A stretch of DNA of 64,000 nucleotides from contig JAHBUQ010000005.1 of assembly GCA_019637995.1 (NCBI GenBank), positions 62,001 through 126,000 on the forward strand, given 5' to 3'. Position numbers and translations under genes: made by a program. Positions 1-64,000 of the stretch are shown one piece after another. Under the pieces are notes generated by a model. That model saw only the letters and a program-made list of their open reading frames with translations. It was not told where the DNA came from and made no database searches. Position 1 is the stretch's first letter. The number at the start of each line of letters is the position of its first letter. The DNA is from Ignavibacteriota bacterium (GTDB taxonomy: Bacteria; Bacteroidota; Ignavibacteria; Kapaibacteriales; UBA2268).

Positions 1-987
1 ATCAAGTTTTATTCCTTGCGGATAAGTAGGTTTTCCCATATGTCCCACAGGTGGATCGTATGATTCGGATATAAATTTCACTGAATTTCCAACGGAGTCA
101 CCCTTGAAATCAACAATTATATCCAATCTTTCAGCAGGTCCCAAAAAAACAGATGTCACTTCAAATGGCTTTTCGAGAAGTCCTCCGTCTGTACCGATTA
201 TATTAAATGTTCTTAAATCATCAAAAGCTAATTTGTAAATCCTTGCATTTGATGCATTGACTAACCTTAAACGATAAGAATCTTTGCTGACTTTTTTTAC
301 TGTATTCATGATTCCATTGAGGAGAGTAATATTGCCTAACCAGCCTTCCATCTTATCAAGAGCATTTGGAGCATATAAGAGTTTATCATTTGTTCCTAAT
401 CTTATATCTTGTATTGCCATTAACATCTCAAATTCTGCCGACGGTAAATTTAGGGATTTTTCTTCATCATCTACAATAATCAGGAATCCGTACATTCCAT
501 TATAAACTTGTTTAGCTGTAGTCATGTGGTTATGCGAATGATAATAATAAGTTCCGGCTCTTTGTATTATTTGATATTCATACGTAAAAGCCTGATTCGG
601 TTTAAGAAAATTTGAGGGATGCCCGTCCATATTCTCAGGTGCATATATCCCATGCCAATGAATATTTGTATTTTCTCCAAGCATATTATGGAAAGACACA
701 TTTAAAGTATCTCCTTTTTTTACTTTTATTGTGGGTGCGGGAAAACCCCCTCCAAGACTTATAATATTGCTATTAACACCGGAAACAAATTCATGTGTTG
801 AATTCATTATCATCATCACATTTGTAGTATCAAACAAAGGTGGATTTTGAAATAAATTTTCTGTTCCGAGTATTTTGTTATCAATATTATCTTTAGAATA
901 TGCCTTGCTATTGAAAAGGAAATTATTTGCGATTAAACCTACCGTAAGGGCACTTGTATTTTTAATAAATTTTCTTCTGGTATTCAT
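1..987 (-). CDS. Multicopper oxidase, N-terminal part (gene runs off left edge)
   Basis: The first 329 codons of a periplasmic multicopper oxidase; the C-terminal part lies outside the window. The start ATG (985-987) is followed by an N-terminus with RRKF and a hydrophobic stretch, which resembles a Tat signal. Copper-binding motifs of the first cupredoxin domain are visible: HWH at about residues 110-112 and HSHNH at about 150-154, which in this family bind the type 2/3 copper cluster. The type 1 copper site would be in the missing part. Family members oxidise metals or organic substrates, or act as copper-tolerance (CopA-like) or bilirubin-oxidase-like enzymes; the substrate cannot be chosen here. 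The neighbouring mobile region is unrelated in function. Confidence 0.9.
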   Translation of the reverse strand, partial: MNTRRKFIKNTSALTVGLIANNFLFNSKAYSKDNIDNKILGTENLFQNPPLFDTTNVMMIMNSTHEFVSGVNSNIISLGGGFPAPTIKVKKGDTLNVSFHNMLGENTNIHWHGIYAPENMDGHPSNFLKPNQAFTYEYQIIQRAGTYYYHSHNHMTTAKQVYNGMYGFLIIVDDEEKSLNLPSAEFEMLMAIQDIRLGTNDKLLYAPNALDKMEGWLGNITLLNGIMNTVKKVSKDSYRLRLVNASNARIYKLAFDDLRTFNIIGTDGGLLEKPFEVTSVFLGPAERLDIIVDFKGDSVGNSVKFISESYDPPVGHMGKPTYPQGIKLD

Positions 988-1147
988 AATTAGTATGTCC
1001 TATTTATAAAATTATACACAACTAAAACACTAATGAAGGACATTATGTAAAATTATTGTAAGTTTTTGTATTATATCAATTCCGAAACATACATAAACGT
1101 CTTTTGTTATGTATATTTTCGCTAAAAGTTACCACCTGTTTCGGTGA

Positions 1148-1178
1148 AAGTGTACCACCCCAAAAAAGTGGTACACTT
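1148..1178. repeat. Perfect 11-bp inverted repeat, possible insertion-sequence end
   Basis: The arms aagtgtaccac (1148-1158) and gtggtacactt (1168-1178) are exact reverse complements around a 9-base spacer. A further partial copy of the accacc motif lies just upstream near 1131. Multiple gtggtacac-type repeats resemble the terminal repeats of some IS21-family elements, but no transposase gene is present. It could instead be a terminator-like hairpin between the oxidase and the nuclease-like gene. The resemblance is from memory only. Confidence 0.4.
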
Positions 1179-1218
1179 ACAACAAACTAACGTTCATTGA
1201 CGGTTGAATTAAATTCTG

Positions 1219-1962
1219 TTATAATCTGATTGAATATTTACCGATATACAAATCAACATCTTTAGGAATAAATTCATTTCCCGGAAGTGTACCAATATGA
1301 AGTAAATCTCCATCGTGAATGATTTTATACATACCATTACTAATTATTTCAACAAAGTAATCCAAATCTAATTGGTTTTGTCTGTGTCTTTTTGAGTTCA
1401 TTTGTTGTGATATGAACGTTTGAACTAAAAATACTGCCTTTTTGCATTCCTTCTTTTTAGCTTCAGCTATAGTACCGGCTACTGATGTTAGTAATTGATA
1501 CTTTAATTGAGAAATAGTCTCAAGTTTTTGATTGAATAAGGCTGGGATTAATTCTTCAACTCTCTCTTTTGCCAAAGAGTCCTTATTTTTATCTTTGTCA
1601 ATAATTGCATCATAATATCTCTTTTCGACTGTCTTATCAAAAGCTTCATCAACTTTAGATTCGATTCCAACAACAATTTTATTTGCTGTATCCAAAATTA
1701 ATAAATCATGGTTTCTACCATTTCCACCATTTTTATCAAAATATGATACATATTCCGGTGATACTATTTCGGAGCAGACTTTTAAAGGCTTGATGGTATC
1801 AAGATATTCAACAGGTGCACCATTTATCCAGAGTTTAGCAGTTTCTTTTGCACTTCTGCCATCTTTCCAGTGCTCATCTTTCTTTTGTGGAGGACAAAGT
1901 CTTTTCCAATCATCAATAGTAATGATAGGTTCAGATTGATTCAGATTTTTACAGATAATCAT
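1219..1962 (-). CDS. PD-(D/E)XK nuclease-like protein of unknown function
   Basis: A 247-residue cytoplasmic protein. The N-terminal block (DDWKRLCPP near residue 17 and HWKDGRSAKE at 31-40) is characteristic of an uncharacterised family that I recall as DUF6946 (unverified). In the middle, an HD pair (85-86) in a beta-strand context is followed by E101-S-K103, which fits the D...ExK core of the PD-(D/E)XK nuclease fold. The activity is an inference. It sits alone at the left of the presumed defence cargo, in the same orientation as the restriction and HEPN genes. It could be a restriction-like effector or an orphan nuclease. No signal peptide or membrane segment is visible. Confidence 0.6.
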   Translation of the reverse strand: MIICKNLNQSEPIITIDDWKRLCPPQKKDEHWKDGRSAKETAKLWINGAPVEYLDTIKPLKVCSEIVSPEYVSYFDKNGGNGRNHDLLILDTANKIVVGIESKVDEAFDKTVEKRYYDAIIDKDKNKDSLAKERVEELIPALFNQKLETISQLKYQLLTSVAGTIAEAKKKECKKAVFLVQTFISQQMNSKRHRQNQLDLDYFVEIISNGMYKIIHDGDLLHIGTLPGNEFIPKDVDLYIGKYSIRL

Positions 1963-2132
1963 TTCTTAACCTTTTATTATTTATAAATTGATTATGTATT
2001 TTACATAATCTAATAAAATGCAAATTTCTCAGTTTACTTCATCATAAGTAGATTTATATACCATTAGGTCTATTTACTTATTTGTACAATTTATATCGCT
2101 AATCACATTATTTACAAATCAAATAAATAAAA

Positions 2133-2178
2133 TATAAACATTTACTATAAACATTCTATAAACATTCTATAAACAAAA
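2133..2178. repeat. Tandem 11-bp repeats (tataaacattc type)
   Basis: Four copies of an 11-bp unit begin at 2133, 2146, 2157 and 2168. The middle two are identical (tataaacattc), the outer two are variants, and 2 bases separate the first from the second. The array lies just downstream of a truncated minus-strand gene. It could be iterons, a protein-binding array, or simple slippage in AT-rich DNA. Confidence 0.6.
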
Positions 2179-2184
2179 TCAAAT

Positions 2185-2406
2185 TTATTTTACATAGTTT
2201 TTGTTTATAGAGTATTTAGCCCATCTTAGTTTGCCGATAACATTAATCTCATTGGATTTAACCATTTTATAAAGAAAATCTTTAATTTTCCTAATAGGAA
2301 TTTCAATTCCAATTCTATTATGTATTTCACTGGCAGAACTATTGGAATAAGTCTTTAAGTCTTGATAAATCAATTCATCTGAGGACTTCTCCTCAGGGGC
2401 AAGTCC
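2185..2406 (-). pseudogene. C-terminal fragment of a larger protein (winged-helix-like)
   Basis: The minus-strand frame is open from a stop at 2407-2409 to the stop at 2185 and has no ATG; the only candidate start is a TTG at 2373. The peptide contains SASEIHNRIG and IPIRKIKDFL, which looks like a helix-turn-helix or winged-helix tail of the kind found at the C-terminus of longer DNA-binding or ATPase proteins. With no N-terminal part and no start site, it is best read as the surviving 3' end of a deleted gene. The upstream boundary coincides with a hairpin (2381-2408). Confidence 0.45.
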
Positions 2407-2408
2407 TC
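2381..2408. repeat. Inverted repeat at a gene breakpoint
   Basis: gaggactt (2381-2388) and aagtcctc (2401-2408) form a perfect 8-bp stem with a 12-base GC-rich loop. It lies exactly where two truncated reading frames on opposite strands meet, so it may mark a deletion or insertion junction. Confidence 0.45.
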
Positions 2409-2615
2409 AAATATTATAGGGTCGAAGTTGATGGTGATTTTCATAAGTTAATTAAATATTGTTTCAACGGAAATCAGGAATATTCATGTCAGATAAATTT
2501 TACTTCCTATTTTGCAAATAATTCATACTACCCAATAATTGTTACACAAACTTTAGTAGCAATTAATGGAATCAATTCACTATTTTGGTTAAGATATTCT
2601 CAATATACATATTAA
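2409..2615 (+). pseudogene. Possible C-terminal remnant of an unknown gene
   Basis: A plus-strand frame without an ATG near its beginning runs through the junction hairpin to a TAA at 2613-2615. The peptide (VEVDGDFHKL near its start, ending LRYSQYTY) has protein-like composition, but I do not recognise it. It ends 6 bases before the stop of the convergent ApeA-like gene. It may be the 3' end of a displaced gene or a chance open frame. Confidence 0.2.
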
Positions 2616-2620
2616 ATCTA

Positions 2621-4057
2621 TTATTTAAAAAAACTTCTTGGGATAATTTCCTCAATTTCTTTTTGTTCCAAACCAATAACTCTAAAAAGTAGTATTTCCA
2701 GCAACACCTTCAATCTATGAATATATTTATTAAATAACTCATGATTATTATATGAGTTAGGAGCAGATACAAACAAATGAGATAAATAATTTCTAATATC
2801 GGCGATATCTCTTGTAAAGCAAGATTCATTGATACCCTTAAAAAACAAATTAGTTTTAAAATCAATCGAAAAATCTTGAACAATTAAATCAATCCTATTT
2901 TTTAAACTTAAATCGTTTAGTCTTTTTACTTCAGTGCAAATTTTACTTTTAAATGAATTATCAATATACTTTGGTAAAATATTTTTTATAGGATTGTATA
3001 TATCATCAACAAATTTCTCAGGGTCAATAATAGTTTTTCCATCTTGAAATATTCTTAATAAACCTTCAATTGCTTGGACATAAGACAAAAACTTATGTTC
3101 CATATACATATTTTGGTTAAATAAAATTGAAAAATACAATTCAAAAGCTAAACCAAATTCTTCAGATTCAATTATCCACTTACTTAAAATTTCAGAAATG
3201 TTCTCTTTAACATGAGAATAATTGAATAACATATTTTGAGCTAATTTTTCCTTACATTCATTAAAATCACCGCGCTGAGGGAAAACATATTTTATCTTTA
3301 AATCATTATTTAGAATGAAATTATCTATTTGTAAACCACATTCAGTTGGGAAAATTTTTATTTCCTTAGGGTATGCCTGCCCCCTCATAGCAAATGATAA
3401 AAGCGCTTGGAGTTTTGAAATAATCTTCTTAAAGTATGATAAACTTTTCCCTTCTGAATGATACAGACTAATGTATGATTTTACTTCAGATTGTTTTCTA
3501 ATATTATTAGGTGTTGTTGAAGTTAAATGACTTATAAATTCAATTTTCAAACCGTCTGATAAAACTACAACATCATTTAAAAGATAATCACTTTTCTTAA
3601 CTAAATTATCACTTTCTATAGCTGATTCATCCAAATTAAACCTTGAATCAAACCAATGAGAAAGATTAGTAAAAGATATATCAACCCTTGTTATGAGCAG
3701 TTCTGAGATTTTTTGAACATGATAACCTTCAATAAATTCATCGCAAGTAAAAAACGAATAATCAAAAACTCCATCAAGTGTTTTAGACATCGAAGGAAAT
3801 GAACCATAGCAGTCCAACAATGATATTCTATTGTTAAAACCGTATTGACCAAGAATCACCTGAAATGGTTGATTTTTTTTAAATAATTCCATACATGAAA
3901 AATGACCATAAAGCTTTAGAACTATATGATGTTTACCATCATATTTTGCTACACCTGCAATTTTTTCATCAGGATTTTCCGGAATCCACCAATAGCCTTC
4001 GAATATACCTTCTTTCTCCAAATCTGTAATCATATTTATTTCTTTATTAAAGTCCAT
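2621..4057 (-). CDS. ApeA-like HEPN anti-phage protein
   Basis: A 478-residue protein. The N-terminal part (EGIFEGYWWIPENPDEKIAG at about 17-36) matches the ApeA N-terminal domain type. The C-terminal 130 residues form a helical HEPN domain with the motif R422-N-Y-L-S-H427, the RX4H signature of HEPN ribonucleases. In the known ApeA family this architecture gives abortive protection against phage, presumably by RNA cleavage on infection. The gene starts 10 bases after the stop of the restriction-methylation gene and has a plausible AAGGGA ribosome site, so the two are probably one transcript. All key residues are present. Functional assignment is by architecture only. Confidence 0.75.
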   Translation of the reverse strand: MDFNKEINMITDLEKEGIFEGYWWIPENPDEKIAGVAKYDGKHHIVLKLYGHFSCMELFKKNQPFQVILGQYGFNNRISLLDCYGSFPSMSKTLDGVFDYSFFTCDEFIEGYHVQKISELLITRVDISFTNLSHWFDSRFNLDESAIESDNLVKKSDYLLNDVVVLSDGLKIEFISHLTSTTPNNIRKQSEVKSYISLYHSEGKSLSYFKKIISKLQALLSFAMRGQAYPKEIKIFPTECGLQIDNFILNNDLKIKYVFPQRGDFNECKEKLAQNMLFNYSHVKENISEILSKWIIESEEFGLAFELYFSILFNQNMYMEHKFLSYVQAIEGLLRIFQDGKTIIDPEKFVDDIYNPIKNILPKYIDNSFKSKICTEVKRLNDLSLKNRIDLIVQDFSIDFKTNLFFKGINESCFTRDIADIRNYLSHLFVSAPNSYNNHELFNKYIHRLKVLLEILLFRVIGLEQKEIEEIIPRSFFK

Positions 4058-4067
4058 CTTTTATCCC

Positions 4068-7000
4068 TTACACCTCAAATCTCTCATACTCTTCACTACT
4101 CATATCAAACTCCGGCTCAATTATTTTTACTTCGTCGTAAGTCAATTCATACAGCTTATACACCATCAAGTCTATCTGTTTTTCTTCTTTACTCGTGTCT
4201 TCATTCTTTTCTTTCTTGGCAAGGATAATATCTACTAAATCTATGAAGGGTTTTTGCTCTTCGGGTGTAATTTTGGGAATTGGTAACTCTAAAATTCCTT
4301 GAATTGTGATTTCGCCATTAATACCACCACTTTGATAATAATTTAAAAATGCAAATCTTGCTAATTTAGAATTAAGTATTGAAGTTAAAAATATATTTGA
4401 GTTTTTATGAATAATGAAATAACAAGTATTTAACAAATAATATTTAACAGCTGAGTTATTGTTATAAAATGCTTGTTCTTTAGAAGCCTTTGAAAAGCAA
4501 ATTTTTTCCTTATCAAATTCTTCAATATAAGCACAATTTCGAAGATTTGTCCAATGGTCACCTTGGTCAAGTCTTTTCAATAATTCGTTTTCATATTTTT
4601 TTAAATGTTCAAATAATTCTGGAAAATCTTTAGGAATATCTATACGTGGTATATTTTTTTCTTTTATGCCATTATGTGAATTAATAATCCATAAATCAGC
4701 AAATTCAACTTTAAATCTTTTAATATCACGTCCACGAAGTATTGGCTTAATAATCTCAGCAGATTTTGGGTTTTTGGCAATTAATTCATCTTTCTTTTTA
4801 TTATTTATTATAAATGCATCATTTAAACCAGAAGTAATACCTCGATTAATAATTAAATCCCAATCTTTAAGGGGAGTACCAATTCGTTCAATTTTCTCTT
4901 TGATTTGCAATTCAATGTTTGATGAAATCACCCATGCGTCTTTGCTAATTTTTGGCATCAATTGTTTATTAATTCCAAAATAATTTTCAATTGAAGTATC
5001 AATAGTAAAATCTTTATTTACGTTACAAGCATAAAATGGAAAATTGTTTTCATTGAACTTTGCACTAATGATTATATTTGTATCAACAGTAGCAGACTCG
5101 AACACTTTAAAACCGCAAAAATCAATTAACTTTAAAGGATTTGTTCTGTTTGAAAGGTAACCCCTGATTTGCTCTCCATATCCGGCACGCATCCATTTAT
5201 TTGATGTAATATAAGCAAGTAATCCAGAATTATTTAACATTTGAAATCCACGTTCAATAAAAATTGTATAGATATCAGTTGATTTTGTAAATGTTGAATA
5301 ATTCAAACTTGCTAAAACTTTCTTTATATTTTCGTTCAAAACTGTAATCGAAAAATACGGCGGATTCCCAATCACAACATCAAAACCAACAAAATCACCA
5401 TTTTCATTCAATACTTCAGGAAATTCAAAACGCCATTCAAAAGCATTGTCATATAATGGGTTATATGTGAAATCATTAAATATAGCTTCGTATTTCAACT
5501 TCTTTTTAGTAGCAATCTCAACTTCTTTTTCGTATTTAAGCTTATCGGCATCACTCATAAGTATTGAAAATTGTCCCTGTAATTTTTCGAGTTCACCTTT
5601 TGCATTATTAAAATCAATCATTCTTTTATCAAGTTGGTTGATTTCTTTTGAAAAATGATTCTTGATGTCATTAATTAACTTTTGTAATTCCTGCTTTACT
5701 TCACGATTCTTCTCATTTTTGTAATCCTGAACAAATCCCTGATATGCTTTTATATCATACTTTATACTTTTAAGAGCCTTTTTGAGGTCGCTATCCAGTG
5801 GGAATCTGCTAACAAGCGAGTTACCGCATTTAATATTAATATCAATATTCGGAAGTGTTTCAAGTTCCTTAAATCCGGTTTCTTCTTTATAATAAGCATT
5901 TTTGAGAAGCTCAATCCATAGACGTAATCTACAAATTATTACAGATTTTGGATTTATGTCCACTCCAAACAAACAGTTTTCGATAATTGTCTGTTTCTCT
6001 TGAAACAGAGTTTTCTGTAAACGTTGTATTTCACTATTGAGTGGTCTGTTATTTCTGATTTTATATTCAAAAATATCACCTTCAAAATTAGTAATTATCA
6101 GTTCATCATTTTCGACAACTATTTCATAATCCCGGATTCTTGTACCTGATGAATCTGCAAGAATGCCAAGTTCACTCTTAATAGCAATCATTTCATTAAG
6201 TGCAGAAACCAAAAAGTGTCCGCTACCAACTGCGGGGTCACAGATTCTGAGAGAGTTAATGACTTCATTAAATTCAAGTATGTCCTTTAATGTTTTACGG
6301 TCAACAAGGTAGTTTTTAATGTCGTTAAAGTGTTCAATATTCCAACCATACTGAACTCTGAATTTCTGAACCACAGCCAATCTGATTGATTCACGGCACA
6401 TATACATAGTAATGAATCCGGGTGTAAAGAATGAACCGTCTTTGTACCCGTTTATTTTTTCAAAAACCTTACCTAATACTGATGAATTTATCAGTAACTT
6501 ACTCTCTTCCTGAATTTCCTCTGAGCTTTCACCTGCAAAATCATAAGCATCAAGAAATTTGAATAAGTATTCGATAGTAGGTAATGATTTTGAAATTTTT
6601 CTATCTTCTTTTAGAATAGTACTACCGAAAAACTCAAGTTTTTCCGAATCATCAAGAGAGTTTATTTTGATTCCTTGTTGCTCAATATCACTGATTTCAA
6701 ATAGGGAGCTATTAAGATACGGTATTCTGATATATTTTGACTGGATTTTTTCTGTCCGGTCTTTTGGCAGTCTCGCCAGAACCTGATGAAAAAGTTTGTA
6801 AAGTTCATCAAAATCAAATATAACACCTTTATTTAAAAAGCGGTAACTTTTATCTCCATTGTGATAACTTACAAGCTGGGATTCAAGCAATTTCAAAAAT
6901 AGAATTCTATTAATCCATGTAATTACAAGTTCAAGTGCAATATTGAATAGCTGTTCATCTCTGGTATCTCCAAAAGTAGATAGGTTATGAATTTTTCCAA

Positions 7001-7877
7001 ACCCCTCAGTTTCAAGTAGATTGATAGTATTTTCAATTAAAGAACCTGAATTTCGGTTTGTCTTTTTTCTCTGGATGACAAACTTGCCTGAATCTTTTAT
7101 TTCCTCAAGCCCGATAATATGTAACAGCTCTTTATAAAATCCTGAATCAAGTGAGTTGCTATCGTCTGCAAACGGAACTTTCAAAAGATGGTTAGGTGAA
7201 AGAATTTTGTAGAGTGCAATTAGATTTTTATCATCTGATTTATCATCATTTCTGACGATATTATCGTAATCACGAATATCAAATTGAGTGCAGATAATTT
7301 CAGAATCAATTGTCGGTAAAATTTTTACAACTTCTTCATAGAAAAAAGGTGTATCCTTTTTATCATTGAGGTAGGTTTGATACAGATTTTTGATTTTAGT
7401 ATTTCGATAAATAACCTTATCAAAAACATTAGCATCAAAAATATACCATTCGTAAACGTTAGTAATAATTAGGTTTTTGAGTTCATTATTGTCTTGTTTA
7501 GAGCGTTCATCAAGGTAATACAGGATAATTTCAGATAAGGCTTTTGTAAAAGGTCGTTCGGGTGAAAACATTTCACTTTTGTTCCCCGGTCTTTTAGCTT
7601 CAATTATTACCCCAACTTTTTCTTTATTAGTTTTACCAAGATGAATTACAAGGTCTTTACTATCTTTAGTGTTAATCTCGTTAGATTCTAAATAATATGT
7701 ATCTCTGAGAAAATCCCGGATATGATTCTTTTGGTTTTCCTCTCTTTCAATTTCACTAACTTTACTTAAAAGTCTGATGAAATTAGCCTTAAACTTGTCA
7801 ATTTCATCACGTAACGGTCTTTTTTTTAAGAATGCTTTATTAAGTGATTGTTTAGGTTTGATACTTGTAAACTTCAT
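4068..7877 (-). CDS. Type IIG restriction enzyme / adenine-specific DNA methyltransferase (Eco57I class)
   Basis: A single-chain restriction-modification protein of about 1269 residues. Counting from the ATG at 7877, the N-terminus has a PD-(D/E)XK nuclease core (D75 ... E93-A-K95), then a helical connector, SAM-binding motif I DPAVGSGHF at about 547-555, the catalytic motif NPPY at about 838-841, and a C-terminal target-recognition region (GITSGLNDAF, LRGRDIKRF). The family methylates adenine and cuts nearby DNA. A start at 7898 is also possible, but the ATG at 7877 overlaps the TGA of a 39-codon upstream remnant (ATGA), a sign of translational coupling. It is followed by the ApeA-like gene in a defence operon. 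It is full length and appears intact. Confidence 0.88.
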   Translation of the reverse strand: MKFTSIKPKQSLNKAFLKKRPLRDEIDKFKANFIRLLSKVSEIEREENQKNHIRDFLRDTYYLESNEINTKDSKDLVIHLGKTNKEKVGVIIEAKRPGNKSEMFSPERPFTKALSEIILYYLDERSKQDNNELKNLIITNVYEWYIFDANVFDKVIYRNTKIKNLYQTYLNDKKDTPFFYEEVVKILPTIDSEIICTQFDIRDYDNIVRNDDKSDDKNLIALYKILSPNHLLKVPFADDSNSLDSGFYKELLHIIGLEEIKDSGKFVIQRKKTNRNSGSLIENTINLLETEGFGKIHNLSTFGDTRDEQLFNIALELVITWINRILFLKLLESQLVSYHNGDKSYRFLNKGVIFDFDELYKLFHQVLARLPKDRTEKIQSKYIRIPYLNSSLFEISDIEQQGIKINSLDDSEKLEFFGSTILKEDRKISKSLPTIEYLFKFLDAYDFAGESSEEIQEESKLLINSSVLGKVFEKINGYKDGSFFTPGFITMYMCRESIRLAVVQKFRVQYGWNIEHFNDIKNYLVDRKTLKDILEFNEVINSLRICDPAVGSGHFLVSALNEMIAIKSELGILADSSGTRIRDYEIVVENDELIITNFEGDIFEYKIRNNRPLNSEIQRLQKTLFQEKQTIIENCLFGVDINPKSVIICRLRLWIELLKNAYYKEETGFKELETLPNIDINIKCGNSLVSRFPLDSDLKKALKSIKYDIKAYQGFVQDYKNEKNREVKQELQKLINDIKNHFSKEINQLDKRMIDFNNAKGELEKLQGQFSILMSDADKLKYEKEVEIATKKKLKYEAIFNDFTYNPLYDNAFEWRFEFPEVLNENGDFVGFDVVIGNPPYFSITVLNENIKKVLASLNYSTFTKSTDIYTIFIERGFQMLNNSGLLAYITSNKWMRAGYGEQIRGYLSNRTNPLKLIDFCGFKVFESATVDTNIIISAKFNENNFPFYACNVNKDFTIDTSIENYFGINKQLMPKISKDAWVISSNIELQIKEKIERIGTPLKDWDLIINRGITSGLNDAFIINNKKKDELIAKNPKSAEIIKPILRGRDIKRFKVEFADLWIINSHNGIKEKNIPRIDIPKDFPELFEHLKKYENELLKRLDQGDHWTNLRNCAYIEEFDKEKICFSKASKEQAFYNNNSAVKYYLLNTCYFIIHKNSNIFLTSILNSKLARFAFLNYYQSGGINGEITIQGILELPIPKITPEEQKPFIDLVDIILAKKEKNEDTSKEEKQIDLMVYKLYELTYDEVKIIEPEFDMSSEEYERFEV

Positions 7878-7993
7878 GCCGGATTCCCAAATGAACATAG
7901 TACTAAAAGTAAAGAGTTTTCACTTTCATTAATCAACTGTATAAGACGTTTTTTTAAGTCTTTTGGCTCTTGATTTGTTATAAAATTGCTCAT
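7874..7993 (-). pseudogene. Fossil of a gene once coupled to the restriction enzyme (possible PLD/SNF2 helicase N-terminus)
   Basis: A 39-codon frame starts at ATG 7993 and reads MSNFITNQEPKDLKKRLIQL at its N-terminus, then ESENSLLLV, before an unrelated-looking short tail and a TGA that overlaps the ATG of the restriction gene. The start resembles the first residues of large SNF2-type helicases with an N-terminal phospholipase-D-like domain that accompany Eco57I-type enzymes; the match is from memory. The simplest reading is an internal deletion that joined the first 30 codons to the last few. A genuine leader peptide is the alternative. Confidence 0.45.
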
Positions 7994-8372
7994 TAATCCT
8001 TTTTATCGAAATAAAATCATTTTAAATCTTTACTAATTTTCTAAAATAACTAAAAAATCAGTATTAACAAAGCAATTTCTGTAAAATAATATAGAAATTT
8101 TTCATTAATTTTAAAGCAAAGTGATTTGGGGTTGAAAATGCAGGAAAACAATCATTTCAGGTATATTTTGATTCTTCGTCATTTATAGCCTAACGAGTTC
8201 TAAGACATTATTTTTTGAACTCGACAATTAGTATTGAGAGTATGTTTTTGAATGTAAGGACAGTCGCCATTTGAGAAATAAAATATATTTTTAATATGAC
8301 GTTAATAAGAAAATTTTTGTCAACTTTGACAATATATTAGTTTAAATATCAATAATTAAATGGAGATACAAA
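7994..8372. other. AT-rich intergenic region, divergent promoters expected
   Basis: 379 bases between divergently oriented genes (the restriction operon leftward, an unknown gene rightward). It is very AT-rich, with poly-T and poly-A tracts. I found no long open frame, tRNA, repeat array or convincing promoter match. The rightward gene is preceded by GGAGA six bases before its ATG. Confidence 0.5.
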
Positions 8373-8972
8373 ATGCTTTACCATAAAATATTTTCGATCC
8401 TGAAAGAAATAATTGAACAAAATTTCACTGAATTACTATTTTCTGAGACATCATTTATTAACCGGATTAAGAACGAATTATCGGTAACATTTGAAAATAA
8501 AATTGACTTTAAGGTTGGTGTGCTCAGCTTGCATGATAGATTAGAAGAAGATTATATTGAAGTTTTCGGAAGTTTAAACCTTATTTTAATTGAATTATTA
8601 TCTATTTTGCCGGAATCAAATTTGAAATATTTCGGAATTGTATATGATTGCGACACTACTTTAATTCGTCAAGAAAGTTATAAACCTATCCTATTTTATT
8701 TCCTTTCTGAAACTGTTAATGAAAACAAAGCCAACTTTTGTAAGATTCACGACTTTGAAACACCTATTTTAGATAGGTATAATGTTGACATGCAGAATAC
8801 AGAAGAAGGTTTTATAGTTAGGGTTGTTGATTGTATGGAATGTATTGAAATTGTGAATCAAAATTATACAAAGATTGATGAATACGGTAATGAGATTAAA
8901 TACATTGGGTGTGGATTCAGATATGCTTATGACGGCTTTGTCCTTGAAACAATAGAATTAGATTCAATTTGA
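8373..8972 (+). CDS. Unknown protein, 199 residues
   Basis: An acidic soluble protein with no signal peptide or membrane segment. The ATG at 8373 is preceded by GGAGA at good spacing. It has a helical N-terminus (KIFSILKEIIEQNFTELLF) and an alpha/beta body; cysteines are present (CMECIEI, YIGCGFRYA) but form no clear metal site. It is the only plus-strand gene between the defence operon and the replication module. By size and position it could be an immunity, anti-restriction or accessory defence protein, but no domain is recognised and no function is proposed. Confidence 0.65.
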   Translation: MLYHKIFSILKEIIEQNFTELLFSETSFINRIKNELSVTFENKIDFKVGVLSLHDRLEEDYIEVFGSLNLILIELLSILPESNLKYFGIVYDCDTTLIRQESYKPILFYFLSETVNENKANFCKIHDFETPILDRYNVDMQNTEEGFIVRVVDCMECIEIVNQNYTKIDEYGNEIKYIGCGFRYAYDGFVLETIELDSI

Positions 8973-9326
8973 AATAGAAAAATGTTATTCATACCATCTG
9001 ATAATTATGCTTAAAATGATGATTTTCAAAAATTCTCAAAATTTTGATCCGGCAATAAATGCCATAGCCATGTTATCTGATGCAACACTATACCTACTAA
9101 AAACCACCATCGCTAAAAATAGTGGGGCATCCCAACATACCATGTTTACTTAATCTCTACCAAGTCGTTTCTAAACAACTTTGAATTGTCTTTGAACTTA
9201 TACTTGTCAAAGTATGTAAACGTTTAACTGAACTAAAATGCAACCGTTTTTTGAATATTTTAAATGTAATTTACTCTAAGAATTTCGTAACATAATTTTA
9301 GAATTTTTATAACAACAGAAATTGAA
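8973..9326. other. Intergenic region at the join of cargo and replication module
   Basis: 354 AT-rich bases between a plus-strand gene and the end of the minus-strand replication operon. Apart from the 48-codon frame at 9007-9153, I see no terminator hairpin, tRNA or repeat. It would be a natural place for an internal boundary between modules. Confidence 0.45.
9007..9153 (+). CDS. Possible small protein, 48 residues
   Basis: An ATG-initiated frame of 48 codons with reasonable amino-acid composition (contains NFDPAINAIAMLSDATLYLL, hydrophobic in the middle). There is no clear ribosome binding site and no recognised family. It may be a chance frame. Confidence 0.2.
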   Translation: MLKMMIFKNSQNFDPAINAIAMLSDATLYLLKTTIAKNSGASQHTMFT

Positions 9327-9947
9327 TTATCTTTTTCCACGCCAAGATTCACCCTTCATTGGTATAACATTAAACATTTCTTTCATCCTATCAAAAACTT
9401 TACCTGAAAAACGTTGCTGTAGTTGTTTTAGGTCTAAATTTGATGTTGCGAAAGTTTTATAACCGTAACTTGTAAACATTCTGTATCTACGGCTCAAAAG
9501 AACATCAATAGGATCTTCGACAGTTCCAAAATGATAATGTTTTCCGCTGTCCTCACCCAAGTCATCAATCCCGATATTTGCTTCCTTATTGAAGTTTTCA
9601 ATACTTGGACGTCCGGTTTTTGTAAATTCATCAATAACTGTATCTGAATCAAACATTTCAAAAGTGTTTCTCAAATTCCTTTTAATTGTAAAAATTTGAA
9701 AAATATCTAATGCCATTGTTTTACCCGTACCATAACCTCCATTTATTAACAACCCTTTCTTTAAGTCGTGATTAAATTTATCGTCATTAGTAAAGTAATA
9801 TTTTAGCTCTTGAAAAACTACTTTATTATCATGATTAATTTCAAACTTCGAGTTTAAAGTTTTGCCTATCAGATTTAATAACTCATCGTCGCTCAGGTCT
9901 TTTACTTCTAACCTTTTTAGTATTTGTCCTAAAATTTGTATTTTCAT
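9327..9947 (-). CDS. DnaC/IstB-like helicase loader ATPase
   Basis: An AAA+ ATPase of 206 residues from the ATG at 9947. This start is preferred over an upstream TTG at 9959 because GGAG lies seven bases before it. Walker A is GGYGTGKT (about 70-77), Walker B is GIDDLGED (D128-D129), a sensor-like ATSNLDLKQL follows, and the C-terminus FDRMKEMFNVI...GESWRG is typical of DnaC-type loaders. The role is loading the host replicative helicase on DNA opened by the initiator encoded just upstream, from which it is separated by only 12 bases. The pair mirrors lambda O and P or satellite rep/loader pairs. No sign of decay. Confidence 0.82.
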   Translation of the reverse strand: MKIQILGQILKRLEVKDLSDDELLNLIGKTLNSKFEINHDNKVVFQELKYYFTNDDKFNHDLKKGLLINGGYGTGKTMALDIFQIFTIKRNLRNTFEMFDSDTVIDEFTKTGRPSIENFNKEANIGIDDLGEDSGKHYHFGTVEDPIDVLLSRRYRMFTSYGYKTFATSNLDLKQLQQRFSGKVFDRMKEMFNVIPMKGESWRGKR

Positions 9948-9959
9948 GTGGTACTCCAA

Positions 9960-10976
9960 TTATACATTATCAAAAGTTAAATTATAATTACCTTTACCAT
10001 TAGCTTGACCAACAGATGAAGATGTATTCTTTTTATTAGCATTTAAATTCTCAAGAATATTACCAAGTTTAGAAAACATGGTAAGTAGTGAATCAGGCCT
10101 AATGTACTTATCCTTAATACTTAAAGCATCTTTGAACAATTGCCTTAAATACTCAGTAAGTTCTTCCTCACTCATTTCAGGCTTACTTTGCTTGAAATAG
10201 TCCAAAAGGTGTTTAACTGCTTTGTTGTCTCTACCATACTTTACAGGCCAAAGAAAATTTTTATTTAACTGATATTCTTCCATCCAGATATCAAGTACCA
10301 TTGCGTTTAACGATTTAGCTTTAACAGAATTAGGTTCAATTATCTGTGGAGCTGCTTTAGCTTCTTCTTTCTTCTTCATTCTCTTACCTTTTTCTATAAC
10401 ATTATTATCTTCAACGAAAATATTTTTTTCGTTAATATTATTATCTATATCTATAGTATCTATAGGTGTAGTCATTTTTTTCGTTTTGTAAGTCATTTTT
10501 TCCGTTTTGTAAGTCATTCCATTTTCATCATTGTTGTAAGCTATTGATATATCGTTATTTACAACGTCGTTTTGTAAGTCATTTTTTTCGTTTTGTAAGT
10601 CATTTTTTTCGTTTTGTAAGTCATTTTTTAATAAATGGTTGACGGTTACAATAGTAAACTTGCTTGTTGGTGTCAAAGATATTTCGCCTTGAGTTTCTAA
10701 ATACTTCAAAATACGGTGAACTGTTTTCTGCGGTACATTTAATTTTTGTGATAATTCATACGTTCCGATACTGATTTTACCTATTGAAAGTCCACCCTTC
10801 GCCCACTTAGCTTGGTAGATGAGGTAGTTGAAAATGATATGATAGTTGGGTTTAAGATACCACTTTTTATTCCAATAATGGTCGGGTATCATTGCAAATG
10901 AACCAGTTTTTTTGATAGCTGGAGTAAGACCAGATTCAAGTTCAAGATTTGCACTATTTTGAAGTTTAGAATTCAT
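9960..10976 (-). CDS. Replication initiator with winged-helix domain and internal repeats
   Basis: A 338-residue protein. Residues about 25-115 form a winged-helix DNA-binding domain (helix-turn-helix around IGTYELSQKLNVPQKTVHRI), typical of phage and plasmid replisome organisers. The middle (about 115-170) is low complexity and encoded by two sets of 21-bp DNA repeats, giving NDLQNEK repeats in one frame and MTYKTEK/K repeats in another. The C-terminal part, after a basic linker (GKRMKKKEEAKAA), is helical and probably contacts the loader or helicase. It ends 12 bases before the loader start. The DNA repeats probably act as the origin that this protein binds. Specific family membership was not checked. 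Confidence 0.78.
   Translation of the reverse strand: MNSKLQNSANLELESGLTPAIKKTGSFAMIPDHYWNKKWYLKPNYHIIFNYLIYQAKWAKGGLSIGKISIGTYELSQKLNVPQKTVHRILKYLETQGEISLTPTSKFTIVTVNHLLKNDLQNEKNDLQNEKNDLQNDVVNNDISIAYNNDENGMTYKTEKMTYKTKKMTTPIDTIDIDNNINEKNIFVEDNNVIEKGKRMKKKEEAKAAPQIIEPNSVKAKSLNAMVLDIWMEEYQLNKNFLWPVKYGRDNKAVKHLLDYFKQSKPEMSEEELTEYLRQLFKDALSIKDKYIRPDSLLTMFSKLGNILENLNANKKNTSSSVGQANGKGNYNLTFDNV
10466..10625. repeat. Candidate replication origin: 21-bp iterons around an inverted repeat
   Basis: The core cgttttgtaagtcatt occurs at 10482-10497, 10503-10518, 10568-10583, 10589-10604 and 10610-10625, with a degenerate copy near 10466-10475. Within each array the period is exactly 21 bp. The two arrays are 65 bp apart, so the gene reads them in different frames. 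Between them gttgtaa (10533-10539) and ttacaac (10559-10565) form an inverted repeat around an AT-rich core. Conservation at DNA level despite the frame change indicates binding sites rather than a protein repeat. This arrangement inside an initiator gene resembles lambda ori within O. Confidence 0.75.
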
Positions 10977-11011
10977 TTAGCTCTTAATTTTTATTACTCT
11001 TTTTAAAATTT

Positions 11012-11049
11012 GCCGGATGAGAGAAAGAGCTATAGAACTCCCATCCGGC
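11012..11049. promoter_or_regulatory. Intergenic GC-rich hairpin (gccggatg stem)
   Basis: gccggatg (11012-11019) pairs perfectly with catccggc (11042-11049), between the stop of the 205-residue gene and the initiator start. It is one of six GC-rich palindromes placed between genes of this operon. It lacks a T tract on the coding strand, so it looks more like an RNA processing, stability or binding element than a terminator. Confidence 0.55.
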
Positions 11050-11094
11050 TAGCTGGTTAATTAAGCCACCTATTGTTAGTACATAGTATATATT

Positions 11095-11712
11095 CTAATT
11101 ATTATATATATCGAGAATTTCCATGCTGGGGTTGATTATTTTTAAACCGGTCAACTTAACTTCTTTCATTGTCATGATATTGAGAACATCATTCGTTGTT
11201 AATCGTTTCCAATTCGATGTTTCAACATCTCTTACCTCAATATTCAACCATTTATCCTTGTATATCGTTTTTAATGAGAATAGGACATCATAATACGATT
11301 CGTTATCATAAAGGAAATTCTCCAGAGCATTGAAATACTTCTCATTAATTCTTCCATGACTTTTGCAATAACTCCTGTATTCGTACCAACTCATTAGATC
11401 TATATCTGAACTTACTTCAAATCTGTAATATCCTTTGCTTACTTTCGTTGCCTCCTTCATGTCTGTAATCTGCTGATATTCAGGTATATCATATGACATG
11501 ATAATTCCGTTCTTTGCTATCTTATCCAACGACATATTGGGATCAACAGGTTTCGCTGGTAAAATACTTTTCGCGAAGACTGGATTTGTTGTTAAGCTAA
11601 CACATGACCGCTCACCAAATTCCGTAAAACCTTTGCTCAGCTTTATGACTTTTTGAGTAAGAATATTTTTCATGTGAATTCCTTTTGTGTAATGAAAAAT
11701 TCTCTCTTCCAT
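11095..11712 (-). CDS. Unknown protein, 205 residues (possible ADP-ribosyltransferase-like fold)
   Basis: The start ATG follows AAAGGAG at good spacing. The N-terminus IFHYTKGIHMKNILTQKVIK with a later GERSCVSLTTNP resembles the H-Y-T ... IL ... start seen in several DarT or ART-like fold proteins, but the catalytic residues of such enzymes cannot be confirmed by eye. No signal peptide or membrane segment is present. It sits between a DUF5131 fossil and the replication genes in the element operon. It could be an effector, a toxin-like enzyme or a structural helper of the satellite. Functional call is tentative. Confidence 0.6.
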   Translation of the reverse strand: MEERIFHYTKGIHMKNILTQKVIKLSKGFTEFGERSCVSLTTNPVFAKSILPAKPVDPNMSLDKIAKNGIIMSYDIPEYQQITDMKEATKVSKGYYRFEVSSDIDLMSWYEYRSYCKSHGRINEKYFNALENFLYDNESYYDVLFSLKTIYKDKWLNIEVRDVETSNWKRLTTNDVLNIMTMKEVKLTGLKIINPSMEILDIYNN

Positions 11713-11727
11713 AAAAACTCCTTTTAT

Positions 11728-11802
11728 TTATAAAATATTAGTTAAATGTAAGTGCTTAGGATTCCAAGTTGCGCCAGTCCATTCTATTTTTGATGTGCTC
11801 AT
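11728..11802 (-). pseudogene. 24-codon fossil of a phage Gp37/Gp68 (DUF5131) gene
   Basis: The frame starts at ATG 11802, one base after the upstream stop, with GAGG before it, and ends at TAA 11728. Its first 15 codons read MSTSKIEWTGATWNP, which matches the strongly conserved N-terminus of the phage Gp37/Gp68 family (DUF5131). The family then continues for over 200 residues with a cysteine cluster; here the frame turns into KHLHLTNIL and stops. It is therefore a deletion remnant that kept its start and ribosome site, or a tiny peptide gene derived from one. Confidence 0.55.
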
Positions 11803-11803
11803 C

Positions 11804-12268
11804 TTAACCTCTTATTCCAATGTGATTTTCTTTGAGTATTTTCATCAATTTCTCGCGCCCAATACTATTAATTATCTGAATATCTTCCTCATTATCCGGC
11901 GTTAAGATGCTCTCGAAGTCAATATCACCGAAAGGTGTTTCTGTCTCGTCATTATCAAATACCGGTAGTACATTGACTGATTCCTGCACTTTTTTAGAGT
12001 ATTTAAAGTGAGTTAGCTTCAAGAAGCGGTAATGTCTTTGTAAATCACAAAATGTTTTAAATTTCATCTGTCGCAATTGACTTAAAATTCTCTCCATTGA
12101 GCTTTCAATAATCTTCTTATAAGATATAAGCTCTTGGTATTTATTAGATTCATTCTCGGTATCTAAAATTTCCAGTTGATAGCTTATTCTTATTATTTCG
12201 TTTTGGAACGAATATAGAATTGAATCAATTTCCATGTCATCCCATTTACACACAACAGATTGTGCCAT
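11804..12268 (-). CDS. Unknown protein, 154 residues, helical
   Basis: A soluble, mostly helical protein; the ATG at 12268 follows AGAGG. Residues 15-110 look like long amphipathic helices with coiled-coil character (NKYQELISYKKIIESSMERI), followed by an acidic C-terminal part (FDNDETETPFGDIDFESIL). It starts 23 bases after the preceding gene and belongs to the element operon. I do not recognise a family. A small regulatory or interaction protein would fit, but nothing in the sequence shows it. Confidence 0.65.
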   Translation of the reverse strand: MAQSVVCKWDDMEIDSILYSFQNEIIRISYQLEILDTENESNKYQELISYKKIIESSMERILSQLRQMKFKTFCDLQRHYRFLKLTHFKYSKKVQESVNVLPVFDNDETETPFGDIDFESILTPDNEEDIQIINSIGREKLMKILKENHIGIRG

Positions 12269-12291
12269 ATTTACCTCTTTAAATTTTAAAA

Positions 12292-12855
12292 TTAATTGAT
12301 TAAAAAATTGTCAATATCAATAGGTTTTCCAAGAACTTCCTGACATTGGTCAGAAAATTGCTGTAAAGTAATTATTCGTTGTTCGTTTCGTTTCTTTTCA
12401 CATTCTTCTTGTTTTTCAATTGTTTGTTTAACTTCCACCATGAACTGCTCATACTCGGCTTCACTTCTTAGTAGTTTAGGTAGAAATTCCCACATATATC
12501 CCCAATCCGATTCAATTCGTTCCATAGCTGCTAAATGTTTTTCTGAATCTAAAATAAAAACTTTAGGGGAACAACCTAATTCCAATCTTGTTTCCAGTGC
12601 CTTGTTTGACAACTCACTAAATTTTATTCTGTTCTCTTCAATTGATATATCGTTATTCGATAAAAAAACAAATAGTTCTCCTTTGTCGGCACATACTTTA
12701 GCTAAATTCGGTTCACTTTCGTTAAAAAACACCTCTGAAGCATCTCTTATAACCAATACAACATAATCACTACTTAAAAACACGAAAGTATCTGCATCTG
12801 CAATTTTCATTCTTTTGAGTAAGTCGTTGTAATATGCTCTATCTTCTGTTGTCAT
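12292..12855 (-). CDS. Unknown protein, 187 residues
   Basis: I choose the ATG at 12855 because CGGAG precedes it; the longer reading from 12894 would run through an intergenic hairpin. The protein (starting MTTEDRAYYNDLLKRMKIAD) has an alpha/beta N-terminal half with strands TFVFLSSDYVVLVIRD and a helical, charged C-terminal half with coiled-coil tendency (KQTIEKQEECEKKRNEQRI). No catalytic motif or membrane segment is seen. It lies mid-operon in the element. Function unknown. Confidence 0.65.
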   Translation of the reverse strand: MTTEDRAYYNDLLKRMKIADADTFVFLSSDYVVLVIRDASEVFFNESEPNLAKVCADKGELFVFLSNNDISIEENRIKFSELSNKALETRLELGCSPKVFILDSEKHLAAMERIESDWGYMWEFLPKLLRSEAEYEQFMVEVKQTIEKQEECEKKRNEQRIITLQQFSDQCQEVLGKPIDIDNFLIN

Positions 12856-12886
12856 ATTTCTCCGTAAAATATATTTTTTAAAATGT

Positions 12887-12907
12887 CCCGGCACATGATA
12901 TGCCGGG
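12887..12907. promoter_or_regulatory. Intergenic GC-rich hairpin (cccggca stem)
   Basis: cccggca (12887-12893) and tgccggg (12901-12907) form a perfect 7-bp stem with a 7-base loop between two element genes, about 30 bases before the start at 12855. It explains why the upstream ATG at 12894 is unlikely to be used, since that codon is in the loop. Confidence 0.55.
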
Positions 12908-12918
12908 TATTATTTGAT

Positions 12919-13608
12919 TTATGTACTTTCCGTCAGTTGAATTTCAGAATCCACATTCATATTGCTCATATCACCTGATATTACAATATCATCAATCTTG
13001 TTCACAGTTGCTGCAACATTGTCAATAATTACATTACCAGATTCAGCTATTAATGACCGAGAATTAGAAACTAATTCTTGAACTTTGTTGATTTCATCAA
13101 ACTCTCCTGGCATATAAATTACTGGCATTGTTATCTTGCTTCTCCCGTAAAATTTCATATTCCTGGGAACAGGAGACTCTTTTTTGAAATATGTATCAAT
13201 ATTCTGCTGAATATGTTTCTTGGACATCTTAATCAGGAATTTCTTTTCGTCAACAAAAGCAATTCTGTCAACTTTCAAACGTTTACCAACCTTATTACAA
13301 TACGAATCCATAATTAGAAATGGTACTTCATGAGGTATGTTCTCGTAATAGTAATTCATCAATCGGAAGCCCATCTCAGCTAATTCATAAATTGCCACTG
13401 GTGCTTTTAAATTTTGTTGAATTTTAGCTTCTTTGTTTTCGCTATATAACGCAATTTCATCCAAACCCAATATGAAGTATGAATCGTCTTTCATCCTGAT
13501 TATTACTGCATCACCAAATTGAATGGCGAAGTCGTTTATTGAATAACGTAACGGGTCTAATAGCTTGAATGCACATCGTTGCTTATTCTTAATTGTGGTA
13601 TAATCCAT
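12919..13608 (-). CDS. Unknown protein, 229 residues
   Basis: The ATG at 13608 has a strong ribosome site (AGGAGGGTATC before it). The body is alpha/beta with strand-rich stretches (AVIIRMKDDSYFILGLDEIA near 33-52; VPFLIMDSYCNKVGKRLKVD) and an acidic C-terminal tail. The segment around residue 30-50 resembles a similar segment in the 261-residue gene two positions upstream (VLIVMKNQESYLYIPFLKL), suggesting distant paralogy. No family is recognised. Possibly a structural or phage-interference protein of the element. Confidence 0.65.
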   Translation of the reverse strand: MDYTTIKNKQRCAFKLLDPLRYSINDFAIQFGDAVIIRMKDDSYFILGLDEIALYSENKEAKIQQNLKAPVAIYELAEMGFRLMNYYYENIPHEVPFLIMDSYCNKVGKRLKVDRIAFVDEKKFLIKMSKKHIQQNIDTYFKKESPVPRNMKFYGRSKITMPVIYMPGEFDEINKVQELVSNSRSLIAESGNVIIDNVAATVNKIDDIVISGDMSNMNVDSEIQLTEST

Positions 13609-13755
13609 GATACCCTCCTAATAAGTAAAAAAAAGTTTATTTTAAATCTCAAATTTCTTCTAACAAAGACTTCATTTTCCAGTTATTCAATAATATCAAA
13701 TCCGTAAACTTGATTAGATATATCATCAATATTAAATAACTTATAATTAATATTG

Positions 13756-13777
13756 CCGGCGGCACTTATACCGCCGG
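13756..13777. promoter_or_regulatory. Intergenic GC-rich hairpin (ccggcgg stem)
   Basis: ccggcgg (13756-13762) pairs with ccgccgg (13771-13777) just downstream of the 170-residue gene's stop. It is very GC-rich for its surroundings, with no T tract. Same placement as the other hairpins of this operon. Confidence 0.55.
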
Positions 13778-13787
13778 ATGTTAATTG

Positions 13788-14300
13788 TTATAGAATCCCC
13801 AAAATTTCATTCATCGAAGCAACTTGTTCCGGTGGTAATATAATTTCTGATTGTTCCTGATAATCCACTTTAGTAGTTTCTTTGCCAATATTAGCTTTTT
13901 CTTCTTCCGTGTACCAAACCAGACCGTATTCGTCAACTTCATAACCTAAATATTTTATCAGTTCTTCATAACTCCATTTACCAGAAACAAATTCGTAAAA
14001 AGAATAAGGATTAAAAAGATGTAGTCCAATTTTTTTTGCTAATGATCGCGTCCCTATCCACCAATCTGGGGTTGGTTCCCCATAATATGGAGTTTCGTGT
14101 TCTTTGCTGTAATAATGCCTTTTTGCCGTTCTATCTAAACCAATAGCAATAGCTATTAACTCCCAAGGGTTAATTGAATAAGACATCCTGATTTTATCAA
14201 TTGCTTCTGCCTCTTCTTTTTCCATTGCATAGAAGAGTTCATAATTATAATAATTATCATATTCGTCTTCATTCAATGGTTCGTCATAGTATTTCTCCAT
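13788..14300 (-). CDS. Unknown protein, 170 residues
   Basis: An acidic, aromatic-rich soluble protein. The ATG at 14300 follows AAGGAG with good spacing. The N-terminal 35 residues are rich in Glu, Asp and Tyr (YDEPLNEDEYDNYYNYELF). A tryptophan-rich middle (TPDWWIGTRSLAKKIGLHLF) and a repeated WSYEELIKYLGYEV segment suggest a small helical domain. The acidic N-terminus could mimic DNA, a common strategy of phage anti-restriction or anti-defence proteins, but this is only a compositional hint. No known family is recognised. Confidence 0.62.
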   Translation of the reverse strand: MEKYYDEPLNEDEYDNYYNYELFYAMEKEEAEAIDKIRMSYSINPWELIAIAIGLDRTAKRHYYSKEHETPYYGEPTPDWWIGTRSLAKKIGLHLFNPYSFYEFVSGKWSYEELIKYLGYEVDEYGLVWYTEEEKANIGKETTKVDYQEQSEIILPPEQVASMNEILGIL

Positions 14301-14319
14301 TTCAGTCTCCTTCTAAATT

Positions 14320-14341
14320 TTACCGGAGTTGCCCCCGGTAA
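14320..14341. promoter_or_regulatory. Intergenic hairpin (ttaccgg stem)
   Basis: ttaccgg (14320-14326) pairs with ccggtaa (14335-14341), followed on the coding strand by the AAGGAG site and ATG of the 170-residue gene. Order: stop, hairpin, ribosome site, start. Confidence 0.55.
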
Positions 14342-14355
14342 TTTGTTAATAAAAA

Positions 14356-15141
14356 TTAAATGTTGCTTTGTCTTCTTTTAGACAATAATTCATCAAGATA
14401 TTCCTTGCCCTCGTTACCTTTAGTTGCTAATTCTCGGAATCTCTCAAAGTCCGCTTCTGTCATTGGATACTGACTATTTGTTGAATCAATAACGACAAAA
14501 GGATATTCTTTCTTATCAAGTTTGCTGATGGCATCTAAATCTATGGTTATACCATTTTCTGCAACAATTGCATCTTTACCAATAATTACAGATTTTACAT
14601 CCTTATCATTGTATGAAGATGATTTGGGAGTTCCAAAATACTTGTTCAATGCAGAATTTCGGTCTGAAATTGGTAAAGAAAATATTTCGGGTAGAACTCG
14701 TTCAGCATTTGCTTGATTCATAATGCTCAAACTATCCAACCAATCTGGTGTATTGCTCAGCATCTTTGGTATGTCGCGTAAGTATGAAACGGTTTCAAAA
14801 TCAAAATTACTAAACAAGTCTTGTCTGAATAAGAAATCATCCATAAATACACGAGCCAAAATTAAGTATTCGGATTCAATCTTATCTTTCATTTTGATGA
14901 GTTTAAGAAAAGGAATATATAAATATGATTCCTGGTTTTTCATTACAATTAAAACACCATAGTTGTCAAGCAAGTGCCTTAATTCTTCTACTTTTTCTAT
15001 TGAAAACTTTTTTGTTGAGAGTTGAGTAGCTTTAGGTATCGGAGCAAATGCATCTTGATTACCATTATTCATCAATACTGATGAGCTTTTTGACGCTTGT
15101 TGTCCATTATTTCTACGGACTCTTTTTTTAGATTTTCCCAT
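14356..15141 (-). CDS. Unknown protein, 261 residues
   Basis: It starts with a very basic, probably disordered N-terminus (MGKSKKRVRRNNGQQASKSS) that could bind nucleic acid. A globular region follows, with VLIVMKNQESYLYIPFLKL at about 63-81 and a strand pair SVIIGKDAIVAENGITIDLD near 185-204. The first segment resembles one in the 229-residue gene and the second one in the 106-residue gene of the same operon, hinting at a shared domain set. No enzyme motif is visible. Confidence 0.65.
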   Translation of the reverse strand: MGKSKKRVRRNNGQQASKSSSVLMNNGNQDAFAPIPKATQLSTKKFSIEKVEELRHLLDNYGVLIVMKNQESYLYIPFLKLIKMKDKIESEYLILARVFMDDFLFRQDLFSNFDFETVSYLRDIPKMLSNTPDWLDSLSIMNQANAERVLPEIFSLPISDRNSALNKYFGTPKSSSYNDKDVKSVIIGKDAIVAENGITIDLDAISKLDKKEYPFVVIDSTNSQYPMTEADFERFRELATKGNEGKEYLDELLSKRRQSNI

Positions 15142-15162
15142 AACATTTATCTCTATATTTAT

Positions 15163-15192
15163 ACCCTGCTTGTTTAATATTCAGGGCAGGGT
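15163..15192. promoter_or_regulatory. Intergenic hairpin (accctgc stem)
   Basis: accctgc (15163-15169) pairs with gcagggt (15186-15192); an alternative ccctg/caggg pairing is nested in it. It lies between the 106- and 261-residue genes of the element operon. Confidence 0.5.
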
Positions 15193-15208
15193 TGTTAATA
15201 AAATAGTT

Positions 15209-15529
15209 TTACAAATTCTGTATCGATTCTACCAAGTTAATTACTAACTCAGCAGAATAGTCGCTGTACTTAAATGTACCAACAATATTCCATGCAAAAG
15301 AATAAATATAACTTTCTGCAAGACGGTACTCATAAGAGTAATTGGGATGCATCATCGGATTGGAACATTCCATTATTTGCTGAATAATGGATAAAGCATC
15401 AAATTCTCCGATAATTTGATTTTCTTTACCAATTATTACATTTACAACACCATCGATTTCATATATACAATCTTCGATGATTCCGTATCTGTCCCAGAGA
15501 TGTGACACGGGACTGATTTTTTCTGTCAT
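15209..15529 (-). CDS. Unknown protein, 106 residues
   Basis: A small soluble protein whose ATG at 15529 follows GAGGAG. A strand-rich N-terminal half (CIYEIDGVVNVIIGKENQII) precedes a helical C-terminal half (AESYIYSFAWNIVGTF...). It is the first gene after the excisionase-like gene in the operon, a position often held by regulators, but no helix-turn-helix is obvious. Function unknown. Confidence 0.6.
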   Translation of the reverse strand: MTEKISPVSHLWDRYGIIEDCIYEIDGVVNVIIGKENQIIGEFDALSIIQQIMECSNPMMHPNYSYEYRLAESYIYSFAWNIVGTFKYSDYSAELVINLVESIQNL

Positions 15530-15556
15530 AAAAACTCCTCATAAATGTTAATTAAA

Positions 15557-15570
15557 AGTACGGCCGTACT
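15557..15570. promoter_or_regulatory. Perfect 14-bp palindrome, possible operator
   Basis: agtacggccgtact is fully self-complementary and lies between the excisionase-like gene and the next gene. A perfect palindrome without a loop is more like a dimeric repressor site than an RNA hairpin. It is the most plausible operator in the element. Confidence 0.45.
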
Positions 15571-15628
15571 GTTTATTCCAAATTTCAAATTTCAATTTAT
15601 AAATTTCATAAATCATAAAATACTCTGT

Positions 15629-15931
15629 CTAATTCTGGCTAAATAAATGATCAATTGCTGACTTAGAAAAATAGAGCTTCCTACCGATCCTTGTGAATTT
15701 TAGTTCTCCTGATCGGCACATTTTCCAAACTGATGTAGAACTTAATTTAAGTTCCTGCATTACTTCTTTACGTGTGTAAAGTTTGTCTTCCTGAACCGGA
15801 TTTCCGAAATTCAATTTGTACTCCGATAGTTCTTGCCGTATTGTAGCTCTAACTAATTTTACAAGCTTTTCAGGTTTCAAAATATGTTTTCCTTCATAAT
15901 GATAATAAATTATATTCAAATATAATACCAT
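15629..15931 (-). CDS. Excisionase-like helix-turn-helix protein
   Basis: A 100-residue protein whose C-terminal half (YTRKEVMQELKLSSTSVWKM, then RIGRKLYFSKSAIDHLF) is the MerR/excisionase-type helix-turn-helix with a wing. Such proteins bend att-site DNA to steer the integrase towards excision, or regulate the element. The N-terminal start is uncertain. A match to the Bacteroidota -10 box (TATATTTG on the minus strand, 15924-15917) lies inside the first codons of the longest reading; if it is used, translation must begin later, for example at a TTG at 15880 preceded by AAGGA. It is the first gene of the leftward element operon. Confidence 0.75.
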   Translation of the reverse strand: MVLYLNIIYYHYEGKHILKPEKLVKLVRATIRQELSEYKLNFGNPVQEDKLYTRKEVMQELKLSSTSVWKMCRSGELKFTRIGRKLYFSKSAIDHLFSQN

Positions 15932-16163
15932 TTTTTACGCTTGATTCATCAGAAGTTAGTTTGTGTTTTTTTTTATTTCACAAACTGAGTTTTGTGGCTT
16001 TTTAATATATTTTAAAATATCATCAAGTTCTAATAAGTAATTTGGATTCAATTTTATAATGTTATAATCTGATATTAATAATTTATTGAATTTTGATCAT
16101 TATACAATATTATCTTAATCTTAAAGTTTCTAAACTAATAATTATTTAAAAACAGGATTTTGT
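15932..16163. other. Divergent control region of the element
   Basis: 232 AT-rich bases between the leftward operon and a rightward zinc-ribbon gene. It probably holds both promoters. I see no clear operator or hairpin apart from the palindrome further downstream at 15557. Confidence 0.4.
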
Positions 16164-16568
16164 ATGAAAACTCAAAAGATAGTGAATATTAATAAAGTAA
16201 AATGTCCATTTTGTGGAAATGAGACGACTATAAAGAATGGTAGATATAATTCTCCTGAAATAAGAAGGGAATGTTCGGATTGTAGATTTACTTTTATGAC
16301 GTGGGAAATGAATGATGAAGAAGTAGAATATAGGATTGCTCATAAAAAGAAATCTTCTGGATCTGAAAAAGATAAGCTTTCTTATGTTAATTATGAACGT
16401 ATAAGAGAAGTTTTAAAATCGAAATACTCTGAAGAAGCAACACAAAAAACAATAAATAAAGCGGTAAATTTCGTAAAAAAATATAAAGCGATTCATAAAA
16501 GCAATACAAGCGCTACAATTAATTCTCTTATTTCAGGATTTGAATCTAATATAAATAAGCAGAAATAA
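16164..16568 (+). CDS. NrdR-like zinc-ribbon protein of the element
   Basis: A basic protein of 134 residues. The N-terminal zinc ribbon has C14-P-F-C17 and C37-S-D-C40, followed by RFTFMTWE, closely resembling the first domain of NrdR repressors. The ATP-cone domain that NrdR uses to sense nucleotides is absent; instead there is a lysine-rich helical tail. A DNA-binding regulator of the element or its integrase is the likely role. It is divergent from the leftward operon and convergent with the integrase, ending 8 bases from the integrase stop. True NrdR function is unlikely. Confidence 0.65.
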   Translation: MKTQKIVNINKVKCPFCGNETTIKNGRYNSPEIRRECSDCRFTFMTWEMNDEEVEYRIAHKKKSSGSEKDKLSYVNYERIREVLKSKYSEEATQKTINKAVNFVKKYKAIHKSNTSATINSLISGFESNINKQK

Positions 16569-16576
16569 TAAACATA

Positions 16577-17869
16577 TTAATCTTCCCATGCACTGCGGAC
16601 TTCATTAATTGCATCTGATTTGGCAATTCTAACATACCGCTGAAAACTTTTTTTATTTGTATGTCCTGATACCTGCATGATGACATCTTCCAATAAGCCT
16701 CTGCGGAGGCTTAAAGTTATAAATGTCCGGCGACCAGTATGTGAACTTATAAGTTCATATTTAGGTTTAATTTCATCTATTCGTTCAGAACCTATATTAT
16801 ATGTTAACTGAATATTATCTGTCATACCTGCTTCTTGACACAATTCTTTGATTGCTTCATTATATTTTTGGCTTGATATTTTTGGAAACTTTGATTTATA
16901 TTTCTTCAAAATTACTTGTAGTTTTGTTGTAATCGGTACAATCAGCGGATCTTTTGTTTTTACAGTGTAAATTGAAATTATCTTTTCTTCAAAATTAATA
17001 TTTTCGGGTTTTAAATTTATGAGGTCAGAGAATCTTAAACCGCAATAACATTGGGTTAGGAACATATCACGGGTTCGTTCCAATCGCGGTGATAAATCTG
17101 TTATGTTTTCAATTGCTTCAAGTTCTGATTTATTCAATGCTATTTTTGTTGTTTTTTCATCAAAGATTTTAAGTGATTTAATGAATGTCCGGTTGTTATG
17201 AAAACCTTTTTCAAGAGACCAGTGCATAAACGTCTTTACAATTTTCACAAGTCTCCCCTGCGAATTATTTGCTAATTTCTTCTCCGTAAGGTAATTTGTT
17301 AAGTTTGCAAAAAAAGTATCATTTATATCGTCAAAATATAATTCTTTTTTTTTGCCTTTAGATAATTCTATAAGATGATTTTTTGTGGTCACATAGCTTG
17401 TTATTGTTGATTTTTTAATACGTTTACCGCTACCGGATAATCTTGCTCCTGTTGTTGTATCTTCTATAAATAAATCGAATACCCGCATAAATGATATTTG
17501 CTTTGAATCATTTTTATCTTTACTCTGCTTAAATTCCCGATTATTAATTATAGCATCTAAAACAGTCTTGGTTTCTTTAACTGTAGGAACTCTGTTTAAT
17601 TCTTTTTCGCTTTCTGCAAAATAATTTTTCATTTTTACACGAATATCATCTAATTTATCATTTATCTGGCGGGGGTTCTTAGACGATGCTTTTGCACGTT
17701 GTTTTCTTATATCCCATAGATTTTCTTCAATATTAATTTTTAAAGTTGTACGAATTCGTTGATTATTCCATGCAACGGAAATCAGGATAAAATGATATGT
17801 TTTTTCTTTAACTACCTTCTGCAAATAATAGTTTATTTTATACTCACCCACTAAACACCTATAATTCAA
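16577..17869 (-). CDS. Tyrosine recombinase (integrase)
   Basis: A 430-residue integrase of the type common in Bacteroidota elements: an N-terminal arm-binding domain (about 10-95), a SAM-like core-binding domain (about 125-230) and a catalytic domain (about 245-425). Catalytic residues are all visible: R279 (CGLRFSDL), a lysine in the beta-hairpin near 304-306, H377-T-G-R380, H403 (SGHT) and the nucleophile Y412. It catalyses integration and excision at the attachment site, which lies about 150 bases upstream at 18024-18046. It appears intact, so the element may still be mobile. The gene is convergent with the zinc-ribbon gene. Confidence 0.93.
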   Translation of the reverse strand: MNYRCLVGEYKINYYLQKVVKEKTYHFILISVAWNNQRIRTTLKINIEENLWDIRKQRAKASSKNPRQINDKLDDIRVKMKNYFAESEKELNRVPTVKETKTVLDAIINNREFKQSKDKNDSKQISFMRVFDLFIEDTTTGARLSGSGKRIKKSTITSYVTTKNHLIELSKGKKKELYFDDINDTFFANLTNYLTEKKLANNSQGRLVKIVKTFMHWSLEKGFHNNRTFIKSLKIFDEKTTKIALNKSELEAIENITDLSPRLERTRDMFLTQCYCGLRFSDLINLKPENINFEEKIISIYTVKTKDPLIVPITTKLQVILKKYKSKFPKISSQKYNEAIKELCQEAGMTDNIQLTYNIGSERIDEIKPKYELISSHTGRRTFITLSLRRGLLEDVIMQVSGHTNKKSFQRYVRIAKSDAINEVRSAWED

Positions 17870-17941
17870 TTGTTTACAAAATAGTTTTGACGAAAGTTTT
17901 GACAGTTTAGTGTGAAATCAAAAATAATTATCTGAATGATT

Positions 17942-18012
17942 AAGTTTCATATTTTCTATAACTACATTATATGTCATAGTTTTGAGGTTTATTTAGTTTC
18001 ATTAGGTTTCAT
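17942..18012. repeat. Possible integrase arm-type sites
   Basis: Related 9-mers aagtttcat (17942-17950), tagtttcat (17994-18002) and aggtttcat (18004-18012) lie in direct orientation between the integrase gene and the tRNA-fragment core. Their position fits arm-binding sites; AT-rich chance repetition is possible. Confidence 0.3.
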
Positions 18013-18023
18013 GTAGATTCACT

Positions 18024-18046
18024 GGGTTCAAATCCCTCTCTGACCA
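18024..18046 (+). other. Attachment site (attR) made of a tRNA 3'-end fragment
   Basis: gggttcaaatccctctctga and the following cca form the T-loop, T-stem 3' strand, acceptor 3' strand and discriminator of a tRNA. The sequence upstream of 18024 does not pair and there is no cloverleaf, so this is a fragment, not a gene. The acceptor would begin GGTCAGA. It is directly followed by the original tRNA's terminator. The intact tRNA with the other attachment site should lie to the left, outside the window or beyond an unrecognised boundary. Confidence 0.7.
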
Positions 18047-18057
18047 CGTAAAATTTA

Positions 18058-18089
18058 GAAAGGCTGTGAAATCAATCACAGCCTTTTTT
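18058..18089 (+). terminator. Intrinsic terminator downstream of the tRNA fragment
   Basis: aggctgtga (18061-18069) pairs with tcacagcct (18076-18084) and is followed by TTTTTT. It was presumably the terminator of the tRNA gene that serves as integration target, left on the right side after insertion. Confidence 0.8.
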
Positions 18090-18172
18090 CGATTATTTTC
18101 AAGCTTTCATCTACATCTATTTTGTACGGAATTTGGACAAATCTCATTTGAAATTAAACTTGTCATTCAATT

Positions 18173-18649
18173 TTACTTATCAATTACCTCGATATCATCT
18201 CCTTCCATTTGAATAATCATATCGCGGTGAACATCCGGTATTCTTGTAGGCTTGTAGTCTTCATTGCTCATATAGACAAGTGTTACACTTGCTTTAGCAG
18301 AAATTTTACCATCAAGATTACGTATGATATTATCCATTACAAGAGATGAGTTTTTGATAACCCTGACTCTTGTTAATATTTCGTATTCGCTTGTGAAATA
18401 TAGAGGATTGAAATAATCCATTTCGTGATGTACAGTCATTATAGGATGCTCGGCAGTAAATGTGCGGTGATTTAACGGAAAACCGACCCACTCGAGATAT
18501 TTTGTCCGAGCCCATTCAAAGAAGTAGAAATACTGTATATTGTGAACCACTCCAAATGAATCCACTTCGTGAAATTTTACTTGGTCGTGAGTAACAAATT
18601 TAAATTTAGATACTTCAATCTGGACTTCTTCTTCTGTCAATCTTTTCAT
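18173..18649 (-). CDS. Acyl-CoA thioesterase, 4HBT/YbgC type
   Basis: A hot-dog-fold protein of 158 residues. The active-site segment D30-S-F-G-V-V-H36-N with the following helix FFEWARTKYLEWVG is the hallmark of the 4-hydroxybenzoyl-CoA thioesterase/YbgC family, which hydrolyses acyl-CoA esters in the cytoplasm. Length is typical. Its ATG shares one base with the stop of the threonine aldolase gene, so it is translationally coupled as the last gene of a four-gene operon. The physiological acyl group is unknown. Confidence 0.85.
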   Translation of the reverse strand: MKRLTEEEVQIEVSKFKFVTHDQVKFHEVDSFGVVHNIQYFYFFEWARTKYLEWVGFPLNHRTFTAEHPIMTVHHEMDYFNPLYFTSEYEILTRVRVIKNSSLVMDNIIRNLDGKISAKASVTLVYMSNEDYKPTRIPDVHRDMIIQMEGDDIEVIDK

Positions 18650-19689
18650 TATAGTTCTCCGAGCATAGTTTTTATTGATTCGTAAATTATATCAATTGCA
18701 TTATCAGTCATTATATCTGAAATTTGTAGATGGAAAACTGTTCTTATTTTGTTGTCACCAATTTCTGAAAGCAGTAGTCCGCGACTCCTGCACTCATTTA
18801 CAAAATCTGACGTCAATATATTATCATCCAGTTTAAATACTGCCATATTAGTCTGAACACTTTCAAGATTCAGCTCAACAGAGTCCATTTCAGCGACAGC
18901 TTTAGCAAATCTTCTTGTACGAATGTGGTCATCAGCTATTAATTGAAGATTATTTTCGATGGCAAAAATTCCTGCTGCCGCCAGAATTCCGGCTTGACGC
19001 ATTCCACCACCCAAAATCTTTCTCCATTTCAATCCGCCATTAATTTTGCTCGCATCAGAAACCATTAGTGAACCGGCGGGCGCTCCCATTCCTTTTGAAA
19101 GGCAAACTGAAATTGTATCGAAATATTTGCCGTATTCTTCGAGACTGACACCAGAAGCTATATGAGCATTCCAAATTCTTGCACCGTCGAGATGAAGATA
19201 AAGCCCGTATTTGTCTGCTAATTCTCTCAAACTTTTGATATAATCAATTGAAATAACTGTACCGCCGTGACGGTTATGAGTATTTTCAACAAAAATTGCC
19301 TTAGTTTTAGGAAAATAATAAATATCGGGTCTGATAGCCTTTTCGATTTTGTCAAGTGGAATCTCGCCTGATTCTGATGGTATTGTAAAAAACTGCACAT
19401 TGGAAATTACAGCAGGTGCGGCTGTTTCGTAATAAAAGACGTGTGCATCTGCTTCAATAATTACTTCATCAGCAGGATTAGTGAGTACTTTTAGTGAAAT
19501 TTGATTACTCATAGTCCCTGAAGGTACAAAAAGTGCTGCTTCTTTTCCGAAGAGTTCAGCAGTCTTTTCTTGCAGAGCATTAATTGTTGGGTCTTCACCA
19601 TAGACGTCATCGCCTACTTGTGCGTACATCATATAGCGACGCATTTCATCGCTTGGAACAGTTACTGTATCGCTTCTTAAGTCAATCAT
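18649..19689 (-). CDS. ltaE: L-threonine aldolase (low specificity)
   Basis: A PLP-dependent fold-type I enzyme of 346 residues that cleaves threonine or allo-threonine to glycine and acetaldehyde. Visible landmarks are RSDTVT at the N-terminus, PSGTMSNQ (57-63), H83 that stacks on PLP, LDGAR (167-171) with the cofactor-binding aspartate, and the Schiff-base lysine K199 in [14 protein letters not shown]. The length matches the family. It lies in an operon with a thioesterase and two membrane proteins, with no obvious metabolic link. Intact. Confidence 0.92.
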
Positions 19690-19695
19690 AAGGCA

Positions 19696-20217
19696 TCAAT
19701 ATATTTGTTTGATAATTTCATGTGCTCGGTAACCTGTTTTTGGTACAAATACATAAGTTTTATATACTGTATCGCGTGGAAGCTCTTCTATTGAGCTGTC
19801 GTTATGTCCGATATACTGCCAGCCATGAGGCGAGTAGTTGATTTTTTTAGTAAAATCAGTTTTATCAGAATACCTTTCCTTGAGTGAATTTGTTGTTTTT
19901 TCATCAAGTTCAGTTGTATCGTTTGGATTATAAAAATACACTGTCAAAATTGCCGGTTTTGTTTTATCTGGCATCGAGAGTAAATCGTCACTGTTTTTAA
20001 TGTCGTTTGCCCAGTTAAGGAGCTCATTGTGTTTATTGGATTTTGTTTCAACAAATAAGAAAACATATTTTCCTGTTTCTGAGCTGTCTGTATAAATATC
20101 GGATATTTCAAATTTTGCTTTAGAAAATTGGAAATAAAAAGCTACGAGCAGAATTCCAACGCCAAAACCTGCAAATATGTAAGGTAACAGTCTTGATTTT
20201 TTTTCAGAATTATTCAT
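19696..20217 (-). CDS. Unknown single-pass membrane protein, 173 residues
   Basis: A short charged N-terminus is followed by one hydrophobic helix (LPYIFAGFGVGILLVAFYF, about 11-29), then a soluble alpha/beta domain probably facing the periplasm. The domain contains YVFLFVETKSNKHNELLNW and ends with a conserved-looking HEIIKQIY. It starts 7 bases after the upstream kinase-like gene and ends 6 bases before the aldolase, so it is in the operon. Function unknown. Confidence 0.7.
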   Translation of the reverse strand: MNNSEKKSRLLPYIFAGFGVGILLVAFYFQFSKAKFEISDIYTDSSETGKYVFLFVETKSNKHNELLNWANDIKNSDDLLSMPDKTKPAILTVYFYNPNDTTELDEKTTNSLKERYSDKTDFTKKINYSPHGWQYIGHNDSSIEELPRDTVYKTYVFVPKTGYRAHEIIKQIY

Positions 20218-20224
20218 ATTTTAA

Positions 20225-20977
20225 TCAATTCATTAAGTAAAGAAAAGAATCATTCCAAAGTCTTGCAATTGCAAGCATTGTAATGCCTACACCAACCGGA
20301 ATGCTTAAATTGTCATCAAGTTTAAGTTCTTTGGCGTAAAGTTCACCAAAACCACCTACGACAGCCCCAAGAACTCCTGCTATATAAAAATAAATATTTG
20401 CGTTAAAAATTATGCCCACAATAGCCACGACTAAAATCCCGGAAACCATAAATGCCAGGGTTCCTTCCAAAGATTTTTTGCCAAGTTTGGTTGTTCCCCA
20501 TTTCCTTCCAACAAGAGCCGCTGCAATATCAGATACAATTAATATTATAAAAGATATTACGGCGATAACTTTTGGAAAGACAAGAACTGTCAGTACTGCA
20601 CTAATCAAAACCCAAGAAGCACCATTTAGAATGAGTTTGTTTTTTTTGAGTTCGTGTTTGCGAAGCATACCACCAAAAAGCCCATATATAAATTTGTTTG
20701 CCCATGAATCTTCTTTCCTGCTTAGTATATCAAGTGTTACTGCAATTAATGCCATTGGAATAAGAATCGATAGTGCAAATTTTTGCGATACGAATATATA
20801 TATAATAGGAATGTTAAGGGATATAAGATGGACACTTTTCCTTAAAACTTCCTGTGAATAGGGAATTTGTTTCTTTTTTTTGTTTTTCTTCTTATTTTTA
20901 TTGGAATTTTGTTCAAGAGGACTACCATTTGATAAGTCCTTTTCATTTATTTCGTTATTTTCTGTGTATATTTCCAT
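20225..20977 (-). CDS. Membrane CTP-dependent lipid/prenol kinase-like or phosphatidate cytidylyltransferase-like protein
   Basis: A 250-residue polytopic membrane protein with a lysine- and asparagine-rich cytoplasmic N-terminus and about six to seven hydrophobic segments. EVLRKSVHLISLNIPIIYIF and VSDIAAALVGRKWGTTKLGK followed by KSLEGTLAFMVSG are typical of the SEC59/DGK1/phytol kinase superfamily, related to CdsA. These enzymes phosphorylate dolichol, diacylglycerol or phytol using CTP. The substrate here is unknown; phosphatidate cytidylyltransferase is the alternative. First gene of a leftward operon, divergent from ispE. Confidence 0.75.
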   Translation of the reverse strand: MEIYTENNEINEKDLSNGSPLEQNSNKNKKKNKKKKQIPYSQEVLRKSVHLISLNIPIIYIFVSQKFALSILIPMALIAVTLDILSRKEDSWANKFIYGLFGGMLRKHELKKNKLILNGASWVLISAVLTVLVFPKVIAVISFIILIVSDIAAALVGRKWGTTKLGKKSLEGTLAFMVSGILVVAIVGIIFNANIYFYIAGVLGAVVGGFGELYAKELKLDDNLSIPVGVGITMLAIARLWNDSFLYLMN

Positions 20978-21029
20978 ATTGTTTTGTATTTTTGAAAAAA
21001 CTTTTTTTGAATAATCACTTTTTAAAAAT

Positions 21030-21869
21030 ATGAATGTATTAAATTATTACGCATATTCAAAAATAAATTTAGGTCTTCAGGTTTTAAATTTGAGAAAAGA
21101 CGGATATCATAATATAAATACTGTATTTTATTTGATAAATTTATATGATGAGCTGACTTTTTCGAAATCAGATACTATCGAAATCATTACTGAGCCTGAG
21201 TTAAATATACCCATAGAGGAAAATTTAATATACAAAGCCGGAAAATTATTTTTAAAAGAATTTCACGTCAAAGGTGGATTCAGAGTTGATGTTAAAAAGA
21301 ATATTCCGCTCGGAGGTGGTCTTGGTGGAGGCAGTAGTGATGCAACCACAACTATAATTGCACTCAACAGGCTGTATGATGTTGCAGCCTCCTATCACAA
21401 TTTGCAAAAAGTAACTAATATGATAGGCTCTGACTGTGGTTTTTTTTTAAGTGGTGCCAGACTTGCTAAAGGGTGGGGAAGAGGTGAAAATATCAAAGTA
21501 ATACATGCTCCGATTTTGACAAATGTTGCAATTGTCAATCCGGGACTTCATATTTCCACTCCTGAAGCCTATTCTATGCTTAATCGCAATTCACGTTATA
21601 TGGTTGATATAGATTATGAGAAATTTATTGAAGAATATCATCACGAACCTTCAAGATTTAAGGACTTCTTGACTAATGACTTCGAAGATGTAATTTTTGA
21701 AAAGTATCCTGAAATAAAACTAATCAAAGAAAGACTATACGAAATGGGTGCTGATTTTGCACTTATGTCTGGTAGTGGTTCGACTGTATTTGGTTTGTTT
21801 GATACAGAAATCAAAATAAACGATTTGCAGAAAGAATTTCCTGACTATTTTTGTTATGTTTCGGCATAA
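21030..21869 (+). CDS. ispE: 4-diphosphocytidyl-2-C-methyl-D-erythritol kinase
   Basis: A GHMP kinase of the non-mevalonate isoprenoid pathway, phosphorylating CDP-methylerythritol. The N-terminus YAYSKINLGLQVLNLRKDGYH contains catalytic K11 and the family RxDGYH signature. The ATP-binding loop PLGGGLGGGSSDA spans about 93-105, and D135 in GSDCGFFL is the catalytic aspartate. The final GHMP motif is LMSGSGSTVFGLF. At 279 residues the length is normal. The gene is divergent from the lipid-kinase operon with only about 50 bases between them; a TAttTTTG box lies at 20987-20994, without a convincing upstream TTG. Confidence 0.95.
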   Translation: MNVLNYYAYSKINLGLQVLNLRKDGYHNINTVFYLINLYDELTFSKSDTIEIITEPELNIPIEENLIYKAGKLFLKEFHVKGGFRVDVKKNIPLGGGLGGGSSDATTTIIALNRLYDVAASYHNLQKVTNMIGSDCGFFLSGARLAKGWGRGENIKVIHAPILTNVAIVNPGLHISTPEAYSMLNRNSRYMVDIDYEKFIEEYHHEPSRFKDFLTNDFEDVIFEKYPEIKLIKERLYEMGADFALMSGSGSTVFGLFDTEIKINDLQKEFPDYFCYVSA

Positions 21870-21933
21870 TTTTTGTTTTAAGATTAATTAACATGAAATT
21901 TACAAGAAATCTATTTCATTTACGTTTTTAAAG

Positions 21934-22368
21934 TTGAAATTTACAAGAGAATATTATCTTATGAGCATCGAAGAAATTTTTGATAATTATAATACAATCG
22001 CAGTTTACGGGATGTCAAAACAGCCTTATAAACCTTCTCATACAGTTCCGTTATTTATGAAAAAACAAGGTTACAACGTTATACCTATTAATCCTACTAC
22101 CGGGCAGATTTCAAATTTAACTGCATACAAGAATATCGCTGATATCCCCGAGGAAATTGATATTTTGAATGTTTTCAGACCATCTGAAGTAGCTCTGGAT
22201 GTTATAAAGGAGGCAGTTGAACGGAAAAATACGCGTGGTGACATCAAAGTTATTTGGCTTCAGCAGGACATTGTCAGTCCGGAAGGCAAATTGCTTGCTG
22301 AAGCAAATGGTATAGAATACATTGAAGATAAATGTATGTACAGAGAATATATCATATTGAGCAAATAA
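21934..22368 (+). CDS. CoA-binding domain protein (YccU type)
   Basis: A small Rossmann-fold protein of the CoA-binding family. The core TIAVYGMSKQPYKPSHTVPL followed by GYNVIPINP and the LNVFRPSE segment are characteristic. Translation may begin at the first ATG or at the ATG at 21961 (MSIEEIFDN), the latter giving the usual family N-terminus and about 135 residues. Family members bind coenzyme A, but their physiological role is poorly defined. It lies between ispE and sprA, probably cotranscribed with ispE. Confidence 0.85.
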   Translation: MKFTREYYLMSIEEIFDNYNTIAVYGMSKQPYKPSHTVPLFMKKQGYNVIPINPTTGQISNLTAYKNIADIPEEIDILNVFRPSEVALDVIKEAVERKNTRGDIKVIWLQQDIVSPEGKLLAEANGIEYIEDKCMYREYIILSK

Positions 22369-22417
22369 AATATTTTTTTAAATTTTTCCAACTATTAACG
22401 ACAAATTAAAATAAAAT

Positions 22418-22449
22418 TTGTAACAAAACAGTATTTTTAGTTATATTTG
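22418..22449 (+). promoter_or_regulatory. Bacteroidota-type promoter for sprA
   Basis: TTG (22418-22420), 21 bases, then TATATTTG (22442-22449). This fits the consensus TTG-N19-21-TAnnTTTG of the Bacteroidota housekeeping sigma factor. The leader to the sprA start would be about 160 bases. Confidence 0.6.
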
Positions 22450-22615
22450 TTTTTGATAATGTGCAAAAAAATAATTAATTGGAGAATTCTATAGAAAACT
22501 GCTACGATTTAGATAATTTTTCGTCAAGAATGTTTTAGATACTAAAATTCGGTATGAGATTTGAGATAAAAAACATTTACTCAATGTATGTGTCAGTTAT
22601 TGTGTAAGTAAAATT

Positions 22616-25600
22616 TTGCGTTGCAGTTTGAAGAAGTCAGCTCCGGTCATATTGTTACTCTGTATGCTTTTTACAGGGAAAAGTTATTCTTATAATAACT
22701 TTTCTTTTATATATTACTCAAACCCCTTAAGCAATCTTGCAGGTAGCCAACTGCCCTCCTGGTTTTTCTTAAATTACAACTTCTTTCTGCCGATATACCT
22801 TCAAAGCGAATGGGAGCTTGAAGATAATCCTCTATTTCAGCGTGATACTGTTTCAACTTATCACTTTGCTACACCAACATATCTCAAAAAGCCTGATGTT
22901 CAAAGGACAAATTTTTACGACCATAAGTTTGGGTTAAACCAGCAAAATCAGCCTGATGGACTTAATGTCAGAAAATCAATGGATGAAATGGGAGAAAAAT
23001 TTGTTTCTGTCGAGATGGTTGATTCAAATGAAGTCGGCATACCTTATGTGATGAATTTGGACGAATATACTAAAATCAGACAAAAGCAATTACAACAGCA
23101 AATCTGGGACTCCCTTCTAACAAGATATGACCTGACAATGGCTCTGTCTCAGGGAGACCTCGCAAGACTTATCGGCTCTGCGACGGGACTTACGATTCCA
23201 GTGCCACCAAATCCTGTTATGAGCATATTCGGTAAACCTGAAATCGGAATAAATGTCAATGGCGAAGTTAACCTTAGAATAGGTTGGAGATGGGATTCTC
23301 AGAATCTCGGTACTGTATCTCAGTTTGGACAGACGCAGTCAGCTCCTATTTTTCATCAGGATATCAGAGTAAATGTAAGTGGTAGAGTTGGCGATAAACT
23401 TAAACTGAATACTGACTGGAATACACGACGTACTTTCGATATGGACAATACCTTCAAAGTTGGATACGAAGGTTATGATGATGATATAATCAAACTTGTC
23501 GAAGTTGGTAATGTGAATTTGCCTCTGCCTACTACTCTTATCAGAGGCGGACAGACATTATTTGGTGTAAGAGCAGACTTTCAATTCGGACCTCTTTTCC
23601 TCAAAACATTGTTTTCGCAAAGACGGGGAGAAAGAAGGTTTGTTGATGTTCAGGGTGGTGCCAGCAAGCAGTATTTTTCATTGAGAGCTTATGATTTCGC
23701 AAGAAATCACTTCTTTTTGGATACAGCATATTTCAAAATTTATAATAAATATTTTGAAAATTCAAATCCTGTAATACCACCTGAAGCAGACCCTTACCGA
23801 ATTAAAGAAATTGAAGTTTATGAGTCAACCAATGATGTTCGCGAAGGTGAAATTATCGCCGGTCGCTCAATAGCAATTGCTGACTTAGAGCCAATCAGAG
23901 CACTCGCAGGTGAAAAATATCCTGAACAGCTCCTTGAAACACCAATTCGTGCAGGTTTTGTTGAGCGTGGAAACTTTGCAAGAATGGATAGTTCAAAATA
24001 CCGTTACGACCCTAATCTTGGTACAATTCACATACGTAATATGAGAGTTGACAGATATTATGCCGTCGCTTACCGAATTGAAGGTCCAACTTCAGCAAGA
24101 GAAGATGACTTGTGTTTCGGTAATCTTGCTTCAATTGCAGGTCCAAAAGATACATTAATATTAAAACTTATATATCGCCCAAATCTGCAACCCGGATTCA
24201 AGTCACTATGGGACAGGCAGATGAAGAATATTTTCGATATTAATTCCAGAAATATCAATGTAGCTGAGACAAATATCAATGTTTGGTATTTGAATAGAAA
24301 CAACGACTCAACTGATGTTATAGAAGGAGCACCTGATAAACTTGTAACTATATTTCAGGTTGATCAGGTTAATAATGCAAGTGGCGCTCCACAACCAGAC
24401 GGATTATTTGATTTGGTTCCACCATTCTTTGATGCAAATGAAGGTTTGATTACATTTCCAAATGTAAGACCATTTGATTCTGCACTTGTTAAATATTTCT
24501 CAAGACCGGAAATAGGCAATCCTGAACTTGCTTTTCAATATATGTTCAGTGCTCCATACGATACGACTTATGAAATTGCAAGACTTAATACAGCACGTGA
24601 CAGATTCATCATCTCAGGTGAAGTATCAGGAAGAGCAAGTAACAGAATTCAGCTTGGTGGCTTCAATATTGCTCGCGGCTCAGTACGTGTTACTTTGGAT
24701 GGTGTGGAATTAATCGAGAATCAGGATTATGTGATTGACTATTTCGCAGGAACCCTTACTTTGCGAAATCAAAGGGCAACTCTTCCTAATGCAAATTTGA
24801 AAGTAGAATATGAACAGCGTGATATTTTTAATATTGCTACCAAGACCCTCGCAGGTATAAGAGGTGATTTTATACTTCACAAAAGCCGAAATACTTTGGC
24901 AAATCTTGGTTTTACATTTATGCATTATGATCAGGCTGCTGTTATTGACCGTGTAAGACTTGGAGAAGAGCCAATGTCAAATTCAATCTTCGGTTTTGAC
25001 GGTACACTTGATTTACAAGCTCCGTGGCTTACAAAAGCACTTGATTATTTACCGTTTTATGATACTAAAGCACCGTCTTCTCTTACTATGCGTGGTGAAT
25101 GGGCTATGATTCTGCCTACACCGAATAAGAGAACCTCAGATATTGCTTCAGATAATAATGAACCGGTTGTTTATATTGATGACTTTGAAGGTGCCCAAAG
25201 ATATATACCTCTTGGACTTAACGCAAGTCAGTGGTCTCACGCCTCACCTGCAGTTGATACTGATTATTGGGAACACGATACAATTGCAGTTAATTTCAAA
25301 GGCAGAATGTTCTGGTATCAGTATTTTATTCCAAGAGTTCCGATAAGAGAAGTATATCCTAATAATGAGACATATCAGGCTGGCAGAAACTTCCTTAATC
25401 CTTTGCATATAAATTTTGATCCAAATATCCGCGGTATTTATAATAAAAATCCTGAATACCTTGATGAAAATAATGAGGGCTACTTCAATCCTAATGACAG
25501 ATTCTCTCAGAGAGATACAGTTAAGCCGCGTGTTTGGGGTGGTATGATGCGTCTGCTTTCTACATTTAATACAAATTTTGATAATGAGAACGTAGAATTT

Positions 25601-28600
25601 CTTGAGTTGATGATTAAAGTAAATGGTCGTGACCCGGGACAGACAAGGTTGTTTATTGACTTAGGTCAAATTAGTGAAGATGTCATTCCTAATCAAGTGA
25701 ACGATACTGAAGACGGTATCACACCGGCAAGTCCAAGAGTAAACGGGATTATTGACCCGGGTGAAGATATCGGTATTGACGCTAAAGCTAATGACAGAGA
25801 GCGTGAAGACTATCCGTTCCCTATAAATCAGGAGCAGGATCCGGCACGTGACGACTACGCTTTTAATTTCCAAAAGGATGACAGGGACAGAACCCCTGAT
25901 GACTTTGTTAAATATAATAATTATGAAGGTAATGCAACAGTTTCCGAACTTGGACAGTTTCCCGACCAGGAAGTTTTGAACCGAAATAACGGACAAGAAA
26001 TTTCACTCGACAACTCATATTTTTCTTATGAAGTCAACCTATCTCAATATGACTTTGAAGCTGAACAGAATTCGCAAATCATAGGTGGTAATCCTGAAGC
26101 CGGATGGTTTTTGTACAGAATTCCAATCCGTAAACCAAATTCTTCAGTGGGTAATCCATTATTCTCAAATATCCAGTATGTAAGAGTAAGAGTTCAAGGT
26201 GGATTTTTAGATGCATCTATTGCTGACTGGCGACTTGTCGGTTCGCAGTGGCAAAGAGTCAGTAACCTTACTGAAACAGATGAAAAAGACAGTGTTTTAT
26301 CTGTTGCTTTTGTAAATTTATGGGAAAACTCAGGACCTCCTGATTATTACACTATGCCTCCCGGTGTAGCCGCACCAAGATTACTTAATAATCCTGACCC
26401 TACTCGTGATGTCAGAATGAACGAACAGTCTATTGCTGTCGGTGTGAAAAACCTGAGATACGGTGAAGAAAGAATGTCAGTAAGATTTTTCAGACCAATG
26501 GACATATTTTTCTACAAAAAATTGAAATTCTTTATCCATGGTGATGGTTCGATGCCTGATGTTCTAATTCCGGGAGCAGTTCCGAAAGCCTATGCATTCA
26601 TTCGATTTGGTATTGACTCATCTAATTATTATGAGTACCGCCGACCGCTTACACGTGGTTGGACTGATGTTGGTATAGACCTGATACAGCTTTCGTCAAT
26701 CAAACAAATTCGTGATTCATTAGTATTGTATGACAGATTTGAGCAGCCTGTACCGGGTGATCCATATGCAACTTTCGTAGTTAAAGGAAATCCAATTTTA
26801 ACTCGTGTGCAATTCTTCGGGTTAGGTATATCCAATCCGAATGAAAGATTTCCAAATGACCTTACTACAACTATGTGGGTTGATGAACTAAGACTTCTTA
26901 GTCCCGAACAAAGTGCTGATTGGTCGGGTATTGGCTCTATGAATCTAGTTCTTGCTGATTTGGGTACAATTCATGCTAATTTTCAGCAAAAATTGCCAAA
27001 CTTCCATCAGCTTGAGGAGAGATTCGGTGACCGTGCCCATACTCTGAACTGGAATGTAACAATGACAGGAAATCTCGAAAAATTTGCTCCAAAAAGCTTT
27101 AATCAGATGCGAATACCAATAACATATACTCACTCAGAAATCGTTCAGACACCGGAATTTGTTGCTAATAATGATATAAACTTGAATGAAGCTGCTACTG
27201 CCGCTTATAACAAAGCTATTGCCGATGGAAAAACTCCCGGTGAAGCTCAGGCGGCAAGAGATAATGTCATTAACCGTTCTCAAACAATGCAGGTTACTGA
27301 CAGTTGGGCTATAACCGGTTTCAAATTAGGTATTCCTGTGAAACATTGGCTGATATCTGAGACTTTTAATAAGGTTACTGTTGGTTATTCCTATAATCAG
27401 CAGTACGAAAGAACACCAATCTACGAGGAAAGATTTAACTGGCAGTGGCGACTTAATTTGCAGCATAATCTGAATATCCCTGAGTTGCTAGTTGTTAAAC
27501 CACTGACATGGCTTGCGGGAGTGCCATTTTTTGGTGCATATAGTGAGTGGAAAATAAATTTCCTTCCGGCAATGTTTAATACAAATATTACAATGAATCG
27601 CCGCAGGCAAACTGAGCAATCACGTTTTCTTGATTTCCCAAGCCCGATTATACGCGATTTTTCGGCAAACAGATTATATAGTTTCAGCTGGAAATTAACT
27701 GAAGGAGGTTTTCTGAATCCTGTAATTGATTACTCGGTAAATACAAACAGCACATTGGTAAATCATGAATTTGATGAATTTGGAAATCAGCGTACCGGAA
27801 GTGAAATATTCAATCAAATGATGTTTAGAGACGGACAGTTGATAGACTTTGGTATAAATAATATGCACACTCAGGTAGTAACTATTAATCTCAGACCAAT
27901 GCTACCCAATGTATTTAGTATAAATAAGTATTTTGATATAACAGGACTTTTCAATACTACGTATAACTGGACTGACCCGCTTCAGTCGAATCCTGAAATT
28001 AGGGATATTGTTAAAAATGCGAGTTTTAACAATTCAATCAGGTTCAGCTTAGGATTCAGATTGAAATCATTAGGTGAAGAATGGTTCGGAATTCAGCAGG
28101 CACCCAAGGCACCACCGGGTTTGAGAACAAACAGACCTCCGGACACAACCAAAAAAGCAGGACCCACAATCTCAATGCCTTTGCTGATATTGAAAACAAT
28201 ATTCTTTGACTGGGAAAAAGTTGACTTTGTATTCAATCAACAAAATTCATCAACAAATCCCGGTGTGTTCGGTGGTACAGGTATGCATAATTTCTGGGTC
28301 AACGGTATGACATTCCGAGAAAGTCAAATGTCGCAAGGACCGAGTTGGGCATATCAGATGGGTTTGATTGAGCATCCGCATGGAGGATTTAACCTTCTTC
28401 CTTCAGCAAGTTTTCCTTTTATCAGAGCCGAGACCTATCCCGGACTCAGACCTGCAAATGCACGATTGCAGGATAATTTCAGACAAACTACAAACCTTGA
28501 AATAAAGACTTCCAGGCCACTCTGGGAGGGTGCGAGAATTGATTTAAACTGGAAGACTGAAGTTGGATTTAACAAAAATCAAACCGTTGTTACTGATGAG

Positions 28601-29551
28601 TTTGGTAATCCTTCCTTTACAAACATTATTTCAGTTGAATCATTTAACAGAACTTTCCATACATTTCCTACTATTTTCGGTCTTAACGTATTCAATAATA
28701 GTATAGAGAATGTAATCCGTTTATATGAGCAGGAAAAAGTATTCATTGATCAGGCATGGGAAGCAGGCATTATAAATGATGTTGAGAGAAATCAAAGATA
28801 TCAGGAAGCACTTAATAATTCATTTTATGAAGGATTGGAAGCATTTTCATTATCGAAGGGCGGAGCAGGAAAATTCCTGCCGGCTGTAAATTGGTCTATC
28901 AGATGGGAAGGACTTGAAAAATTTGCCCTTTGGAAAAACTTGATTACACGAATGTCTGTTGACCATCAGTACGTATCTACATATCAGGAGAATGCACAAA
29001 TAACTGATAACGGGCGTGCCGTCCTTACTCAAACTGTTCAGTACGGCTTCCAGCCATTTATAGGTGTAAATGTTGCGTTTGATGAAGATATGCTTGATGG
29101 TATTCTTACAGCTACTCTCAGATGGTCGAATACAAAATCATACAATATTAATAATGCCGCCCGTGCAAGTGTAAATTCTCAGCTTACAAATGAAATTACA
29201 GCTCAGGCAAGCTATACTATGCGTGGATTCGAGTTCCCAATTTTTGGTATAAATCTCAAAAATGACCTTGAATACAGTTTCCTTCTTACATACAAGCGCA
29301 ACAAACGTCACACATTTGATATAACAAGACCCTCTGATACTTATGCAGGTGATAACAGCGAAGGTGAAACTCTTGACGGAAATACTCAGATTATTGTCGA
29401 GCCAAGAGCAAGATATTCTCTTAGCAGCAGACTGACAGCATCATTTTTTGTCAGATATGAAGGTACTTTTACAGAAGGTGCAGCTCAGCCGGGTTTCCAT
29501 ACAACTCAAGTTGGATTTGATTTAAGAATCTCAATCGCCGGCGGCAGATAG
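22616..29551 (+). CDS. sprA: SprA/Sov, giant T9SS outer-membrane translocon protein
   Basis: A 2311-residue outer-membrane protein, the expected size for SprA, which forms the very large beta-barrel pore through which T9SS cargo crosses the outer membrane. There is a signal peptide (KKSAPVILLLCMLF). Typical blocks include the N-terminal GKPEIGINVNGEVNLRIGWR, VSGRVGDKLKLNTDWNTRR, the YIDDFEGAQRYIPLG motif, and many aromatic-rich barrel strands up to the end. No ATG is available before the signal peptide, so a TTG at 22616 (or 22628) is the probable start. A good promoter precedes it. GldM and other OMP genes lie downstream. Intact. Confidence 0.93.
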   Translation: MRCSLKKSAPVILLLCMLFTGKSYSYNNFSFIYYSNPLSNLAGSQLPSWFFLNYNFFLPIYLQSEWELEDNPLFQRDTVSTYHFATPTYLKKPDVQRTNFYDHKFGLNQQNQPDGLNVRKSMDEMGEKFVSVEMVDSNEVGIPYVMNLDEYTKIRQKQLQQQIWDSLLTRYDLTMALSQGDLARLIGSATGLTIPVPPNPVMSIFGKPEIGINVNGEVNLRIGWRWDSQNLGTVSQFGQTQSAPIFHQDIRVNVSGRVGDKLKLNTDWNTRRTFDMDNTFKVGYEGYDDDIIKLVEVGNVNLPLPTTLIRGGQTLFGVRADFQFGPLFLKTLFSQRRGERRFVDVQGGASKQYFSLRAYDFARNHFFLDTAYFKIYNKYFENSNPVIPPEADPYRIKEIEVYESTNDVREGEIIAGRSIAIADLEPIRALAGEKYPEQLLETPIRAGFVERGNFARMDSSKYRYDPNLGTIHIRNMRVDRYYAVAYRIEGPTSAREDDLCFGNLASIAGPKDTLILKLIYRPNLQPGFKSLWDRQMKNIFDINSRNINVAETNINVWYLNRNNDSTDVIEGAPDKLVTIFQVDQVNNASGAPQPDGLFDLVPPFFDANEGLITFPNVRPFDSALVKYFSRPEIGNPELAFQYMFSAPYDTTYEIARLNTARDRFIISGEVSGRASNRIQLGGFNIARGSVRVTLDGVELIENQDYVIDYFAGTLTLRNQRATLPNANLKVEYEQRDIFNIATKTLAGIRGDFILHKSRNTLANLGFTFMHYDQAAVIDRVRLGEEPMSNSIFGFDGTLDLQAPWLTKALDYLPFYDTKAPSSLTMRGEWAMILPTPNKRTSDIASDNNEPVVYIDDFEGAQRYIPLGLNASQWSHASPAVDTDYWEHDTIAVNFKGRMFWYQYFIPRVPIREVYPNNETYQAGRNFLNPLHINFDPNIRGIYNKNPEYLDENNEGYFNPNDRFSQRDTVKPRVWGGMMRLLSTFNTNFDNENVEFLELMIKVNGRDPGQTRLFIDLGQISEDVIPNQVNDTEDGITPASPRVNGIIDPGEDIGIDAKANDREREDYPFPINQEQDPARDDYAFNFQKDDRDRTPDDFVKYNNYEGNATVSELGQFPDQEVLNRNNGQEISLDNSYFSYEVNLSQYDFEAEQNSQIIGGNPEAGWFLYRIPIRKPNSSVGNPLFSNIQYVRVRVQGGFLDASIADWRLVGSQWQRVSNLTETDEKDSVLSVAFVNLWENSGPPDYYTMPPGVAAPRLLNNPDPTRDVRMNEQSIAVGVKNLRYGEERMSVRFFRPMDIFFYKKLKFFIHGDGSMPDVLIPGAVPKAYAFIRFGIDSSNYYEYRRPLTRGWTDVGIDLIQLSSIKQIRDSLVLYDRFEQPVPGDPYATFVVKGNPILTRVQFFGLGISNPNERFPNDLTTTMWVDELRLLSPEQSADWSGIGSMNLVLADLGTIHANFQQKLPNFHQLEERFGDRAHTLNWNVTMTGNLEKFAPKSFNQMRIPITYTHSEIVQTPEFVANNDINLNEAATAAYNKAIADGKTPGEAQAARDNVINRSQTMQVTDSWAITGFKLGIPVKHWLISETFNKVTVGYSYNQQYERTPIYEERFNWQWRLNLQHNLNIPELLVVKPLTWLAGVPFFGAYSEWKINFLPAMFNTNITMNRRRQTEQSRFLDFPSPIIRDFSANRLYSFSWKLTEGGFLNPVIDYSVNTNSTLVNHEFDEFGNQRTGSEIFNQMMFRDGQLIDFGINNMHTQVVTINLRPMLPNVFSINKYFDITGLFNTTYNWTDPLQSNPEIRDIVKNASFNNSIRFSLGFRLKSLGEEWFGIQQAPKAPPGLRTNRPPDTTKKAGPTISMPLLILKTIFFDWEKVDFVFNQQNSSTNPGVFGGTGMHNFWVNGMTFRESQMSQGPSWAYQMGLIEHPHGGFNLLPSASFPFIRAETYPGLRPANARLQDNFRQTTNLEIKTSRPLWEGARIDLNWKTEVGFNKNQTVVTDEFGNPSFTNIISVESFNRTFHTFPTIFGLNVFNNSIENVIRLYEQEKVFIDQAWEAGIINDVERNQRYQEALNNSFYEGLEAFSLSKGGAGKFLPAVNWSIRWEGLEKFALWKNLITRMSVDHQYVSTYQENAQITDNGRAVLTQTVQYGFQPFIGVNVAFDEDMLDGILTATLRWSNTKSYNINNAARASVNSQLTNEITAQASYTMRGFEFPIFGINLKNDLEYSFLLTYKRNKRHTFDITRPSDTYAGDNSEGETLDGNTQIIVEPRARYSLSSRLTASFFVRYEGTFTEGAAQPGFHTTQVGFDLRISIAGGR

Positions 29552-29556
29552 TTTTT

Positions 29557-30180
29557 TCATAACTTTAGCTTTTTAAATCTATCCAACAGATAATCTGCCG
29601 GAGGGCAGAGATTCATCTTTGCTTCATCGTCTGTTCGTCCGGCATGGTCAGCTCTTGTCAGCAAAACTAAGTCAGGAATATAAATATTTTCATTTAATTT
29701 TCGAATTGCTTTATCCGAAACTTTCCCTTCGCTTTTGTAAAATTGCATCGGTACTAAGTGATATCTCACATAAGCCGATACCTTATTAATTATATTTGTA
29801 TCATTCACTCCAATTTTGGTCAATAATGATTTAGCCGGAATTATTCCATACTGGTCGTGCATAACTGACCTGATTCTGCTGTTTAGATAATCGTTCGTGT
29901 ATGGTTTACCCAAATCGTGACATAAAGCCGCGAGCATATATGATGTTTTTTCATCATTAGTTTTAAAAAAATGACGATATTTTGCGGCTTCATCTATAAC
30001 AATCATAGTGTGAGTCCATACATCTCCCTCCGGATGCCAGATTGGGTCGTGAATACAGCCAATTAATAAGTTCAACTCAGTCAGATATCCAATTTGGTTT
30101 TCTGCCCTGATTTGTGCAAATATTTCTGATGGATTGTCTGAATTGTTAAGACAATTTATAATTTCGTTTAAAAGTTTCAT
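29557..30180 (-). CDS. Stand-alone HD-domain phosphohydrolase resembling the Cca HD domain
   Basis: A 207-residue protein with the HD signature: H57 in EGDVWTHTMIVIDEA, H88-D89 in LAALCHDLGKP, and a later aspartate near LLTRADHAGR. The GCIHDPIWHPEGDVW stretch is like the HD domain fused to bacterial tRNA CCA-adding enzymes or polyA polymerases, but the nucleotidyltransferase head is missing and no truncated remnant is seen upstream. It probably acts as a metal-dependent phosphohydrolase on nucleotides or tRNA ends. It is convergent with sprA, 5 bases from its stop. Confidence 0.8.
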   Translation of the reverse strand: MKLLNEIINCLNNSDNPSEIFAQIRAENQIGYLTELNLLIGCIHDPIWHPEGDVWTHTMIVIDEAAKYRHFFKTNDEKTSYMLAALCHDLGKPYTNDYLNSRIRSVMHDQYGIIPAKSLLTKIGVNDTNIINKVSAYVRYHLVPMQFYKSEGKVSDKAIRKLNENIYIPDLVLLTRADHAGRTDDEAKMNLCPPADYLLDRFKKLKL

Positions 30181-30536
30181 AAAAAAAGTGCAAAATTAAA
30201 AAAATCTTAACGATATTAACAAAATAAATTTTAAATTAGTAGTTTGTTTATGTGTAATTTTAAATGTAGTTTTTTAATTTAAATTATTATTATTGATTAT
30301 GATATTTTTTGAGTACAATTTCAGAATTATTGAAAAAAAATAAATAAATTATGAAAAATATTTAACTTTTTGTATTGTGTTAGAAAATTATTTTGTATAT
30401 TAGTTTTGAAATTTTTTAAAATTTCAGAAAACTTTTTTCAAAATGTTTATTATCATTTAAAAATAGTTAAATTACTTAAATTGAAATTAAAATTATTTAG
30501 AAATTAAAAATATGTATAGTTTAGGAGACAGATATT
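30181..30536. other. Long AT-rich leader and promoter region of the gldM-like operon
   Basis: 356 bases, extremely AT-rich. A TAgtTTTG box is at 30401-30408 with a TTG at 30375-30377 (gap of 23, slightly too long). AGGAG lies about 8 bases before the gldM ATG. No open frame or RNA structure stands out. Confidence 0.45.
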
Positions 30537-32822
30537 ATGTCTAAAGGTGGAGCCGGTAAAGTTTATTTCGTGCTGTATCTTGCAGTGGTTCTTGAGCTTC
30601 TCATCATCATTGTAGAGCGTGATGAAGCCGAAGAGCATTTGCACAAGAAAACCAAAGAAGCGATGCGAATCGTTGAAAGTATTCTATCTCAACTTCAGTC
30701 CGGTGCTGGTACAGAAGGTATAAATACCAGACCTCAGGATGAAATTACTATTCCACCTCCGGGCGTGAATATTAAAGACGTATTGGGTAGCGATATCAAA
30801 TCCAGCCGCGAGTACATTATTGAAGTTGGTGTAACAGATGTCAGTACTTCTATGAAGAAGCGTGAGTTTGAAACAGAGAAAGAATATGTCACAAGAATCA
30901 AGAAGCTGGTTGAGCTTGCAAACGTAGAGCAGATTCAGTATCAGGTGTTTTTCAGCAAAGACCAGAATCCTGTCAATGCACCTCCTTTCCCGAGCGAAGA
31001 GTATCTGCTTGAACAAAGAATGGATTTAAGCTCTCTCGAACCCGGAGCAAGTGTTTCAGGTGATGTTCCTGATGTATCATGGGAGTTTTTAGGTTTACAG
31101 GAGTTAAATATTGATAAGGATGCTACTTTTAATAATATCAACTTGTCTGATGTCAATATAATGCAGATATCACCGGTTTATCCTGATGCAATTAAGAAAA
31201 AAGTCGGTCCGGTGTTCAATCCTAAAGATGTGCCTGAAGATAGTTCATTTTACTATTCAGGTGATGAGACATACAAGAATATGAGCACTACTTCGGAAAT
31301 TCTGAAACGCTCTTTTGTTGTTAATTTCCAGCCTCCGTCTCAAGCCGGTTGGTACAAATTAAGATTTGCATCAAAGACAAACAGAATCCTTGGTGTTAAA
31401 GCAGGCCAGAAAGCTGAAGATATAAGCGATGATGCTACAGTTAATATTGGTACTGTCCAGCTTAAAGTTTATGACCTCAAAAAAGTCAAGAAGGAACTCA
31501 CTTCCAGGCTTGACAAATATGAACTTCCTACTTTGGAGGAATTGTCTGAAAACGGCGATATCCTTGCTTTTGATAAAAAACTTGCTGAATCCAAACTAAA
31601 AGCTGCAAGCGAAGAAAAAGCCGAAGAAGTAATTGGTAATATAAATCTGTATGGTTATATTGTTAAGCTTCTCGCTCCCGGTATGTCCACTAATTTTGAC
31701 CAAAACCGTGGTGCTATTGAGTTTAACATTCGTGTTGTTACTCCAAAACCAAATGTTGCTCAGCCAATTGCGACAACTCCAGACTATGTTCCAACATTTG
31801 ATAAAGTGGCAGCTGTATTTGAATGTCAGATAAGTCCTTATCAACCGGGACAAAATACTATCGAAGGTGTGGTTATGGATGCCGGTGGCAACAGAGTTGC
31901 ATCAATAAACTTTGTAGCTCTTGATGAGATTGCAGGATTAAATTTTGCTAAACCGGTTGCCAATGAAATGCGTATGTATCGTGCTTCAGTTGACAAAGTT
32001 CTGCCAGTTGGCAAATATGAATATTCCGTTACTCACCGACTATCAGGAAGAGCAAGCACACCTACAACAAATGTGCTTGAAGTATTTAAATCATCTCTTA
32101 CTGAGCAAAGTGAAAATACTGTAAAGAGTAATGTTCCTCTTTATGCATACTATGGTTACCCGCTTTCATTCTCTGCTGAGCCTTCATCAGGTGGTAAGAT
32201 TAAGCCGAATGAATTCAGAATTTATGTAACAACAGATAATGACAACCAAAGAGCACCTATTCAAGGTCTTGCTGTTACAAGTCAAAATGGAATTACATTT
32301 ACTCCTGAATCAAAACAGCTTAATGTTAGAATCGTTTGGAATCAACCATATACTAATAACGAAGTTGAACTTTTTGCTTTAAGTACGAAAATTAAGCAGG
32401 AAGAACCGATAATCAGAACTAATCAGGTACGCTATTCATTCAGCGGCACTTCTGCTAAATTCAAAGTCTTAGCTACCGGTATATCAGTTGGTAAACCACT
32501 TACCGGAATTGAAGGCAGAGATGCGACAATTAATTTGAGCATTCAGGGACAACCCGAAAAACTTGACGGTTTAACTAATTACGATTTCTCGACAGAAGCA
32601 ATTCTCGAAGGCGATGCCGAGTCCGGTTATACCCTTGAGTTTGAAATGCAGGGTAAATTAGAACCGGGACAAAGTAAAATTCGCGGTACAGTTTCGATTC
32701 CGATTGTTGGTTCAGCAGTCAATCCTGTAAATGGTGTTCGCTCAGATGTGAGTCGCTCAGTTCTTTCTATTCCGATTGAATACGAGCCGGATCGTGGCGG
32801 ACCAAGAAGACAAGGCAGATAA
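30537..32822 (+). CDS. gldM: GldM/PorM-like T9SS inner-membrane protein
   Basis: A 761-residue protein with a single N-terminal membrane helix (VYFVLYLAVVLELLIIIVERD, about 8-28) and a very long periplasmic part made of strand-rich domains, as in GldM, the periplasm-spanning rotor partner of GldL in the T9SS motor. The N-terminal GGAGKVYF...LYL pattern fits; it is longer than typical GldM (about 520 residues) and lower in recognisable similarity. AGGAG precedes the ATG. Two secreted barrel-like proteins follow in the same operon, while gldK, gldL and gldN are not adjacent. Confidence 0.75.
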   Translation: MSKGGAGKVYFVLYLAVVLELLIIIVERDEAEEHLHKKTKEAMRIVESILSQLQSGAGTEGINTRPQDEITIPPPGVNIKDVLGSDIKSSREYIIEVGVTDVSTSMKKREFETEKEYVTRIKKLVELANVEQIQYQVFFSKDQNPVNAPPFPSEEYLLEQRMDLSSLEPGASVSGDVPDVSWEFLGLQELNIDKDATFNNINLSDVNIMQISPVYPDAIKKKVGPVFNPKDVPEDSSFYYSGDETYKNMSTTSEILKRSFVVNFQPPSQAGWYKLRFASKTNRILGVKAGQKAEDISDDATVNIGTVQLKVYDLKKVKKELTSRLDKYELPTLEELSENGDILAFDKKLAESKLKAASEEKAEEVIGNINLYGYIVKLLAPGMSTNFDQNRGAIEFNIRVVTPKPNVAQPIATTPDYVPTFDKVAAVFECQISPYQPGQNTIEGVVMDAGGNRVASINFVALDEIAGLNFAKPVANEMRMYRASVDKVLPVGKYEYSVTHRLSGRASTPTTNVLEVFKSSLTEQSENTVKSNVPLYAYYGYPLSFSAEPSSGGKIKPNEFRIYVTTDNDNQRAPIQGLAVTSQNGITFTPESKQLNVRIVWNQPYTNNEVELFALSTKIKQEEPIIRTNQVRYSFSGTSAKFKVLATGISVGKPLTGIEGRDATINLSIQGQPEKLDGLTNYDFSTEAILEGDAESGYTLEFEMQGKLEPGQSKIRGTVSIPIVGSAVNPVNGVRSDVSRSVLSIPIEYEPDRGGPRRQGR

Positions 32823-32892
32823 TAAATAGTTAAATAAATTTGTAAAATTTTGAGAGAAAAAGTTAAGTTATATCTTAATTAAGGGCTATAAA

Positions 32893-34611
32893 ATGATAAA
32901 TAAAATATCAAAGTTAGTTTTATGTTTGACTCTTTTAAGTGTAATATTGCCTGCCGGATTACAATCTCAGGGTGATGAGTCATTCAGACTTAAACTTGAA
33001 AGCATTCTTTACAGTTATAAAAACTACCGTTTTTCAATGGTTTCTGTTTATAAACTGAAAGATATTAGGGACGTATCAAAACTTATAAGAGAAAAAGATG
33101 CAGCAGAAATGGGTGGTGAAGCCGCAGCAGTTGATGCATCAGCAACTCAGGGTGTTGATGCGGCTACTCTTCAGCTTATACAAAGAGGTGCTCAAGCTGG
33201 TGACCCTTTGATAACTGTTCAGAGAACTTTGGCATCACGTGGTATAGCAATACCTACAAATGTTGAAGACATTTACAATTTTTATGCTCCTAAAATTGGA
33301 GACACCAGAAGAGTAAGAAATGTATATGTTGTTACAACACGTAAGGCACCCGATGCAATTATGCCTCATAACCTTATCGCTATGATAGTTGATTATGAAG
33401 ACGCAGCAACAATGAAAAAGCAATTGGATAATTCAAGTCCAAAGAATATTTATACATATCCTGAACTCAAAGAGTTTGCTCTAAACCCTGTAGAATACAG
33501 ATCTGATAATATGTATGATTTGCTTACGAATGCATTTATGCAGGGTCAGGTTGAAGACAGAACCTTAGAAGCACAAGGTTTTGGTACATTGATTGAGTGG
33601 TACACACCAAAAGCCGGTGTAACTAAATCAATCCTCAACAAAGAAGGAACTGTAAGCGCTTTTGATATTCAACTCTTCAAGAGAATTTCAGAAGGTCAGT
33701 CTATGGATATCAAAGACAAATTTAATGAAGTCATTGTAAGTCCTGATTTAATCAGCTGGAGAAGATATGATTATCCTCAGCTTGTTTACAGTGATGGTTT
33801 TGCCGATACATTAGACCGTACAACCAACATGGGTCTGCCGCTTTATGGTCTTGAACTGAAATATGGTGCTGAAGCAATCAACTACCCATCATTCTGGAGT
33901 GAAAGACTAACTTTAAGTGCTGTATGGCAGGGCGTCAAACTTGGTTTGGTACTTCCAACTAACGGATGGTCATCACTTTCGGAAGATGTTTACAATATTG
34001 ACAGAAAGTTGACTCATGCAGGCGTCGGTATAGCAGGCGAAGCAGATTTTCCGATTGCTGTTATTCCAAAGAGTGGTGTATTCAATGCAAATTTTGCATA
34101 CATACTTGGTGATGCAGTTGAAGGTCCTGTAAAACGTAATCTTAATCCTGACTCATATCTTACAGACTTCCAGGATAATGACCACTTAATAAGATATAAT
34201 GCTCAACTTCACTATACTTTTGGAGTTGCTATAGATGATAACTATCTTCTGCGTTTTGGTCTCGGCGGTACAGTTTATGGTGTTGAACGCTGGTACAATA
34301 ATAATGTGGAAGATCCTGACACCAGAAGAAACACAATCAAATACGAAAGACTAAGCGATGAAACTGTGGGCGGAATTTCTGGCAGAATTGACTTTATGGC
34401 AAGAAATGTAGCTACGCCGTTTGGTGTTACAGCCCAGTATTTCGATGAAGGACTTTTTGCTAATATTTGGCTTCAGGTTCCATTAATCGAAAATACACTT
34501 GCGCTAAGATTAGATGCAAAAGGATATTTCAAAGCATTTGCTAATCAACCGAGAGCTTGGGAAAATAACAGTGTGTTTATTCCTATGGCAAGATTTATCG
34601 TTAATTTCTAA
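32893..34611 (+). CDS. Predicted outer-membrane protein of the T9SS operon, 572 residues
   Basis: It has a signal peptide (LVLCLTLLSVILPAGLQSQG), an alpha/beta N-terminal region of about 300 residues, then alternating strand-rich segments ending in a terminal phenylalanine (MARFIVNF), the usual signature of an outer-membrane beta-barrel. It starts 70 bases after gldM. Position and topology suggest a T9SS or envelope role, perhaps taking the place of GldN, but there is no sequence evidence for GldN itself. No enzyme motif was found. Confidence 0.72.
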   Translation: MINKISKLVLCLTLLSVILPAGLQSQGDESFRLKLESILYSYKNYRFSMVSVYKLKDIRDVSKLIREKDAAEMGGEAAAVDASATQGVDAATLQLIQRGAQAGDPLITVQRTLASRGIAIPTNVEDIYNFYAPKIGDTRRVRNVYVVTTRKAPDAIMPHNLIAMIVDYEDAATMKKQLDNSSPKNIYTYPELKEFALNPVEYRSDNMYDLLTNAFMQGQVEDRTLEAQGFGTLIEWYTPKAGVTKSILNKEGTVSAFDIQLFKRISEGQSMDIKDKFNEVIVSPDLISWRRYDYPQLVYSDGFADTLDRTTNMGLPLYGLELKYGAEAINYPSFWSERLTLSAVWQGVKLGLVLPTNGWSSLSEDVYNIDRKLTHAGVGIAGEADFPIAVIPKSGVFNANFAYILGDAVEGPVKRNLNPDSYLTDFQDNDHLIRYNAQLHYTFGVAIDDNYLLRFGLGGTVYGVERWYNNNVEDPDTRRNTIKYERLSDETVGGISGRIDFMARNVATPFGVTAQYFDEGLFANIWLQVPLIENTLALRLDAKGYFKAFANQPRAWENNSVFIPMARFIVNF

Positions 34612-34653
34612 TTTATTTAATTTGTGAAGTTGAAAATATTAAAAAGATAAGTT

Positions 34654-36111
34654 ATGAAGAAATATTTAATTATAATTGTTTTAGCTATTGTTTATCTCGG
34701 TGTTTATACTCCGAACCTGAAATCACAAGTGATTGACCGAGAGGGAATCATTGATTCATTAACAACAATAGACCCGGAAATTGTATCATATTTCCCACGT
34801 TGGAAAATTTGTGAGCCCGACTTAATGACTCAAATTTATGCCGCCTTTGTTTACAAAGGTTATCCTAAGAGCAATTTGAGCCGTGAGGATATTGAAGTTT
34901 TGGCAGCACCAAAAGAATACCCTGCAGATCCCTTTGAAATTTTGATGTTGAAATGCGGTAGGGAAAGTATGAATTCAGTTGAAATTCAATCAACCATGAG
35001 TTCACTTTTAATAGGTTTTCTTTCAGGCGAATTGCAGTATCAAGGTCTGGACAAGGGATTTCAGCATCCTGATAACCGCATAAAAAGGGATTACTGCTTT
35101 AGTGAAGTGCCACGCGAGATCCCTGTTACACCGTCACAAGCTGATATCATTGTAAGCTATATTGAGCGTCCGACTAATGTTGACCACTCTTTCTCCTTGT
35201 CACTCTTTGAGCAGAACTTGAAAGTTGGTGAAACAGGTTTCTGGATTCGCTCGATTATGGGTACAGATCAGGTTGGTCTGCCTTTCTGGACAGCAGGTGA
35301 ATCTAAGATTCTCCTCCAAAGGCCACTATATATCAATCAGGACCCTAATACAAGAAAAGGTATTCCTTACTTGATTAATGCTTATTTAGGTGGCGGTTAC
35401 AGAATTCAGACCGGTTTATCGAATGAAAATACGTTACTCAGTTGGATACCTGAAAGAGTTCTGAATACCGGTCCCGGTGGAAAGATTATTTTCGGTACTG
35501 ATGTGCATGCATGGTTCCATCCGGAAGCAGGACTTTCATTAAATCTGGAATTGCCTTTGCAATCTCTTACAACCGAGACTATTGATATCAATACTTATGG
35601 AAGGATAATTCCATCTGAAAGAATTGAGTTCGACCCGAATGACCCTAGAAATTATCCAATTGATTTTGTTGCTCCTATTCTTAGGTCAACCGGTCAGATT
35701 ACAGGTTTCTACCATTTGTGGCTTGACAAGAAAAACCCTGAAAATTATTTCAGATTTGACCTTGGTATAAGCTATAGTGAAGTTGTTGAAGCAGCAGGTT
35801 ACCAGGAACCGACCGAAACAGGTGATATTACTAATATCACTACATCTGGTGTACGTGGTCTTAAAATGTACAAACCTGAAGAATTTACTGAATGGTTATA
35901 TTTCAAAGTTGACTACCGCAGTCAGGCAGCGTTTCCGTTTGGTGCGAGTGTTCAGATATCAAATCAGATTTTCCTTGGAAGACTTTATCTTCCGTTATTT
36001 GGCAACTGGTTATATCTTGAAGGTAAATACTCTACACCTCTCAGAGATGCAAGACCTTACGAAATAAAGAATTTCTTTATGATTTCACCGGTAATTCGAC
36101 TTACTATTTAA
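34654..36111 (+). CDS. Predicted secreted/outer-membrane protein of the T9SS operon, 485 residues
   Basis: A signal peptide (LIIIVLAIVYLGVYTPNLKSQ) is followed by a cysteine-containing helical domain (WKICEPDLMTQIYAAFVYKG; MLKCGRESMNSVEI; DYCFSEVP) and then a strand-rich C-terminal half ending FFMISPVIRLTI, barrel-like. It lies 42 bases after the 572-residue gene, and a strong terminator follows it, so the gldM-like gene and the two OMP genes make one transcript. Family unknown; the sharing of operon and layout with the preceding gene suggests a joint role in T9SS or outer-membrane assembly. Confidence 0.7.
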   Translation: MKKYLIIIVLAIVYLGVYTPNLKSQVIDREGIIDSLTTIDPEIVSYFPRWKICEPDLMTQIYAAFVYKGYPKSNLSREDIEVLAAPKEYPADPFEILMLKCGRESMNSVEIQSTMSSLLIGFLSGELQYQGLDKGFQHPDNRIKRDYCFSEVPREIPVTPSQADIIVSYIERPTNVDHSFSLSLFEQNLKVGETGFWIRSIMGTDQVGLPFWTAGESKILLQRPLYINQDPNTRKGIPYLINAYLGGGYRIQTGLSNENTLLSWIPERVLNTGPGGKIIFGTDVHAWFHPEAGLSLNLELPLQSLTTETIDINTYGRIIPSERIEFDPNDPRNYPIDFVAPILRSTGQITGFYHLWLDKKNPENYFRFDLGISYSEVVEAAGYQEPTETGDITNITTSGVRGLKMYKPEEFTEWLYFKVDYRSQAAFPFGASVQISNQIFLGRLYLPLFGNWLYLEGKYSTPLRDARPYEIKNFFMISPVIRLTI

Positions 36112-36129
36112 TTAATGTGAATGAATTAA

Positions 36130-36170
36130 AAATCCCCTCGGCAATATGATTTGTTCAAGGGGATTTTTTC
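36130..36170 (+). terminator. Intrinsic terminator of the gldM operon
   Basis: aaatcccct (36130-36138) pairs with aggggattt (36158-36166), followed by a T tract (to 36169). Confidence 0.8.
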
Positions 36171-36226
36171 TAATTTTGGTAATCAGAAAGATTACTTTTT
36201 TTAGAAATAAAGAGGATAAAATATAA

Positions 36227-37579
36227 ATGTTGAAATTAATGTTAAGTTTTGGGATTATACTGACGGTTTTACTCCAAACTGTTAACATTGCATTTTCTCA
36301 AGACGAATTATTAAATTCCAATCAGTTGGATACTCTTCAAAAGGCGAAAGATATTCTAAAGGATGCAAAAGTAGAGTCTTCAAAAAGGGAAATAGAAATT
36401 ACTGTTCGCAGTGTTGATATATCTAATTTTCCAATGATTAAGATTATGATAGAAGCCTATAATAAACTCGGCAATCCACTTGATTCTTTAAATTCAGATA
36501 ATTTATTTGTATTTGAAAATGGTATAGAAAAGAAAGTTTTAAGTGTTGAAAAAATACCTGCAGCCGAAAATGTTCCTGTTGACTTCGTATTTCTGATAGA
36601 TATTACCGGCTCTATGCAGCCTCAGATTAACTCAGTTAAATCAAATATTTCAAATTTTACTCAAAGTTTGATGAAACGAGGCATTGATTATAGAATAGGT
36701 TTGATATTATTTACTGATGATATTGAAAAAGTATACAATCCGACTGCAAATGTACTTGATTTTCTTGCATGGATTAATCCCGTTAGGGCTAAAGGTGGTG
36801 GCGACGAAAAAGAGAATGCTCTTGAAGCTATTGAAGCAGCATGCAAGCAGATTAAATGGCGCAAGGAAGCCAATAGAGTTGCTGTTCTTATCACAGATGC
36901 ACCTTATCACCAAAAGGGTGAGGATGGTCATGGCGTTACCGACCAGACTACTGAATCATCAATCGAATTGATGCAACAGCATGATTTAAGGCTTTTTTCT
37001 ATAGTGCCACCAAAACTGACAAGTTATAAATTGATGGCAAGTAAAACCCGGGGTACTTTCTATGATATAGATTATCCATTTTCAACTATTTTGGATAATT
37101 TTTCAAATCAACTAACAAACCTTTTCAATTTAATCTATAAATCTGATGAGGAAACTGTACCTGATTCCATAGAAATTGCTTTGTTTTCTACTGAAAAACG
37201 TCAACTTGTTAAAAAGACTATTCCCATAGTTGAACTTGGAAGAAAACTTATTATTGAGAATTTACTTTTCCAGACTGCAAGTGCTAATCTTCCCGGCGCT
37301 GTCAGAGAGCTTGATATCTTAGCAGACTTTATGCAGGCTAAACCAAATATCGAAATTATGATTGAAGGTCATACTGACGCAATTGGTTCGCATGAGGTTA
37401 ATGATGCTCTTTCAATACGACGGGCGGAAAGTGTCAAGGCATATCTGGTAAAGTATGGAATTGAAGCAAGACGTGTATCCACAACTGGTTTCGGAAAGAG
37501 AAAGCCTTTGGCTTCGAATAATAATGAATTTGGTCGTAGACTAAACAGAAGAACTGAGATTATAATAGTTGCAAAGTAA
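36227..37579 (+). CDS. VWA-OmpA fusion protein
   Basis: A 450-residue secreted protein. After a signal peptide (to about 24, ...AFSQD) and a linker domain, a von Willebrand factor A domain begins near 115 with the MIDAS motif D125-I-T-G-S129. The C-terminal OmpA domain (about 345-450) has IEGHTDAIGSHEVNDALSIR and the GFGKRKPLASN...RRLNRRTEI peptidoglycan-binding signature. It probably sits in the periplasm anchored to peptidoglycan, with an adhesion or scaffold role through the VWA domain. It follows the T9SS operon terminator with its own possible TAATTTTG box (36171-36178). Confidence 0.88.
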   Translation: MLKLMLSFGIILTVLLQTVNIAFSQDELLNSNQLDTLQKAKDILKDAKVESSKREIEITVRSVDISNFPMIKIMIEAYNKLGNPLDSLNSDNLFVFENGIEKKVLSVEKIPAAENVPVDFVFLIDITGSMQPQINSVKSNISNFTQSLMKRGIDYRIGLILFTDDIEKVYNPTANVLDFLAWINPVRAKGGGDEKENALEAIEAACKQIKWRKEANRVAVLITDAPYHQKGEDGHGVTDQTTESSIELMQQHDLRLFSIVPPKLTSYKLMASKTRGTFYDIDYPFSTILDNFSNQLTNLFNLIYKSDEETVPDSIEIALFSTEKRQLVKKTIPIVELGRKLIIENLLFQTASANLPGAVRELDILADFMQAKPNIEIMIEGHTDAIGSHEVNDALSIRRAESVKAYLVKYGIEARRVSTTGFGKRKPLASNNNEFGRRLNRRTEIIIVAK

Positions 37580-37607
37580 ATTGCTTATGCATAATCTCAA
37601 AAATTTA

Positions 37608-37642
37608 AAAATGTCCGACATTTATTAAGTGCCGGACATTTT
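37608..37642. terminator. Bidirectional terminator
   Basis: aaaatgtccg (37608-37617) pairs with cggacatttt (37633-37642) between convergent genes (VWA-OmpA and malic enzyme), with A and T tracts on both sides. Confidence 0.75.
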
Positions 37643-37674
37643 ACTTATTATCAATTTGATAATGACATAATATA

Positions 37675-39930
37675 TTAATACTTTTGTGCTTCCATTGCTG
37701 TAATAGCTATCATATCTATAATTTGGTCAACTTCATCATCGCGTTGAAGTATGTTAATTGGCTTATTCATGCCAAGTAGTATTGGTCCAACAACTCCGGA
37801 TCCACCAACTCTGTTGAGCAATTTGTAAGCGATATTACCTGAACTTAGATTTGGGAAAATAAGAACATTTGCACCTCCCTTCAAGTTGCTGAAAGGAAAT
37901 GTGCGCTCTATGATTTCCGGCACTACAGCTGTATCTGCCTGCATTTCTCCATCAACCATCAGTTCAGGTGATTTTTCTTTAATTATTTTTAATGCCTGGC
38001 GAAGTTTGTCCGGTATTTCACCTTTTGCTGAACCAAAATTACTATAAGATAGTAATGCTACTTTTGGTTCGATATCAAAATAATTAGCAAATTTAGCTGT
38101 TTGAAGTGTAATATCTGCAAGTTCCTCACCTGTTGGGTCTATATTTACCGTAGTATCAGCTAGGAAAAACATTTTGTTTTTACTTTTAACAAGATATAAT
38201 CCTGAAACAACTTTGTACTCAGAGCTTCTTCCTACTACTTCAAGTGATGGGCGCAGAGCATCAGGATAATGTTGAGTAACACCTGTAACCATACCATCAG
38301 CATCACCGGAACGAACCATCATAGAGCCGAAATAATTTCTGCTGCCGAGAATTTTAGTTTCAGATTCGGTTTTTATAAAACCTTTTCTTTGTCTTAAAAT
38401 ATAAAAATCATGAACATATTTATCAGTATTGCTATAAGTTTTAGGGTCAATAATTTCAATATTTGAAATATCGTAAGCGTGCTTATCAGCAACAGATTTA
38501 ATCATATTAAAATCACCAAGTAGTATTGGCTGAGCAATATTCATCTCTTTTGCAAGAGTAGCAGCTTTTATTATTTTTGGATTATCGCCTTCAGGAAGAA
38601 CAATTTTTTTAGGACTTTTCTTCGCTTTTTGATATACTCTGTACATAAATTCATAAGCTCTGCCCATTCTTATATCAAGCTCTGAGCGATATTTGTCAAA
38701 ATCATCAATTTGAGTACGTGCAACACCACTATCCATAGCAGCTTTAGCTACGGCAGGAGCTACACGAGTCAAAACTCTCGGGTCGAAAGGCTTAGGAATG
38801 ATGTACTCCCTTCCGAAGCTCATTTTATCTACGTTATAAATACGCATCACGCTTTCAGGTACTTCTTCTTTTGCCAAATCAGCTAATGCATAAGCGGCTG
38901 CTTTCTTCATTTCTTCATTAATTGCAGTTGCATGTACATCCAAAGCACCCCTGAAAATAAATGGAAAACCAAGTACATTGTTTACTTGATTAGGATAATC
39001 TGAGCGTCCTGTTGCCATAATCACATCATTTCGAGTTGCAACAGCAATATCATATCTAATTTCAGGGTCAGGGTTTGCCATTGCAAATACTACAGGGTCA
39101 TTATTCATACTTTTAAGCATTTCGGGAGTAACGCAATCAGCCTGAGAAAGACCTATAAACACATCGGCTCCTCTCATAGCATCTTCAAGTGTTCGACAAT
39201 CGGTTTCAACAGCAAATTCTTCTTTGTAATGATTCATTCCAGCTGTCCTGCCTTTATAAATTACTCCTTTTGAATCGCACATCAGAACATTATTACGATT
39301 TACCCCGAGGCTTATATGGAATTTAGCACAAGCAATACCCGAAGCTCCGGCACCATTGACAACTACTTTGACTTCATCAATTTTCTTCCCTGTTATTTCG
39401 CAGGCATTCAGCAGTGCGGCTCCGCTTATTATTGCTGTACCGTGCTGATCATCATGAAATACGGGAATATCCAACTTTTTCTTTAGTGCTTCTTCAATCT
39501 CAAAGCATTCAGGTCCCTTGATGTCTTCAAGATTGATTCCACCAAAAGTAGGTGAAATTAACTCGACTGTGCGAATTATTTCATCAATACTCTTGGATTC
39601 TATTTCAATATCGAAAACATCAATGTCTGCAAAAATTTTGAATAATAGTCCTTTACCCTCCATTACAGGTTTTCCGCCTAATGCACCGAGATCGCCAAGA
39701 CCGAGAACGGCTGTACCATTTGATACAACAGCTACAAGATTACCTTTTGCTGTATATTTGAAAACATTCTCAGGATTTTCGAAAATTTCCCTGCAGGGCT
39801 CAGCAACTCCGGGAGAATATGCAAGTGATAAGTCTCTTTGTGTTGCGGTCGGTTTTGTAGGAATAACTTCAATTTTGCCTTTTCGCCCCATGCTGTGATA
39901 CTCAAGGGCATCTTCACGACTGATTTTCAT
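37675..39930 (-). CDS. maeB: NADP-dependent malic enzyme fused to phosphotransacetylase-like domain
   Basis: A 751-residue cytoplasmic enzyme that decarboxylates malate to pyruvate. I use the ATG at 39930 (MKISREDALEYHSMGRKGKI) rather than an upstream TTG. The N-terminal half has the malic enzyme motifs SPGVAEPC, FHDDQHGTA and the nucleotide-binding GAGASGIACAKF. The C-terminal third (from about 425, KKIVLPEGDNPKIIKAATLA) is a phosphotransacetylase-type domain that in this family has a regulatory role, often acetyl-CoA sensing. Size is exactly that of MaeB. It stands alone between a terminator and a riboswitch-controlled operon. Confidence 0.95.
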   Translation of the reverse strand: MKISREDALEYHSMGRKGKIEVIPTKPTATQRDLSLAYSPGVAEPCREIFENPENVFKYTAKGNLVAVVSNGTAVLGLGDLGALGGKPVMEGKGLLFKIFADIDVFDIEIESKSIDEIIRTVELISPTFGGINLEDIKGPECFEIEEALKKKLDIPVFHDDQHGTAIISGAALLNACEITGKKIDEVKVVVNGAGASGIACAKFHISLGVNRNNVLMCDSKGVIYKGRTAGMNHYKEEFAVETDCRTLEDAMRGADVFIGLSQADCVTPEMLKSMNNDPVVFAMANPDPEIRYDIAVATRNDVIMATGRSDYPNQVNNVLGFPFIFRGALDVHATAINEEMKKAAAYALADLAKEEVPESVMRIYNVDKMSFGREYIIPKPFDPRVLTRVAPAVAKAAMDSGVARTQIDDFDKYRSELDIRMGRAYEFMYRVYQKAKKSPKKIVLPEGDNPKIIKAATLAKEMNIAQPILLGDFNMIKSVADKHAYDISNIEIIDPKTYSNTDKYVHDFYILRQRKGFIKTESETKILGSRNYFGSMMVRSGDADGMVTGVTQHYPDALRPSLEVVGRSSEYKVVSGLYLVKSKNKMFFLADTTVNIDPTGEELADITLQTAKFANYFDIEPKVALLSYSNFGSAKGEIPDKLRQALKIIKEKSPELMVDGEMQADTAVVPEIIERTFPFSNLKGGANVLIFPNLSSGNIAYKLLNRVGGSGVVGPILLGMNKPINILQRDDEVDQIIDMIAITAMEAQKY

Positions 39931-40205
39931 TACAAACCTCAAAAATCTTTGTTATAAATTGCAGTTTATTATATATGCAATCTAATGATTTTTTTCTTAA
40001 TTTACTACAAAAAAAGGAAATATTTTAAAATTATTTGCTTTTATTTTTTGTTATCAAATTCTTACGCTGAAATGTTTGTTTAACAGAAATTTTACGGAAC
40101 ACTATAATATTTGTAATAACTATGTGTTTTATTTTTGAATTTGAGCAAAAACAACAAATATGATACAAAATAATTATTTCACTTTTTTATAATTATAATT
40201 ATACT

Positions 40206-40213
40206 TAATTTTG
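40206..40213 (+). promoter_or_regulatory. Bacteroidota-type -10 box upstream of the riboswitch
   Basis: TAATTTTG at 40206-40213 immediately precedes the structured leader, so transcription would start about where the first stem begins. A clear TTG box at the right distance is missing. Confidence 0.45.
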
Positions 40214-40215
40214 CG

Positions 40216-40330
40216 TTGCTTCTCCGAGCAATATTGCCTAAAGTTGTTTCAAGGGTAATATTGCCGATGGGTTGAGCTGGAAACGGCTCCGCCTCCCGAA
40301 TGTGTATTGAATTGGAAAGGAGAAGGCAAT
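40216..40330 (+). promoter_or_regulatory. Candidate riboswitch aptamer (Moco-RNA-like) of the uptake operon
   Basis: A compact structured RNA. P1: 40216-40225 pairs with 40319-40329 (ttgcttctcc with ggagaaggcaa, one bulge). P2: 40228-40238 with 40253-40264. P3: GAGCTG (40274-40279), tetraloop GAAA, CGGCTC (40284-40289), enclosed by ggg (40269-40271) and ccc (40295-40297). Conserved-looking single strands ccgagc, gcctcccgaa and ggaaagg flank the stems. The GNRA loop and these motifs recall the molybdenum/tungsten cofactor (Moco) RNA motif; no cobalamin B12 box is present. The family is inferred from memory; a structured regulatory leader is well supported by pairing. Confidence 0.6.
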
Positions 40331-40400
40331 TAAGGAAAGATGTTAAAAAAACATCTCTATTACGTTATTGAATATAACGTTAATATGGCAATCTTTAAAG

Positions 40401-40435
40401 CCTTTTCCAAATTATATTTAGGAAAGGTTTTTTTT
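40401..40435 (+). terminator. Regulated intrinsic terminator (expression platform)
   Basis: ccttttcc (40401-40408) pairs with ggaaagg (40421-40427), followed by eight T directly before the ATG at 40436. The 5' strand begins within gcctt, complementary to aaggc of the P1 3' strand (40323-40327), so P1 and terminator can compete. Two other hairpins (gatgtt/aacatc near 40340-40355 and ttacgttat/ataacgtta near 40360-40382) lie between. Confidence 0.7.
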
Positions 40436-41047
40436 ATGAAATTTGTTGAAAATAATCTTAGCAAAACCGATATTTACCGCTCCGCTGTTTTTGGAGTGGT
40501 ATGGGGAATAATTGAGATTACAGCCGGCAATGCACTTCATTTGGCAAAAATACCTTTTCGGGGATTCTTACTATCATTTATTGCCGCTATAATTTTGGTT
40601 ACAGCAAAAGGAATAATTCAATACAAGGGGTCTTTAATTGTTATAGGCATCATCTGTGCAACGCTGAAAACAGCTACAACGGGCGCATTTTTAATCAATC
40701 CTATAGCGGCAATTTTATTAGAAAGTTTTGTTGCTGAACTTATTTTTTTGTTTTTAAGAATTACACCATTTAGCAGTATTGTTGCAGGGAGTGCTGTCCT
40801 GCTCTATACATTTCTGCACTCACTTGCAGCTCAACTGTTTTTCTTCGGCGTTGATATTATCACTTTCTATGACAAAACTTTTTCTACTCTTTTCAGTAAT
40901 ATTGAATCTCATGATTTCAGTATAGCTATTGTAGTATTGAGCATTTATGGTATTCTTCATATTTTTGTGGGCGGCATCGTCGGTTTGACAGGATACAGAT
41001 TTTCCAAACGCACTTTGAAGCATATCGAACAGTTGCAAAATGGATAA
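40436..41047 (+). CDS. Membrane protein resembling an ECF-type substrate-binding subunit
   Basis: A 203-residue integral membrane protein with about five to six hydrophobic helices. The ATG at 40436 is chosen because an earlier in-frame start would lie inside the leader RNA. Features such as SAVFGVVWGIIEITAGNALH and IPFRGFLLSF resemble small ECF transporter S components that bind vitamins or metals, but no named family is certain. It overlaps the next membrane gene by 8 bases and is first in a four-gene operon controlled by the riboswitch-like leader. Substrate unknown. Confidence 0.7.
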   Translation: MKFVENNLSKTDIYRSAVFGVVWGIIEITAGNALHLAKIPFRGFLLSFIAAIILVTAKGIIQYKGSLIVIGIICATLKTATTGAFLINPIAAILLESFVAELIFLFLRITPFSSIVAGSAVLLYTFLHSLAAQLFFFGVDIITFYDKTFSTLFSNIESHDFSIAIVVLSIYGILHIFVGGIVGLTGYRFSKRTLKHIEQLQNG

Positions 41048-41630
41048 ATTAGCCGCAAAATATCGAATAATCAATCAAATGTACAAAAAGGCGTTTATTA
41101 TTCCGCTAATATTGATTGTTTGTACTTTTATTCTGCCATTCAATTATAATCTTTTTTTATTCAGCTTCTATATAATTTTCCTTACAATATCAAGTCCTTT
41201 TGCTTTCAAACGTTTAAACAGCTATTTTTTGTGGGTATTTCTATTATTGACAATAGTTTTTTATCCTATGACTGAGTCTGAAAATAGTTTGAAAATATTT
41301 GGTGCAATTAATTATAATCTTGATTTGATGAAATCAAGTATAAGTATGGTAATGCGGGCAATTATGATTTTGACAGCACTATCATTATTGAATAATGCCA
41401 ATCGAAATAACGATATAAATATTCTATGGAGAAAAGTTGGTATTGATAATTACGAAGAGATTAAAACTGAAGTTGACGCTCTTGTACCAGTCATAAAAGG
41501 TCGGGCAAAAAATGTTTATAAGGAATTAAAATCAGGAAAAAAAGAAAGCTTTATTGACTTGATTTCAAGGAATTTAGCTGAACTATTAATTAATCCTAAT
41601 CAAAAATCCAAGGAGCAAGGTAATGACTAA
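41040..41630 (+). CDS. Membrane protein with cytoplasmic tail, possible ECF T-like subunit
   Basis: A 196-residue protein: four or so hydrophobic helices in the first 125 residues (FIIPLILIVCTFILPFNYNL; YFLWVFLLLTIVFYP; AIMILTALSLLNN), then a charged helical tail of about 70 residues. The layout of helices followed by coupling helices recalls ECF or CbiQ-type T subunits, though shorter than usual. It overlaps both the preceding gene and the TonB receptor gene (8 bases each), so its stoichiometry is probably linked to theirs. Identification is tentative. Confidence 0.6.
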   Translation: MDKLAAKYRIINQMYKKAFIIPLILIVCTFILPFNYNLFLFSFYIIFLTISSPFAFKRLNSYFLWVFLLLTIVFYPMTESENSLKIFGAINYNLDLMKSSISMVMRAIMILTALSLLNNANRNNDINILWRKVGIDNYEEIKTEVDALVPVIKGRAKNVYKELKSGKKESFIDLISRNLAELLINPNQKSKEQGND

Positions 41631-43566
41631 AACTCTACTCGCTTTAATTATAATGCTTTTTTGCTTAAATTTAAATACTGCTTTTTCAAAAGACAGCGTA
41701 AAAGTTTTTTACACAGGCGAGCTTGTTGTTTTGCCAGCTGACGAGCCGCTGAATCTTACAAGCCGCATAAGTGAAATATCAATCAGTGAAATTACTGCTG
41801 ATAGATTTCTGACAGTTGACAATGTTCTGCAATTTTCGCAAGGTATAATTTTCCAGAAGAATACCCGAAATGAAGCTTTTATACGACTTAGGGGCTATGA
41901 CCAGAGGCAGATTGGTATTTTTTTCGATGGTGTTCCAATCAGCAGTCCTTATGATGGGGCTTTGGATTTGAGCATTTTCTCTCTAAGTAATGTTTCTAAA
42001 ATCAATATTTCCCGAAATATGCCTTCTATGTATTATGGCTCTAACAGCATTGGCGGAACGATTAACATTGTAACTGATAATATATATAAATCAAATTCGG
42101 TTTATGGAAATGTTCAGGTTGGTGAAATTAGCGATTCTTATCAATTGGGATTTGATTATAATTTATCGAAATTTTCATTTCAGGTAAATGCAAATTATAT
42201 ATCCAATAATAATTTCCGTTGCGCTGATCCTGATGATATGTTCTCAACACAAGTTGTGCCAAATAGTAAAAGTAATATGCTGAATACCTACGCAAAAGTA
42301 GGATTTGTCGCATCTGATAATTCTATTTTTTCACTTTCATATCTTTTGGGCAGGGCTGATAAGCAAATTCCTGTAAATCAGCTTACTACCAGACCACGCT
42401 ACTGGCAGATGCCTGAAATTAACCGTGATATTGTGAATTTCACTCATTATTATAAGCTAAGTGAGGCATTCACTGTACGTGGAAATGTTTATTATGAAAA
42501 GAGTTATAATCTGTTAAAATCTTTTGATGACAGTACATTTTCCTCGCAGAATGCACGCAGTTCGTTTAGCTCAATTTATGATGACTATAAATTCGGCGGA
42601 AATTTAATTACTGAAATCAATACAGGACTTGCAGATTTGACAAAATTATCAATAAATTATCAGCTTGATAATCACAGGGCGCAGGCAAATACCGGACTGG
42701 ACTGGACAGAATACGAAACAAGTATGATGACACTCGCAGCAGAGCAGAATTTCAGTTATGATAAATTCACTGCACTTGCCGGTTTGAGCTATGATATGCT
42801 CGTGCCTCATAATGCAAATGGTAATGAATTACGTGAAAATGCAAATAACCTAAACTATCACTTGGGGACATCATACCGCTTTGATGAAATCAACATTTTT
42901 GCTAATATTTCGATGAAAAGCCGCTTCCCGACTCAAAAAGAATTCTACTCCGAAATTTCGGGTACAGCTCTTCAAAATCCGAACTTAAAAGCCGAAACAG
43001 GGCAGAATGTCGAGTTGGGATTTACATATTATCCCGAGAAGATTCAGGATATATCATTTTCCGGAAGTATTTATCATAATAATGTTTCCAACTTAATCGA
43101 AGTAGTTTTTCTACCAGATAATTTCCGCCAATTCCAGAATTTTGGAAAAGCAGTATTCACTGGTGCAGAAATTAAAACTGATTACCGTAAAGAAAATTAT
43201 TTTTTATCTCTCGGATATAGCTATTTGAGTGCTGAAAATCTAAGTGATAATGCCGAAGCCAAAACTATGGTAAACAGACCAATGCACACTTTAATATTTT
43301 CCGGCTCTGTAAGTATATTTAAATATTACAACATATATCTTGATGGACTGTATTATCTGGAGCAATATACAAATAATCCTGATACACGTAAAATCGAAAA
43401 GCTAGATGATTATATTCTGCTTAATCTCTCGCTTGACAGAAATTTCAAATACCATTCATTTTATTTTGTTTTTAATAATTTACTTAATCAGTTTTACTAT
43501 ACAGAGTGGGGGCTTCCGCAACAGGGCTTCAGCTTTCAGGCAGGTGTTCGTCTAAACGTAAGATGA
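41623..43566 (+). CDS. TonB-dependent outer-membrane receptor
   Basis: A 647-residue receptor with signal peptide (LLALIIMLFCLNLNTAFS), a TonB-box-like ELVVLPA (33-39), a plug domain to about 155 (FIRLRGYDQRQIGIFFDGVP; YYGSNSIGGTINIV) and a 22-strand-type barrel ending in FSFQAGVRLNVR. It imports an unknown ligand across the outer membrane using TonB energy. Being under a structured leader with membrane subunits and an NTPase suggests a cofactor, metal chelate or vitamin rather than a sugar. Size is like BtuB and metallophore receptors. It shares ATGA with the following gene. Confidence 0.9.
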   Translation: MTKTLLALIIMLFCLNLNTAFSKDSVKVFYTGELVVLPADEPLNLTSRISEISISEITADRFLTVDNVLQFSQGIIFQKNTRNEAFIRLRGYDQRQIGIFFDGVPISSPYDGALDLSIFSLSNVSKINISRNMPSMYYGSNSIGGTINIVTDNIYKSNSVYGNVQVGEISDSYQLGFDYNLSKFSFQVNANYISNNNFRCADPDDMFSTQVVPNSKSNMLNTYAKVGFVASDNSIFSLSYLLGRADKQIPVNQLTTRPRYWQMPEINRDIVNFTHYYKLSEAFTVRGNVYYEKSYNLLKSFDDSTFSSQNARSSFSSIYDDYKFGGNLITEINTGLADLTKLSINYQLDNHRAQANTGLDWTEYETSMMTLAAEQNFSYDKFTALAGLSYDMLVPHNANGNELRENANNLNYHLGTSYRFDEINIFANISMKSRFPTQKEFYSEISGTALQNPNLKAETGQNVELGFTYYPEKIQDISFSGSIYHNNVSNLIEVVFLPDNFRQFQNFGKAVFTGAEIKTDYRKENYFLSLGYSYLSAENLSDNAEAKTMVNRPMHTLIFSGSVSIFKYYNIYLDGLYYLEQYTNNPDTRKIEKLDDYILLNLSLDRNFKYHSFYFVFNNLLNQFYYTEWGLPQQGFSFQAGVRLNVR

Positions 43567-44090
43567 GAATAATAATCATAACAGGTAATAAATCAGCCGG
43601 CAAGACTACGCTTGTCGGCTCTTTGATTTCGCGTGCAGAGCAATCGAATTTGAATTTCGATGGAATAATATCACGAGCAGTTTTTGATTTCAAAGGGGAG
43701 AAAACGGGCTTTGAATCTGTCAGATTATCGGATAAAAAAACTGAATTACTTTGTCATAGCGGACTTGTTGCTAAAACTTCCACATTCAAATATGGTTTCA
43801 GTGCTCAGGCGTTTTCATTAGGCGAGTCATTTACAGGTGATAATTTCCCTGAGACATTTTTTCTTGATGAAGTCGGAATTCTTGAAGCAGACAATCAGGG
43901 CTGGTCTGAATTACTAAGAAGATTACTGAAATCAAATGTAAAGGTTCTTGTTCTGAGTTTGAGGTTAAGTGTACTGGATAAAATAATTGAATTATATCAA
44001 TTTCATAATTCAATAGTTTATAAAATTGATTCTGAAAATGAAATTGCAAAGCTGACTGATGAAATATCAGCTCAAATTTCTATTGATTAG
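43563..44090 (+). CDS. THEP1-like P-loop NTPase
   Basis: A 175-residue P-loop NTPase starting at the ATG that overlaps the receptor stop (ATGA). Walker A is GNKSAGKT near the N-terminus, and Walker B is FFLDEVGILE, followed by ELLRRLLKSNVKVLVLSLRL. The GIISRAVFDFKGEKTGFESV segment matches the THEP1/NTPase_1 family; related DUF2478 proteins occur beside molybdate transporters. It may power or regulate the uptake system. It is too short for an ABC ATPase and lacks the ABC signature motif. Last gene of the operon. Confidence 0.75.
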   Translation: MRIIIITGNKSAGKTTLVGSLISRAEQSNLNFDGIISRAVFDFKGEKTGFESVRLSDKKTELLCHSGLVAKTSTFKYGFSAQAFSLGESFTGDNFPETFFLDEVGILEADNQGWSELLRRLLKSNVKVLVLSLRLSVLDKIIELYQFHNSIVYKIDSENEIAKLTDEISAQISID

Positions 44091-44435
44091 TTCGGTATCG
44101 GCATAGTCCTTTTTCAGGTGATTGCTGTTCATTACTTATAATCTTGAAAGTATAACCTTTCGGAGAATCAGAAATTGTTAAAGATCAAACACCCACCTAC
44201 AATTAAAGCACTTAGCGGGTAATTTAAGGGCTTTGATGACCGGATGTAATAAAGAATTCATTTGCTGTAAAACACTTGAATAATTTACTCCAATTTTATA
44301 AAATTATACGGCACAGGTGATATGCCAATACCATACATTTCAAACAATCCGCGAACAAAATCTTTAGATTCTGTACTAATTCAACTTTGAATTACAAAAA
44401 TAATAACACTAAGCTACTGATTATCTGTATAAGAT
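44091..44435. other. Decayed intergenic region
   Basis: 345 bases with broken minus-strand coding traces, for example a 29-codon segment (around 44290-44375) reading ESKDFVRGLFEMYGIGISPV before a stop, and a 27-codon ATG frame near 44180-44264. No intact gene, RNA or clear terminator is seen. It looks like a degraded gene between the uptake operon and an OMP pseudogene. Confidence 0.35.
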
Positions 44436-45347
44436 TCAAAAGAATAATCCAGCGAAAACTCTAATTTTTAATCCAATCCTTGAAAAATCAAAAAAATGAT
44501 CATTGAGATAATAATGATTATAATTACCAAAAAGAGTAAATGTTAACATGTCAATATACTCAGGAATAGCTGCTGTACCGTTCATGTCTTTTGCACTTAC
44601 AGGATATAGCATAAACCTTTCCTTAAAAAAAGAATAGTCTATCTCAATACTGTTTTCTAATGCATTATATCCTTGTGAAAAAAATAATGTTCTGTAGTTT
44701 GAATTTAGCTTAATCTTCAGATTTCTTGTTTGATATCTAATGTTTGGTCCAATTTCAAAGTCTAAACCATTAAATGCAGTATTCATATTTAGGTTTGCAG
44801 GAATATTTGAATTGTTAAATTCCAAAGTGCTATAACCTGTTTTAAAATATAATCCAAAAATTAATATATTTTCGAAATTTCTGATTAAATCCTTACCATA
44901 ACCAAAGCCTATTTTAAACCATTGATAATTCTTGTCATACAGCACATCTCTTCTCAAATTTATTAAATCATAAAAGGAATAAAATATGTAAGAATTATGA
45001 AAATATGAGTATTCTTTACGGGTTGTCTCAAAAAATGACTCCTCAAATTGAATTAAATTAAAATTAAATGAATTAACATTATTGCCATGATTTAATCCTA
45101 ATCTGAGTACGTCAACATTCCTAAAAAATGCAATGTTATTCTGTGACAATACTTTTCTATGTCCCGAAAATCCGATATCAAAAGAGTAAATAGTACTTTC
45201 AGAATTGATGTTATTATCAATATTATATTCAGCAAAAAAATTACTTTTGAAAATGAATAGTAAATCACTTGATTAAGCGGGATATTGAATTAATAAAAGT
45301 AATAGTAATAATTTTATTATTACTTTTCTATTATTTACTTTTTTAAT
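44436..45347 (-). pseudogene. Outer-membrane protein pseudogene (nonsense mutation, no start)
   Basis: The frame from 45272 to 44436 encodes a strand-rich protein (IDYSFFKERFMLYPVSAKD; ending in aromatic LKIRVFAGLFF, barrel-like). In the same frame just upstream, codons 45347-45276 read KKVNNRKVIIKLLLLLLLIQ, a signal peptide, but TAA (45273-45275) interrupts it and no ATG precedes it (ATT at 45347). The gene is therefore broken after the signal peptide. Internal TTG starts (45149) would give a protein without export signal. The length suggests a small barrel of about 280 residues originally. Confidence 0.6.
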
Positions 45348-45472
45348 ATAATTAAAGCATTTAGAAATATCAACCTCAATATTAGTATTATTATTACAAA
45401 ATATCAAGCAACTATTTCGAACAAATTGCTCTAAGCCATTGTAATATTAATTATTTAAAGTATAACCTCAAT

Positions 45473-45736
45473 TTAAGCATAAACCTTTTGTGGATTTTCG
45501 GGCATTATTGAAATTGAATAACCGTAATCCATTAAAATATCAATTTCAAGTTCAGAACAAAAATGAGTCATTTCAATTTCACGGTCTTCATCCATATCTG
45601 CTATTATATTAATCCAAATATGCTCAGGATCATCAGGTGATACTCCCAAATTCTTAAAAACAATTTCAGGATATACTGCTTTAACTTTTGCAAATAATTC
45701 TTCTATAAGTTGTTCTTGCTTTAGATTTAGCCTCAT
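45473..45736 (-). CDS. Unknown small protein coupled to the HEPN gene, 87 residues
   Basis: An acidic small protein (MRLNLKQEQLIEELFAKVKA; DDPEHIWINIIADMDEDREI). Its ATG overlaps the TAA of the HEPN frame (TAATG), so the two are coupled. Position suggests it is the partner of the HEPN protein, as in MNT/HEPN toxin-antitoxin pairs, but it lacks the GSxxRGxxxxxSDxDLxV motif of MNT proteins. Its mate carries a nonsense codon, so the pair may be inactive. Confidence 0.55.
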   Translation of the reverse strand: MRLNLKQEQLIEELFAKVKAVYPEIVFKNLGVSPDDPEHIWINIIADMDEDREIEMTHFCSELEIDILMDYGYSISIMPENPQKVYA

Positions 45737-46098
45737 TATATTACCTCTAAGATTATTTCAACAATTTCTTTTGCATTATTTAATTGTTCCTTTGCTTCTT
45801 TTTTACCAACCCCTGATTTGTAATCCGCAATATTCCTTTTCCTTTGCAATTCTCCTAAATATCCTTTGAATTTAGACGATATAATTTTTCATCTATTGAA
45901 ATAATTTTCAGTAAATATCGAATGAACAGGTTTATGCTCTATCTTTGGTTCAATACCAATAGATAATATTGCTGAGATAGCCGCATGGAAAGCGGCATAA
46001 TAAGCCCTATTTGCAGATGCATTGAAAAATTCTTGCTCAAACAAGACTTCCGCGGCTCTAATATTTTCCAATGCTCTATTTCTAAAGGATTCTTTCAT
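45736..46098 (-). pseudogene. HEPN-domain gene interrupted by an in-frame TGA
   Basis: From ATG 46098, 69 codons encode the first helices of a HEPN domain (ALENIRAAEVLFEQEFFNAS, NRAYYAAFHAAISAILS). TGA at 45889-45891 interrupts. In the same frame the reading continues for 50 codons with a sensible HEPN end (KGYLGELQRKRNIADYKSGV, then EAKEQLNNAKEIVEII) to a TAA at 45736. The intact product would be 120 residues, normal for the HEPN partner of minimal nucleotidyltransferases. A single CGA or AGA to TGA change explains it. Confidence 0.7.
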
Positions 46099-46138
46099 AT
46101 CTTCTTATACATATAATGATTTTATCAAAAAAACGTAA

Positions 46139-46158
46139 TAAGCCACGCATACAAATAT
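46139..46158. repeat. Direct repeat, left copy (20 bp)
   Basis: taagccacgcatacaaatat. The right copy at 46973-46992 differs at one base. The two flank the DUF4258/DUF2283 genes and could be target duplications or homologous ends of a small cassette. Confidence 0.6.
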
Positions 46159-46247
46159 TTTAAAACATTTTTTTTTCTAACTTACACTAACAACTTCCTT
46201 TTCAAAAGGTTTTGTAATTAACCTTATGCGAATTAATTCAATTAGTA

Positions 46248-46481
46248 TTATACATCAATCTCTTCGTTTGCAAATCTTATACTTGTTAAAGGAAGAGATT
46301 CAAGGAATAAATCATTAAAATCAATTTTGCTTTTTGCAGATAAAATTTCAAAACCGACTAAATTGCCTTGTATATCAAAATCGGCAATGAGCCCATCGGA
46401 TATTTCAGCAGATTCAATGCTTGATTTATCACTTAATATCATATAAAAAGTATCAGTATCTTCCAAATATTTCAATTTCAT
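46248..46481 (-). CDS. DUF2283 family protein
   Basis: From the ATG at 46481 (MKLKYLEDTDTFYMILSDKS) a 77-residue protein with the DUF2283 signature: D-x-D-x-x-Y start, ESAEISDGLIADFDIQGNLV and VGFEILSAKS. A longer reading from 46517 overlaps the upstream gene and lacks the family start. The family is commonly paired with DUF4258 proteins and is suspected to be the antitoxin-like partner. It starts 4 bases after that gene's stop. Confidence 0.75.
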   Translation of the reverse strand: MKLKYLEDTDTFYMILSDKSSIESAEISDGLIADFDIQGNLVGFEILSAKSKIDFNDLFLESLPLTSIRFANEEIDV

Positions 46482-46485
46482 AATT

Positions 46486-46761
46486 TTATTTTCCTTTCTT
46501 TTCGAAGTCTCTGTCAAAAAATGCCGTTAAAATTGTTTCGTTATCTTTTTCTAATATGACACGCAAGTACTTGTTATATTTTTCTATATATGCCCAATAT
46601 CTTACTCTTCCATCATCCTGTACTTCACGTTTTACATAATTATTCACGGCGAATTCACATAATTCCAAACTAAGATAGTCTCTTAACTTGGATGAATATT
46701 CATTATAATGCTTTGAAAACTTCATTTTATTGTGAAAATTATTCATTTCTAAATTGTTCAA
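46486..46761 (-). CDS. DUF4258-like putative toxin
   Basis: A small basic protein of 91 residues (possibly starting at an inner ATG such as MNNFHNKMKFSKHY or MKFSKHYNEY). The C-terminal RYWAYIEKYNKYLRVILEKD with ETILTAFFDRDFEKKG is typical of DUF4258/RelE-like small proteins that pair with DUF2283. The role as an mRNA-interferase-like toxin is suggested by the pairing only. The pair is flanked by 20-bp direct repeats. Confidence 0.7.
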   Translation of the reverse strand: MNNLEMNNFHNKMKFSKHYNEYSSKLRDYLSLELCEFAVNNYVKREVQDDGRVRYWAYIEKYNKYLRVILEKDNETILTAFFDRDFEKKGK

Positions 46762-47151
46762 TTTTCAACCTGCAAAATAATTCCAAATTTTTAAATAAAA
46801 AAATAATTATTGAAAAATATTACTTGCTTTGAATTATTTTATGTATGCAGAGAAAATGATGGGAAAATAAGTAAATGATGCTACTGACAAAATTAATATC
46901 GCCCCGTTTCCGGAGCGTGCCTTCCTGCCGTTCTACTGACTAAAATTTGCGATTTTCAAGACAGAACGAAAGTAAGCCACGCTTACAAATATACTAAATA
47001 AACAATTCTATTTACATGATAATTAATCCATAAAATTCAAAATTCAATTCAAGTAACAACAAGTATTTTTAAACAAATTTCTAATATATAAACTTTAAAA
47101 ATCAATTACTTTTGTTTCTCTTTGTCTGTAATCAGTTGAAATTTAAAAAAA
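46762..47151. other. Intergenic region holding the right direct repeat
   Basis: About 390 bases without a supported gene. It contains the right 20-bp repeat (46973-46992) and a relatively GC-rich patch at 46900-46945 (cgtttccggagcgtgccttc). No open frame of interest on either strand. Confidence 0.4.
46973..46992. repeat. Direct repeat, right copy (20 bp)
   Basis: taagccacgcttacaaatat, 19 of 20 identical to the copy at 46139-46158, same orientation. Confidence 0.6.
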
Positions 47152-47178
47152 TGGACTCCATTTTCAAATTGGAGTCCA
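47145..47178 (-). terminator. Intrinsic terminator of the pyrophosphatase gene
   Basis: tggactcca (47152-47160) pairs with tggagtcca (47170-47178). On the minus strand it is followed by seven T (47151-47145 region). Confidence 0.8.
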
Positions 47179-47205
47179 CCTTATAAAAGCTACTAATAAT
47201 CTGTA

Positions 47206-49404
47206 TTACAACGAAGTTGCCAGTACCAGAGCAATTATGCTCATAAGTTTGATTAATATATTAATAGATGGTCCTGAAGTGTCTTTGAACGGGTCACCTA
47301 CTGTATCTCCTGTAACAGCAGCCTTGTGTGCTTCTGAGCCTTTGTAGTGCATAACACCTTCAATATTCACGCCTTCTTCAAACATTTTCTTAGCGTTATC
47401 CCATGCGCCACCTGCATTTGATTGGAAAATTGCCATCAAAACGCCGACAACAGTAACACCTGCGAGCATGCCTGCGAGTGTCTCAGCACCAAATGTAAAG
47501 CCGATAACTACAGGGCTTAGAACAGCAAGAAGACCTGGTAACATCATTTCTTTTATTGATGCTTTTGTTGAAATTTCAACGCATTTAGCGTATTCAGCAG
47601 CCCCTTCAGCTTGATGATAAACGTCTAAATCTTCTTTTGACCAAACAGTCATTTCTTTACCATCGTTTTTCCGCATAATATCGAGAGCGGCTTTTAATTT
47701 TGGAATTTCAAGGAACTGACGACGCACTTCCTGTATCATAGAACGGGCAGCACGACCAACAGCACCCATTGCCATTGCAGAGAACACAAATGGTAAAACA
47801 CCACCTATGAACAATCCAACCATTACGTTGGCTTTTGATATATCAATTGATTTAATTCCTGCTGATGTCATAAATGCACCGAAAAGTGCAAGTGCAGTAA
47901 GAGCGGCTGAGCCAATTGCAAATCCCTTTCCAATAGCGGCTGTTGAATTTCCAACTGCATCAAGTTTGTCTGTTCTCTGACGTACTTCTTTTGGTAGTTC
48001 TGACATTTCGGCAATACCACCGGCATTATCCGAAATAGGTCCGTAAGCATCAACTGCAAGCTGAATACCTGTTGTAGCCAGCATACCAACAGCTGCAATT
48101 GCTATACCATAAAGGTTAGCGAAGTGGAATGAAACTAAAATTGCTATTGAAATAAGAATTATCGGAACTGCAGTGCTTATCATACCTGTACCAAGACCGG
48201 CTATAATATTCGTAGCAGAGCCTGTTACTGACTGCTCAGCAATTTTTCTTACAGGAGGTTTTCCAAGACCCGTGTAATATTCAGTAATAAGACCAATACC
48301 CACACCAGCGCCCAATCCAACTATTGTTGCAAGGAAAATACCAAGTGAAGTAATAGTTTTTGTTTCACCATAAAGGGGGTCATCAAATACCCAAGAATAA
48401 GGAAGAATCCAGGTAATCACAAAATATGATAATATTACCATTAAGATAGATGCAAGGAAAGTACCCGTGTTAAGTGCAGTTTGAGGATTACCGCCTTCTT
48501 TTACTTTGACGAAAAATGTTCCGAAAATTGAAACTATGATACCAAATGCGGCAAGAATTAGAGGTAAAAGAATGCCAGAAAAACCTCCGAGAGGAGTGTT
48601 CTGGAACTCCGGTAGATTAAAAAATGCAACGCCAAGTACCATTGTAGCGAGAATCGAGCCAACAAAAGATTCGAAAAGGTCAGCACCCATACCTGCAACA
48701 TCACCAACATTATCACCCACGTTATCTGCAATTGTAGCAGGATTGAGAGGATGATCCTCCGGAATACCCGCCTCAACTTTGCCAACAAGGTCAGCTCCAA
48801 CGTCAGCAGCTTTGGTATAAATACCACCACCAACACGTGCAAAAAGTGCTATTAATGATGCACCGAAAGAAAAACCGGTCAGTACAGAAATCACTAAATT
48901 TACGGCATTAACATCACCGCTTGTAAATATTCCTTCCATAAGGGCATAGATTATAAACAAGGAACTTAGACCAAGCACTCCAAGTCCTACTACACCCATT
49001 CCCATGACTGATCCACCTGTGAATGCAACCATAAGTGCTGCATTCAGTCCGGTTCTTGCAGCGTTTGTAGTGCGAACATTTGCTTTGGTTGCTACATTCA
49101 TACCAATATTTCCGGCTAAGCCTGAAGCTAATGCACCTATAAGAAAAGAAACAGCTATTAGGGGTGATGAATCTGCTGATGTAGCACCCTGAATTCCTAA
49201 TAAAACTGCTATAATAACAGCAAATATTAAAATGACTTTATATTCGGCACTTAGAAACGCTTTTGCACCATCTGAAATGAATTTTGCAATATTTTGCATT
49301 TTTTCAGTACCGGGGTCTTGTGCGGCAACCCATCTCGCTCTAACAAATGTAAAAACCAGAGCAAGCAAACCGGCTGCAGGAATAAGTAGTAATAAGTTAT
49401 TCAT
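47206..49404 (-). CDS. hppA: Membrane-bound ion-translocating pyrophosphatase
   Basis: About 732 residues and 16 membrane helices from the ATG at 49404 ([18 protein letters not shown]); an upstream start at 49473 would add a non-family extension. Pyrophosphate-binding motifs are intact: [20 protein letters not shown] and [20 protein letters not shown]. In [12 protein letters not shown] the position that is Lys in potassium-independent enzymes is Ala, so a potassium-dependent type is predicted. It couples PPi hydrolysis to H+ or Na+ pumping across the inner membrane; the ion cannot be decided here. A terminator follows. Single-gene transcript. Confidence 0.95.
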
Positions 49405-49752
49405 ACCAACATTTAATTTATTAATGAACAAAACTAATGCGAAATTATTAAACTGATCAAAATTAATCAGCATATCCCAAAATTTAATAATCGGAAATTT
49501 TCAGAATTTTCCGTCGTAAATTTCAAATTATTATGAAACTTTGAAATTCATAAATTATTGTTAAATATCTGCATTTTTTTTAAAATCATTTATTTTTCAA
49601 TAAATACTGCTATTTCAGAATTTTTTTTAAATATAATTACCAATAAATACTTATCTTTGTAATCTATATTTATACATTTTTAAAATAATTATATTTCTAA
49701 AGTATTTTTATACTTTGAAATACGCAGTTTTTTATCATTATGGGTGCATAGA
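49405..49752. other. Divergent promoter region of hppA and rpsA
   Basis: About 350 AT-rich bases between divergent genes. A TATCTTTG box at 49652-49659 points to rpsA, with no TTG at the expected distance. No RNA gene or repeat was seen. Confidence 0.4.
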
Positions 49753-51324
49753 ATGACAGAAAATATCACTGAAAACGAGATGACTCCGCTAACGGAATCA
49801 GTAGAAAACCAGATAACCGGGACTTCAGAAATCTCGGACAATGTTGAAAACCAAACTGAATTATCAGAGCAGACGCCTGAAGCGGCAGAAGCAACGGAAA
49901 AAGTCGTCACGGCTGATGATGTCCCAAATGATGATAAACCGGCTGAATCTGTAGAAATTATGGAATCTCCTGTGGCAGAGCCTGCAAAAGAAGCAGCTCC
50001 CGCTCCGGTTGCAGAAGCTACATCTCAGGAATTGCCAGTTCAGGAAGCACCTGCCAAGATAACGGTGACTGCAGAAACACAAGAAGAAAAAGAAAGAAAA
50101 GCAAAAGAAAAAGCACTCCAGAATGAGCGTTTTGAAGCTGTGTTTCAGGAGTTGCTTGGAATAAAAGATAGAAGTGAAACTATAGAAGTTGTTGTAACAG
50201 ATAGAATTCGTGGTGGCTTGAGAGTTAAATATCAGGACCTTCCAATGTTTCTTCCTGCTTCACATTTTGATTTGAAAAGAAGTCCAAGCGAACAGTCATT
50301 ACAGGAAGCAAACGGAAAAACTTTTGCAGTAAAAATTCATGAATTACAAAAGGATGATGTCAAGCGTTTGACTGTTATAGTTAGTCGTAAGCAAATTCTT
50401 GAGGAAAATTTCTGGGATTCACTCAAAGTAGGTGATGTAATTGAAGGACCAGTAACATCAATTGCTTCATTTGGAGTATTTATTGATGTTTACGGTGTAG
50501 AGGGCTTGCTTCACATTTCGAGAGTTTCATACCACAGAGTTGATGATTTGAGCACAAAATTTACAAAAGGCCAAATTGTTAAAGCTAAAATTGTCGAAGT
50601 TAACAAGAAACAAAAACGCATCGGACTTAGTCTTAAAGAATTCGAAGAATCGCCATGGAAAGGTATTTCTGAAGAATTTCCAGCCGGTTCAATTGTTAAA
50701 GCTGTTGTTTCCAGAGTATATGAATATGGTGTTCATTGCGAAGTTAAAGAAGGTGTCGAAGGATTCATAAAAGTAAGCGAACTATCATGGACTTTGAGAA
50801 TTAAACATCCAAAAGAAATGGTTCAACCAAAGCAGGAAATTGATGTTTACGTGATTTCAGTTAACGAAGAAAAGCAGAATATGAATCTTAGTATCAAACG
50901 TTTGACTGAAAATCCTTGGAGTACATTTTCTGATAAATATCCCGTTAAATCAGAAACTACCGGTAAAATCAAGCAAATTGCACCTCAAGGTTGCATCATA
51001 AATATAAATGATGAAATAGATGCATTTATGCCACACAGCAAAATGAGATTTCTTCCAAAGGATTCTGCTGTTGAAGGAAACATAGTTGAAATTATGATTG
51101 ACAGCATAGACCTTGAAAAAGAATCAATGATTGTTGTTCCACCTTTCAAAAACAAACCCGATTCTCAACCTAAAGAGCAGGGCAAATTCGACGGCAAACG
51201 CCGTGAAAGGAAAGAAAAGAAAGAAGAAGCACCAGCTTCTACTTCTACTGCTGCAGAACCATCTGCATTTACAATGCTTGATTTATTGTCGGATAATGCT
51301 AAAGATAACTTACTTAACAGATAA
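49753..51324 (+). CDS. rpsA: 30S ribosomal protein S1 (four S1 domains)
   Basis: A 523-residue protein from the ATG at 49753 (a GTG at 49744 is possible). It has a disordered acidic, Pro/Ala/Glu-rich N-terminal extension of about 110 residues, then four S1 RNA-binding repeats; the second (GDVIEGPVTSIASFGVFIDV...GLLHISRVS) and third (KAVVSRVYEYGVHCEVKEGV) are the most canonical. A basic tail (FDGKRRERKEKKEE) ends it. E. coli S1 has six repeats; the shorter form is common outside Proteobacteria. It recruits mRNA to the ribosome. A strong terminator follows. Confidence 0.9.
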   Translation: MTENITENEMTPLTESVENQITGTSEISDNVENQTELSEQTPEAAEATEKVVTADDVPNDDKPAESVEIMESPVAEPAKEAAPAPVAEATSQELPVQEAPAKITVTAETQEEKERKAKEKALQNERFEAVFQELLGIKDRSETIEVVVTDRIRGGLRVKYQDLPMFLPASHFDLKRSPSEQSLQEANGKTFAVKIHELQKDDVKRLTVIVSRKQILEENFWDSLKVGDVIEGPVTSIASFGVFIDVYGVEGLLHISRVSYHRVDDLSTKFTKGQIVKAKIVEVNKKQKRIGLSLKEFEESPWKGISEEFPAGSIVKAVVSRVYEYGVHCEVKEGVEGFIKVSELSWTLRIKHPKEMVQPKQEIDVYVISVNEEKQNMNLSIKRLTENPWSTFSDKYPVKSETTGKIKQIAPQGCIININDEIDAFMPHSKMRFLPKDSAVEGNIVEIMIDSIDLEKESMIVVPPFKNKPDSQPKEQGKFDGKRRERKEKKEEAPASTSTAAEPSAFTMLDLLSDNAKDNLLNR

Positions 51325-51356
51325 AAGTATTTTATTTTAAAATTTTTTCTTTGCAA

Positions 51357-51389
51357 AACCGATATTAATTATTTAATATCGGTTTTTTT
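51357..51389 (+). terminator. Intrinsic terminator of rpsA
   Basis: aaccgatatta (51357-51367) pairs with taatatcggtt (51374-51384), followed by TTTTT. Confidence 0.85.
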
Positions 51390-51427
51390 AAATTTTAACA
51401 GATGAATATCTTAAAAAAAAATCAACT

Positions 51428-52189
51428 ATGCATAAAATAATTTACATATTTACTTTTTTAATGTTAACGGTTTTTTTAAGCCAAGCTTCAGCATATAGCA
51501 GATTGGATTCCAACAATACAAGTACAATATTAAAAAAATCAGAACCCAAAACCCCCTTGCAAATAATGCAGGAAGCAGCCCTAAACCAAAAGCTTTCCGA
51601 AAGCGAGCTCCCCAGTGGACAGGAAACTTATTTACCTGAGCAGGATAGTGCATTTTATAGAATTGTAAATCTTCAACTTCCGGTCAATGTAATATTAATG
51701 AATAATCTCACTTTTACAGATGATATATGGAATTTCGAAAAGAGAATTGCTGAAGGAACGCCTTGGCAAATTGCACTTCAAAATGTAAGAAATATACCGC
51801 CGGAGTTCTATAATCCTTCACCTGTCGAAATGGTTCACCGTGAAATTATGAAGATGAGCGCCTTCGAAGTACCTTTTGTACGGACTTATGATCCTTTTAT
51901 GAATAGATTTGATTTGCAGGAAATACTCTCATTTTTCGGACTTGTGGAGGATGTTTCGCCAAAAATTCAGTATTCGATTGACTATTCAACCAATGTCGAA
52001 GTGGTTATATATTCAATCAGGTCAGTAGTTGTTGCCACCTTGTTTAACGGACTTCAAACACCCGGCAGTTATACCCTTACCTGGAATGGTAGAAATCAGG
52101 AAGGAAAGGTTATGCCAGCCGGCGATTATATCGCAGAAGTTCGAATTGGCAATGAAAAATATATCAGAAAAAGAATTGTTATAAAATAA
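51428..52189 (+). CDS. Secreted protein with FlgD-like C-terminal domain
   Basis: A 253-residue protein with signal peptide (IIYIFTFLMLTVFLSQASAY). The middle is unrecognised. The last about 75 residues form a FlgD-like immunoglobulin domain (GSYTLTWNGRNQEGKVMPAG, DYIAEVRIG, ending KRIVIK), the kind often found as the terminal sorting domain of T9SS-dependent or surface proteins in this phylum. It may therefore be T9SS cargo or a periplasmic or surface protein. Function unknown. It sits between rpsA and the foldase gene. Confidence 0.7.
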   Translation: MHKIIYIFTFLMLTVFLSQASAYSRLDSNNTSTILKKSEPKTPLQIMQEAALNQKLSESELPSGQETYLPEQDSAFYRIVNLQLPVNVILMNNLTFTDDIWNFEKRIAEGTPWQIALQNVRNIPPEFYNPSPVEMVHREIMKMSAFEVPFVRTYDPFMNRFDLQEILSFFGLVEDVSPKIQYSIDYSTNVEVVIYSIRSVVVATLFNGLQTPGSYTLTWNGRNQEGKVMPAGDYIAEVRIGNEKYIRKRIVIK

Positions 52190-52308
52190 TTTTACAAAAA
52201 TCCCGGTATGAAAATTATTTACTTTTGTTACTAAAGTGAAAAATGTAAAAAAATATCGAGTTTTCAACAGCTCTATTTTTATAATTATCATATAGTTAGT
52301 AAAAATAA

Positions 52309-52339
52309 TTGCATATTAATAAATAAACAGTTAATTTTG
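52309..52339 (+). promoter_or_regulatory. Bacteroidota-type promoter for the foldase gene
   Basis: TTG (52309-52311), 20 bases, TAATTTTG (52332-52339), about 70 bases before the start codon. Good consensus match. Confidence 0.6.
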
Positions 52340-52407
52340 TAGCTTGAATTATTTCGCATTTGAAAAAAGAACATTATTAAAAGCAAATATTAGGAGTATT
52401 CTAAAGA

Positions 52408-54603
52408 ATGGGAACTTTGCAACAGATTAGAAGAGTTTCACCTTATGTGTTTGGAATTTTTGCAGTACTGTTAGTAGCATTTTTTACAATTGGTGACCCA
52501 ACTGTTATCGAAGGACTTAGAGGTTCTTCGGGAAGTCCTACATCACAGGTTTTGGCAGAGATTAATGGAGACGAAATTCTCTATGTTGATTATGAAACAC
52601 GTGTTCGTGATGAAATCGAAAACATGAAACGCCAGAATCAGGATGTAACTGACGATAAGACTATCAGACAAAGAGTTTGGGACCAGATGGTTGACGAGAT
52701 TCTACTTCGGCAGCAAATGGATAAATATGGAATAACAATTTCAGATGCTCAGGTTCGAGAGCAAATGCTTGACAATCCGCCAGATTATCTAGCAAATATG
52801 TTCAGAGATTCAGCCGGAAATTTTATGCGTGATGTATATGTAGAATTAATTACAAGCCCTCAGAGCTATGTTAATTATCTAGGTGCTGACCCATCTCAGA
52901 TTCCTATTGAAGAGCGCGAAGCTGCTGTTAATAATTTCAGAAAAGACTTAATGAATATCGAAAAATATTTACGTCAGAATCTTGCTACCAACGAATTACA
53001 AAGTGCTGTCGGAACTGCAACAGGATTTATATCGCCTGCATTTGCAAAATTGAAATATACAGAAGAAAATAGTATAGCTGATATTAAATTCATTGCAGTT
53101 ACTACAAAAGATGTTCCGCAAGAAGCAATGGAAATTAAAAAAGAAGATATTGAAAAATTTTATAATGAAAACAAGCATCTTTTCAAGCAAAAAGCTCAAA
53201 GAAGATTAAAATATGTTACATTTAATATGCTGCCTTCAAGCGATGACAGCTCTAAATATATACAAAGAGTTACAAACATTCTTGACGACCTTGAAAGTGT
53301 TGAAGATGATGATTCCCGTGACAGCATTTTTGATTTATATTTAAGTAAATACGGCGGTATCAATAATGAATACAAGATGGTTCAGGATATTGACCCGAAT
53401 GTATATCAATATTTAGCAATTTTGGGAAATAAAAAAATCGCAGGACCAATCCAAAGACCTGATGGTACATATTTCTTCAGAGTTGATGACAGACGTATGG
53501 GCGAGAATGAAATGGTCAAGGCAAGCCATATACTTTTCCGTACAGGTGAAGGTATTAACACCGATAGTGCAAGGAATGAAGCACTAAAAGTTCTCAAAAA
53601 GGCAAAAGTGGATAAAGAACCCTTTGCAATTTTAGCTACAACACACTCAGAAGACAATGGTTCTGCTCCTAAAGGAGGAGATCTTGGATACTTTGGCAGA
53701 GGCATGATGGTACCTGCTTTTGACAGTGCTGCTTTTGCCGGAAAAGTTGGGGATATTTTAGGTCCAATCAAATCTGATTTCGGTTTTCATTTGATTTATA
53801 TCGAAGATAAAAGAAGTGAAGATTTAAAATATTCTGAAATCAGACTTTCACCGCTTATGAGCACTGCATCTAAGAATAAAATCATTCGTGATGCGATATC
53901 TATCCAAAAGCAAGTTCAGGAAGGCACTCCGTTCGATACAGTAGTGGCGAGACTTGGACTTTCTCCTCAGCTTTCACCCTTCTTCGAAACCGGCAAATCT
54001 ATTTTAGGTTCAAGATATATTGTTGACCATAGTTTTAAACTCAAATTAGGTGATGTCCTCGAACCCCTCGAATTAGAGCGTTACGGAGTTGTTGTAGCAG
54101 TTCTTAATGATGTCAAAGAAACAGGTTTCAAACCGCTCGATGACGTAAGAACTGAAATTTCACAGCGACTTGGAAAGAAAAGGTTGCTCGAAATGGCAAA
54201 AGAAAAATCACAACAGCTTTACAGCCAGGTTTCAGTTGCCGGCTCTTTGGATAGTGTTGCTGAAATGATGCCGGAGCTTGCTGACAAGGTTATGGATTTA
54301 CCTATGTTCAAGCCATCTCCATCAGTGCCCGGAGTAGGTAGCGATGCTGTTTTCAGCCCTAAAGTATTTAGTTTACCTGAAAATAAGATAAACGAACCAT
54401 TTAAAGGTGAGAATGCCTATTATATCGTTGAAGTTAAAAACAGGAACTTCCCTGCTGAAGAGAAAATTAAAGAAGAATTAAATGACTATATGCTTCAGCT
54501 TACTCAGCAATCAAAGGGCTCCGCTTTCTTTCAATGGTTCCAAAATATCAAGGAAACAGCTAAGATTAAAGACAAACGCAGTATGTTTTACAAAGAATAT
54601 TAA
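52408..54603 (+). CDS. Membrane-anchored PpiD/SurA-type peptidyl-prolyl isomerase
   Basis: A 731-residue protein with AGGAG upstream. One N-terminal membrane helix (YVFGIFAVLLVAFFTIG) anchors a periplasmic foldase: a SurA-N-like helical chaperone region (about 45-240, YVDYETRVRDEIENM), then a parvulin domain at about 365-470 (VKASHILFRTGE, APKGGDLGYFGRGMMVPAFD, GPIKSDFGFHLIYI), then a second degenerate one. It folds outer-membrane and secreted proteins, which fits a T9SS-rich envelope. Size is slightly above E. coli PpiD (623). Symbol left open because SurA- and PpiD-like features mix. Confidence 0.88.
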   Translation: MGTLQQIRRVSPYVFGIFAVLLVAFFTIGDPTVIEGLRGSSGSPTSQVLAEINGDEILYVDYETRVRDEIENMKRQNQDVTDDKTIRQRVWDQMVDEILLRQQMDKYGITISDAQVREQMLDNPPDYLANMFRDSAGNFMRDVYVELITSPQSYVNYLGADPSQIPIEEREAAVNNFRKDLMNIEKYLRQNLATNELQSAVGTATGFISPAFAKLKYTEENSIADIKFIAVTTKDVPQEAMEIKKEDIEKFYNENKHLFKQKAQRRLKYVTFNMLPSSDDSSKYIQRVTNILDDLESVEDDDSRDSIFDLYLSKYGGINNEYKMVQDIDPNVYQYLAILGNKKIAGPIQRPDGTYFFRVDDRRMGENEMVKASHILFRTGEGINTDSARNEALKVLKKAKVDKEPFAILATTHSEDNGSAPKGGDLGYFGRGMMVPAFDSAAFAGKVGDILGPIKSDFGFHLIYIEDKRSEDLKYSEIRLSPLMSTASKNKIIRDAISIQKQVQEGTPFDTVVARLGLSPQLSPFFETGKSILGSRYIVDHSFKLKLGDVLEPLELERYGVVVAVLNDVKETGFKPLDDVRTEISQRLGKKRLLEMAKEKSQQLYSQVSVAGSLDSVAEMMPELADKVMDLPMFKPSPSVPGVGSDAVFSPKVFSLPENKINEPFKGENAYYIVEVKNRNFPAEEKIKEELNDYMLQLTQQSKGSAFFQWFQNIKETAKIKDKRSMFYKEY

Positions 54604-54651
54604 GATTTAATAAATCTGATTTTTTCAGGTTTTAAACACTCACTTAAAAGA

Positions 54652-54684
54652 GGCTGTATGAATTACTTCAGACAGCCCTTTTTT
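54652..54684. terminator. Bidirectional terminator
   Basis: ggctgt (54652-54657) pairs with acagcc (54672-54677) with an inner gaa/ttc pair. T-rich on both strands, between convergent genes. Confidence 0.7.
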
Positions 54685-54687
54685 TAT

Positions 54688-57102
54688 TTACTTTTTCAAT
54701 CTTTCTTTGAGTGAATTTATGCTTGAAACTTGATTTGGTAGAGGCTTTAATATAGCTATTTCTTCTTCAATTATTGTCTTGCCGGCTAATGTTTGAAAAA
54801 CGAAATTCAAATATGCAAAAGCTCCGTCACGTAATTTAAAATTCCAGTGCAAGTATGCATCAAGTGCATTTTTTACTATTTGCGAATTGATGATACTCAG
54901 GTTTTTTAGTACTATGAATGCATTTATACGGGTTTCAAATTCATAACTTTGAGTAGTATATTCATAGAGTTCATTCAATAATTCAGTGTCTGAAGTTGAT
55001 TTACTCAATGCAATTTCAAGCCATGCCATACGGATATTTCTGCCTCTCCATCCAATTTCATCTTTTGTTATTTCAAGATAGTCCTGATTTGGAAATGATG
55101 CCGATAAATTTCTAAGAGCAAGCTCAGTATTAATGAAACAAGTATCCTTGAGCATTTTCTCATAATCATTTTTTAATTGCTCAGGTACAAGAGTAAGACT
55201 TTCCAAAACAGCTCTGCGAACCCAGACATCATTATCGCTGATAGCAGTTTTCATCAGATTAATAGACTTATCATCATAAGCAAGCTGCCTAATAATTTCA
55301 CTTTTAGTCAGATGAAATTTTTCTTTACTAAAAATTTTATGAAGCGATGCTCGCTTTTCATCAATCGGGAAATTACGTAATTCCAGCAATGCATCATAGC
55401 GGTCAATCATATTTTTTGCTTTTTCAGCTTGAGCTGATGATTCTTTGTAAGAGCGATTGAACGAAACTTTTTTAATAATCTTTCTATTTGGGTCGAAAAT
55501 AACAAAATCTATATCAGCTCCCGAAAAATTTGGCACTTTAATTACTGAACGTTGCCCGTCAATCCATTGCCTTATTGAGTCAACCGAGCCATCTTTGTAG
55601 TAAACATGAACGCTCGCAGGCACCCGAAAGTAACCTATGAGATTATCAACTTTATGAATTTGATCTACATAAATCAGTACTTCGTTCTCACCACCTGAAT
55701 TTTGCATATAATCATATGATAATTTAAAATGTGGCTCACCACCACGTAAAATCCATTGGTCAAAGAACCAATCAAGCGATATTCCTGTTGATTCACGTAT
55801 TGCTTTCTTGAGGTCGTAAGTTTCAACTACTTTGAACGAATTATTTTCTGTGTAATACTTAATTGCATGGCGAAATAATGAATCACTCATTACATCACGC
55901 ATCATATCCAGCACAAGCGAGCCCTTTGGATACCACCTGTCAGTTCCTGCGTAAGAATGTGCTACAGGATTATTATTGACCTTAGCGGCATTAAATGTCC
56001 TTACAAGCTCTTTATCCCGCTCCCACTGATAATAATCCTCACCATACAGATCACGCTCGAATACTTTAGCATAATGCGTAGCAAAGCTTTCTGTAAGCCA
56101 TGTATGGCGATTGTTTAAATGCGAAACCAGATTGCCGAACCACTGATGGTTGAGTTCGTGGGAATTCACGTTAACATAATTTCTCATCCACCATGCTCTT
56201 GAAGGTATGTGCATATAATCTCCAAATACTGTTGCGGTGGTTGTTTCCATACCCCCGTACATATAGTTAACCATAGGTGCCTGCCGATAAACGCTGTAAG
56301 GATATTTGATTCCTATTTCCTTTTCAAAAAAATCAATCATATATTCCGAGTGTGCATAAGTAGGTTCATAATGATGAGGCAGATCGGGATAATACCATAA
56401 TTCCATTGGCGTACCGCCGGAAGATTTAGTTTCTTTGTAGTCCCAATCACCAATACCAAGACATACTAAATATATCACATGTGGTTTTTCCATCAGGTAG
56501 TGCCAGGTCCTCGTGCCGTCGCCATTATCATTGACTGATACTCTGTCGCCATTGGAAAAGACTTTATACTTGGAATCGAATTTGACAATTACTTCTGTTG
56601 TAAGTAAATCGTGCTTTTGATTAATAAACGGCATCCAGCCTTGTGGGCTATGAGCAAATATTTGTTTTCGATGCTTACCGCTTATGTCATTCCAACCTGA
56701 AAAATATAATCCCCAAGTAGGATTTCCGGTAAACTCGATCGTCATAATGTATTCTTTATTGTGTTCAAGAAAGGCACTATTATATACAACAATATCATTG
56801 CCCTGATTAAGAAAATCTGCACTCACTCCATCAATGGATACTTTATCAAACTTCATTTCTGAAGCATAAAAAACAAGCGAATCCACACCAAATCTTAATG
56901 TTCGGAATTTCATCTCCTGCTTACCTTTGATGATTTGCTTATATGGGTCTATCTCAAGATTAAGCTTAATATGCTCAACATCAATTACCATATCAACAGG
57001 CTGCTTGAGAGGGTCATCAAGATAAGAGCTGAGCTTATCCTGTGATAACAAAGAGTTCATTAGTTGAAGATAAGCTATTAATATAACTATGGTCGTTTTC
57101 AT
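54688..57102 (-). CDS. Secreted M1-family metallopeptidase
   Basis: An 804-residue zinc aminopeptidase-like protein. After a signal peptide (IVILIAYLQLMNSLLS) come the M1 N-terminal beta domain, the catalytic domain with YGGMETTTA (282-290, equivalent of GAMEN), zinc motif H315-E-L-N-H319 and the distal ligand E338 in TWLTESFATHY, and a C-terminal HEAT-like helical region. All catalytic residues are present, so it is probably active in the periplasm or outside the cell, trimming N-terminal residues of peptides. It is convergent with the foldase gene. Confidence 0.92.
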   Translation of the reverse strand: MKTTIVILIAYLQLMNSLLSQDKLSSYLDDPLKQPVDMVIDVEHIKLNLEIDPYKQIIKGKQEMKFRTLRFGVDSLVFYASEMKFDKVSIDGVSADFLNQGNDIVVYNSAFLEHNKEYIMTIEFTGNPTWGLYFSGWNDISGKHRKQIFAHSPQGWMPFINQKHDLLTTEVIVKFDSKYKVFSNGDRVSVNDNGDGTRTWHYLMEKPHVIYLVCLGIGDWDYKETKSSGGTPMELWYYPDLPHHYEPTYAHSEYMIDFFEKEIGIKYPYSVYRQAPMVNYMYGGMETTTATVFGDYMHIPSRAWWMRNYVNVNSHELNHQWFGNLVSHLNNRHTWLTESFATHYAKVFERDLYGEDYYQWERDKELVRTFNAAKVNNNPVAHSYAGTDRWYPKGSLVLDMMRDVMSDSLFRHAIKYYTENNSFKVVETYDLKKAIRESTGISLDWFFDQWILRGGEPHFKLSYDYMQNSGGENEVLIYVDQIHKVDNLIGYFRVPASVHVYYKDGSVDSIRQWIDGQRSVIKVPNFSGADIDFVIFDPNRKIIKKVSFNRSYKESSAQAEKAKNMIDRYDALLELRNFPIDEKRASLHKIFSKEKFHLTKSEIIRQLAYDDKSINLMKTAISDNDVWVRRAVLESLTLVPEQLKNDYEKMLKDTCFINTELALRNLSASFPNQDYLEITKDEIGWRGRNIRMAWLEIALSKSTSDTELLNELYEYTTQSYEFETRINAFIVLKNLSIINSQIVKNALDAYLHWNFKLRDGAFAYLNFVFQTLAGKTIIEEEIAILKPLPNQVSSINSLKERLKK

Positions 57103-57238
57103 ATAAATATTTTAAAATTTGAATTAAACAAACTTTAAAAGTAATAAAAACTCAGTAATTATACTATTATCTATCAATATTAATATCAATAATATTAAGA
57201 ATTTTGATTTTATTAAATAATATGCCAAAACAATTATT

Positions 57239-57246
57239 TATATTTG
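57239..57246 (+). promoter_or_regulatory. TATATTTG box upstream of glnS
   Basis: A perfect TAnnTTTG match 125 bases before the glnS start. No TTG at the right distance, so only half of a promoter is supported. Confidence 0.35.
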
Positions 57247-57370
57247 ATTAATACAGATTAACTATATAACTAATTCAATTGCACTCTCATGTCTTAAAAA
57301 AAATAAATATTTTTACTTTAAATACGTTTCTATACTCTTTATTAACATACTTTTTGAGGATTATCCCTGA

Positions 57371-59092
57371 ATGGATAAGAACGATACAACTCAAGTAGAA
57401 AAACCGGCAGAAAAAGACAGAAAATCAGCTGCTAATTTCATAAGAAACATAATAATTGAAGATAACAGAACCGGAAAATGGGATAACCGTGTTCATACAA
57501 GATTCCCTCCAGAACCCAACGGATATTTACATATAGGACACGCAAAATCAATTTGCCTGAATTTTGGAATGGCTCAGGAATTTGGTGGTCTTACAAACCT
57601 GAGATTTGACGATACAAATCCTGTTAAAGAAGATACTGAATATGTCGAATCAATAATGGAAGATGTTAGGTGGCTTGGTTTTGAGTGGGAAGACCGGCTT
57701 TACTATGCATCAGATTATTTCGAGAGACTTTTTGATTTGGCTTGTCAACTAATTAAAAATGGCAAAGCGTTTGTTTGCGAACTTACACCTGAAGAGATGA
57801 GAGACCATCGCGGGACTTTAACTGAGCCAGGTATGAACAGCCCTTACAGAGACAGACCGATAGAAGAAAATCTTGATATTTTTATACGAATGAGAAATGG
57901 TGAATATCCTGACGGTTCGAAGGTGTTGAGAGCAAAAATTGATATGTCACATCCGAATATTAACATGCGAGACCCTGTTATTTATAGAATACGCAGAGCC
58001 CATCATCATCGAACGGGTGATAAATGGTGCATCTACCCGATGTATGATTTCACACACTGCATATCGGACTCTATCGAGAAAATTACGCACTCACTCTGCA
58101 CACTTGAGTTTGAGAATAACCGCCCGCTATATGACTGGTTTCTTGATGAGCTTGATTTGTATCATCCCCAACAAATTGAATTTGCACGGCTTAATCTCAG
58201 CTATACAGTGATGAGCAAGAGGAGATTACTTCAGCTTGTTCAGGAGAAGTATGTCAGTGGCTGGGATGACCCAAGAATGCCAACTATAAGCGGTTTGAGA
58301 AGAAGAGGTTACACCCCTGAATCACTCAGAAATTTTGCTGATATGATTGGTGTTGCAAAAAGTGAAAGTACTGTGGAATTTGGTCAGCTCGAATTTTCGA
58401 TTCGTGATCATTTGAATAAAATTGCACCAAGAGTAATGGCAGTTCTTAATCCTCTGAAAATTGTAATTACAAATTTTCCTGAAGACGTTACAGAACAAAT
58501 GCCGGCTGTAAACAATCCTGAAGATGAATCTCAGGGTTCCCGTCAGTTACCATTTACACGCGAATTATATATTGAGCATGACGACTTCATGGAAGATCCT
58601 CCAAAGAAGTTTTTCAGACTTTCACCCGGAAGTGAAGTAAGACTTCGCTATGCATATATCATTCGCTGTGACGAGCTTCTAAAAGATGCTGAAGGCAATA
58701 TCTCAGAGCTTAGATGTACTTATTTCCCCGAAACTAAAAGCGGAAATCCGGCAGATGGAAGAAAGGTGAAATCAACGATTCACTGGGTTTCGGCAAGTAA
58801 TGCAATTGATGCGGAAGTCAGAATTTATGAGCAGCTTTTTAACAAAGAAAATCCTAATGATACTGAAGGAGGCAAAACTTTTCTCGATTATCTGAATCCT
58901 GATTCACTCAAGGTTATTGAAAATGCTAAACTCGAACCATCTCTCCAAAATGCCGGAATTGGCGAGAAATTTCAGTTCGAAAGGATAGGATATTTTGCAG
59001 TAGATAAAGATTCAACATCCGACAAGAAAGTTTTCAATCGTACTGTAACTCTTAAGGATACTTGGGCAAAAATTGTAAAACGGGATAATTAG
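57371..59092 (+). CDS. glnS: Glutaminyl-tRNA synthetase
   Basis: A 573-residue class I synthetase that charges tRNA-Gln with glutamine. HIGH is HIGH 54-57 within [23 protein letters not shown] follows, and the KMSKS-type loop is VMSKRRL. GlnRS-specific features are the two beta-barrel C-terminal anticodon-binding domains (from about 340; [17 protein letters not shown]). Having GlnRS suggests no need for the GatCAB route for tRNA-Gln. Length is typical. Single gene; no defect seen. Confidence 0.96.
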
Positions 59093-59149
59093 ATTAGTTT
59101 AATAATTCATAATATATTACATTTAATTAAACTATTTTAAGTTTTAATC

Positions 59150-59179
59150 TTGTTAAAATAATATTTTTTATTATATTTG
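59150..59179 (+). promoter_or_regulatory. Bacteroidota-type promoter for the response regulator
   Basis: TTG (59150-59152), 19 bases, TATATTTG (59172-59179), about 50 bases before the gene. The best promoter match in the window. Confidence 0.65.
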
Positions 59180-59231
59180 CGAACTATATTATGACTATTT
59201 TATAAATACACTCTATACAGGATTGAAAATA

Positions 59232-59699
59232 ATGTACAAACCATTTATACTTGTGGTAGATGACAATAAAATTACAACAAAGTTATTAAGAAGATATCTT
59301 GAAGCAAACGGATACGATGCTATAGAAGCTTATGACGGTGTTGATTGTCTTGAAAAAGTAGAGCAGAAGCATCCTGATGCAATTGTATTAGATGTAATGA
59401 TGCCGCGTATGGACGGTTATGAAACTGTTAAGAGATTGAAAGATAATCCTGAAACAGCACATATTCCTGTTGTAATTGTTACAGCTCTGAATGATGTTCC
59501 AAATCAGCTGAAATCTATTGATGCAGGCGCTGATGACTTCCTTAGCAAGCCGATTGAAGAGAAACTTCTTATAGCCAAAGTTAAAATGCTCAGTAATTTG
59601 AACATAAATTCCAGAAGGGCGAGTCACTTTGAGCAACTTATTAAGAAGGCTGTTGATGGTGAAATTACTGTTGATGACCTTCAACAGGAAATAATTTAG
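59232..59699 (+). CDS. Single-domain response regulator
   Basis: A 155-residue receiver domain without a DNA-binding output domain. From the ATG at 59232 (MYKPFILVVDDNK) the acidic pair is D10-D11, phospho-acceptor D54 (AIVLDVMMPRMDGYE), a threonine in VTALNDVP and the lysine in LSKPIEEK. A helical C-terminal tail of about 35 residues (HFEQLIKKAVDGEITVDDLQ) is unlike standard output domains. It probably signals by protein contact, for example in motility, gliding or phosphorelay; no kinase gene is adjacent. It has its own promoter. Confidence 0.9.
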   Translation: MYKPFILVVDDNKITTKLLRRYLEANGYDAIEAYDGVDCLEKVEQKHPDAIVLDVMMPRMDGYETVKRLKDNPETAHIPVVIVTALNDVPNQLKSIDAGADDFLSKPIEEKLLIAKVKMLSNLNINSRRASHFEQLIKKAVDGEITVDDLQQEII

Positions 59700-59722
59700 T
59701 AATTATTTTTAAAAAAAAATTT

Positions 59723-59767
59723 GTCTGAATTTAATGTTTTGATAAGCATTCAAATTCAGACTTTTTT
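59723..59767. terminator. Bidirectional terminator
   Basis: gtctgaattt (59723-59732) pairs with aaattcagac (59752-59761), with T6 on the plus side and a long T tract on the minus side. It serves both convergent genes. Confidence 0.85.
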
Positions 59768-61007
59768 AATATTTTTTTGGAGGTGCGCATGTTAGCAGAT
59801 ACAATCTGCTGCCGATAACACCCAAAGCTTCATACCTGTTATCAAACCTGTTAAAGCGTGGCTGAGACACATAGTCAGCCATCATACCTGAGTGAATCAT
59901 ACCTGTCTCAAGAAAATATACCATTAGAGATGTACTTGTTGAATATGCTACTGTCCTTGTTCCTGGAGCCAGAGCTATCATATTTCCGGGTTCTAATCTG
60001 ATTTTCATATTGAATCGTCTGCCATTAATATTGACAAAACAATCCAGGTCACAACTCATAAAATAAAGCTCTTCACCATCCCATGAAAATCTTGGTGGTC
60101 CGGGTTGTACACCTGCAAAATACTCGGCTGAATTCAAACCCACATATCTAATTGTTTGAAAAACAGCACTAAATCCTGTCAGAGCCAAATATGGATGAAG
60201 CACAAGATTATTTACCATTTCATACTGCTTGCTTATTACGGGCTCATAATATTCACTCGAGAAAGTCAAAGTTTGATGCCTACCATTAAATGATCTTACT
60301 GTGAATGCATACACAGTGCCTTCTCTGTTAATAGCAAATTCATATAAATCAGGATAAATTTCAGATACTGTTCTTTCATCTTCATAAATCTGCCAACCAT
60401 TTCCACCATAAGCCGCATACACGAATTTATTTTCTATGTTAAAGCCAACAGGCATTATTCTGTCAAAAACTGTTGTCTCGCGTCCGTTTATCATCATTGA
60501 AAATGAAGAGCCCCGTTTGACAGGATATGCAAATCGCGTTGCATTTTGATTTATAACCAGAGGACCGGATTTATTAAGCATATCAATTGTCTTCCCGGGC
60601 ATTACTGCATATTCGATGTCGCCTTTCAAATATGTGTAAACAAGCTGATTTGTCATACTTGAATATAATATACTACCCGGTTCGGATGCAAATAGAAATA
60701 TTGCTGTATCTCGCATAAGTAAAGTTGTAACACCCTGATCAATAGCAAATGTTGCCCAGCTCAAACCATCATAAGAAAAAACAGGTGGAGAAACTGAATT
60801 GTATATATGACTTTCTTCTCCATTGACAATAAGTCTCTGTCTGTCGGTTGTCGGAGTTGTTATTGCCCACCAATTGAAAGTAGTATCCATTCCAAAATTA
60901 TATAGTGGTTCCTCGCCGTTATAAATACGAAAATCCCTGCATATATCCTGAGAGTTTACGAAACTTACTGATAACATAAATAATAAAAAGGTCAAAAAGC
61001 TCTTCAT
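59766..61007 (-). CDS. Unknown secreted protein, 413 residues
   Basis: I choose the ATG at 61007 because it begins a normal signal peptide (MKSFLTFLLFMLSVSFVNSQ); a longer reading from 61097 would bury it. The mature protein is strand-rich with repeated short sheets (for example IYNSVSPPVFSYDGLSWATF, and PRFSWDGEELYFMSCDLDC), suggesting a beta-propeller or WD40/TolB-like fold. Cysteines near both ends could form disulfides. Probably periplasmic or surface; no family recognised. Confidence 0.75.
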   Translation of the reverse strand: MKSFLTFLLFMLSVSFVNSQDICRDFRIYNGEEPLYNFGMDTTFNWWAITTPTTDRQRLIVNGEESHIYNSVSPPVFSYDGLSWATFAIDQGVTTLLMRDTAIFLFASEPGSILYSSMTNQLVYTYLKGDIEYAVMPGKTIDMLNKSGPLVINQNATRFAYPVKRGSSFSMMINGRETTVFDRIMPVGFNIENKFVYAAYGGNGWQIYEDERTVSEIYPDLYEFAINREGTVYAFTVRSFNGRHQTLTFSSEYYEPVISKQYEMVNNLVLHPYLALTGFSAVFQTIRYVGLNSAEYFAGVQPGPPRFSWDGEELYFMSCDLDCFVNINGRRFNMKIRLEPGNMIALAPGTRTVAYSTSTSLMVYFLETGMIHSGMMADYVSQPRFNRFDNRYEALGVIGSRLYLLTCAPPKKY

Positions 61008-61140
61008 AATAACATACATTGTAAATTTAACACAATATAATGACGAATGAAAGCCATCAAAGTTTATAATATTTAAAATTATTATAATAACTTTCAATTT
61101 AAACTTGCAGAATTGAAATATTTTTAATATTTTTGAATAA

Positions 61141-61539
61141 ATGGCTTATGCCAATAATGATTTTAGCAATAAATTTGAGAAAATAATGCCGAGACCTGAA
61201 AAAAGCCGAATTGTATCAGCACCTCACCATGGTTTTACCTTTAAGCCAGTGGGAATTAAAATGATAGATTTAGAGATAATATCATTGGGGCTGGATGAAC
61301 TTGAAGCAATCAGACTTGCAGACTTAGAGGAAAAATATCATCAGGACGCCGCAAACGAAATGCATGTCTCACGACAAACTTTTGGTAATATTCTAAATTC
61401 AGCACGAAAAAAAATAGCAGATTTTATAATTAATCACAAATCATTAACAATCAGAGGAGGTAATATTGAATTATCTCATGAAATTAGTGATTATCACTGT
61501 GAAGATTGTAAATCCAATAATATGAATTCAAATAAATAA
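61141..61539 (+). CDS. DUF134 family DNA-binding regulator
   Basis: A helix-turn-helix protein of 132 residues (117 if the inner ATG at 61186, MPRPEKSRIV, is used, which matches the usual family start). The conserved HHGFTFKPVGI segment and HTH region LADLEEKYHQDAANEMHVSR...FGNILNSARKKIAD are typical of DUF134. Members often accompany NifX/NifB-like FeMo-cofactor domain proteins, and one follows here after 35 bases, so the two are probably cotranscribed. A C-terminal Cys motif (CEDCKSN) may bind metal. Confidence 0.85.
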   Translation: MAYANNDFSNKFEKIMPRPEKSRIVSAPHHGFTFKPVGIKMIDLEIISLGLDELEAIRLADLEEKYHQDAANEMHVSRQTFGNILNSARKKIADFIINHKSLTIRGGNIELSHEISDYHCEDCKSNNMNSNK

Positions 61540-61586
61540 TGTGCCAAACAAGGCACTGTATTAATAATATATAGTTGAGGTTTGAG

Positions 61587-61964
61587 ATGAAAATTTGTAT
61601 CCCAACAGCTAAGGACGAAGGTATTGATTCTGTTGCTTATGGTCATTTTGGAAGTTCGCCATATTTCATGATTTATGACTTGGCAAGCAAAGAACTATAC
61701 TCAATAAAAAATAATGATGAATTTCATCAAAAAGGTATGTGCAGCCCGGCTGACACAATGAAAGAACATGAGGTTACTGCAGTAATTGTAGGCGGTATGG
61801 GAGCAAAGGCACTAAGAAATTTAGCTGCTTCAGGAATTAAAGTATATCGCTCTACAACATTTTTTCATGTATATGACATCATTGACCAATTTCAAAAGAA
61901 TCTGCTTTTCGAGTTGAATCCACAGGATGGTTGTAAAGAGCACGATTGCGAAAATTACGAGTAA
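61587..61964 (+). CDS. NifX/NifB-type FeMo-cofactor domain protein
   Basis: A 125-residue protein of the dinitrogenase iron-molybdenum cofactor (NifX/NafY/NifB-C) family, starting at the ATG at 61587 rather than a TTG at 61575. The MKICIPTAKDEGIDSVAYGH start and VGGMGAKALRNLAASGIKVY with the C-terminal Cys/His tail (DGCKEHDCE) are characteristic. No nitrogenase genes are nearby, so the role is probably general metal-cluster binding or redox-linked, as for many such orphans. Coupled to the DUF134 regulator. Confidence 0.85.
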   Translation: MKICIPTAKDEGIDSVAYGHFGSSPYFMIYDLASKELYSIKNNDEFHQKGMCSPADTMKEHEVTAVIVGGMGAKALRNLAASGIKVYRSTTFFHVYDIIDQFQKNLLFELNPQDGCKEHDCENYE

Positions 61965-61974
61965 AATTCTAAAT

Positions 61975-62011
61975 AGTACTTGCTCAAATTTATTAAGTTT
62001 GGGCAAGTACT
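61975..62011. terminator. Long hairpin between convergent genes
   Basis: agtacttgctcaaa (61975-61988) pairs with tttgggcaagtact (61998-62011) with one G-T pair. T tracts are weak, so it may be a transcript-end stabiliser as well as a terminator. Confidence 0.65.
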
Positions 62012-62056
62012 TAAATTGATATTAATCATTATACAAATACCAATTTCTAATTGTTT

Positions 62057-63472
62057 TTAAGTGAAAGCTCTTGCTTCTTTAGAAATTATTTCCCAGGCTC
62101 CTCGTACAAAATTCTCGTTCACCCTTGAGGTTCCTGTAACAATACGTATTGCAGTTTTTCCAGCTAATTTTGTTTTAGTAAGAAAAATTTTACCTGTTGA
62201 ATTTATTTTGTTCAAAATATTTTCATTTAAAACATTGAGTTCATTATCATCATTAATTCCTTCGGGCTTATATCGGAAGCAGACAAGATTGAACGATAAA
62301 GGCGCCATAAGTTCAAAGTCAGAAGATTTCTTAACTTCTTCATAAATTATATTTGCAAGCCGATTATGCTCACGAAGTCTTGACTTCAATTCATTCAAGC
62401 CAATTCCTCGAAGAACGAACCATGCCTTAAGTGCTCTGAATCTTCTGCCAAGTTGAATTCCCCAGTCACGGTAATTATTAACCTGAGAGCCCTGACTTGT
62501 TTTGAGATATTCCGGTAAAATTTCAAAAGTACTGATTAGTGCAGCCTTGTCCTTGACGAAATAAGCTGAGAAATCAAAATTGATAAATAGCCATTTGTGA
62601 GGATTAAATACAAAAGTATCGCAATTCTTAACTTCACCGGCTAAATATTTATATTCATCCAATATCATTGCATTACCTGAATACGCAGCATCAATATGAT
62701 GCCACAAACCGTATTTTTTTGCAATATCGGAAATATTTCCAATTGGGTCAACTGCCAAAGATCCGGTAGTGCCAAGAGCAGAAACTATACATAAAGGAAT
62801 TAAACCTGATGCCAAATCAGATTTAATCTGTTTTTCAAGTGAGTCAATTCTCAATGAAAATGCTTCATCAACATCAATTCTAATTAAATTATTATAACCA
62901 ATTCCGGAGATCATTGCAGCGCGCTCTATTGATGAGTGTGCCTCCTTAGAGCAATAAATTCTGAATTTACTGATATCGGATTGAGTAAGCGCAGGATTTT
63001 CCCGTAATCTTTTATCTCTTGCAGTAAGTAGTGAACAAAGAGTTGCAGTTGAAGCTGTATCCTGGATTACACCGGTGAATTCTGCAGAAAGTCCAATAGC
63101 TTTTCTTAGCCAAATCATCATTGCTTCTTCGAGTTCTGTTGCTGAAGGAGAAGTCTCCCATGAAAATGCATGAACACCTAAGCCTGAGGACATTAAATCG
63201 CCCAAGATTGACTCATAACTGTTATTTGAACTGAAATAAGCATAAAAATTAGGACTTTGCCAATGTGTGATCCCGGGAAGTATAATATCCTGAAAGTCTT
63301 TTAAAATGGTATCAAACGGTTCAGGATTATTTGGTGGCTCATTTGGAATTTGTGAGAAAATGTCTCCCGGCTTGACTTGAGATTTAACAGGAAATTTTTC
63401 ATTACTCTCTAAATAATCTGCTATAAAGTCAACTATTTCTCTACCATACTTCCTAAATTCTTCACTATTCAT
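62057..63472 (-). CDS. Group II PLP-dependent amino-acid decarboxylase
   Basis: A 471-residue fold-type I enzyme of the aromatic-amino-acid/tyrosine/tryptophan decarboxylase group. Landmarks: HWQSPNFYAYF (70-80), H179 stacking residue, cofactor aspartate D261 in HIDAAYSGNAM and the Schiff-base lysine K293 in FNPHKWLFINFD. The size is that of aromatic-L-amino-acid decarboxylases. Product specificity (tyramine, tryptamine, phenethylamine or other) cannot be read from these motifs. Single gene in leftward orientation after the metal transporter gene. Confidence 0.92.
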   Translation of the reverse strand: MNSEEFRKYGREIVDFIADYLESNEKFPVKSQVKPGDIFSQIPNEPPNNPEPFDTILKDFQDIILPGITHWQSPNFYAYFSSNNSYESILGDLMSSGLGVHAFSWETSPSATELEEAMMIWLRKAIGLSAEFTGVIQDTASTATLCSLLTARDKRLRENPALTQSDISKFRIYCSKEAHSSIERAAMISGIGYNNLIRIDVDEAFSLRIDSLEKQIKSDLASGLIPLCIVSALGTTGSLAVDPIGNISDIAKKYGLWHHIDAAYSGNAMILDEYKYLAGEVKNCDTFVFNPHKWLFINFDFSAYFVKDKAALISTFEILPEYLKTSQGSQVNNYRDWGIQLGRRFRALKAWFVLRGIGLNELKSRLREHNRLANIIYEEVKKSSDFELMAPLSFNLVCFRYKPEGINDDNELNVLNENILNKINSTGKIFLTKTKLAGKTAIRIVTGTSRVNENFVRGAWEIISKEARAFT

Positions 63473-63506
63473 AATTTTGAGATTTAAAATTTTAAATTAA
63501 ATATTT

Positions 63507-64000
63507 TTATACACCATTCAAAAATTTTCTGCCTGACTCTGTAACGTGTAATAAACCGTTTTTATTTAAAATTAAGTCTTGTTCGAGGCAGGTTTTAACA
63601 ATTTTATCGGCAAAGTCTTTTTCCCATTTAACATGATTATAAATATCAGATATTTCGTTTTCAGACTCAAAAATATCAGTATTCTCATGATTAACTAAAT
63701 GAATTAACAAAACTTTTCGGTAAAATTCCTCTTTTTGTTTACTCCTCTTCAAGGCTTTTAATACAATACCATATTTTGGTGAAAACAAATATGACAGCAG
63801 AAATATCACCCCCGTAATTACAGCAATACCGCCTGAAGGAGTAGAATTTAACCAGTATGAAAAATAAAAACCGCTCACTGATGAAATTACACCAATCAGC
63901 CCGGCGATGACAAACATTAACTTCAAGCTGTCTGTTAATAAATAAGCAGATGCAGCAGGTGCTATCATAAGTGCAATTACAAGAATTGAGCCGGCAGTAT
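63507..64000 (-). CDS. Metal ABC transporter permease with C-terminal winged-helix domain (partial)
   Basis: The C-terminal 164 codons; the gene begins beyond the right edge. The first part (TAGSILVIALMIAPAASAYL, then GLIGVISSVSGFYFSYWL and AVITGVIFLLSYLF) is the last membrane part of a ZnuB/MntB-type (TroC/TroD) permease. The last about 85 residues (KVLLIHLVNHE ... DKIVKTCLEQDLILNKNGLL) look like a DtxR-like winged helix fused to the permease, as known for some Mn/Zn importers. It probably imports Mn, Zn or Fe. Confidence 0.82.
   Translation of the reverse strand, partial: TAGSILVIALMIAPAASAYLLTDSLKLMFVIAGLIGVISSVSGFYFSYWLNSTPSGGIAVITGVIFLLSYLFSPKYGIVLKALKRSKQKEEFYRKVLLIHLVNHENTDIFESENEISDIYNHVKWEKDFADKIVKTCLEQDLILNKNGLLHVTESGRKFLNGV

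Follow-up and report, generated by a model that had tools for sequence, protein, structure and literature searches.

A candidate replication origin inside the initiator gene of an integrative element from the Kapaibacteria

Replication origins that lie within the gene of their own initiator are already known from lambda, P22, L, SPP1 and pSK41. Gene O of Salmonella phage L (gene 18; MW013502) contains an origin built of 11-bp repeats in a 3+3 arrangement (PMC8022706), annotated at gene positions 397-473. In lambda, the central part of the initiator gene holds iterons and an AT-rich region, and a helicase-loading partner is encoded in the same operon (PMC5043065, PMC7466680). The oriL of SPP1 consists of direct repeats within initiator gene 38 with an AT-rich unwinding element, and a dedicated loader gene adjoins it (PMC6316719). 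In pSK41, a RepA_N plasmid, the Rep boxes are inside rep, the origin-encoded linker between the two domains is dispensable and the protein has a DnaD-like fold (PMC5703833).

We analysed a stretch of 64,000 nucleotides from an Ignavibacteriota bacterium, here called the window, in which a gene of this layout is present. We assign a probability of about 0.88 to the reading that window positions 10395-10625 are the replication origin of an integrative element of ~37 kb, located inside the element's own initiator gene and using a Rep-iteron mechanism. The assignment is based on the homology and layout of the gene, on the reading frames of the arrays and on covariation among relatives.

The rep gene, its loader and the carrier element

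The rep gene (9960..10976, minus strand) is an open reading frame for an O-type/DnaD-like initiator of 338 aa, identified by a profile match and by PHROG families named ‘DnaD-like helicase loader’ (E 1e-10). Directly downstream on the same strand (9327..9959) is a gene for a DnaC/DnaI-like helicase loader with the Walker A motif GGYGTGKT, which matches DnaC-like loaders with E 9e-13. An AlphaFold model of Rep, made from a 12-sequence alignment, contains a winged-helix (wHTH) DNA-binding domain at residues about 31-118 (10623..10886, minus strand; also delimited by hhalign) with block pLDDT about 74-90, a C-terminal helical domain at residues about 223-310 (10047..10310, minus strand), and a predicted disordered stretch between the two folded domains (residues 120-219). 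The tail is likewise predicted to be disordered, yet its motif SSVGQA..GNYNL (9978..10019, minus strand), found by Rep comparison, is strongly conserved as SSVGQA..G(N/D)Y(N/S)L across the three Kapaibacteria-type Reps (window, L002 and L003), and we consider it a candidate contact peptide for the loader or the helicase. The loader model, based on three sequences, was poor (mean pLDDT 51) and was left out of the analysis.

Pfam and NCBIfam gave no O-type match for Rep, and no match to Pfam RepA_N was found. Generic wHTH regulators head the Foldseek list, with the centromere-binding wHTH proteins AspA and pNOB8 among the weak matches. The entries 4pt7 and 4pql, which we take to be the N-terminal domain of pSK41 Rep, are also weak Foldseek matches (E about 0.011-0.021) and stand alongside generic wHTH proteins.

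The element that carries rep is about 36.9 kb long and is bounded by two tRNA-Phe 3' fragments, the right one at 18024..18047 (plus strand) and the left one beyond the window at G000:C5:43106-43124. Domain matches identify a tyrosine integrase (16577..17869, minus strand) and an excisionase-like HTH_17 protein (15629..15931, minus strand). Both tRNA-Phe 3' ends are flanked by a similar repeat, GTTTTGAC[A/G]AAAGTTTTGACAGTTT, a putative integrase arm repeat. ARAGORN reported no tRNA in the window because the window holds only the 3' end of tRNA-Phe; contig C4 holds the intact tRNA-Phe and one further 3' fragment. The sites at C4:11240, C4:58008, C5:43106 and window 18024-18047 thus comprise one intact copy and three 3' fragments, which suggests that several elements have integrated serially at a single tRNA-Phe site.

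The cargo includes copper/heavy-metal efflux, type IIG restriction-modification, ApeA-HEPN, DUF6946, an anti-restriction protein and a serine recombinase. A row of defence-type genes occupies window positions 1219-7898, with a DUF6946/PD-(D/E)XK-like protein, ApeA-HEPN (PADLOC PDC-S58) and a type IIG restriction-methyltransferase. Between the attachment sites, the larger ORFs included none recognisable as a capsid, portal or terminase gene, and because virion structural and packaging genes were not recognised there, identification as a lambda-like prophage was dropped. Phage-inducible chromosomal islands (PICI) are described as having a primase/rep module, an origin immediately 3' of rep and a size of about 15 kb (PMC6092414); here rep itself contains the iterons, the adjoining DNA showed no recognisable primase and the element is about 37 kb, and this assignment was also rejected. 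The carrier, inserted at tRNA-Phe, is one of a family of integrative elements with a replication module rather than a demonstrated prophage.

Iteron arrays read in two frames

On the rep strand the 16-bp core AATGACTTACAAAACG is present five times without mismatch. Three copies nearer the start of rep (10610..10625, 10589..10604 and 10568..10583, minus strand; gene positions 352, 373 and 394) form one array in frame 0, where they encode the peptide NDLQNEK, and two further copies (10503..10518 and 10482..10497, minus strand; gene positions 459 and 480) form a second array in frame 2, where they encode MTYKTEK. The period is 21 bp in both arrays, which are offset by 65 bp (10503 vs 10568). A preliminary description of this DNA had proposed these five exact copies, their period, the offset and the two translations; the coordinates and the rep frames bear all of this out. 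In 2000 synonymous-codon shuffles that kept the protein, no 16-mer reached more than three copies, and the lag-21 self-match of rep was equalled only once. Codon use therefore does not explain five exact copies in two frames. The whole genome (3.92 Mb) contains no other exact copy; the next-best match has one mismatch, and matches with one or two mismatches are about as frequent as in a reversed-pattern control.

The same description had also placed an inverted repeat between the arrays and added one degenerate copy, and these parts hold less well. The 49-bp spacer (10519..10567, minus strand) does contain a weak inverted repeat with 7-bp arms (10533-10539 and 10559-10565), but 4.5% of spacer shuffles match it, and we regard it as marginal and give it no evidential weight. 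An iteron-like site also exists in the spacer, but the best candidate (10530-10545) has 5 mismatches in 16 positions. The most AT-rich stretch of rep (84-86%; 10395..10450, minus strand) is a candidate unwinding element, and the peak of AT content begins 31-37 nt past the last iteron, on its 3' side. A DnaA-box scan gave three sites with one mismatch in 2 kb, a result that is not interpretable.

The iterons encode Rep residues about 118-165 and are therefore located at the start of the linker, so that the segment of Rep specified by the arrays is predicted to be flexible and disordered. Because such a stretch serves only as a flexible linker, the DNA would be free to evolve binding sites in any frame.

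The nearest homologue, G022, has a Rep of 40% identity followed by a loader of 52% identity. Its rep contains five copies of CCGTCATCAAAACAC (three exact, one with one mismatch and one with three) at the same place and in the same 3+2 layout as the window gene, and the sequence, the period (22 bp) and the peptides differ. The copies are read in frames 0, 1 and 2 and then 2 and 0, giving PSSKTQKP, PVIKTRKN, NRHQKTVV, LRHQNTEN and PSSKHEIS. Layout and position persist where peptide and frame differ; what is conserved is therefore the DNA rather than the peptide. It had been anticipated that homologues would keep DNA repeats in variable frames, as expected if selection acts on DNA sites, and G022 behaves in just this way, with three frames and unlike peptides. 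In the window gene and in that of G022, the 50-nt segment with the highest AT content of the whole gene begins 31-50 nt past the second array, on its 3' side.

A second homologue, G011, has only a short 11-bp repeat, together with in-frame 63-bp repeats and a stop codon. Three 63-bp repeats span L003:1310-1532, the third carrying an in-frame TGA; either this rep is interrupted at the TGA or the assembly is in error there. The G022 and G011 elements share an integrase (48% identity), an excisionase, rep and the loader with the window element, and G022 has several unknown core genes in common with it as well. A search with the loader alignment returned only two loci in the genome contigs and none in IMG/VR.

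Relatives of the initiator and covariation with the arrays

Direct tblastn of the window Rep against phages and a direct search of IMG/VR with it gave no match, and the kinship with O-type initiators surfaced only through genome relatives and profiles. A Rep profile search of 395 genomes returned wHTH-linker-C-terminal-domain genes of the same kind across the phylum. One Bacteroidota relative, L027, matches O/gp18 of phage L, ST64T and others by tblastn (39.5% identity over 124 aa, E 6e-16), and also matches Vibrio phages and DnaD-like proteins of Listeria and Bacillus. With hhalign, the wHTH of the window, G022 and G011 aligned to the O-like family over 88 columns (probability 98.5, E 2.5e-15), and the O-like family aligned to phage L O (probability 99.4, E 1.3e-21); the window set against phage L O alone was weaker (probability 65.5, E 5.8e-5). 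These comparisons indicate that the Rep wHTH belongs to the O-type initiator family. With that family rep shares a homologous wHTH, iterons in the linker after it, an AT-rich flank and an adjacent gene for a helicase loader or helicase, here the loader. The winged-helix initiator and adjoining DnaC-like loader of the preliminary description are thus upheld by the profile match and by the position of the loader gene. Its label ‘lambda O/P-type’ fits the O part by homology; the P part fits by analogy only, the loader being a DnaC/DnaI-type ATPase.

Arrays in the wider family were sought as self-similarity at lags of 10-24, excluding multiples of three so that only frame-breaking periods count, and were compared with synonymous shuffles at p<=0.01. 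The test is silent on the window rep because 21 is 3x7; there the evidence is the change of frame between arrays. Among Bacteroidota relatives, 18 of 33 pass, against none of 62 neighbouring ORFs. Their periods are 11 bp (12 genes), 23 bp (3), 22 bp (2) and 14 bp (1), and the arrays, with a single exception, begin immediately behind the wHTH, at 322-433 nt from the start of the gene. Among relatives in IMG/VR 51 of 69 distinct genes pass, 49 of them with an 11-bp period, and in a later viral set 59 of 69 pass. Depending on the set, about 15% to 45% of relatives lack a significant frame-breaking array.

Several further features were noted alongside. Just 3' of the arrays, many members (for example L070-L073 and L079) have a conserved A-rich DNA segment (ACAAACAAGAATGATAAGAATG..., peptide NKNDKN), which could be an unwinding or single-strand-capture element. 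The genome of the window has another initiator gene of the wHTH/DnaD-like type, with repeats of 10/11/21 bp (L008:797-1105 and 1102-2169; G000:C4, about 252.7-254.1 kb), preceded by a 102-aa ORF that by eye resembles an isolated DnaA DNA-binding domain. The record PP511318.1 (L204; ‘Dulem virus 31’, 35.8 kb) is filed under Microviridae, for which it is far too long, and has replisome-organizer and exonuclease genes; this taxonomy looks wrong.

Within the family, the array varies with the third residue of the recognition helix (S/T-x-[R/Q]-x-V/I-R-T): genes with Arg have [C/T]GAC and those with Gln have [C/T]AAC. Side chains of Arg and Gln have a classical preference for guanine and adenine, respectively. 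Of the genes in the first viral set, 19 combined Arg with GAC and 44 combined Gln with AAC; none contradicted the rule and one was left without a call. For the viral set together with 12 genome loci, whose motif was read by eye, agreement was 76/76. A fresh set of 62 Arg/Gln genes gave 12 Arg-GAC and 43 Gln-AAC cases, again with no contradiction, and the seven genes that the strict pattern left uncalled agree on inspection. A cruder automatic call on 131 genes was concordant in 36/37 and 79/85 cases (Fisher p 1.7e-23). Plain counts of GACMA against AACMA give a wrong call for two genes, since the spacers of GAC arrays contain AAC as well, and requiring periodicity cures this. Motifs differed as expected in 52/52 disjoint Arg/Gln pairs (55-87% identity in the masked wHTH), a few genes recurring between the scans. 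The clearest pair, L071 (SEQ, AACCA) and L072 (SER, GACCA), is 87% identical with both the helix residue and the array switched. Lys at residue 3 accompanies GGC in L209, L213, L268, L331 and others; the covariation of residue and triplet (Arg-GAC, Gln-AAC, Lys-GGC) was seen across rep-like genes L071, L072 and L119-L366.

The best tree has 13 switches of each trait; it was built from about 100 columns with few branches resolved, so that the covariation falls mostly on weakly supported branches and the well-supported ones hold only 2-3 independent pairs. The covariation supports the view that initiators of this family read repeats within their own genes. If residue 3 sets the array triplet, a switch of specificity would take one residue together with a change in every array copy, in any frame. 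The window Rep carries Lys at the equivalent site, and GGC is missing from the window iteron; the Arg/Gln code is therefore not transferable to this Rep, whose docking on DNA may differ. We think it probable that O-type initiators of Bacteroidota and of other phages and elements use a readable code (Arg-GAC, Gln-AAC, Lys-GGC) for the helically phased arrays in their genes, and that the Kapaibacteria elements form a divergent branch, in which the units are 21-22 bp and recognition follows its own rules. A limited search of open papers found no description of a frame-free 11-bp array rule across Bacteroidota initiators or of the Arg/Gln code.

Proposed mechanism, alternatives and known systems

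In the mechanism we propose, the N-terminal wHTH of Rep would bind the five direct iterons (3+2), which are spaced by two helical turns, and this binding would strain and open the adjoining AT-rich stretch. The C-terminal domain and tail would recruit the neighbouring DnaC-like loader, which in turn would put the host replicative helicase onto the opened origin, and the excised element would presumably replicate from there.

The arrays could instead be an operator through which Rep regulates transcription of rep and the loader, with the origin elsewhere in the element. Such a role suits a wHTH protein, as these are frequently repressors and generic regulators of this fold lead the Foldseek list, and binding inside a gene can stop elongation. 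The arrays are, however, about 350-500 nt into the gene and away from a promoter position, the homologous gene of phage L is annotated with an origin in the same position, and the AT-rich stretch is on the same side in three genes (window, G022 and phage L). We consider a purely regulatory site unlikely, and the same binding sites could serve both roles.

Still less probable, in our estimate, is that the repeats arose by tandem duplication or were selected as peptide repeats, with DNA identity as a by-product. The 21-bp unit keeps frame within each array, the linker peptide is repetitive and the G011 homologue has its in-frame 63-bp repeats, all as this account would have it, but it is already contradicted by the identical 16-bp core that the two arrays read in different frames, by the 22-bp spacing and unrelated peptides of G022, by the 11-bp period that breaks frame at each step in most relatives, and by the covariation of array bases with the recognition helix. 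Equally slight is the chance of a partition (centromere-like) site with Rep as the centromere-binding protein, a role brought up by the weak Foldseek matches to AspA and pNOB8: the adjoining gene encodes a DnaC-like loader and not a ParA-type or tubulin-like NTPase, the element is chromosomal and the relatives are phage replication initiators.

An origin within its own initiator gene, the reading we prefer, means that site and reader are inherited together and that one stretch of DNA provides both binding sites and peptide. The two-frame arrays, the frame-breaking relatives and the Arg/Gln covariation point to the solution, which is to place the sites in a sequence-tolerant disordered linker. 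This opens a route to locating origins and predicting initiator specificity from sequence in uncultured phages and integrative elements, and the natural near-identical pairs make the evolution of a new replication specificity testable.

Among described systems, phage L is like the window in its O-type wHTH, in two short direct-repeat arrays that are split by a spacer and located in the linker after the wHTH, and in an AT-rich peak at the 3' end of the arrays in gene O. It differs in its 11-bp repeat, TGTCCAACGGA, compared with the 21-bp units of the window, and in being followed by a DnaB-type helicase gene (P22 gp12 type) rather than a DnaC-type loader; L is a phage, whereas the carrier here is an element without recognised virion genes. 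The lambda arrangement of origin and partner gene resembles that of the window, but its iterons measure about 19 bp and have inverted symmetry, and its P protein is a functional analogue only. In SPP1 the origin repeats in the initiator gene, the AT-rich element and the loader gene next to it (gp38-gp39) are similar, but gp39 is another kind of loader and SPP1 is a lytic phage with its own helicase, gp40. In pSK41 the binding boxes in rep likewise encode a linker between domains, but pSK41 is a plasmid whose Rep contacts primase, there is no detectable sequence relation and generic wHTH proteins match equally well. The window system is a new, divergent member of the long-known O-type intragenic-origin kind, carried on an integrative element of the Kapaibacteria.

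Follow-up and report, generated by a model that had tools for sequence, protein, structure and literature searches.

We report a four-gene operon, found in a window of 64,000 nucleotides of Ignavibacteriota bacterium DNA, that we read as importing the molybdenum (or tungsten) cofactor, with Mo-molybdopterin as its likeliest form, into a bacterium unable to make it. We put the probability of this reading at about 70%. It draws on the riboswitch and terminator in front of the operon, the fold and families of its products, the natural fusions of three of them, and a genome with a molybdoenzyme and MobA that lacks moaA, moaC and moeA.

Organisation of the operon

The ORF reading of the window gives four overlapping ORFs on the + strand at 40436-44090, here termed genes A to D (Table 1). 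Consecutive genes overlap by 8, 8 and 4 bases, in agreement with the preliminary description. We placed the start of gene A at 40436 because of its homologues and of the position of the terminator. A second in-frame ATG is seen upstream, at 40340.

Table 1. Features of the operon and its leader, in positions of the window.
Feature	Position	Strand	Description	Method
Moco/Tuco riboswitch aptamer	40210..40338	+	RF01055, without P3 stem	cmscan
P1 3' strand	40319..40327	+	GGAGAAGGC, can pair with 40400-40408 GCCUUUUCC (antiterminator)	folding
Intrinsic terminator	40398..40435	+	hairpin and U run, overlaps gene A Shine-Dalgarno	folding
Gene A	40436..41047	+	203 aa, ECF S-component-like integral membrane protein	
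Gene B	41040..41630	+	small membrane protein, weakly EcfT/CbiQ-like	
Gene C	41623..43566	+	647 aa, TonB-dependent outer-membrane receptor	
Gene D	43563..44090	+	THEP1-family (PF03266) P-loop NTPase	

A Moco riboswitch and a predicted OFF switch

The leader, first described only as structured, is a genuine Moco riboswitch aptamer. It matches RF01055 over the full model (1-135) with 62.0 bits (gathering 36, E 1.8e-12), and no other match to this family is present in the 3.92 Mb genome. The P3 stem is gapped in the alignment, meaning that the Moco-type P3 is absent. RNAs lacking P3 have been tied to Tuco (Regulski 2008). The RF01055 family is accepted to include such P3-less RNAs, and the membership of the window's aptamer stands. 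We considered whether the missing P3 points to tungsten and discarded this: the other Kapabacteria aptamers shown also lack P3, including those of moa operons from the same family, which leaves its absence without diagnostic value here.

Next, folding places an intrinsic terminator directly before gene A (-10.7 kcal/mol, z -3.07), and the region 40300-40420 folds with -29.9 kcal/mol (z -4.73). A simple consensus terminator scan omits this hairpin, because the loop limit of the scan excludes it, while folding and a looser search recover it. Pairing of GGAGAAGGC with GCCUUUUCC would exclude aptamer P1 and terminator alike, the antiterminator duplex having -16.2 kcal/mol against -11.4 kcal/mol for the terminator stem. 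An intrinsic terminator precedes gene A in 13/13 riboswitch-A loci, is kept in their alignment, and is matched by none of the shuffles. Its position behind the riboswitch implies an OFF switch, and a response to the ligand is predicted from these sequences. When Moco is plentiful, the aptamer would fold, the antiterminator would not form, and transcription would stop before gene A, turning uptake off.

The four gene products

Genes A and B had been proposed as two ECF-like membrane proteins. The proposal holds for A; for B the support is weak. The AlphaFold model of gene A (mean pLDDT 92) shows the six-helix fold of an ECF S-component. Its closest structure is YkoE (Z 15.8, 3.5 A over 171 residues), followed in the structure comparison by RibU, FolT, BioY, PanT and ThiT, and the majority of the best 17 structure chains are S-components. 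In terms of sequence, no Pfam family is above cut-off for the window's own A or B, a single-sequence scan of the genome contigs with gene A returned nothing, and the gene A profile (A4) has no match among PDB chains. Relatives of gene A match PF09605 Trep_Strep (8.6e-8) and PF09819 ABC_cobalt (5e-4). Judged from the model, the assignment of gene A as S-component-like is well supported.

Gene B has a C-terminal helical part and an invariant Arg106. CbiQ comes first among its family matches (5/30 members, best E 0.038). EcfT appears at E 1.6 with profile A3, is absent with profile A6, and was not returned for the B half when an A-B fusion was searched with Foldseek. These matches suggest a weak kinship to EcfT/CbiQ.

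Gene C, taken from the start for a TonB receptor, has the Plug (PF07715, 54.6 bits, 1.8e-14) and beta-barrel (PF00593, 106.3 bits, 4.5e-30) domains, both above cut-off. Its N-terminus is signal-peptide-like and a TonB-box-like ELVVLPA is present. Against the BtuB model it reaches 55 bits, with a cut-off of 600.

Lastly, gene D matches PF03266 NTPase_1/THEP1 with 61.6 bits (cut-off 23.9, 1.1e-16), and its Walker A (GxxxxGK), Walker B (DE) and GxLE...G motifs are kept in 18-19 of 19 relatives. It matches no ABC family, in line with its first description as a THEP1-like NTPase and not an ABC ATPase. Within the operon, the PF03266 protein is the sole NTPase. In the literature, we found no earlier case of an ECF-like importer powered by a THEP1-type NTPase, a point against the import reading, as is the weak kinship of B to EcfT.

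Recurrence and gene neighbourhood

The riboswitch-A-B cluster is present in 13 genomes checked, from Candidatus Kapabacteria and six other Bacteroidota. Seven are of the window's own family, with the full A-B-C-D in five, and six come from other families of the phylum. RF01055 lies upstream of A-B in 13/13 loci examined, and the recurrence of this arrangement is far beyond chance. Receptor C is kept in 11/13 riboswitch loci, being absent in G047 and G052. In one Kapabacteria family (f1), loci with this riboswitch have either moa genes or A-B behind it, never both.

Homologous clusters usually adjoin molybdoenzyme genes, with molybdopterin oxidoreductases, MobA and NarJ/TorD-type chaperones as neighbours, rather than standing consistently beside cobalamin or siderophore genes, the context that would have spoken against the preliminary description. 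It had suggested that, in case the leader was Moco-like, the operon could bring Mo, W or a cofactor across the outer membrane, and both the riboswitch and these neighbours now favour this.

Furthermore, natural fusions were found in three forms, A-B, A-B-D and D-A-B, and the A-B-D fusions carry the same NTPase, which argues that A, B and D act as one machine. Such a machine might instead be a membrane-bound complex for cofactor handling or enzyme maturation, with C taking up something else. The adjoining molybdoenzyme genes would suit it, as would the faint likeness of D to MobB (PF03205, 18.3 bits, under the 26.6 cut-off) and the fused A-B loci, which have neither receptor C nor riboswitch. 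We give this explanation the lowest odds and hold it to be highly improbable: the fold of A is that of substrate-binding S-components, C is cotranscribed by overlap and kept in most riboswitch loci, and supply fits the link with missing biosynthesis better than maturation does.

Missing cofactor biosynthesis

The window's genome encodes a full-length Psr-like molybdoenzyme and, away from the operon, has MobA beside a NarJ/TorD-type chaperone. MobA is next to D in several relatives, and present in 12/12 carrier genomes tested. In the same genome, which is 98.5% complete, MoaA, MoaC and MoeA are absent. MoaA was not found in nine genomes (G000, G007, G010, G034, G298, G147, G214, G305, G425), and MoaC was found neither in these nine nor in G047 and G048, in a check that comprised MoaA and MoaC. 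MoeA/MogA was not found in G000 and most others, where PF00994 matches are CinA-sized only. Of the 13 genomes with the cluster, almost all are thus without MoaA/MoaC and most without MoeA. An assembly gap is possible for the window's genome alone; the same pattern is seen in many genomes, including the single-contig G214. Some carriers retain biosynthesis, these being G236, G052 and several whose A and B are fused. This retention is a counterpoint to cofactor import, as are the two riboswitch-A-B loci that have no receptor C and the fused A-B loci, where the riboswitch is missing as well.

We examined the association in a set of 395 Bacteroidota genomes, limiting the test to those at least 90% complete and with a molybdoenzyme (PF01568, E<=1e-10). 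Gene A is present in 12/13 MoaA-less and 11/145 MoaA-positive genomes (Fisher p=5e-11, uncorrected for phylogeny), a phylum-wide association that is inflated by shared ancestry. Within families f12 and f17 the contrast is small, and outside them gene A is found in 3/4 MoaA-less against 3/134 MoaA-positive genomes. PF06463 matches with E between 1e-4 and 1e-12 (G113, G132, G143, G458) may not be true MoaA; we scored them as MoaA-positive, and the association is therefore weakened, not helped. Gene A matches in G454 and G380 are marginal, and one in G050 (E 5e-4) was rejected as probably spurious.

The cofactor is favoured over bare Mo or W as substrate because most carriers lack the biosynthesis genes that make the metal useful. 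Import of molybdate or tungstate, either as free ions or as a metallophore chelate, would agree with the Moco riboswitches known upstream of molybdate transporters (PMC2408646) and with the frequent entry of metal chelates via TonB receptors. It would also agree with the lack of ModB (TIGR02141) above cut-off in the window's genome (best 43.7 bits vs 182.6), in a search that covered ModB. We consider metal import very unlikely, as bare metal cannot become cofactor in carriers that are mostly without MoaA and MoaC. Most MoaA-positive relatives tested are also without ModB above cut-off, which makes this search undiscriminating, yet they have no gene A. In addition, a PF02417 protein fills the oxyanion-transporter position in most of the Kapabacteria (f1) moa operons under the riboswitch.

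Unlikely, though less so, is the import of a metal-free precursor (molybdopterin or cPMP) that would be completed in the cell, with Mo or W inserted there. G147 and G425 point in this direction, having MoeA next to MobA, yet no MoaA or MoaC. Against it, in most carriers, including the window's genome, the CinA-sized PF00994 protein stands alone, with none of the MoeA/MogA type, and no ModB is above cut-off in the auxotrophs tested.

Proposed mechanism and known systems

We infer that the finished cofactor is the substrate and that it moves inward. Receptor C would carry it across the outer membrane with TonB energy. At the inner membrane, the S-component-like A would bind the cofactor and move it inward with B, with NTPase D driving import in place of the usual ABC ATPases. 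Cytoplasmic MobA would then add GMP, giving the dinucleotide cofactor for insertion into the Psr-like molybdoenzyme.

The thiamin system YkoEDC (Group I ECF, THI-box riboswitch) offers a parallel: gene A has a YkoE-like S-component fold, dedicated S and T-like subunits are encoded together, and their operon is controlled by a riboswitch for the cognate cofactor. In contrast, YkoD is a double ABC ATPase, whereas the window's operon has a PF03266 NTPase, an only weakly T-like B and an outer-membrane receptor. Cobalamin uptake (BtuB with BtuCDF or ECF, B12 riboswitches), an example of a complex metal cofactor imported in auxotrophs (PMC5317091), likewise joins a cofactor riboswitch, a TonB receptor and an inner-membrane importer. 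Here, however, the riboswitch is Moco-type, C is only distantly BtuB-like, and the operon has neither ABC ATPase nor periplasmic binding protein.

The Moco-riboswitch regulon (moa operon, modABC) shares the riboswitch class and the OFF-type terminator platform. Earlier targets of this riboswitch were molybdate transporters, Moco synthesis and Moco-using enzymes (PMC2408646), and Moco uptake is not among the categories in a survey of RNA regulons (PMC3766115). In the dietary Moco uptake of C. elegans, mature Moco is also acquired from outside, but this is an animal, with the mechanism unknown and no bacterial transporter described (PMC9793310). Two points weigh against the import reading: free Moco is highly unstable and, as of 2022, C. 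elegans was the only case in which its uptake had been observed (PMC9793310). No bacterial Moco or molybdopterin uptake system was found in the full-text literature, a scope that excludes most subscription papers.

We see an even chance that this is the first bacterial importer dedicated to finished Moco and that it founds a new class of S-component transporters, in which a THEP1-type NTPase takes the place of ABC ATPases, sustaining auxotrophs on the cofactor of their neighbours. Among ~5900 organisms surveyed, some 300 prokaryotes have molybdoenzymes and no complete Moco pathway; the passages of that survey considered here offer unknown biosynthesis or Mo-independent enzymes as explanations, without uptake among them, and call for urgent work (PMC6147048). 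For Bacteroidota, Moco import is a concrete, testable alternative, and would explain "orphan molybdoprotein" genomes. If true, a non-ABC energiser of an S-component importer becomes testable, and the operon would supply the first candidate proteins for how Moco crosses membranes, a question raised in PMC9793310. Moco would then be an exchangeable, vitamin-like good among microbes.

The Moco riboswitch and its terminator

The four genes, A to D, and their overlaps are as in the preliminary description, and the structured leader reported there proves to be more, namely the aptamer of a molybdenum cofactor (Moco) riboswitch (RF01055). The match spans the whole model length with 62 bits, and the copy upstream of gene A is the only one in the 3.92 Mb genome. 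The predicted RNA pairing makes the aptamer and an antiterminator mutually exclusive. A terminator is present at the equivalent site in 13/13 riboswitch-A loci, lines up across loci in the alignment, is matched by 0 shuffles (60 per locus), and is also found in 6/7 moa operons tested. We infer that the switch is OFF upon cofactor binding, a logic that would fit a supply system.

Features of the leader preceding gene A (window coordinates)
Feature	Position	Strand	Remark
Moco aptamer	40210-40338		
Aptamer P1 3' strand, GGAGAAGGC	40319-40327	+	alternative pairing partner of terminator 5' arm
Intrinsic terminator	40398-40435	+	between aptamer and gene A; overlaps A's ribosome-binding site
Terminator 5' arm, GCCUUUUCC	40400-40408	+	can pair with GGAGAAGGC instead (antiterminator)

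The P3 stem, whose loss in Moco aptamers was tied to the tungsten cofactor in 2008, is absent from the window aptamer. Nearly all Kapabacteria Moco aptamers shown (loci L002-L011 and the window) lack it whatever gene they control, those of moa operons included, which weakens the case for reading P3 loss as a sign of tungsten in this lineage.

Conservation and gene neighbourhoods

This genome and Candidatus Kapabacteria are members of one family, and gene A is also found in the relatives' records CALHRB, CALKJQ, CALHGZ, CALBDO and CP058732. A clear A is present in 7/100 relatives, with RF01055 directly upstream in 7/7, and a profile search found A in 39/395 genomes of the phylum. In the six strongest carriers outside the family, RF01055 precedes A-B-C in 6/6 and D is present in 3/6. 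Neighbours of A loci include molybdopterin oxidoreductases, Fe-S and NrfD subunits, nitrate-reductase-delta/TorD-type chaperones and MobA.

The four proteins

No Pfam family is assigned to A. Its AlphaFold model is confident (mean pLDDT 92, pTM 0.88), with the ECF S-component YkoE as top solved-structure match (Z 15.8, 3.5 A over 171 residues); most of the next-ranked matches are S-components as well (RibU, FolT, BioY, PanT, ThiT, NikM). Independently of this comparison, relatives of A match Trep_Strep (8.6e-8) and ABC_cobalt (5e-4, the YkoE family), two families that include S-components. B, a small membrane protein, contains a single invariant arginine. It seems weakly T-like, short of a T component, because its top family match is CbiQ at E 0.038 and the EcfT match depends on the profile (E 1.6 with one, none with another).

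C is a TonB-dependent receptor scoring far under the cut-offs of the named receptors for heme, B12 and siderophores. D belongs to the THEP1 family of NTPases, and its Walker A, Walker B and DExGxLE motifs are kept in 18-19/19 relatives. A, B and D act jointly, since natural fusions exist in other genomes, of A-B (~360 aa) and of all three in either order. The fused A-B loci have no receptor, and no riboswitch where tested; they frequently adjoin MobA, D or a molybdoenzyme.

A second A paralogue occurs without B (L079 3582-4274, L080 17888-18469, L081 6852-7436, L083 5762-6352, L087, L088). These loci contain a Rieske protein, cytochrome b, multihaem cytochrome, sensor kinase and sigma-54 regulator, with a molybdoenzyme downstream.

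Loss of Moco synthesis in carriers

Judging from profile searches of the assemblies, Moco synthesis has usually been lost in A carriers. MoaA and MoaC are both absent from this genome, G007, G010, G034, G298, G147, G214 (single-contig), G305 and G425, and MoaC also from G047 and G048; G236 has both and G052 has MoaC. Most carriers lack MoeA/MogA, since their sole PF00994 protein is CinA-sized, with MoeA kept in G147 and G425. MobA is kept in 12/12 carriers tested. In this genome, which has one full-length Psr-like molybdoenzyme, MobA adjoins a carboxymuconolactone-decarboxylase-like (CMD) protein and a NarJ/TorD-type chaperone. A few carriers retain the complete pathway, so in these uptake may be facultative.

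When genomes encoding a molybdoenzyme (PF01568, E<=1e-10) are restricted to those of 90% completeness or more, A is present in 12/13 without MoaA versus 11/145 with it (p=5e-11, not corrected for phylogeny). Much of this contrast comes from two families, f12 and f17, where A is common; outside them the counts are 3/4 versus 3/134 (p=2e-4, likewise uncorrected).

In the proposed mechanism, the cofactor would cross the outer membrane via C and the inner membrane via A-B-D, D either supplying the power stroke or handing the cofactor over to MobA, which would then convert Mo-molybdopterin (Mo-MPT) to the dinucleotide form. DMSO-reductase-family enzymes use this dinucleotide form. Since carriers usually lack MoeA but keep MobA, the most economical substrate would be Mo-MPT. 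The main alternative, import of MPT, especially fits G147 and G425, where a partial pathway for imported metal-free pterin is possible. These two genomes keep CMD-MoeA-MobA (L117 7619-9833 and L118 7934-10056) and lack MoaA and MoaC.

Moco riboswitches have been described upstream of genes for molybdate transport, for Moco synthesis and for enzymes that use Moco (PMC2408646). Prokaryotes have three known Mo/W ABC importers (PMC6147048); the same survey reported several hundred "orphan molybdoprotein" organisms and suggested as explanations either new biosynthesis or enzymes that work without Mo. Searches of an open-access literature collection turned up no bacterial Moco importer; as of 2022, Moco uptake had been observed only in C. 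elegans (PMC9793310).

Synthesis or proposed uptake within the family

A CMD/AhpD-like protein of ~105 aa recurs in Moco loci (L115 8698-9012, C1 of this genome, PF02627; L032, L036, L037, L041, L057-L069). Its gene is first in riboswitch-run moa operons; in this genome it adjoins MobA, and in other loci it is found next to fused A-B genes. A short Chromate_transp (PF02417) gene lies between the CMD gene and moaA (L036 9983-10507; likewise L032, L122, L124), its product being a candidate molybdate/tungstate oxyanion transporter of Kapabacteria moa operons.

Among the 14 riboswitch genomes of this family, the riboswitch precedes moa genes in 7, A-B in 7 and both in 0. The PF02417 transporter is upstream of moaA in most of the family's moa operons (identified in L036, elsewhere as profile matches), which suggests that molybdate uptake goes with the synthesis version rather than with A-B-C-D.
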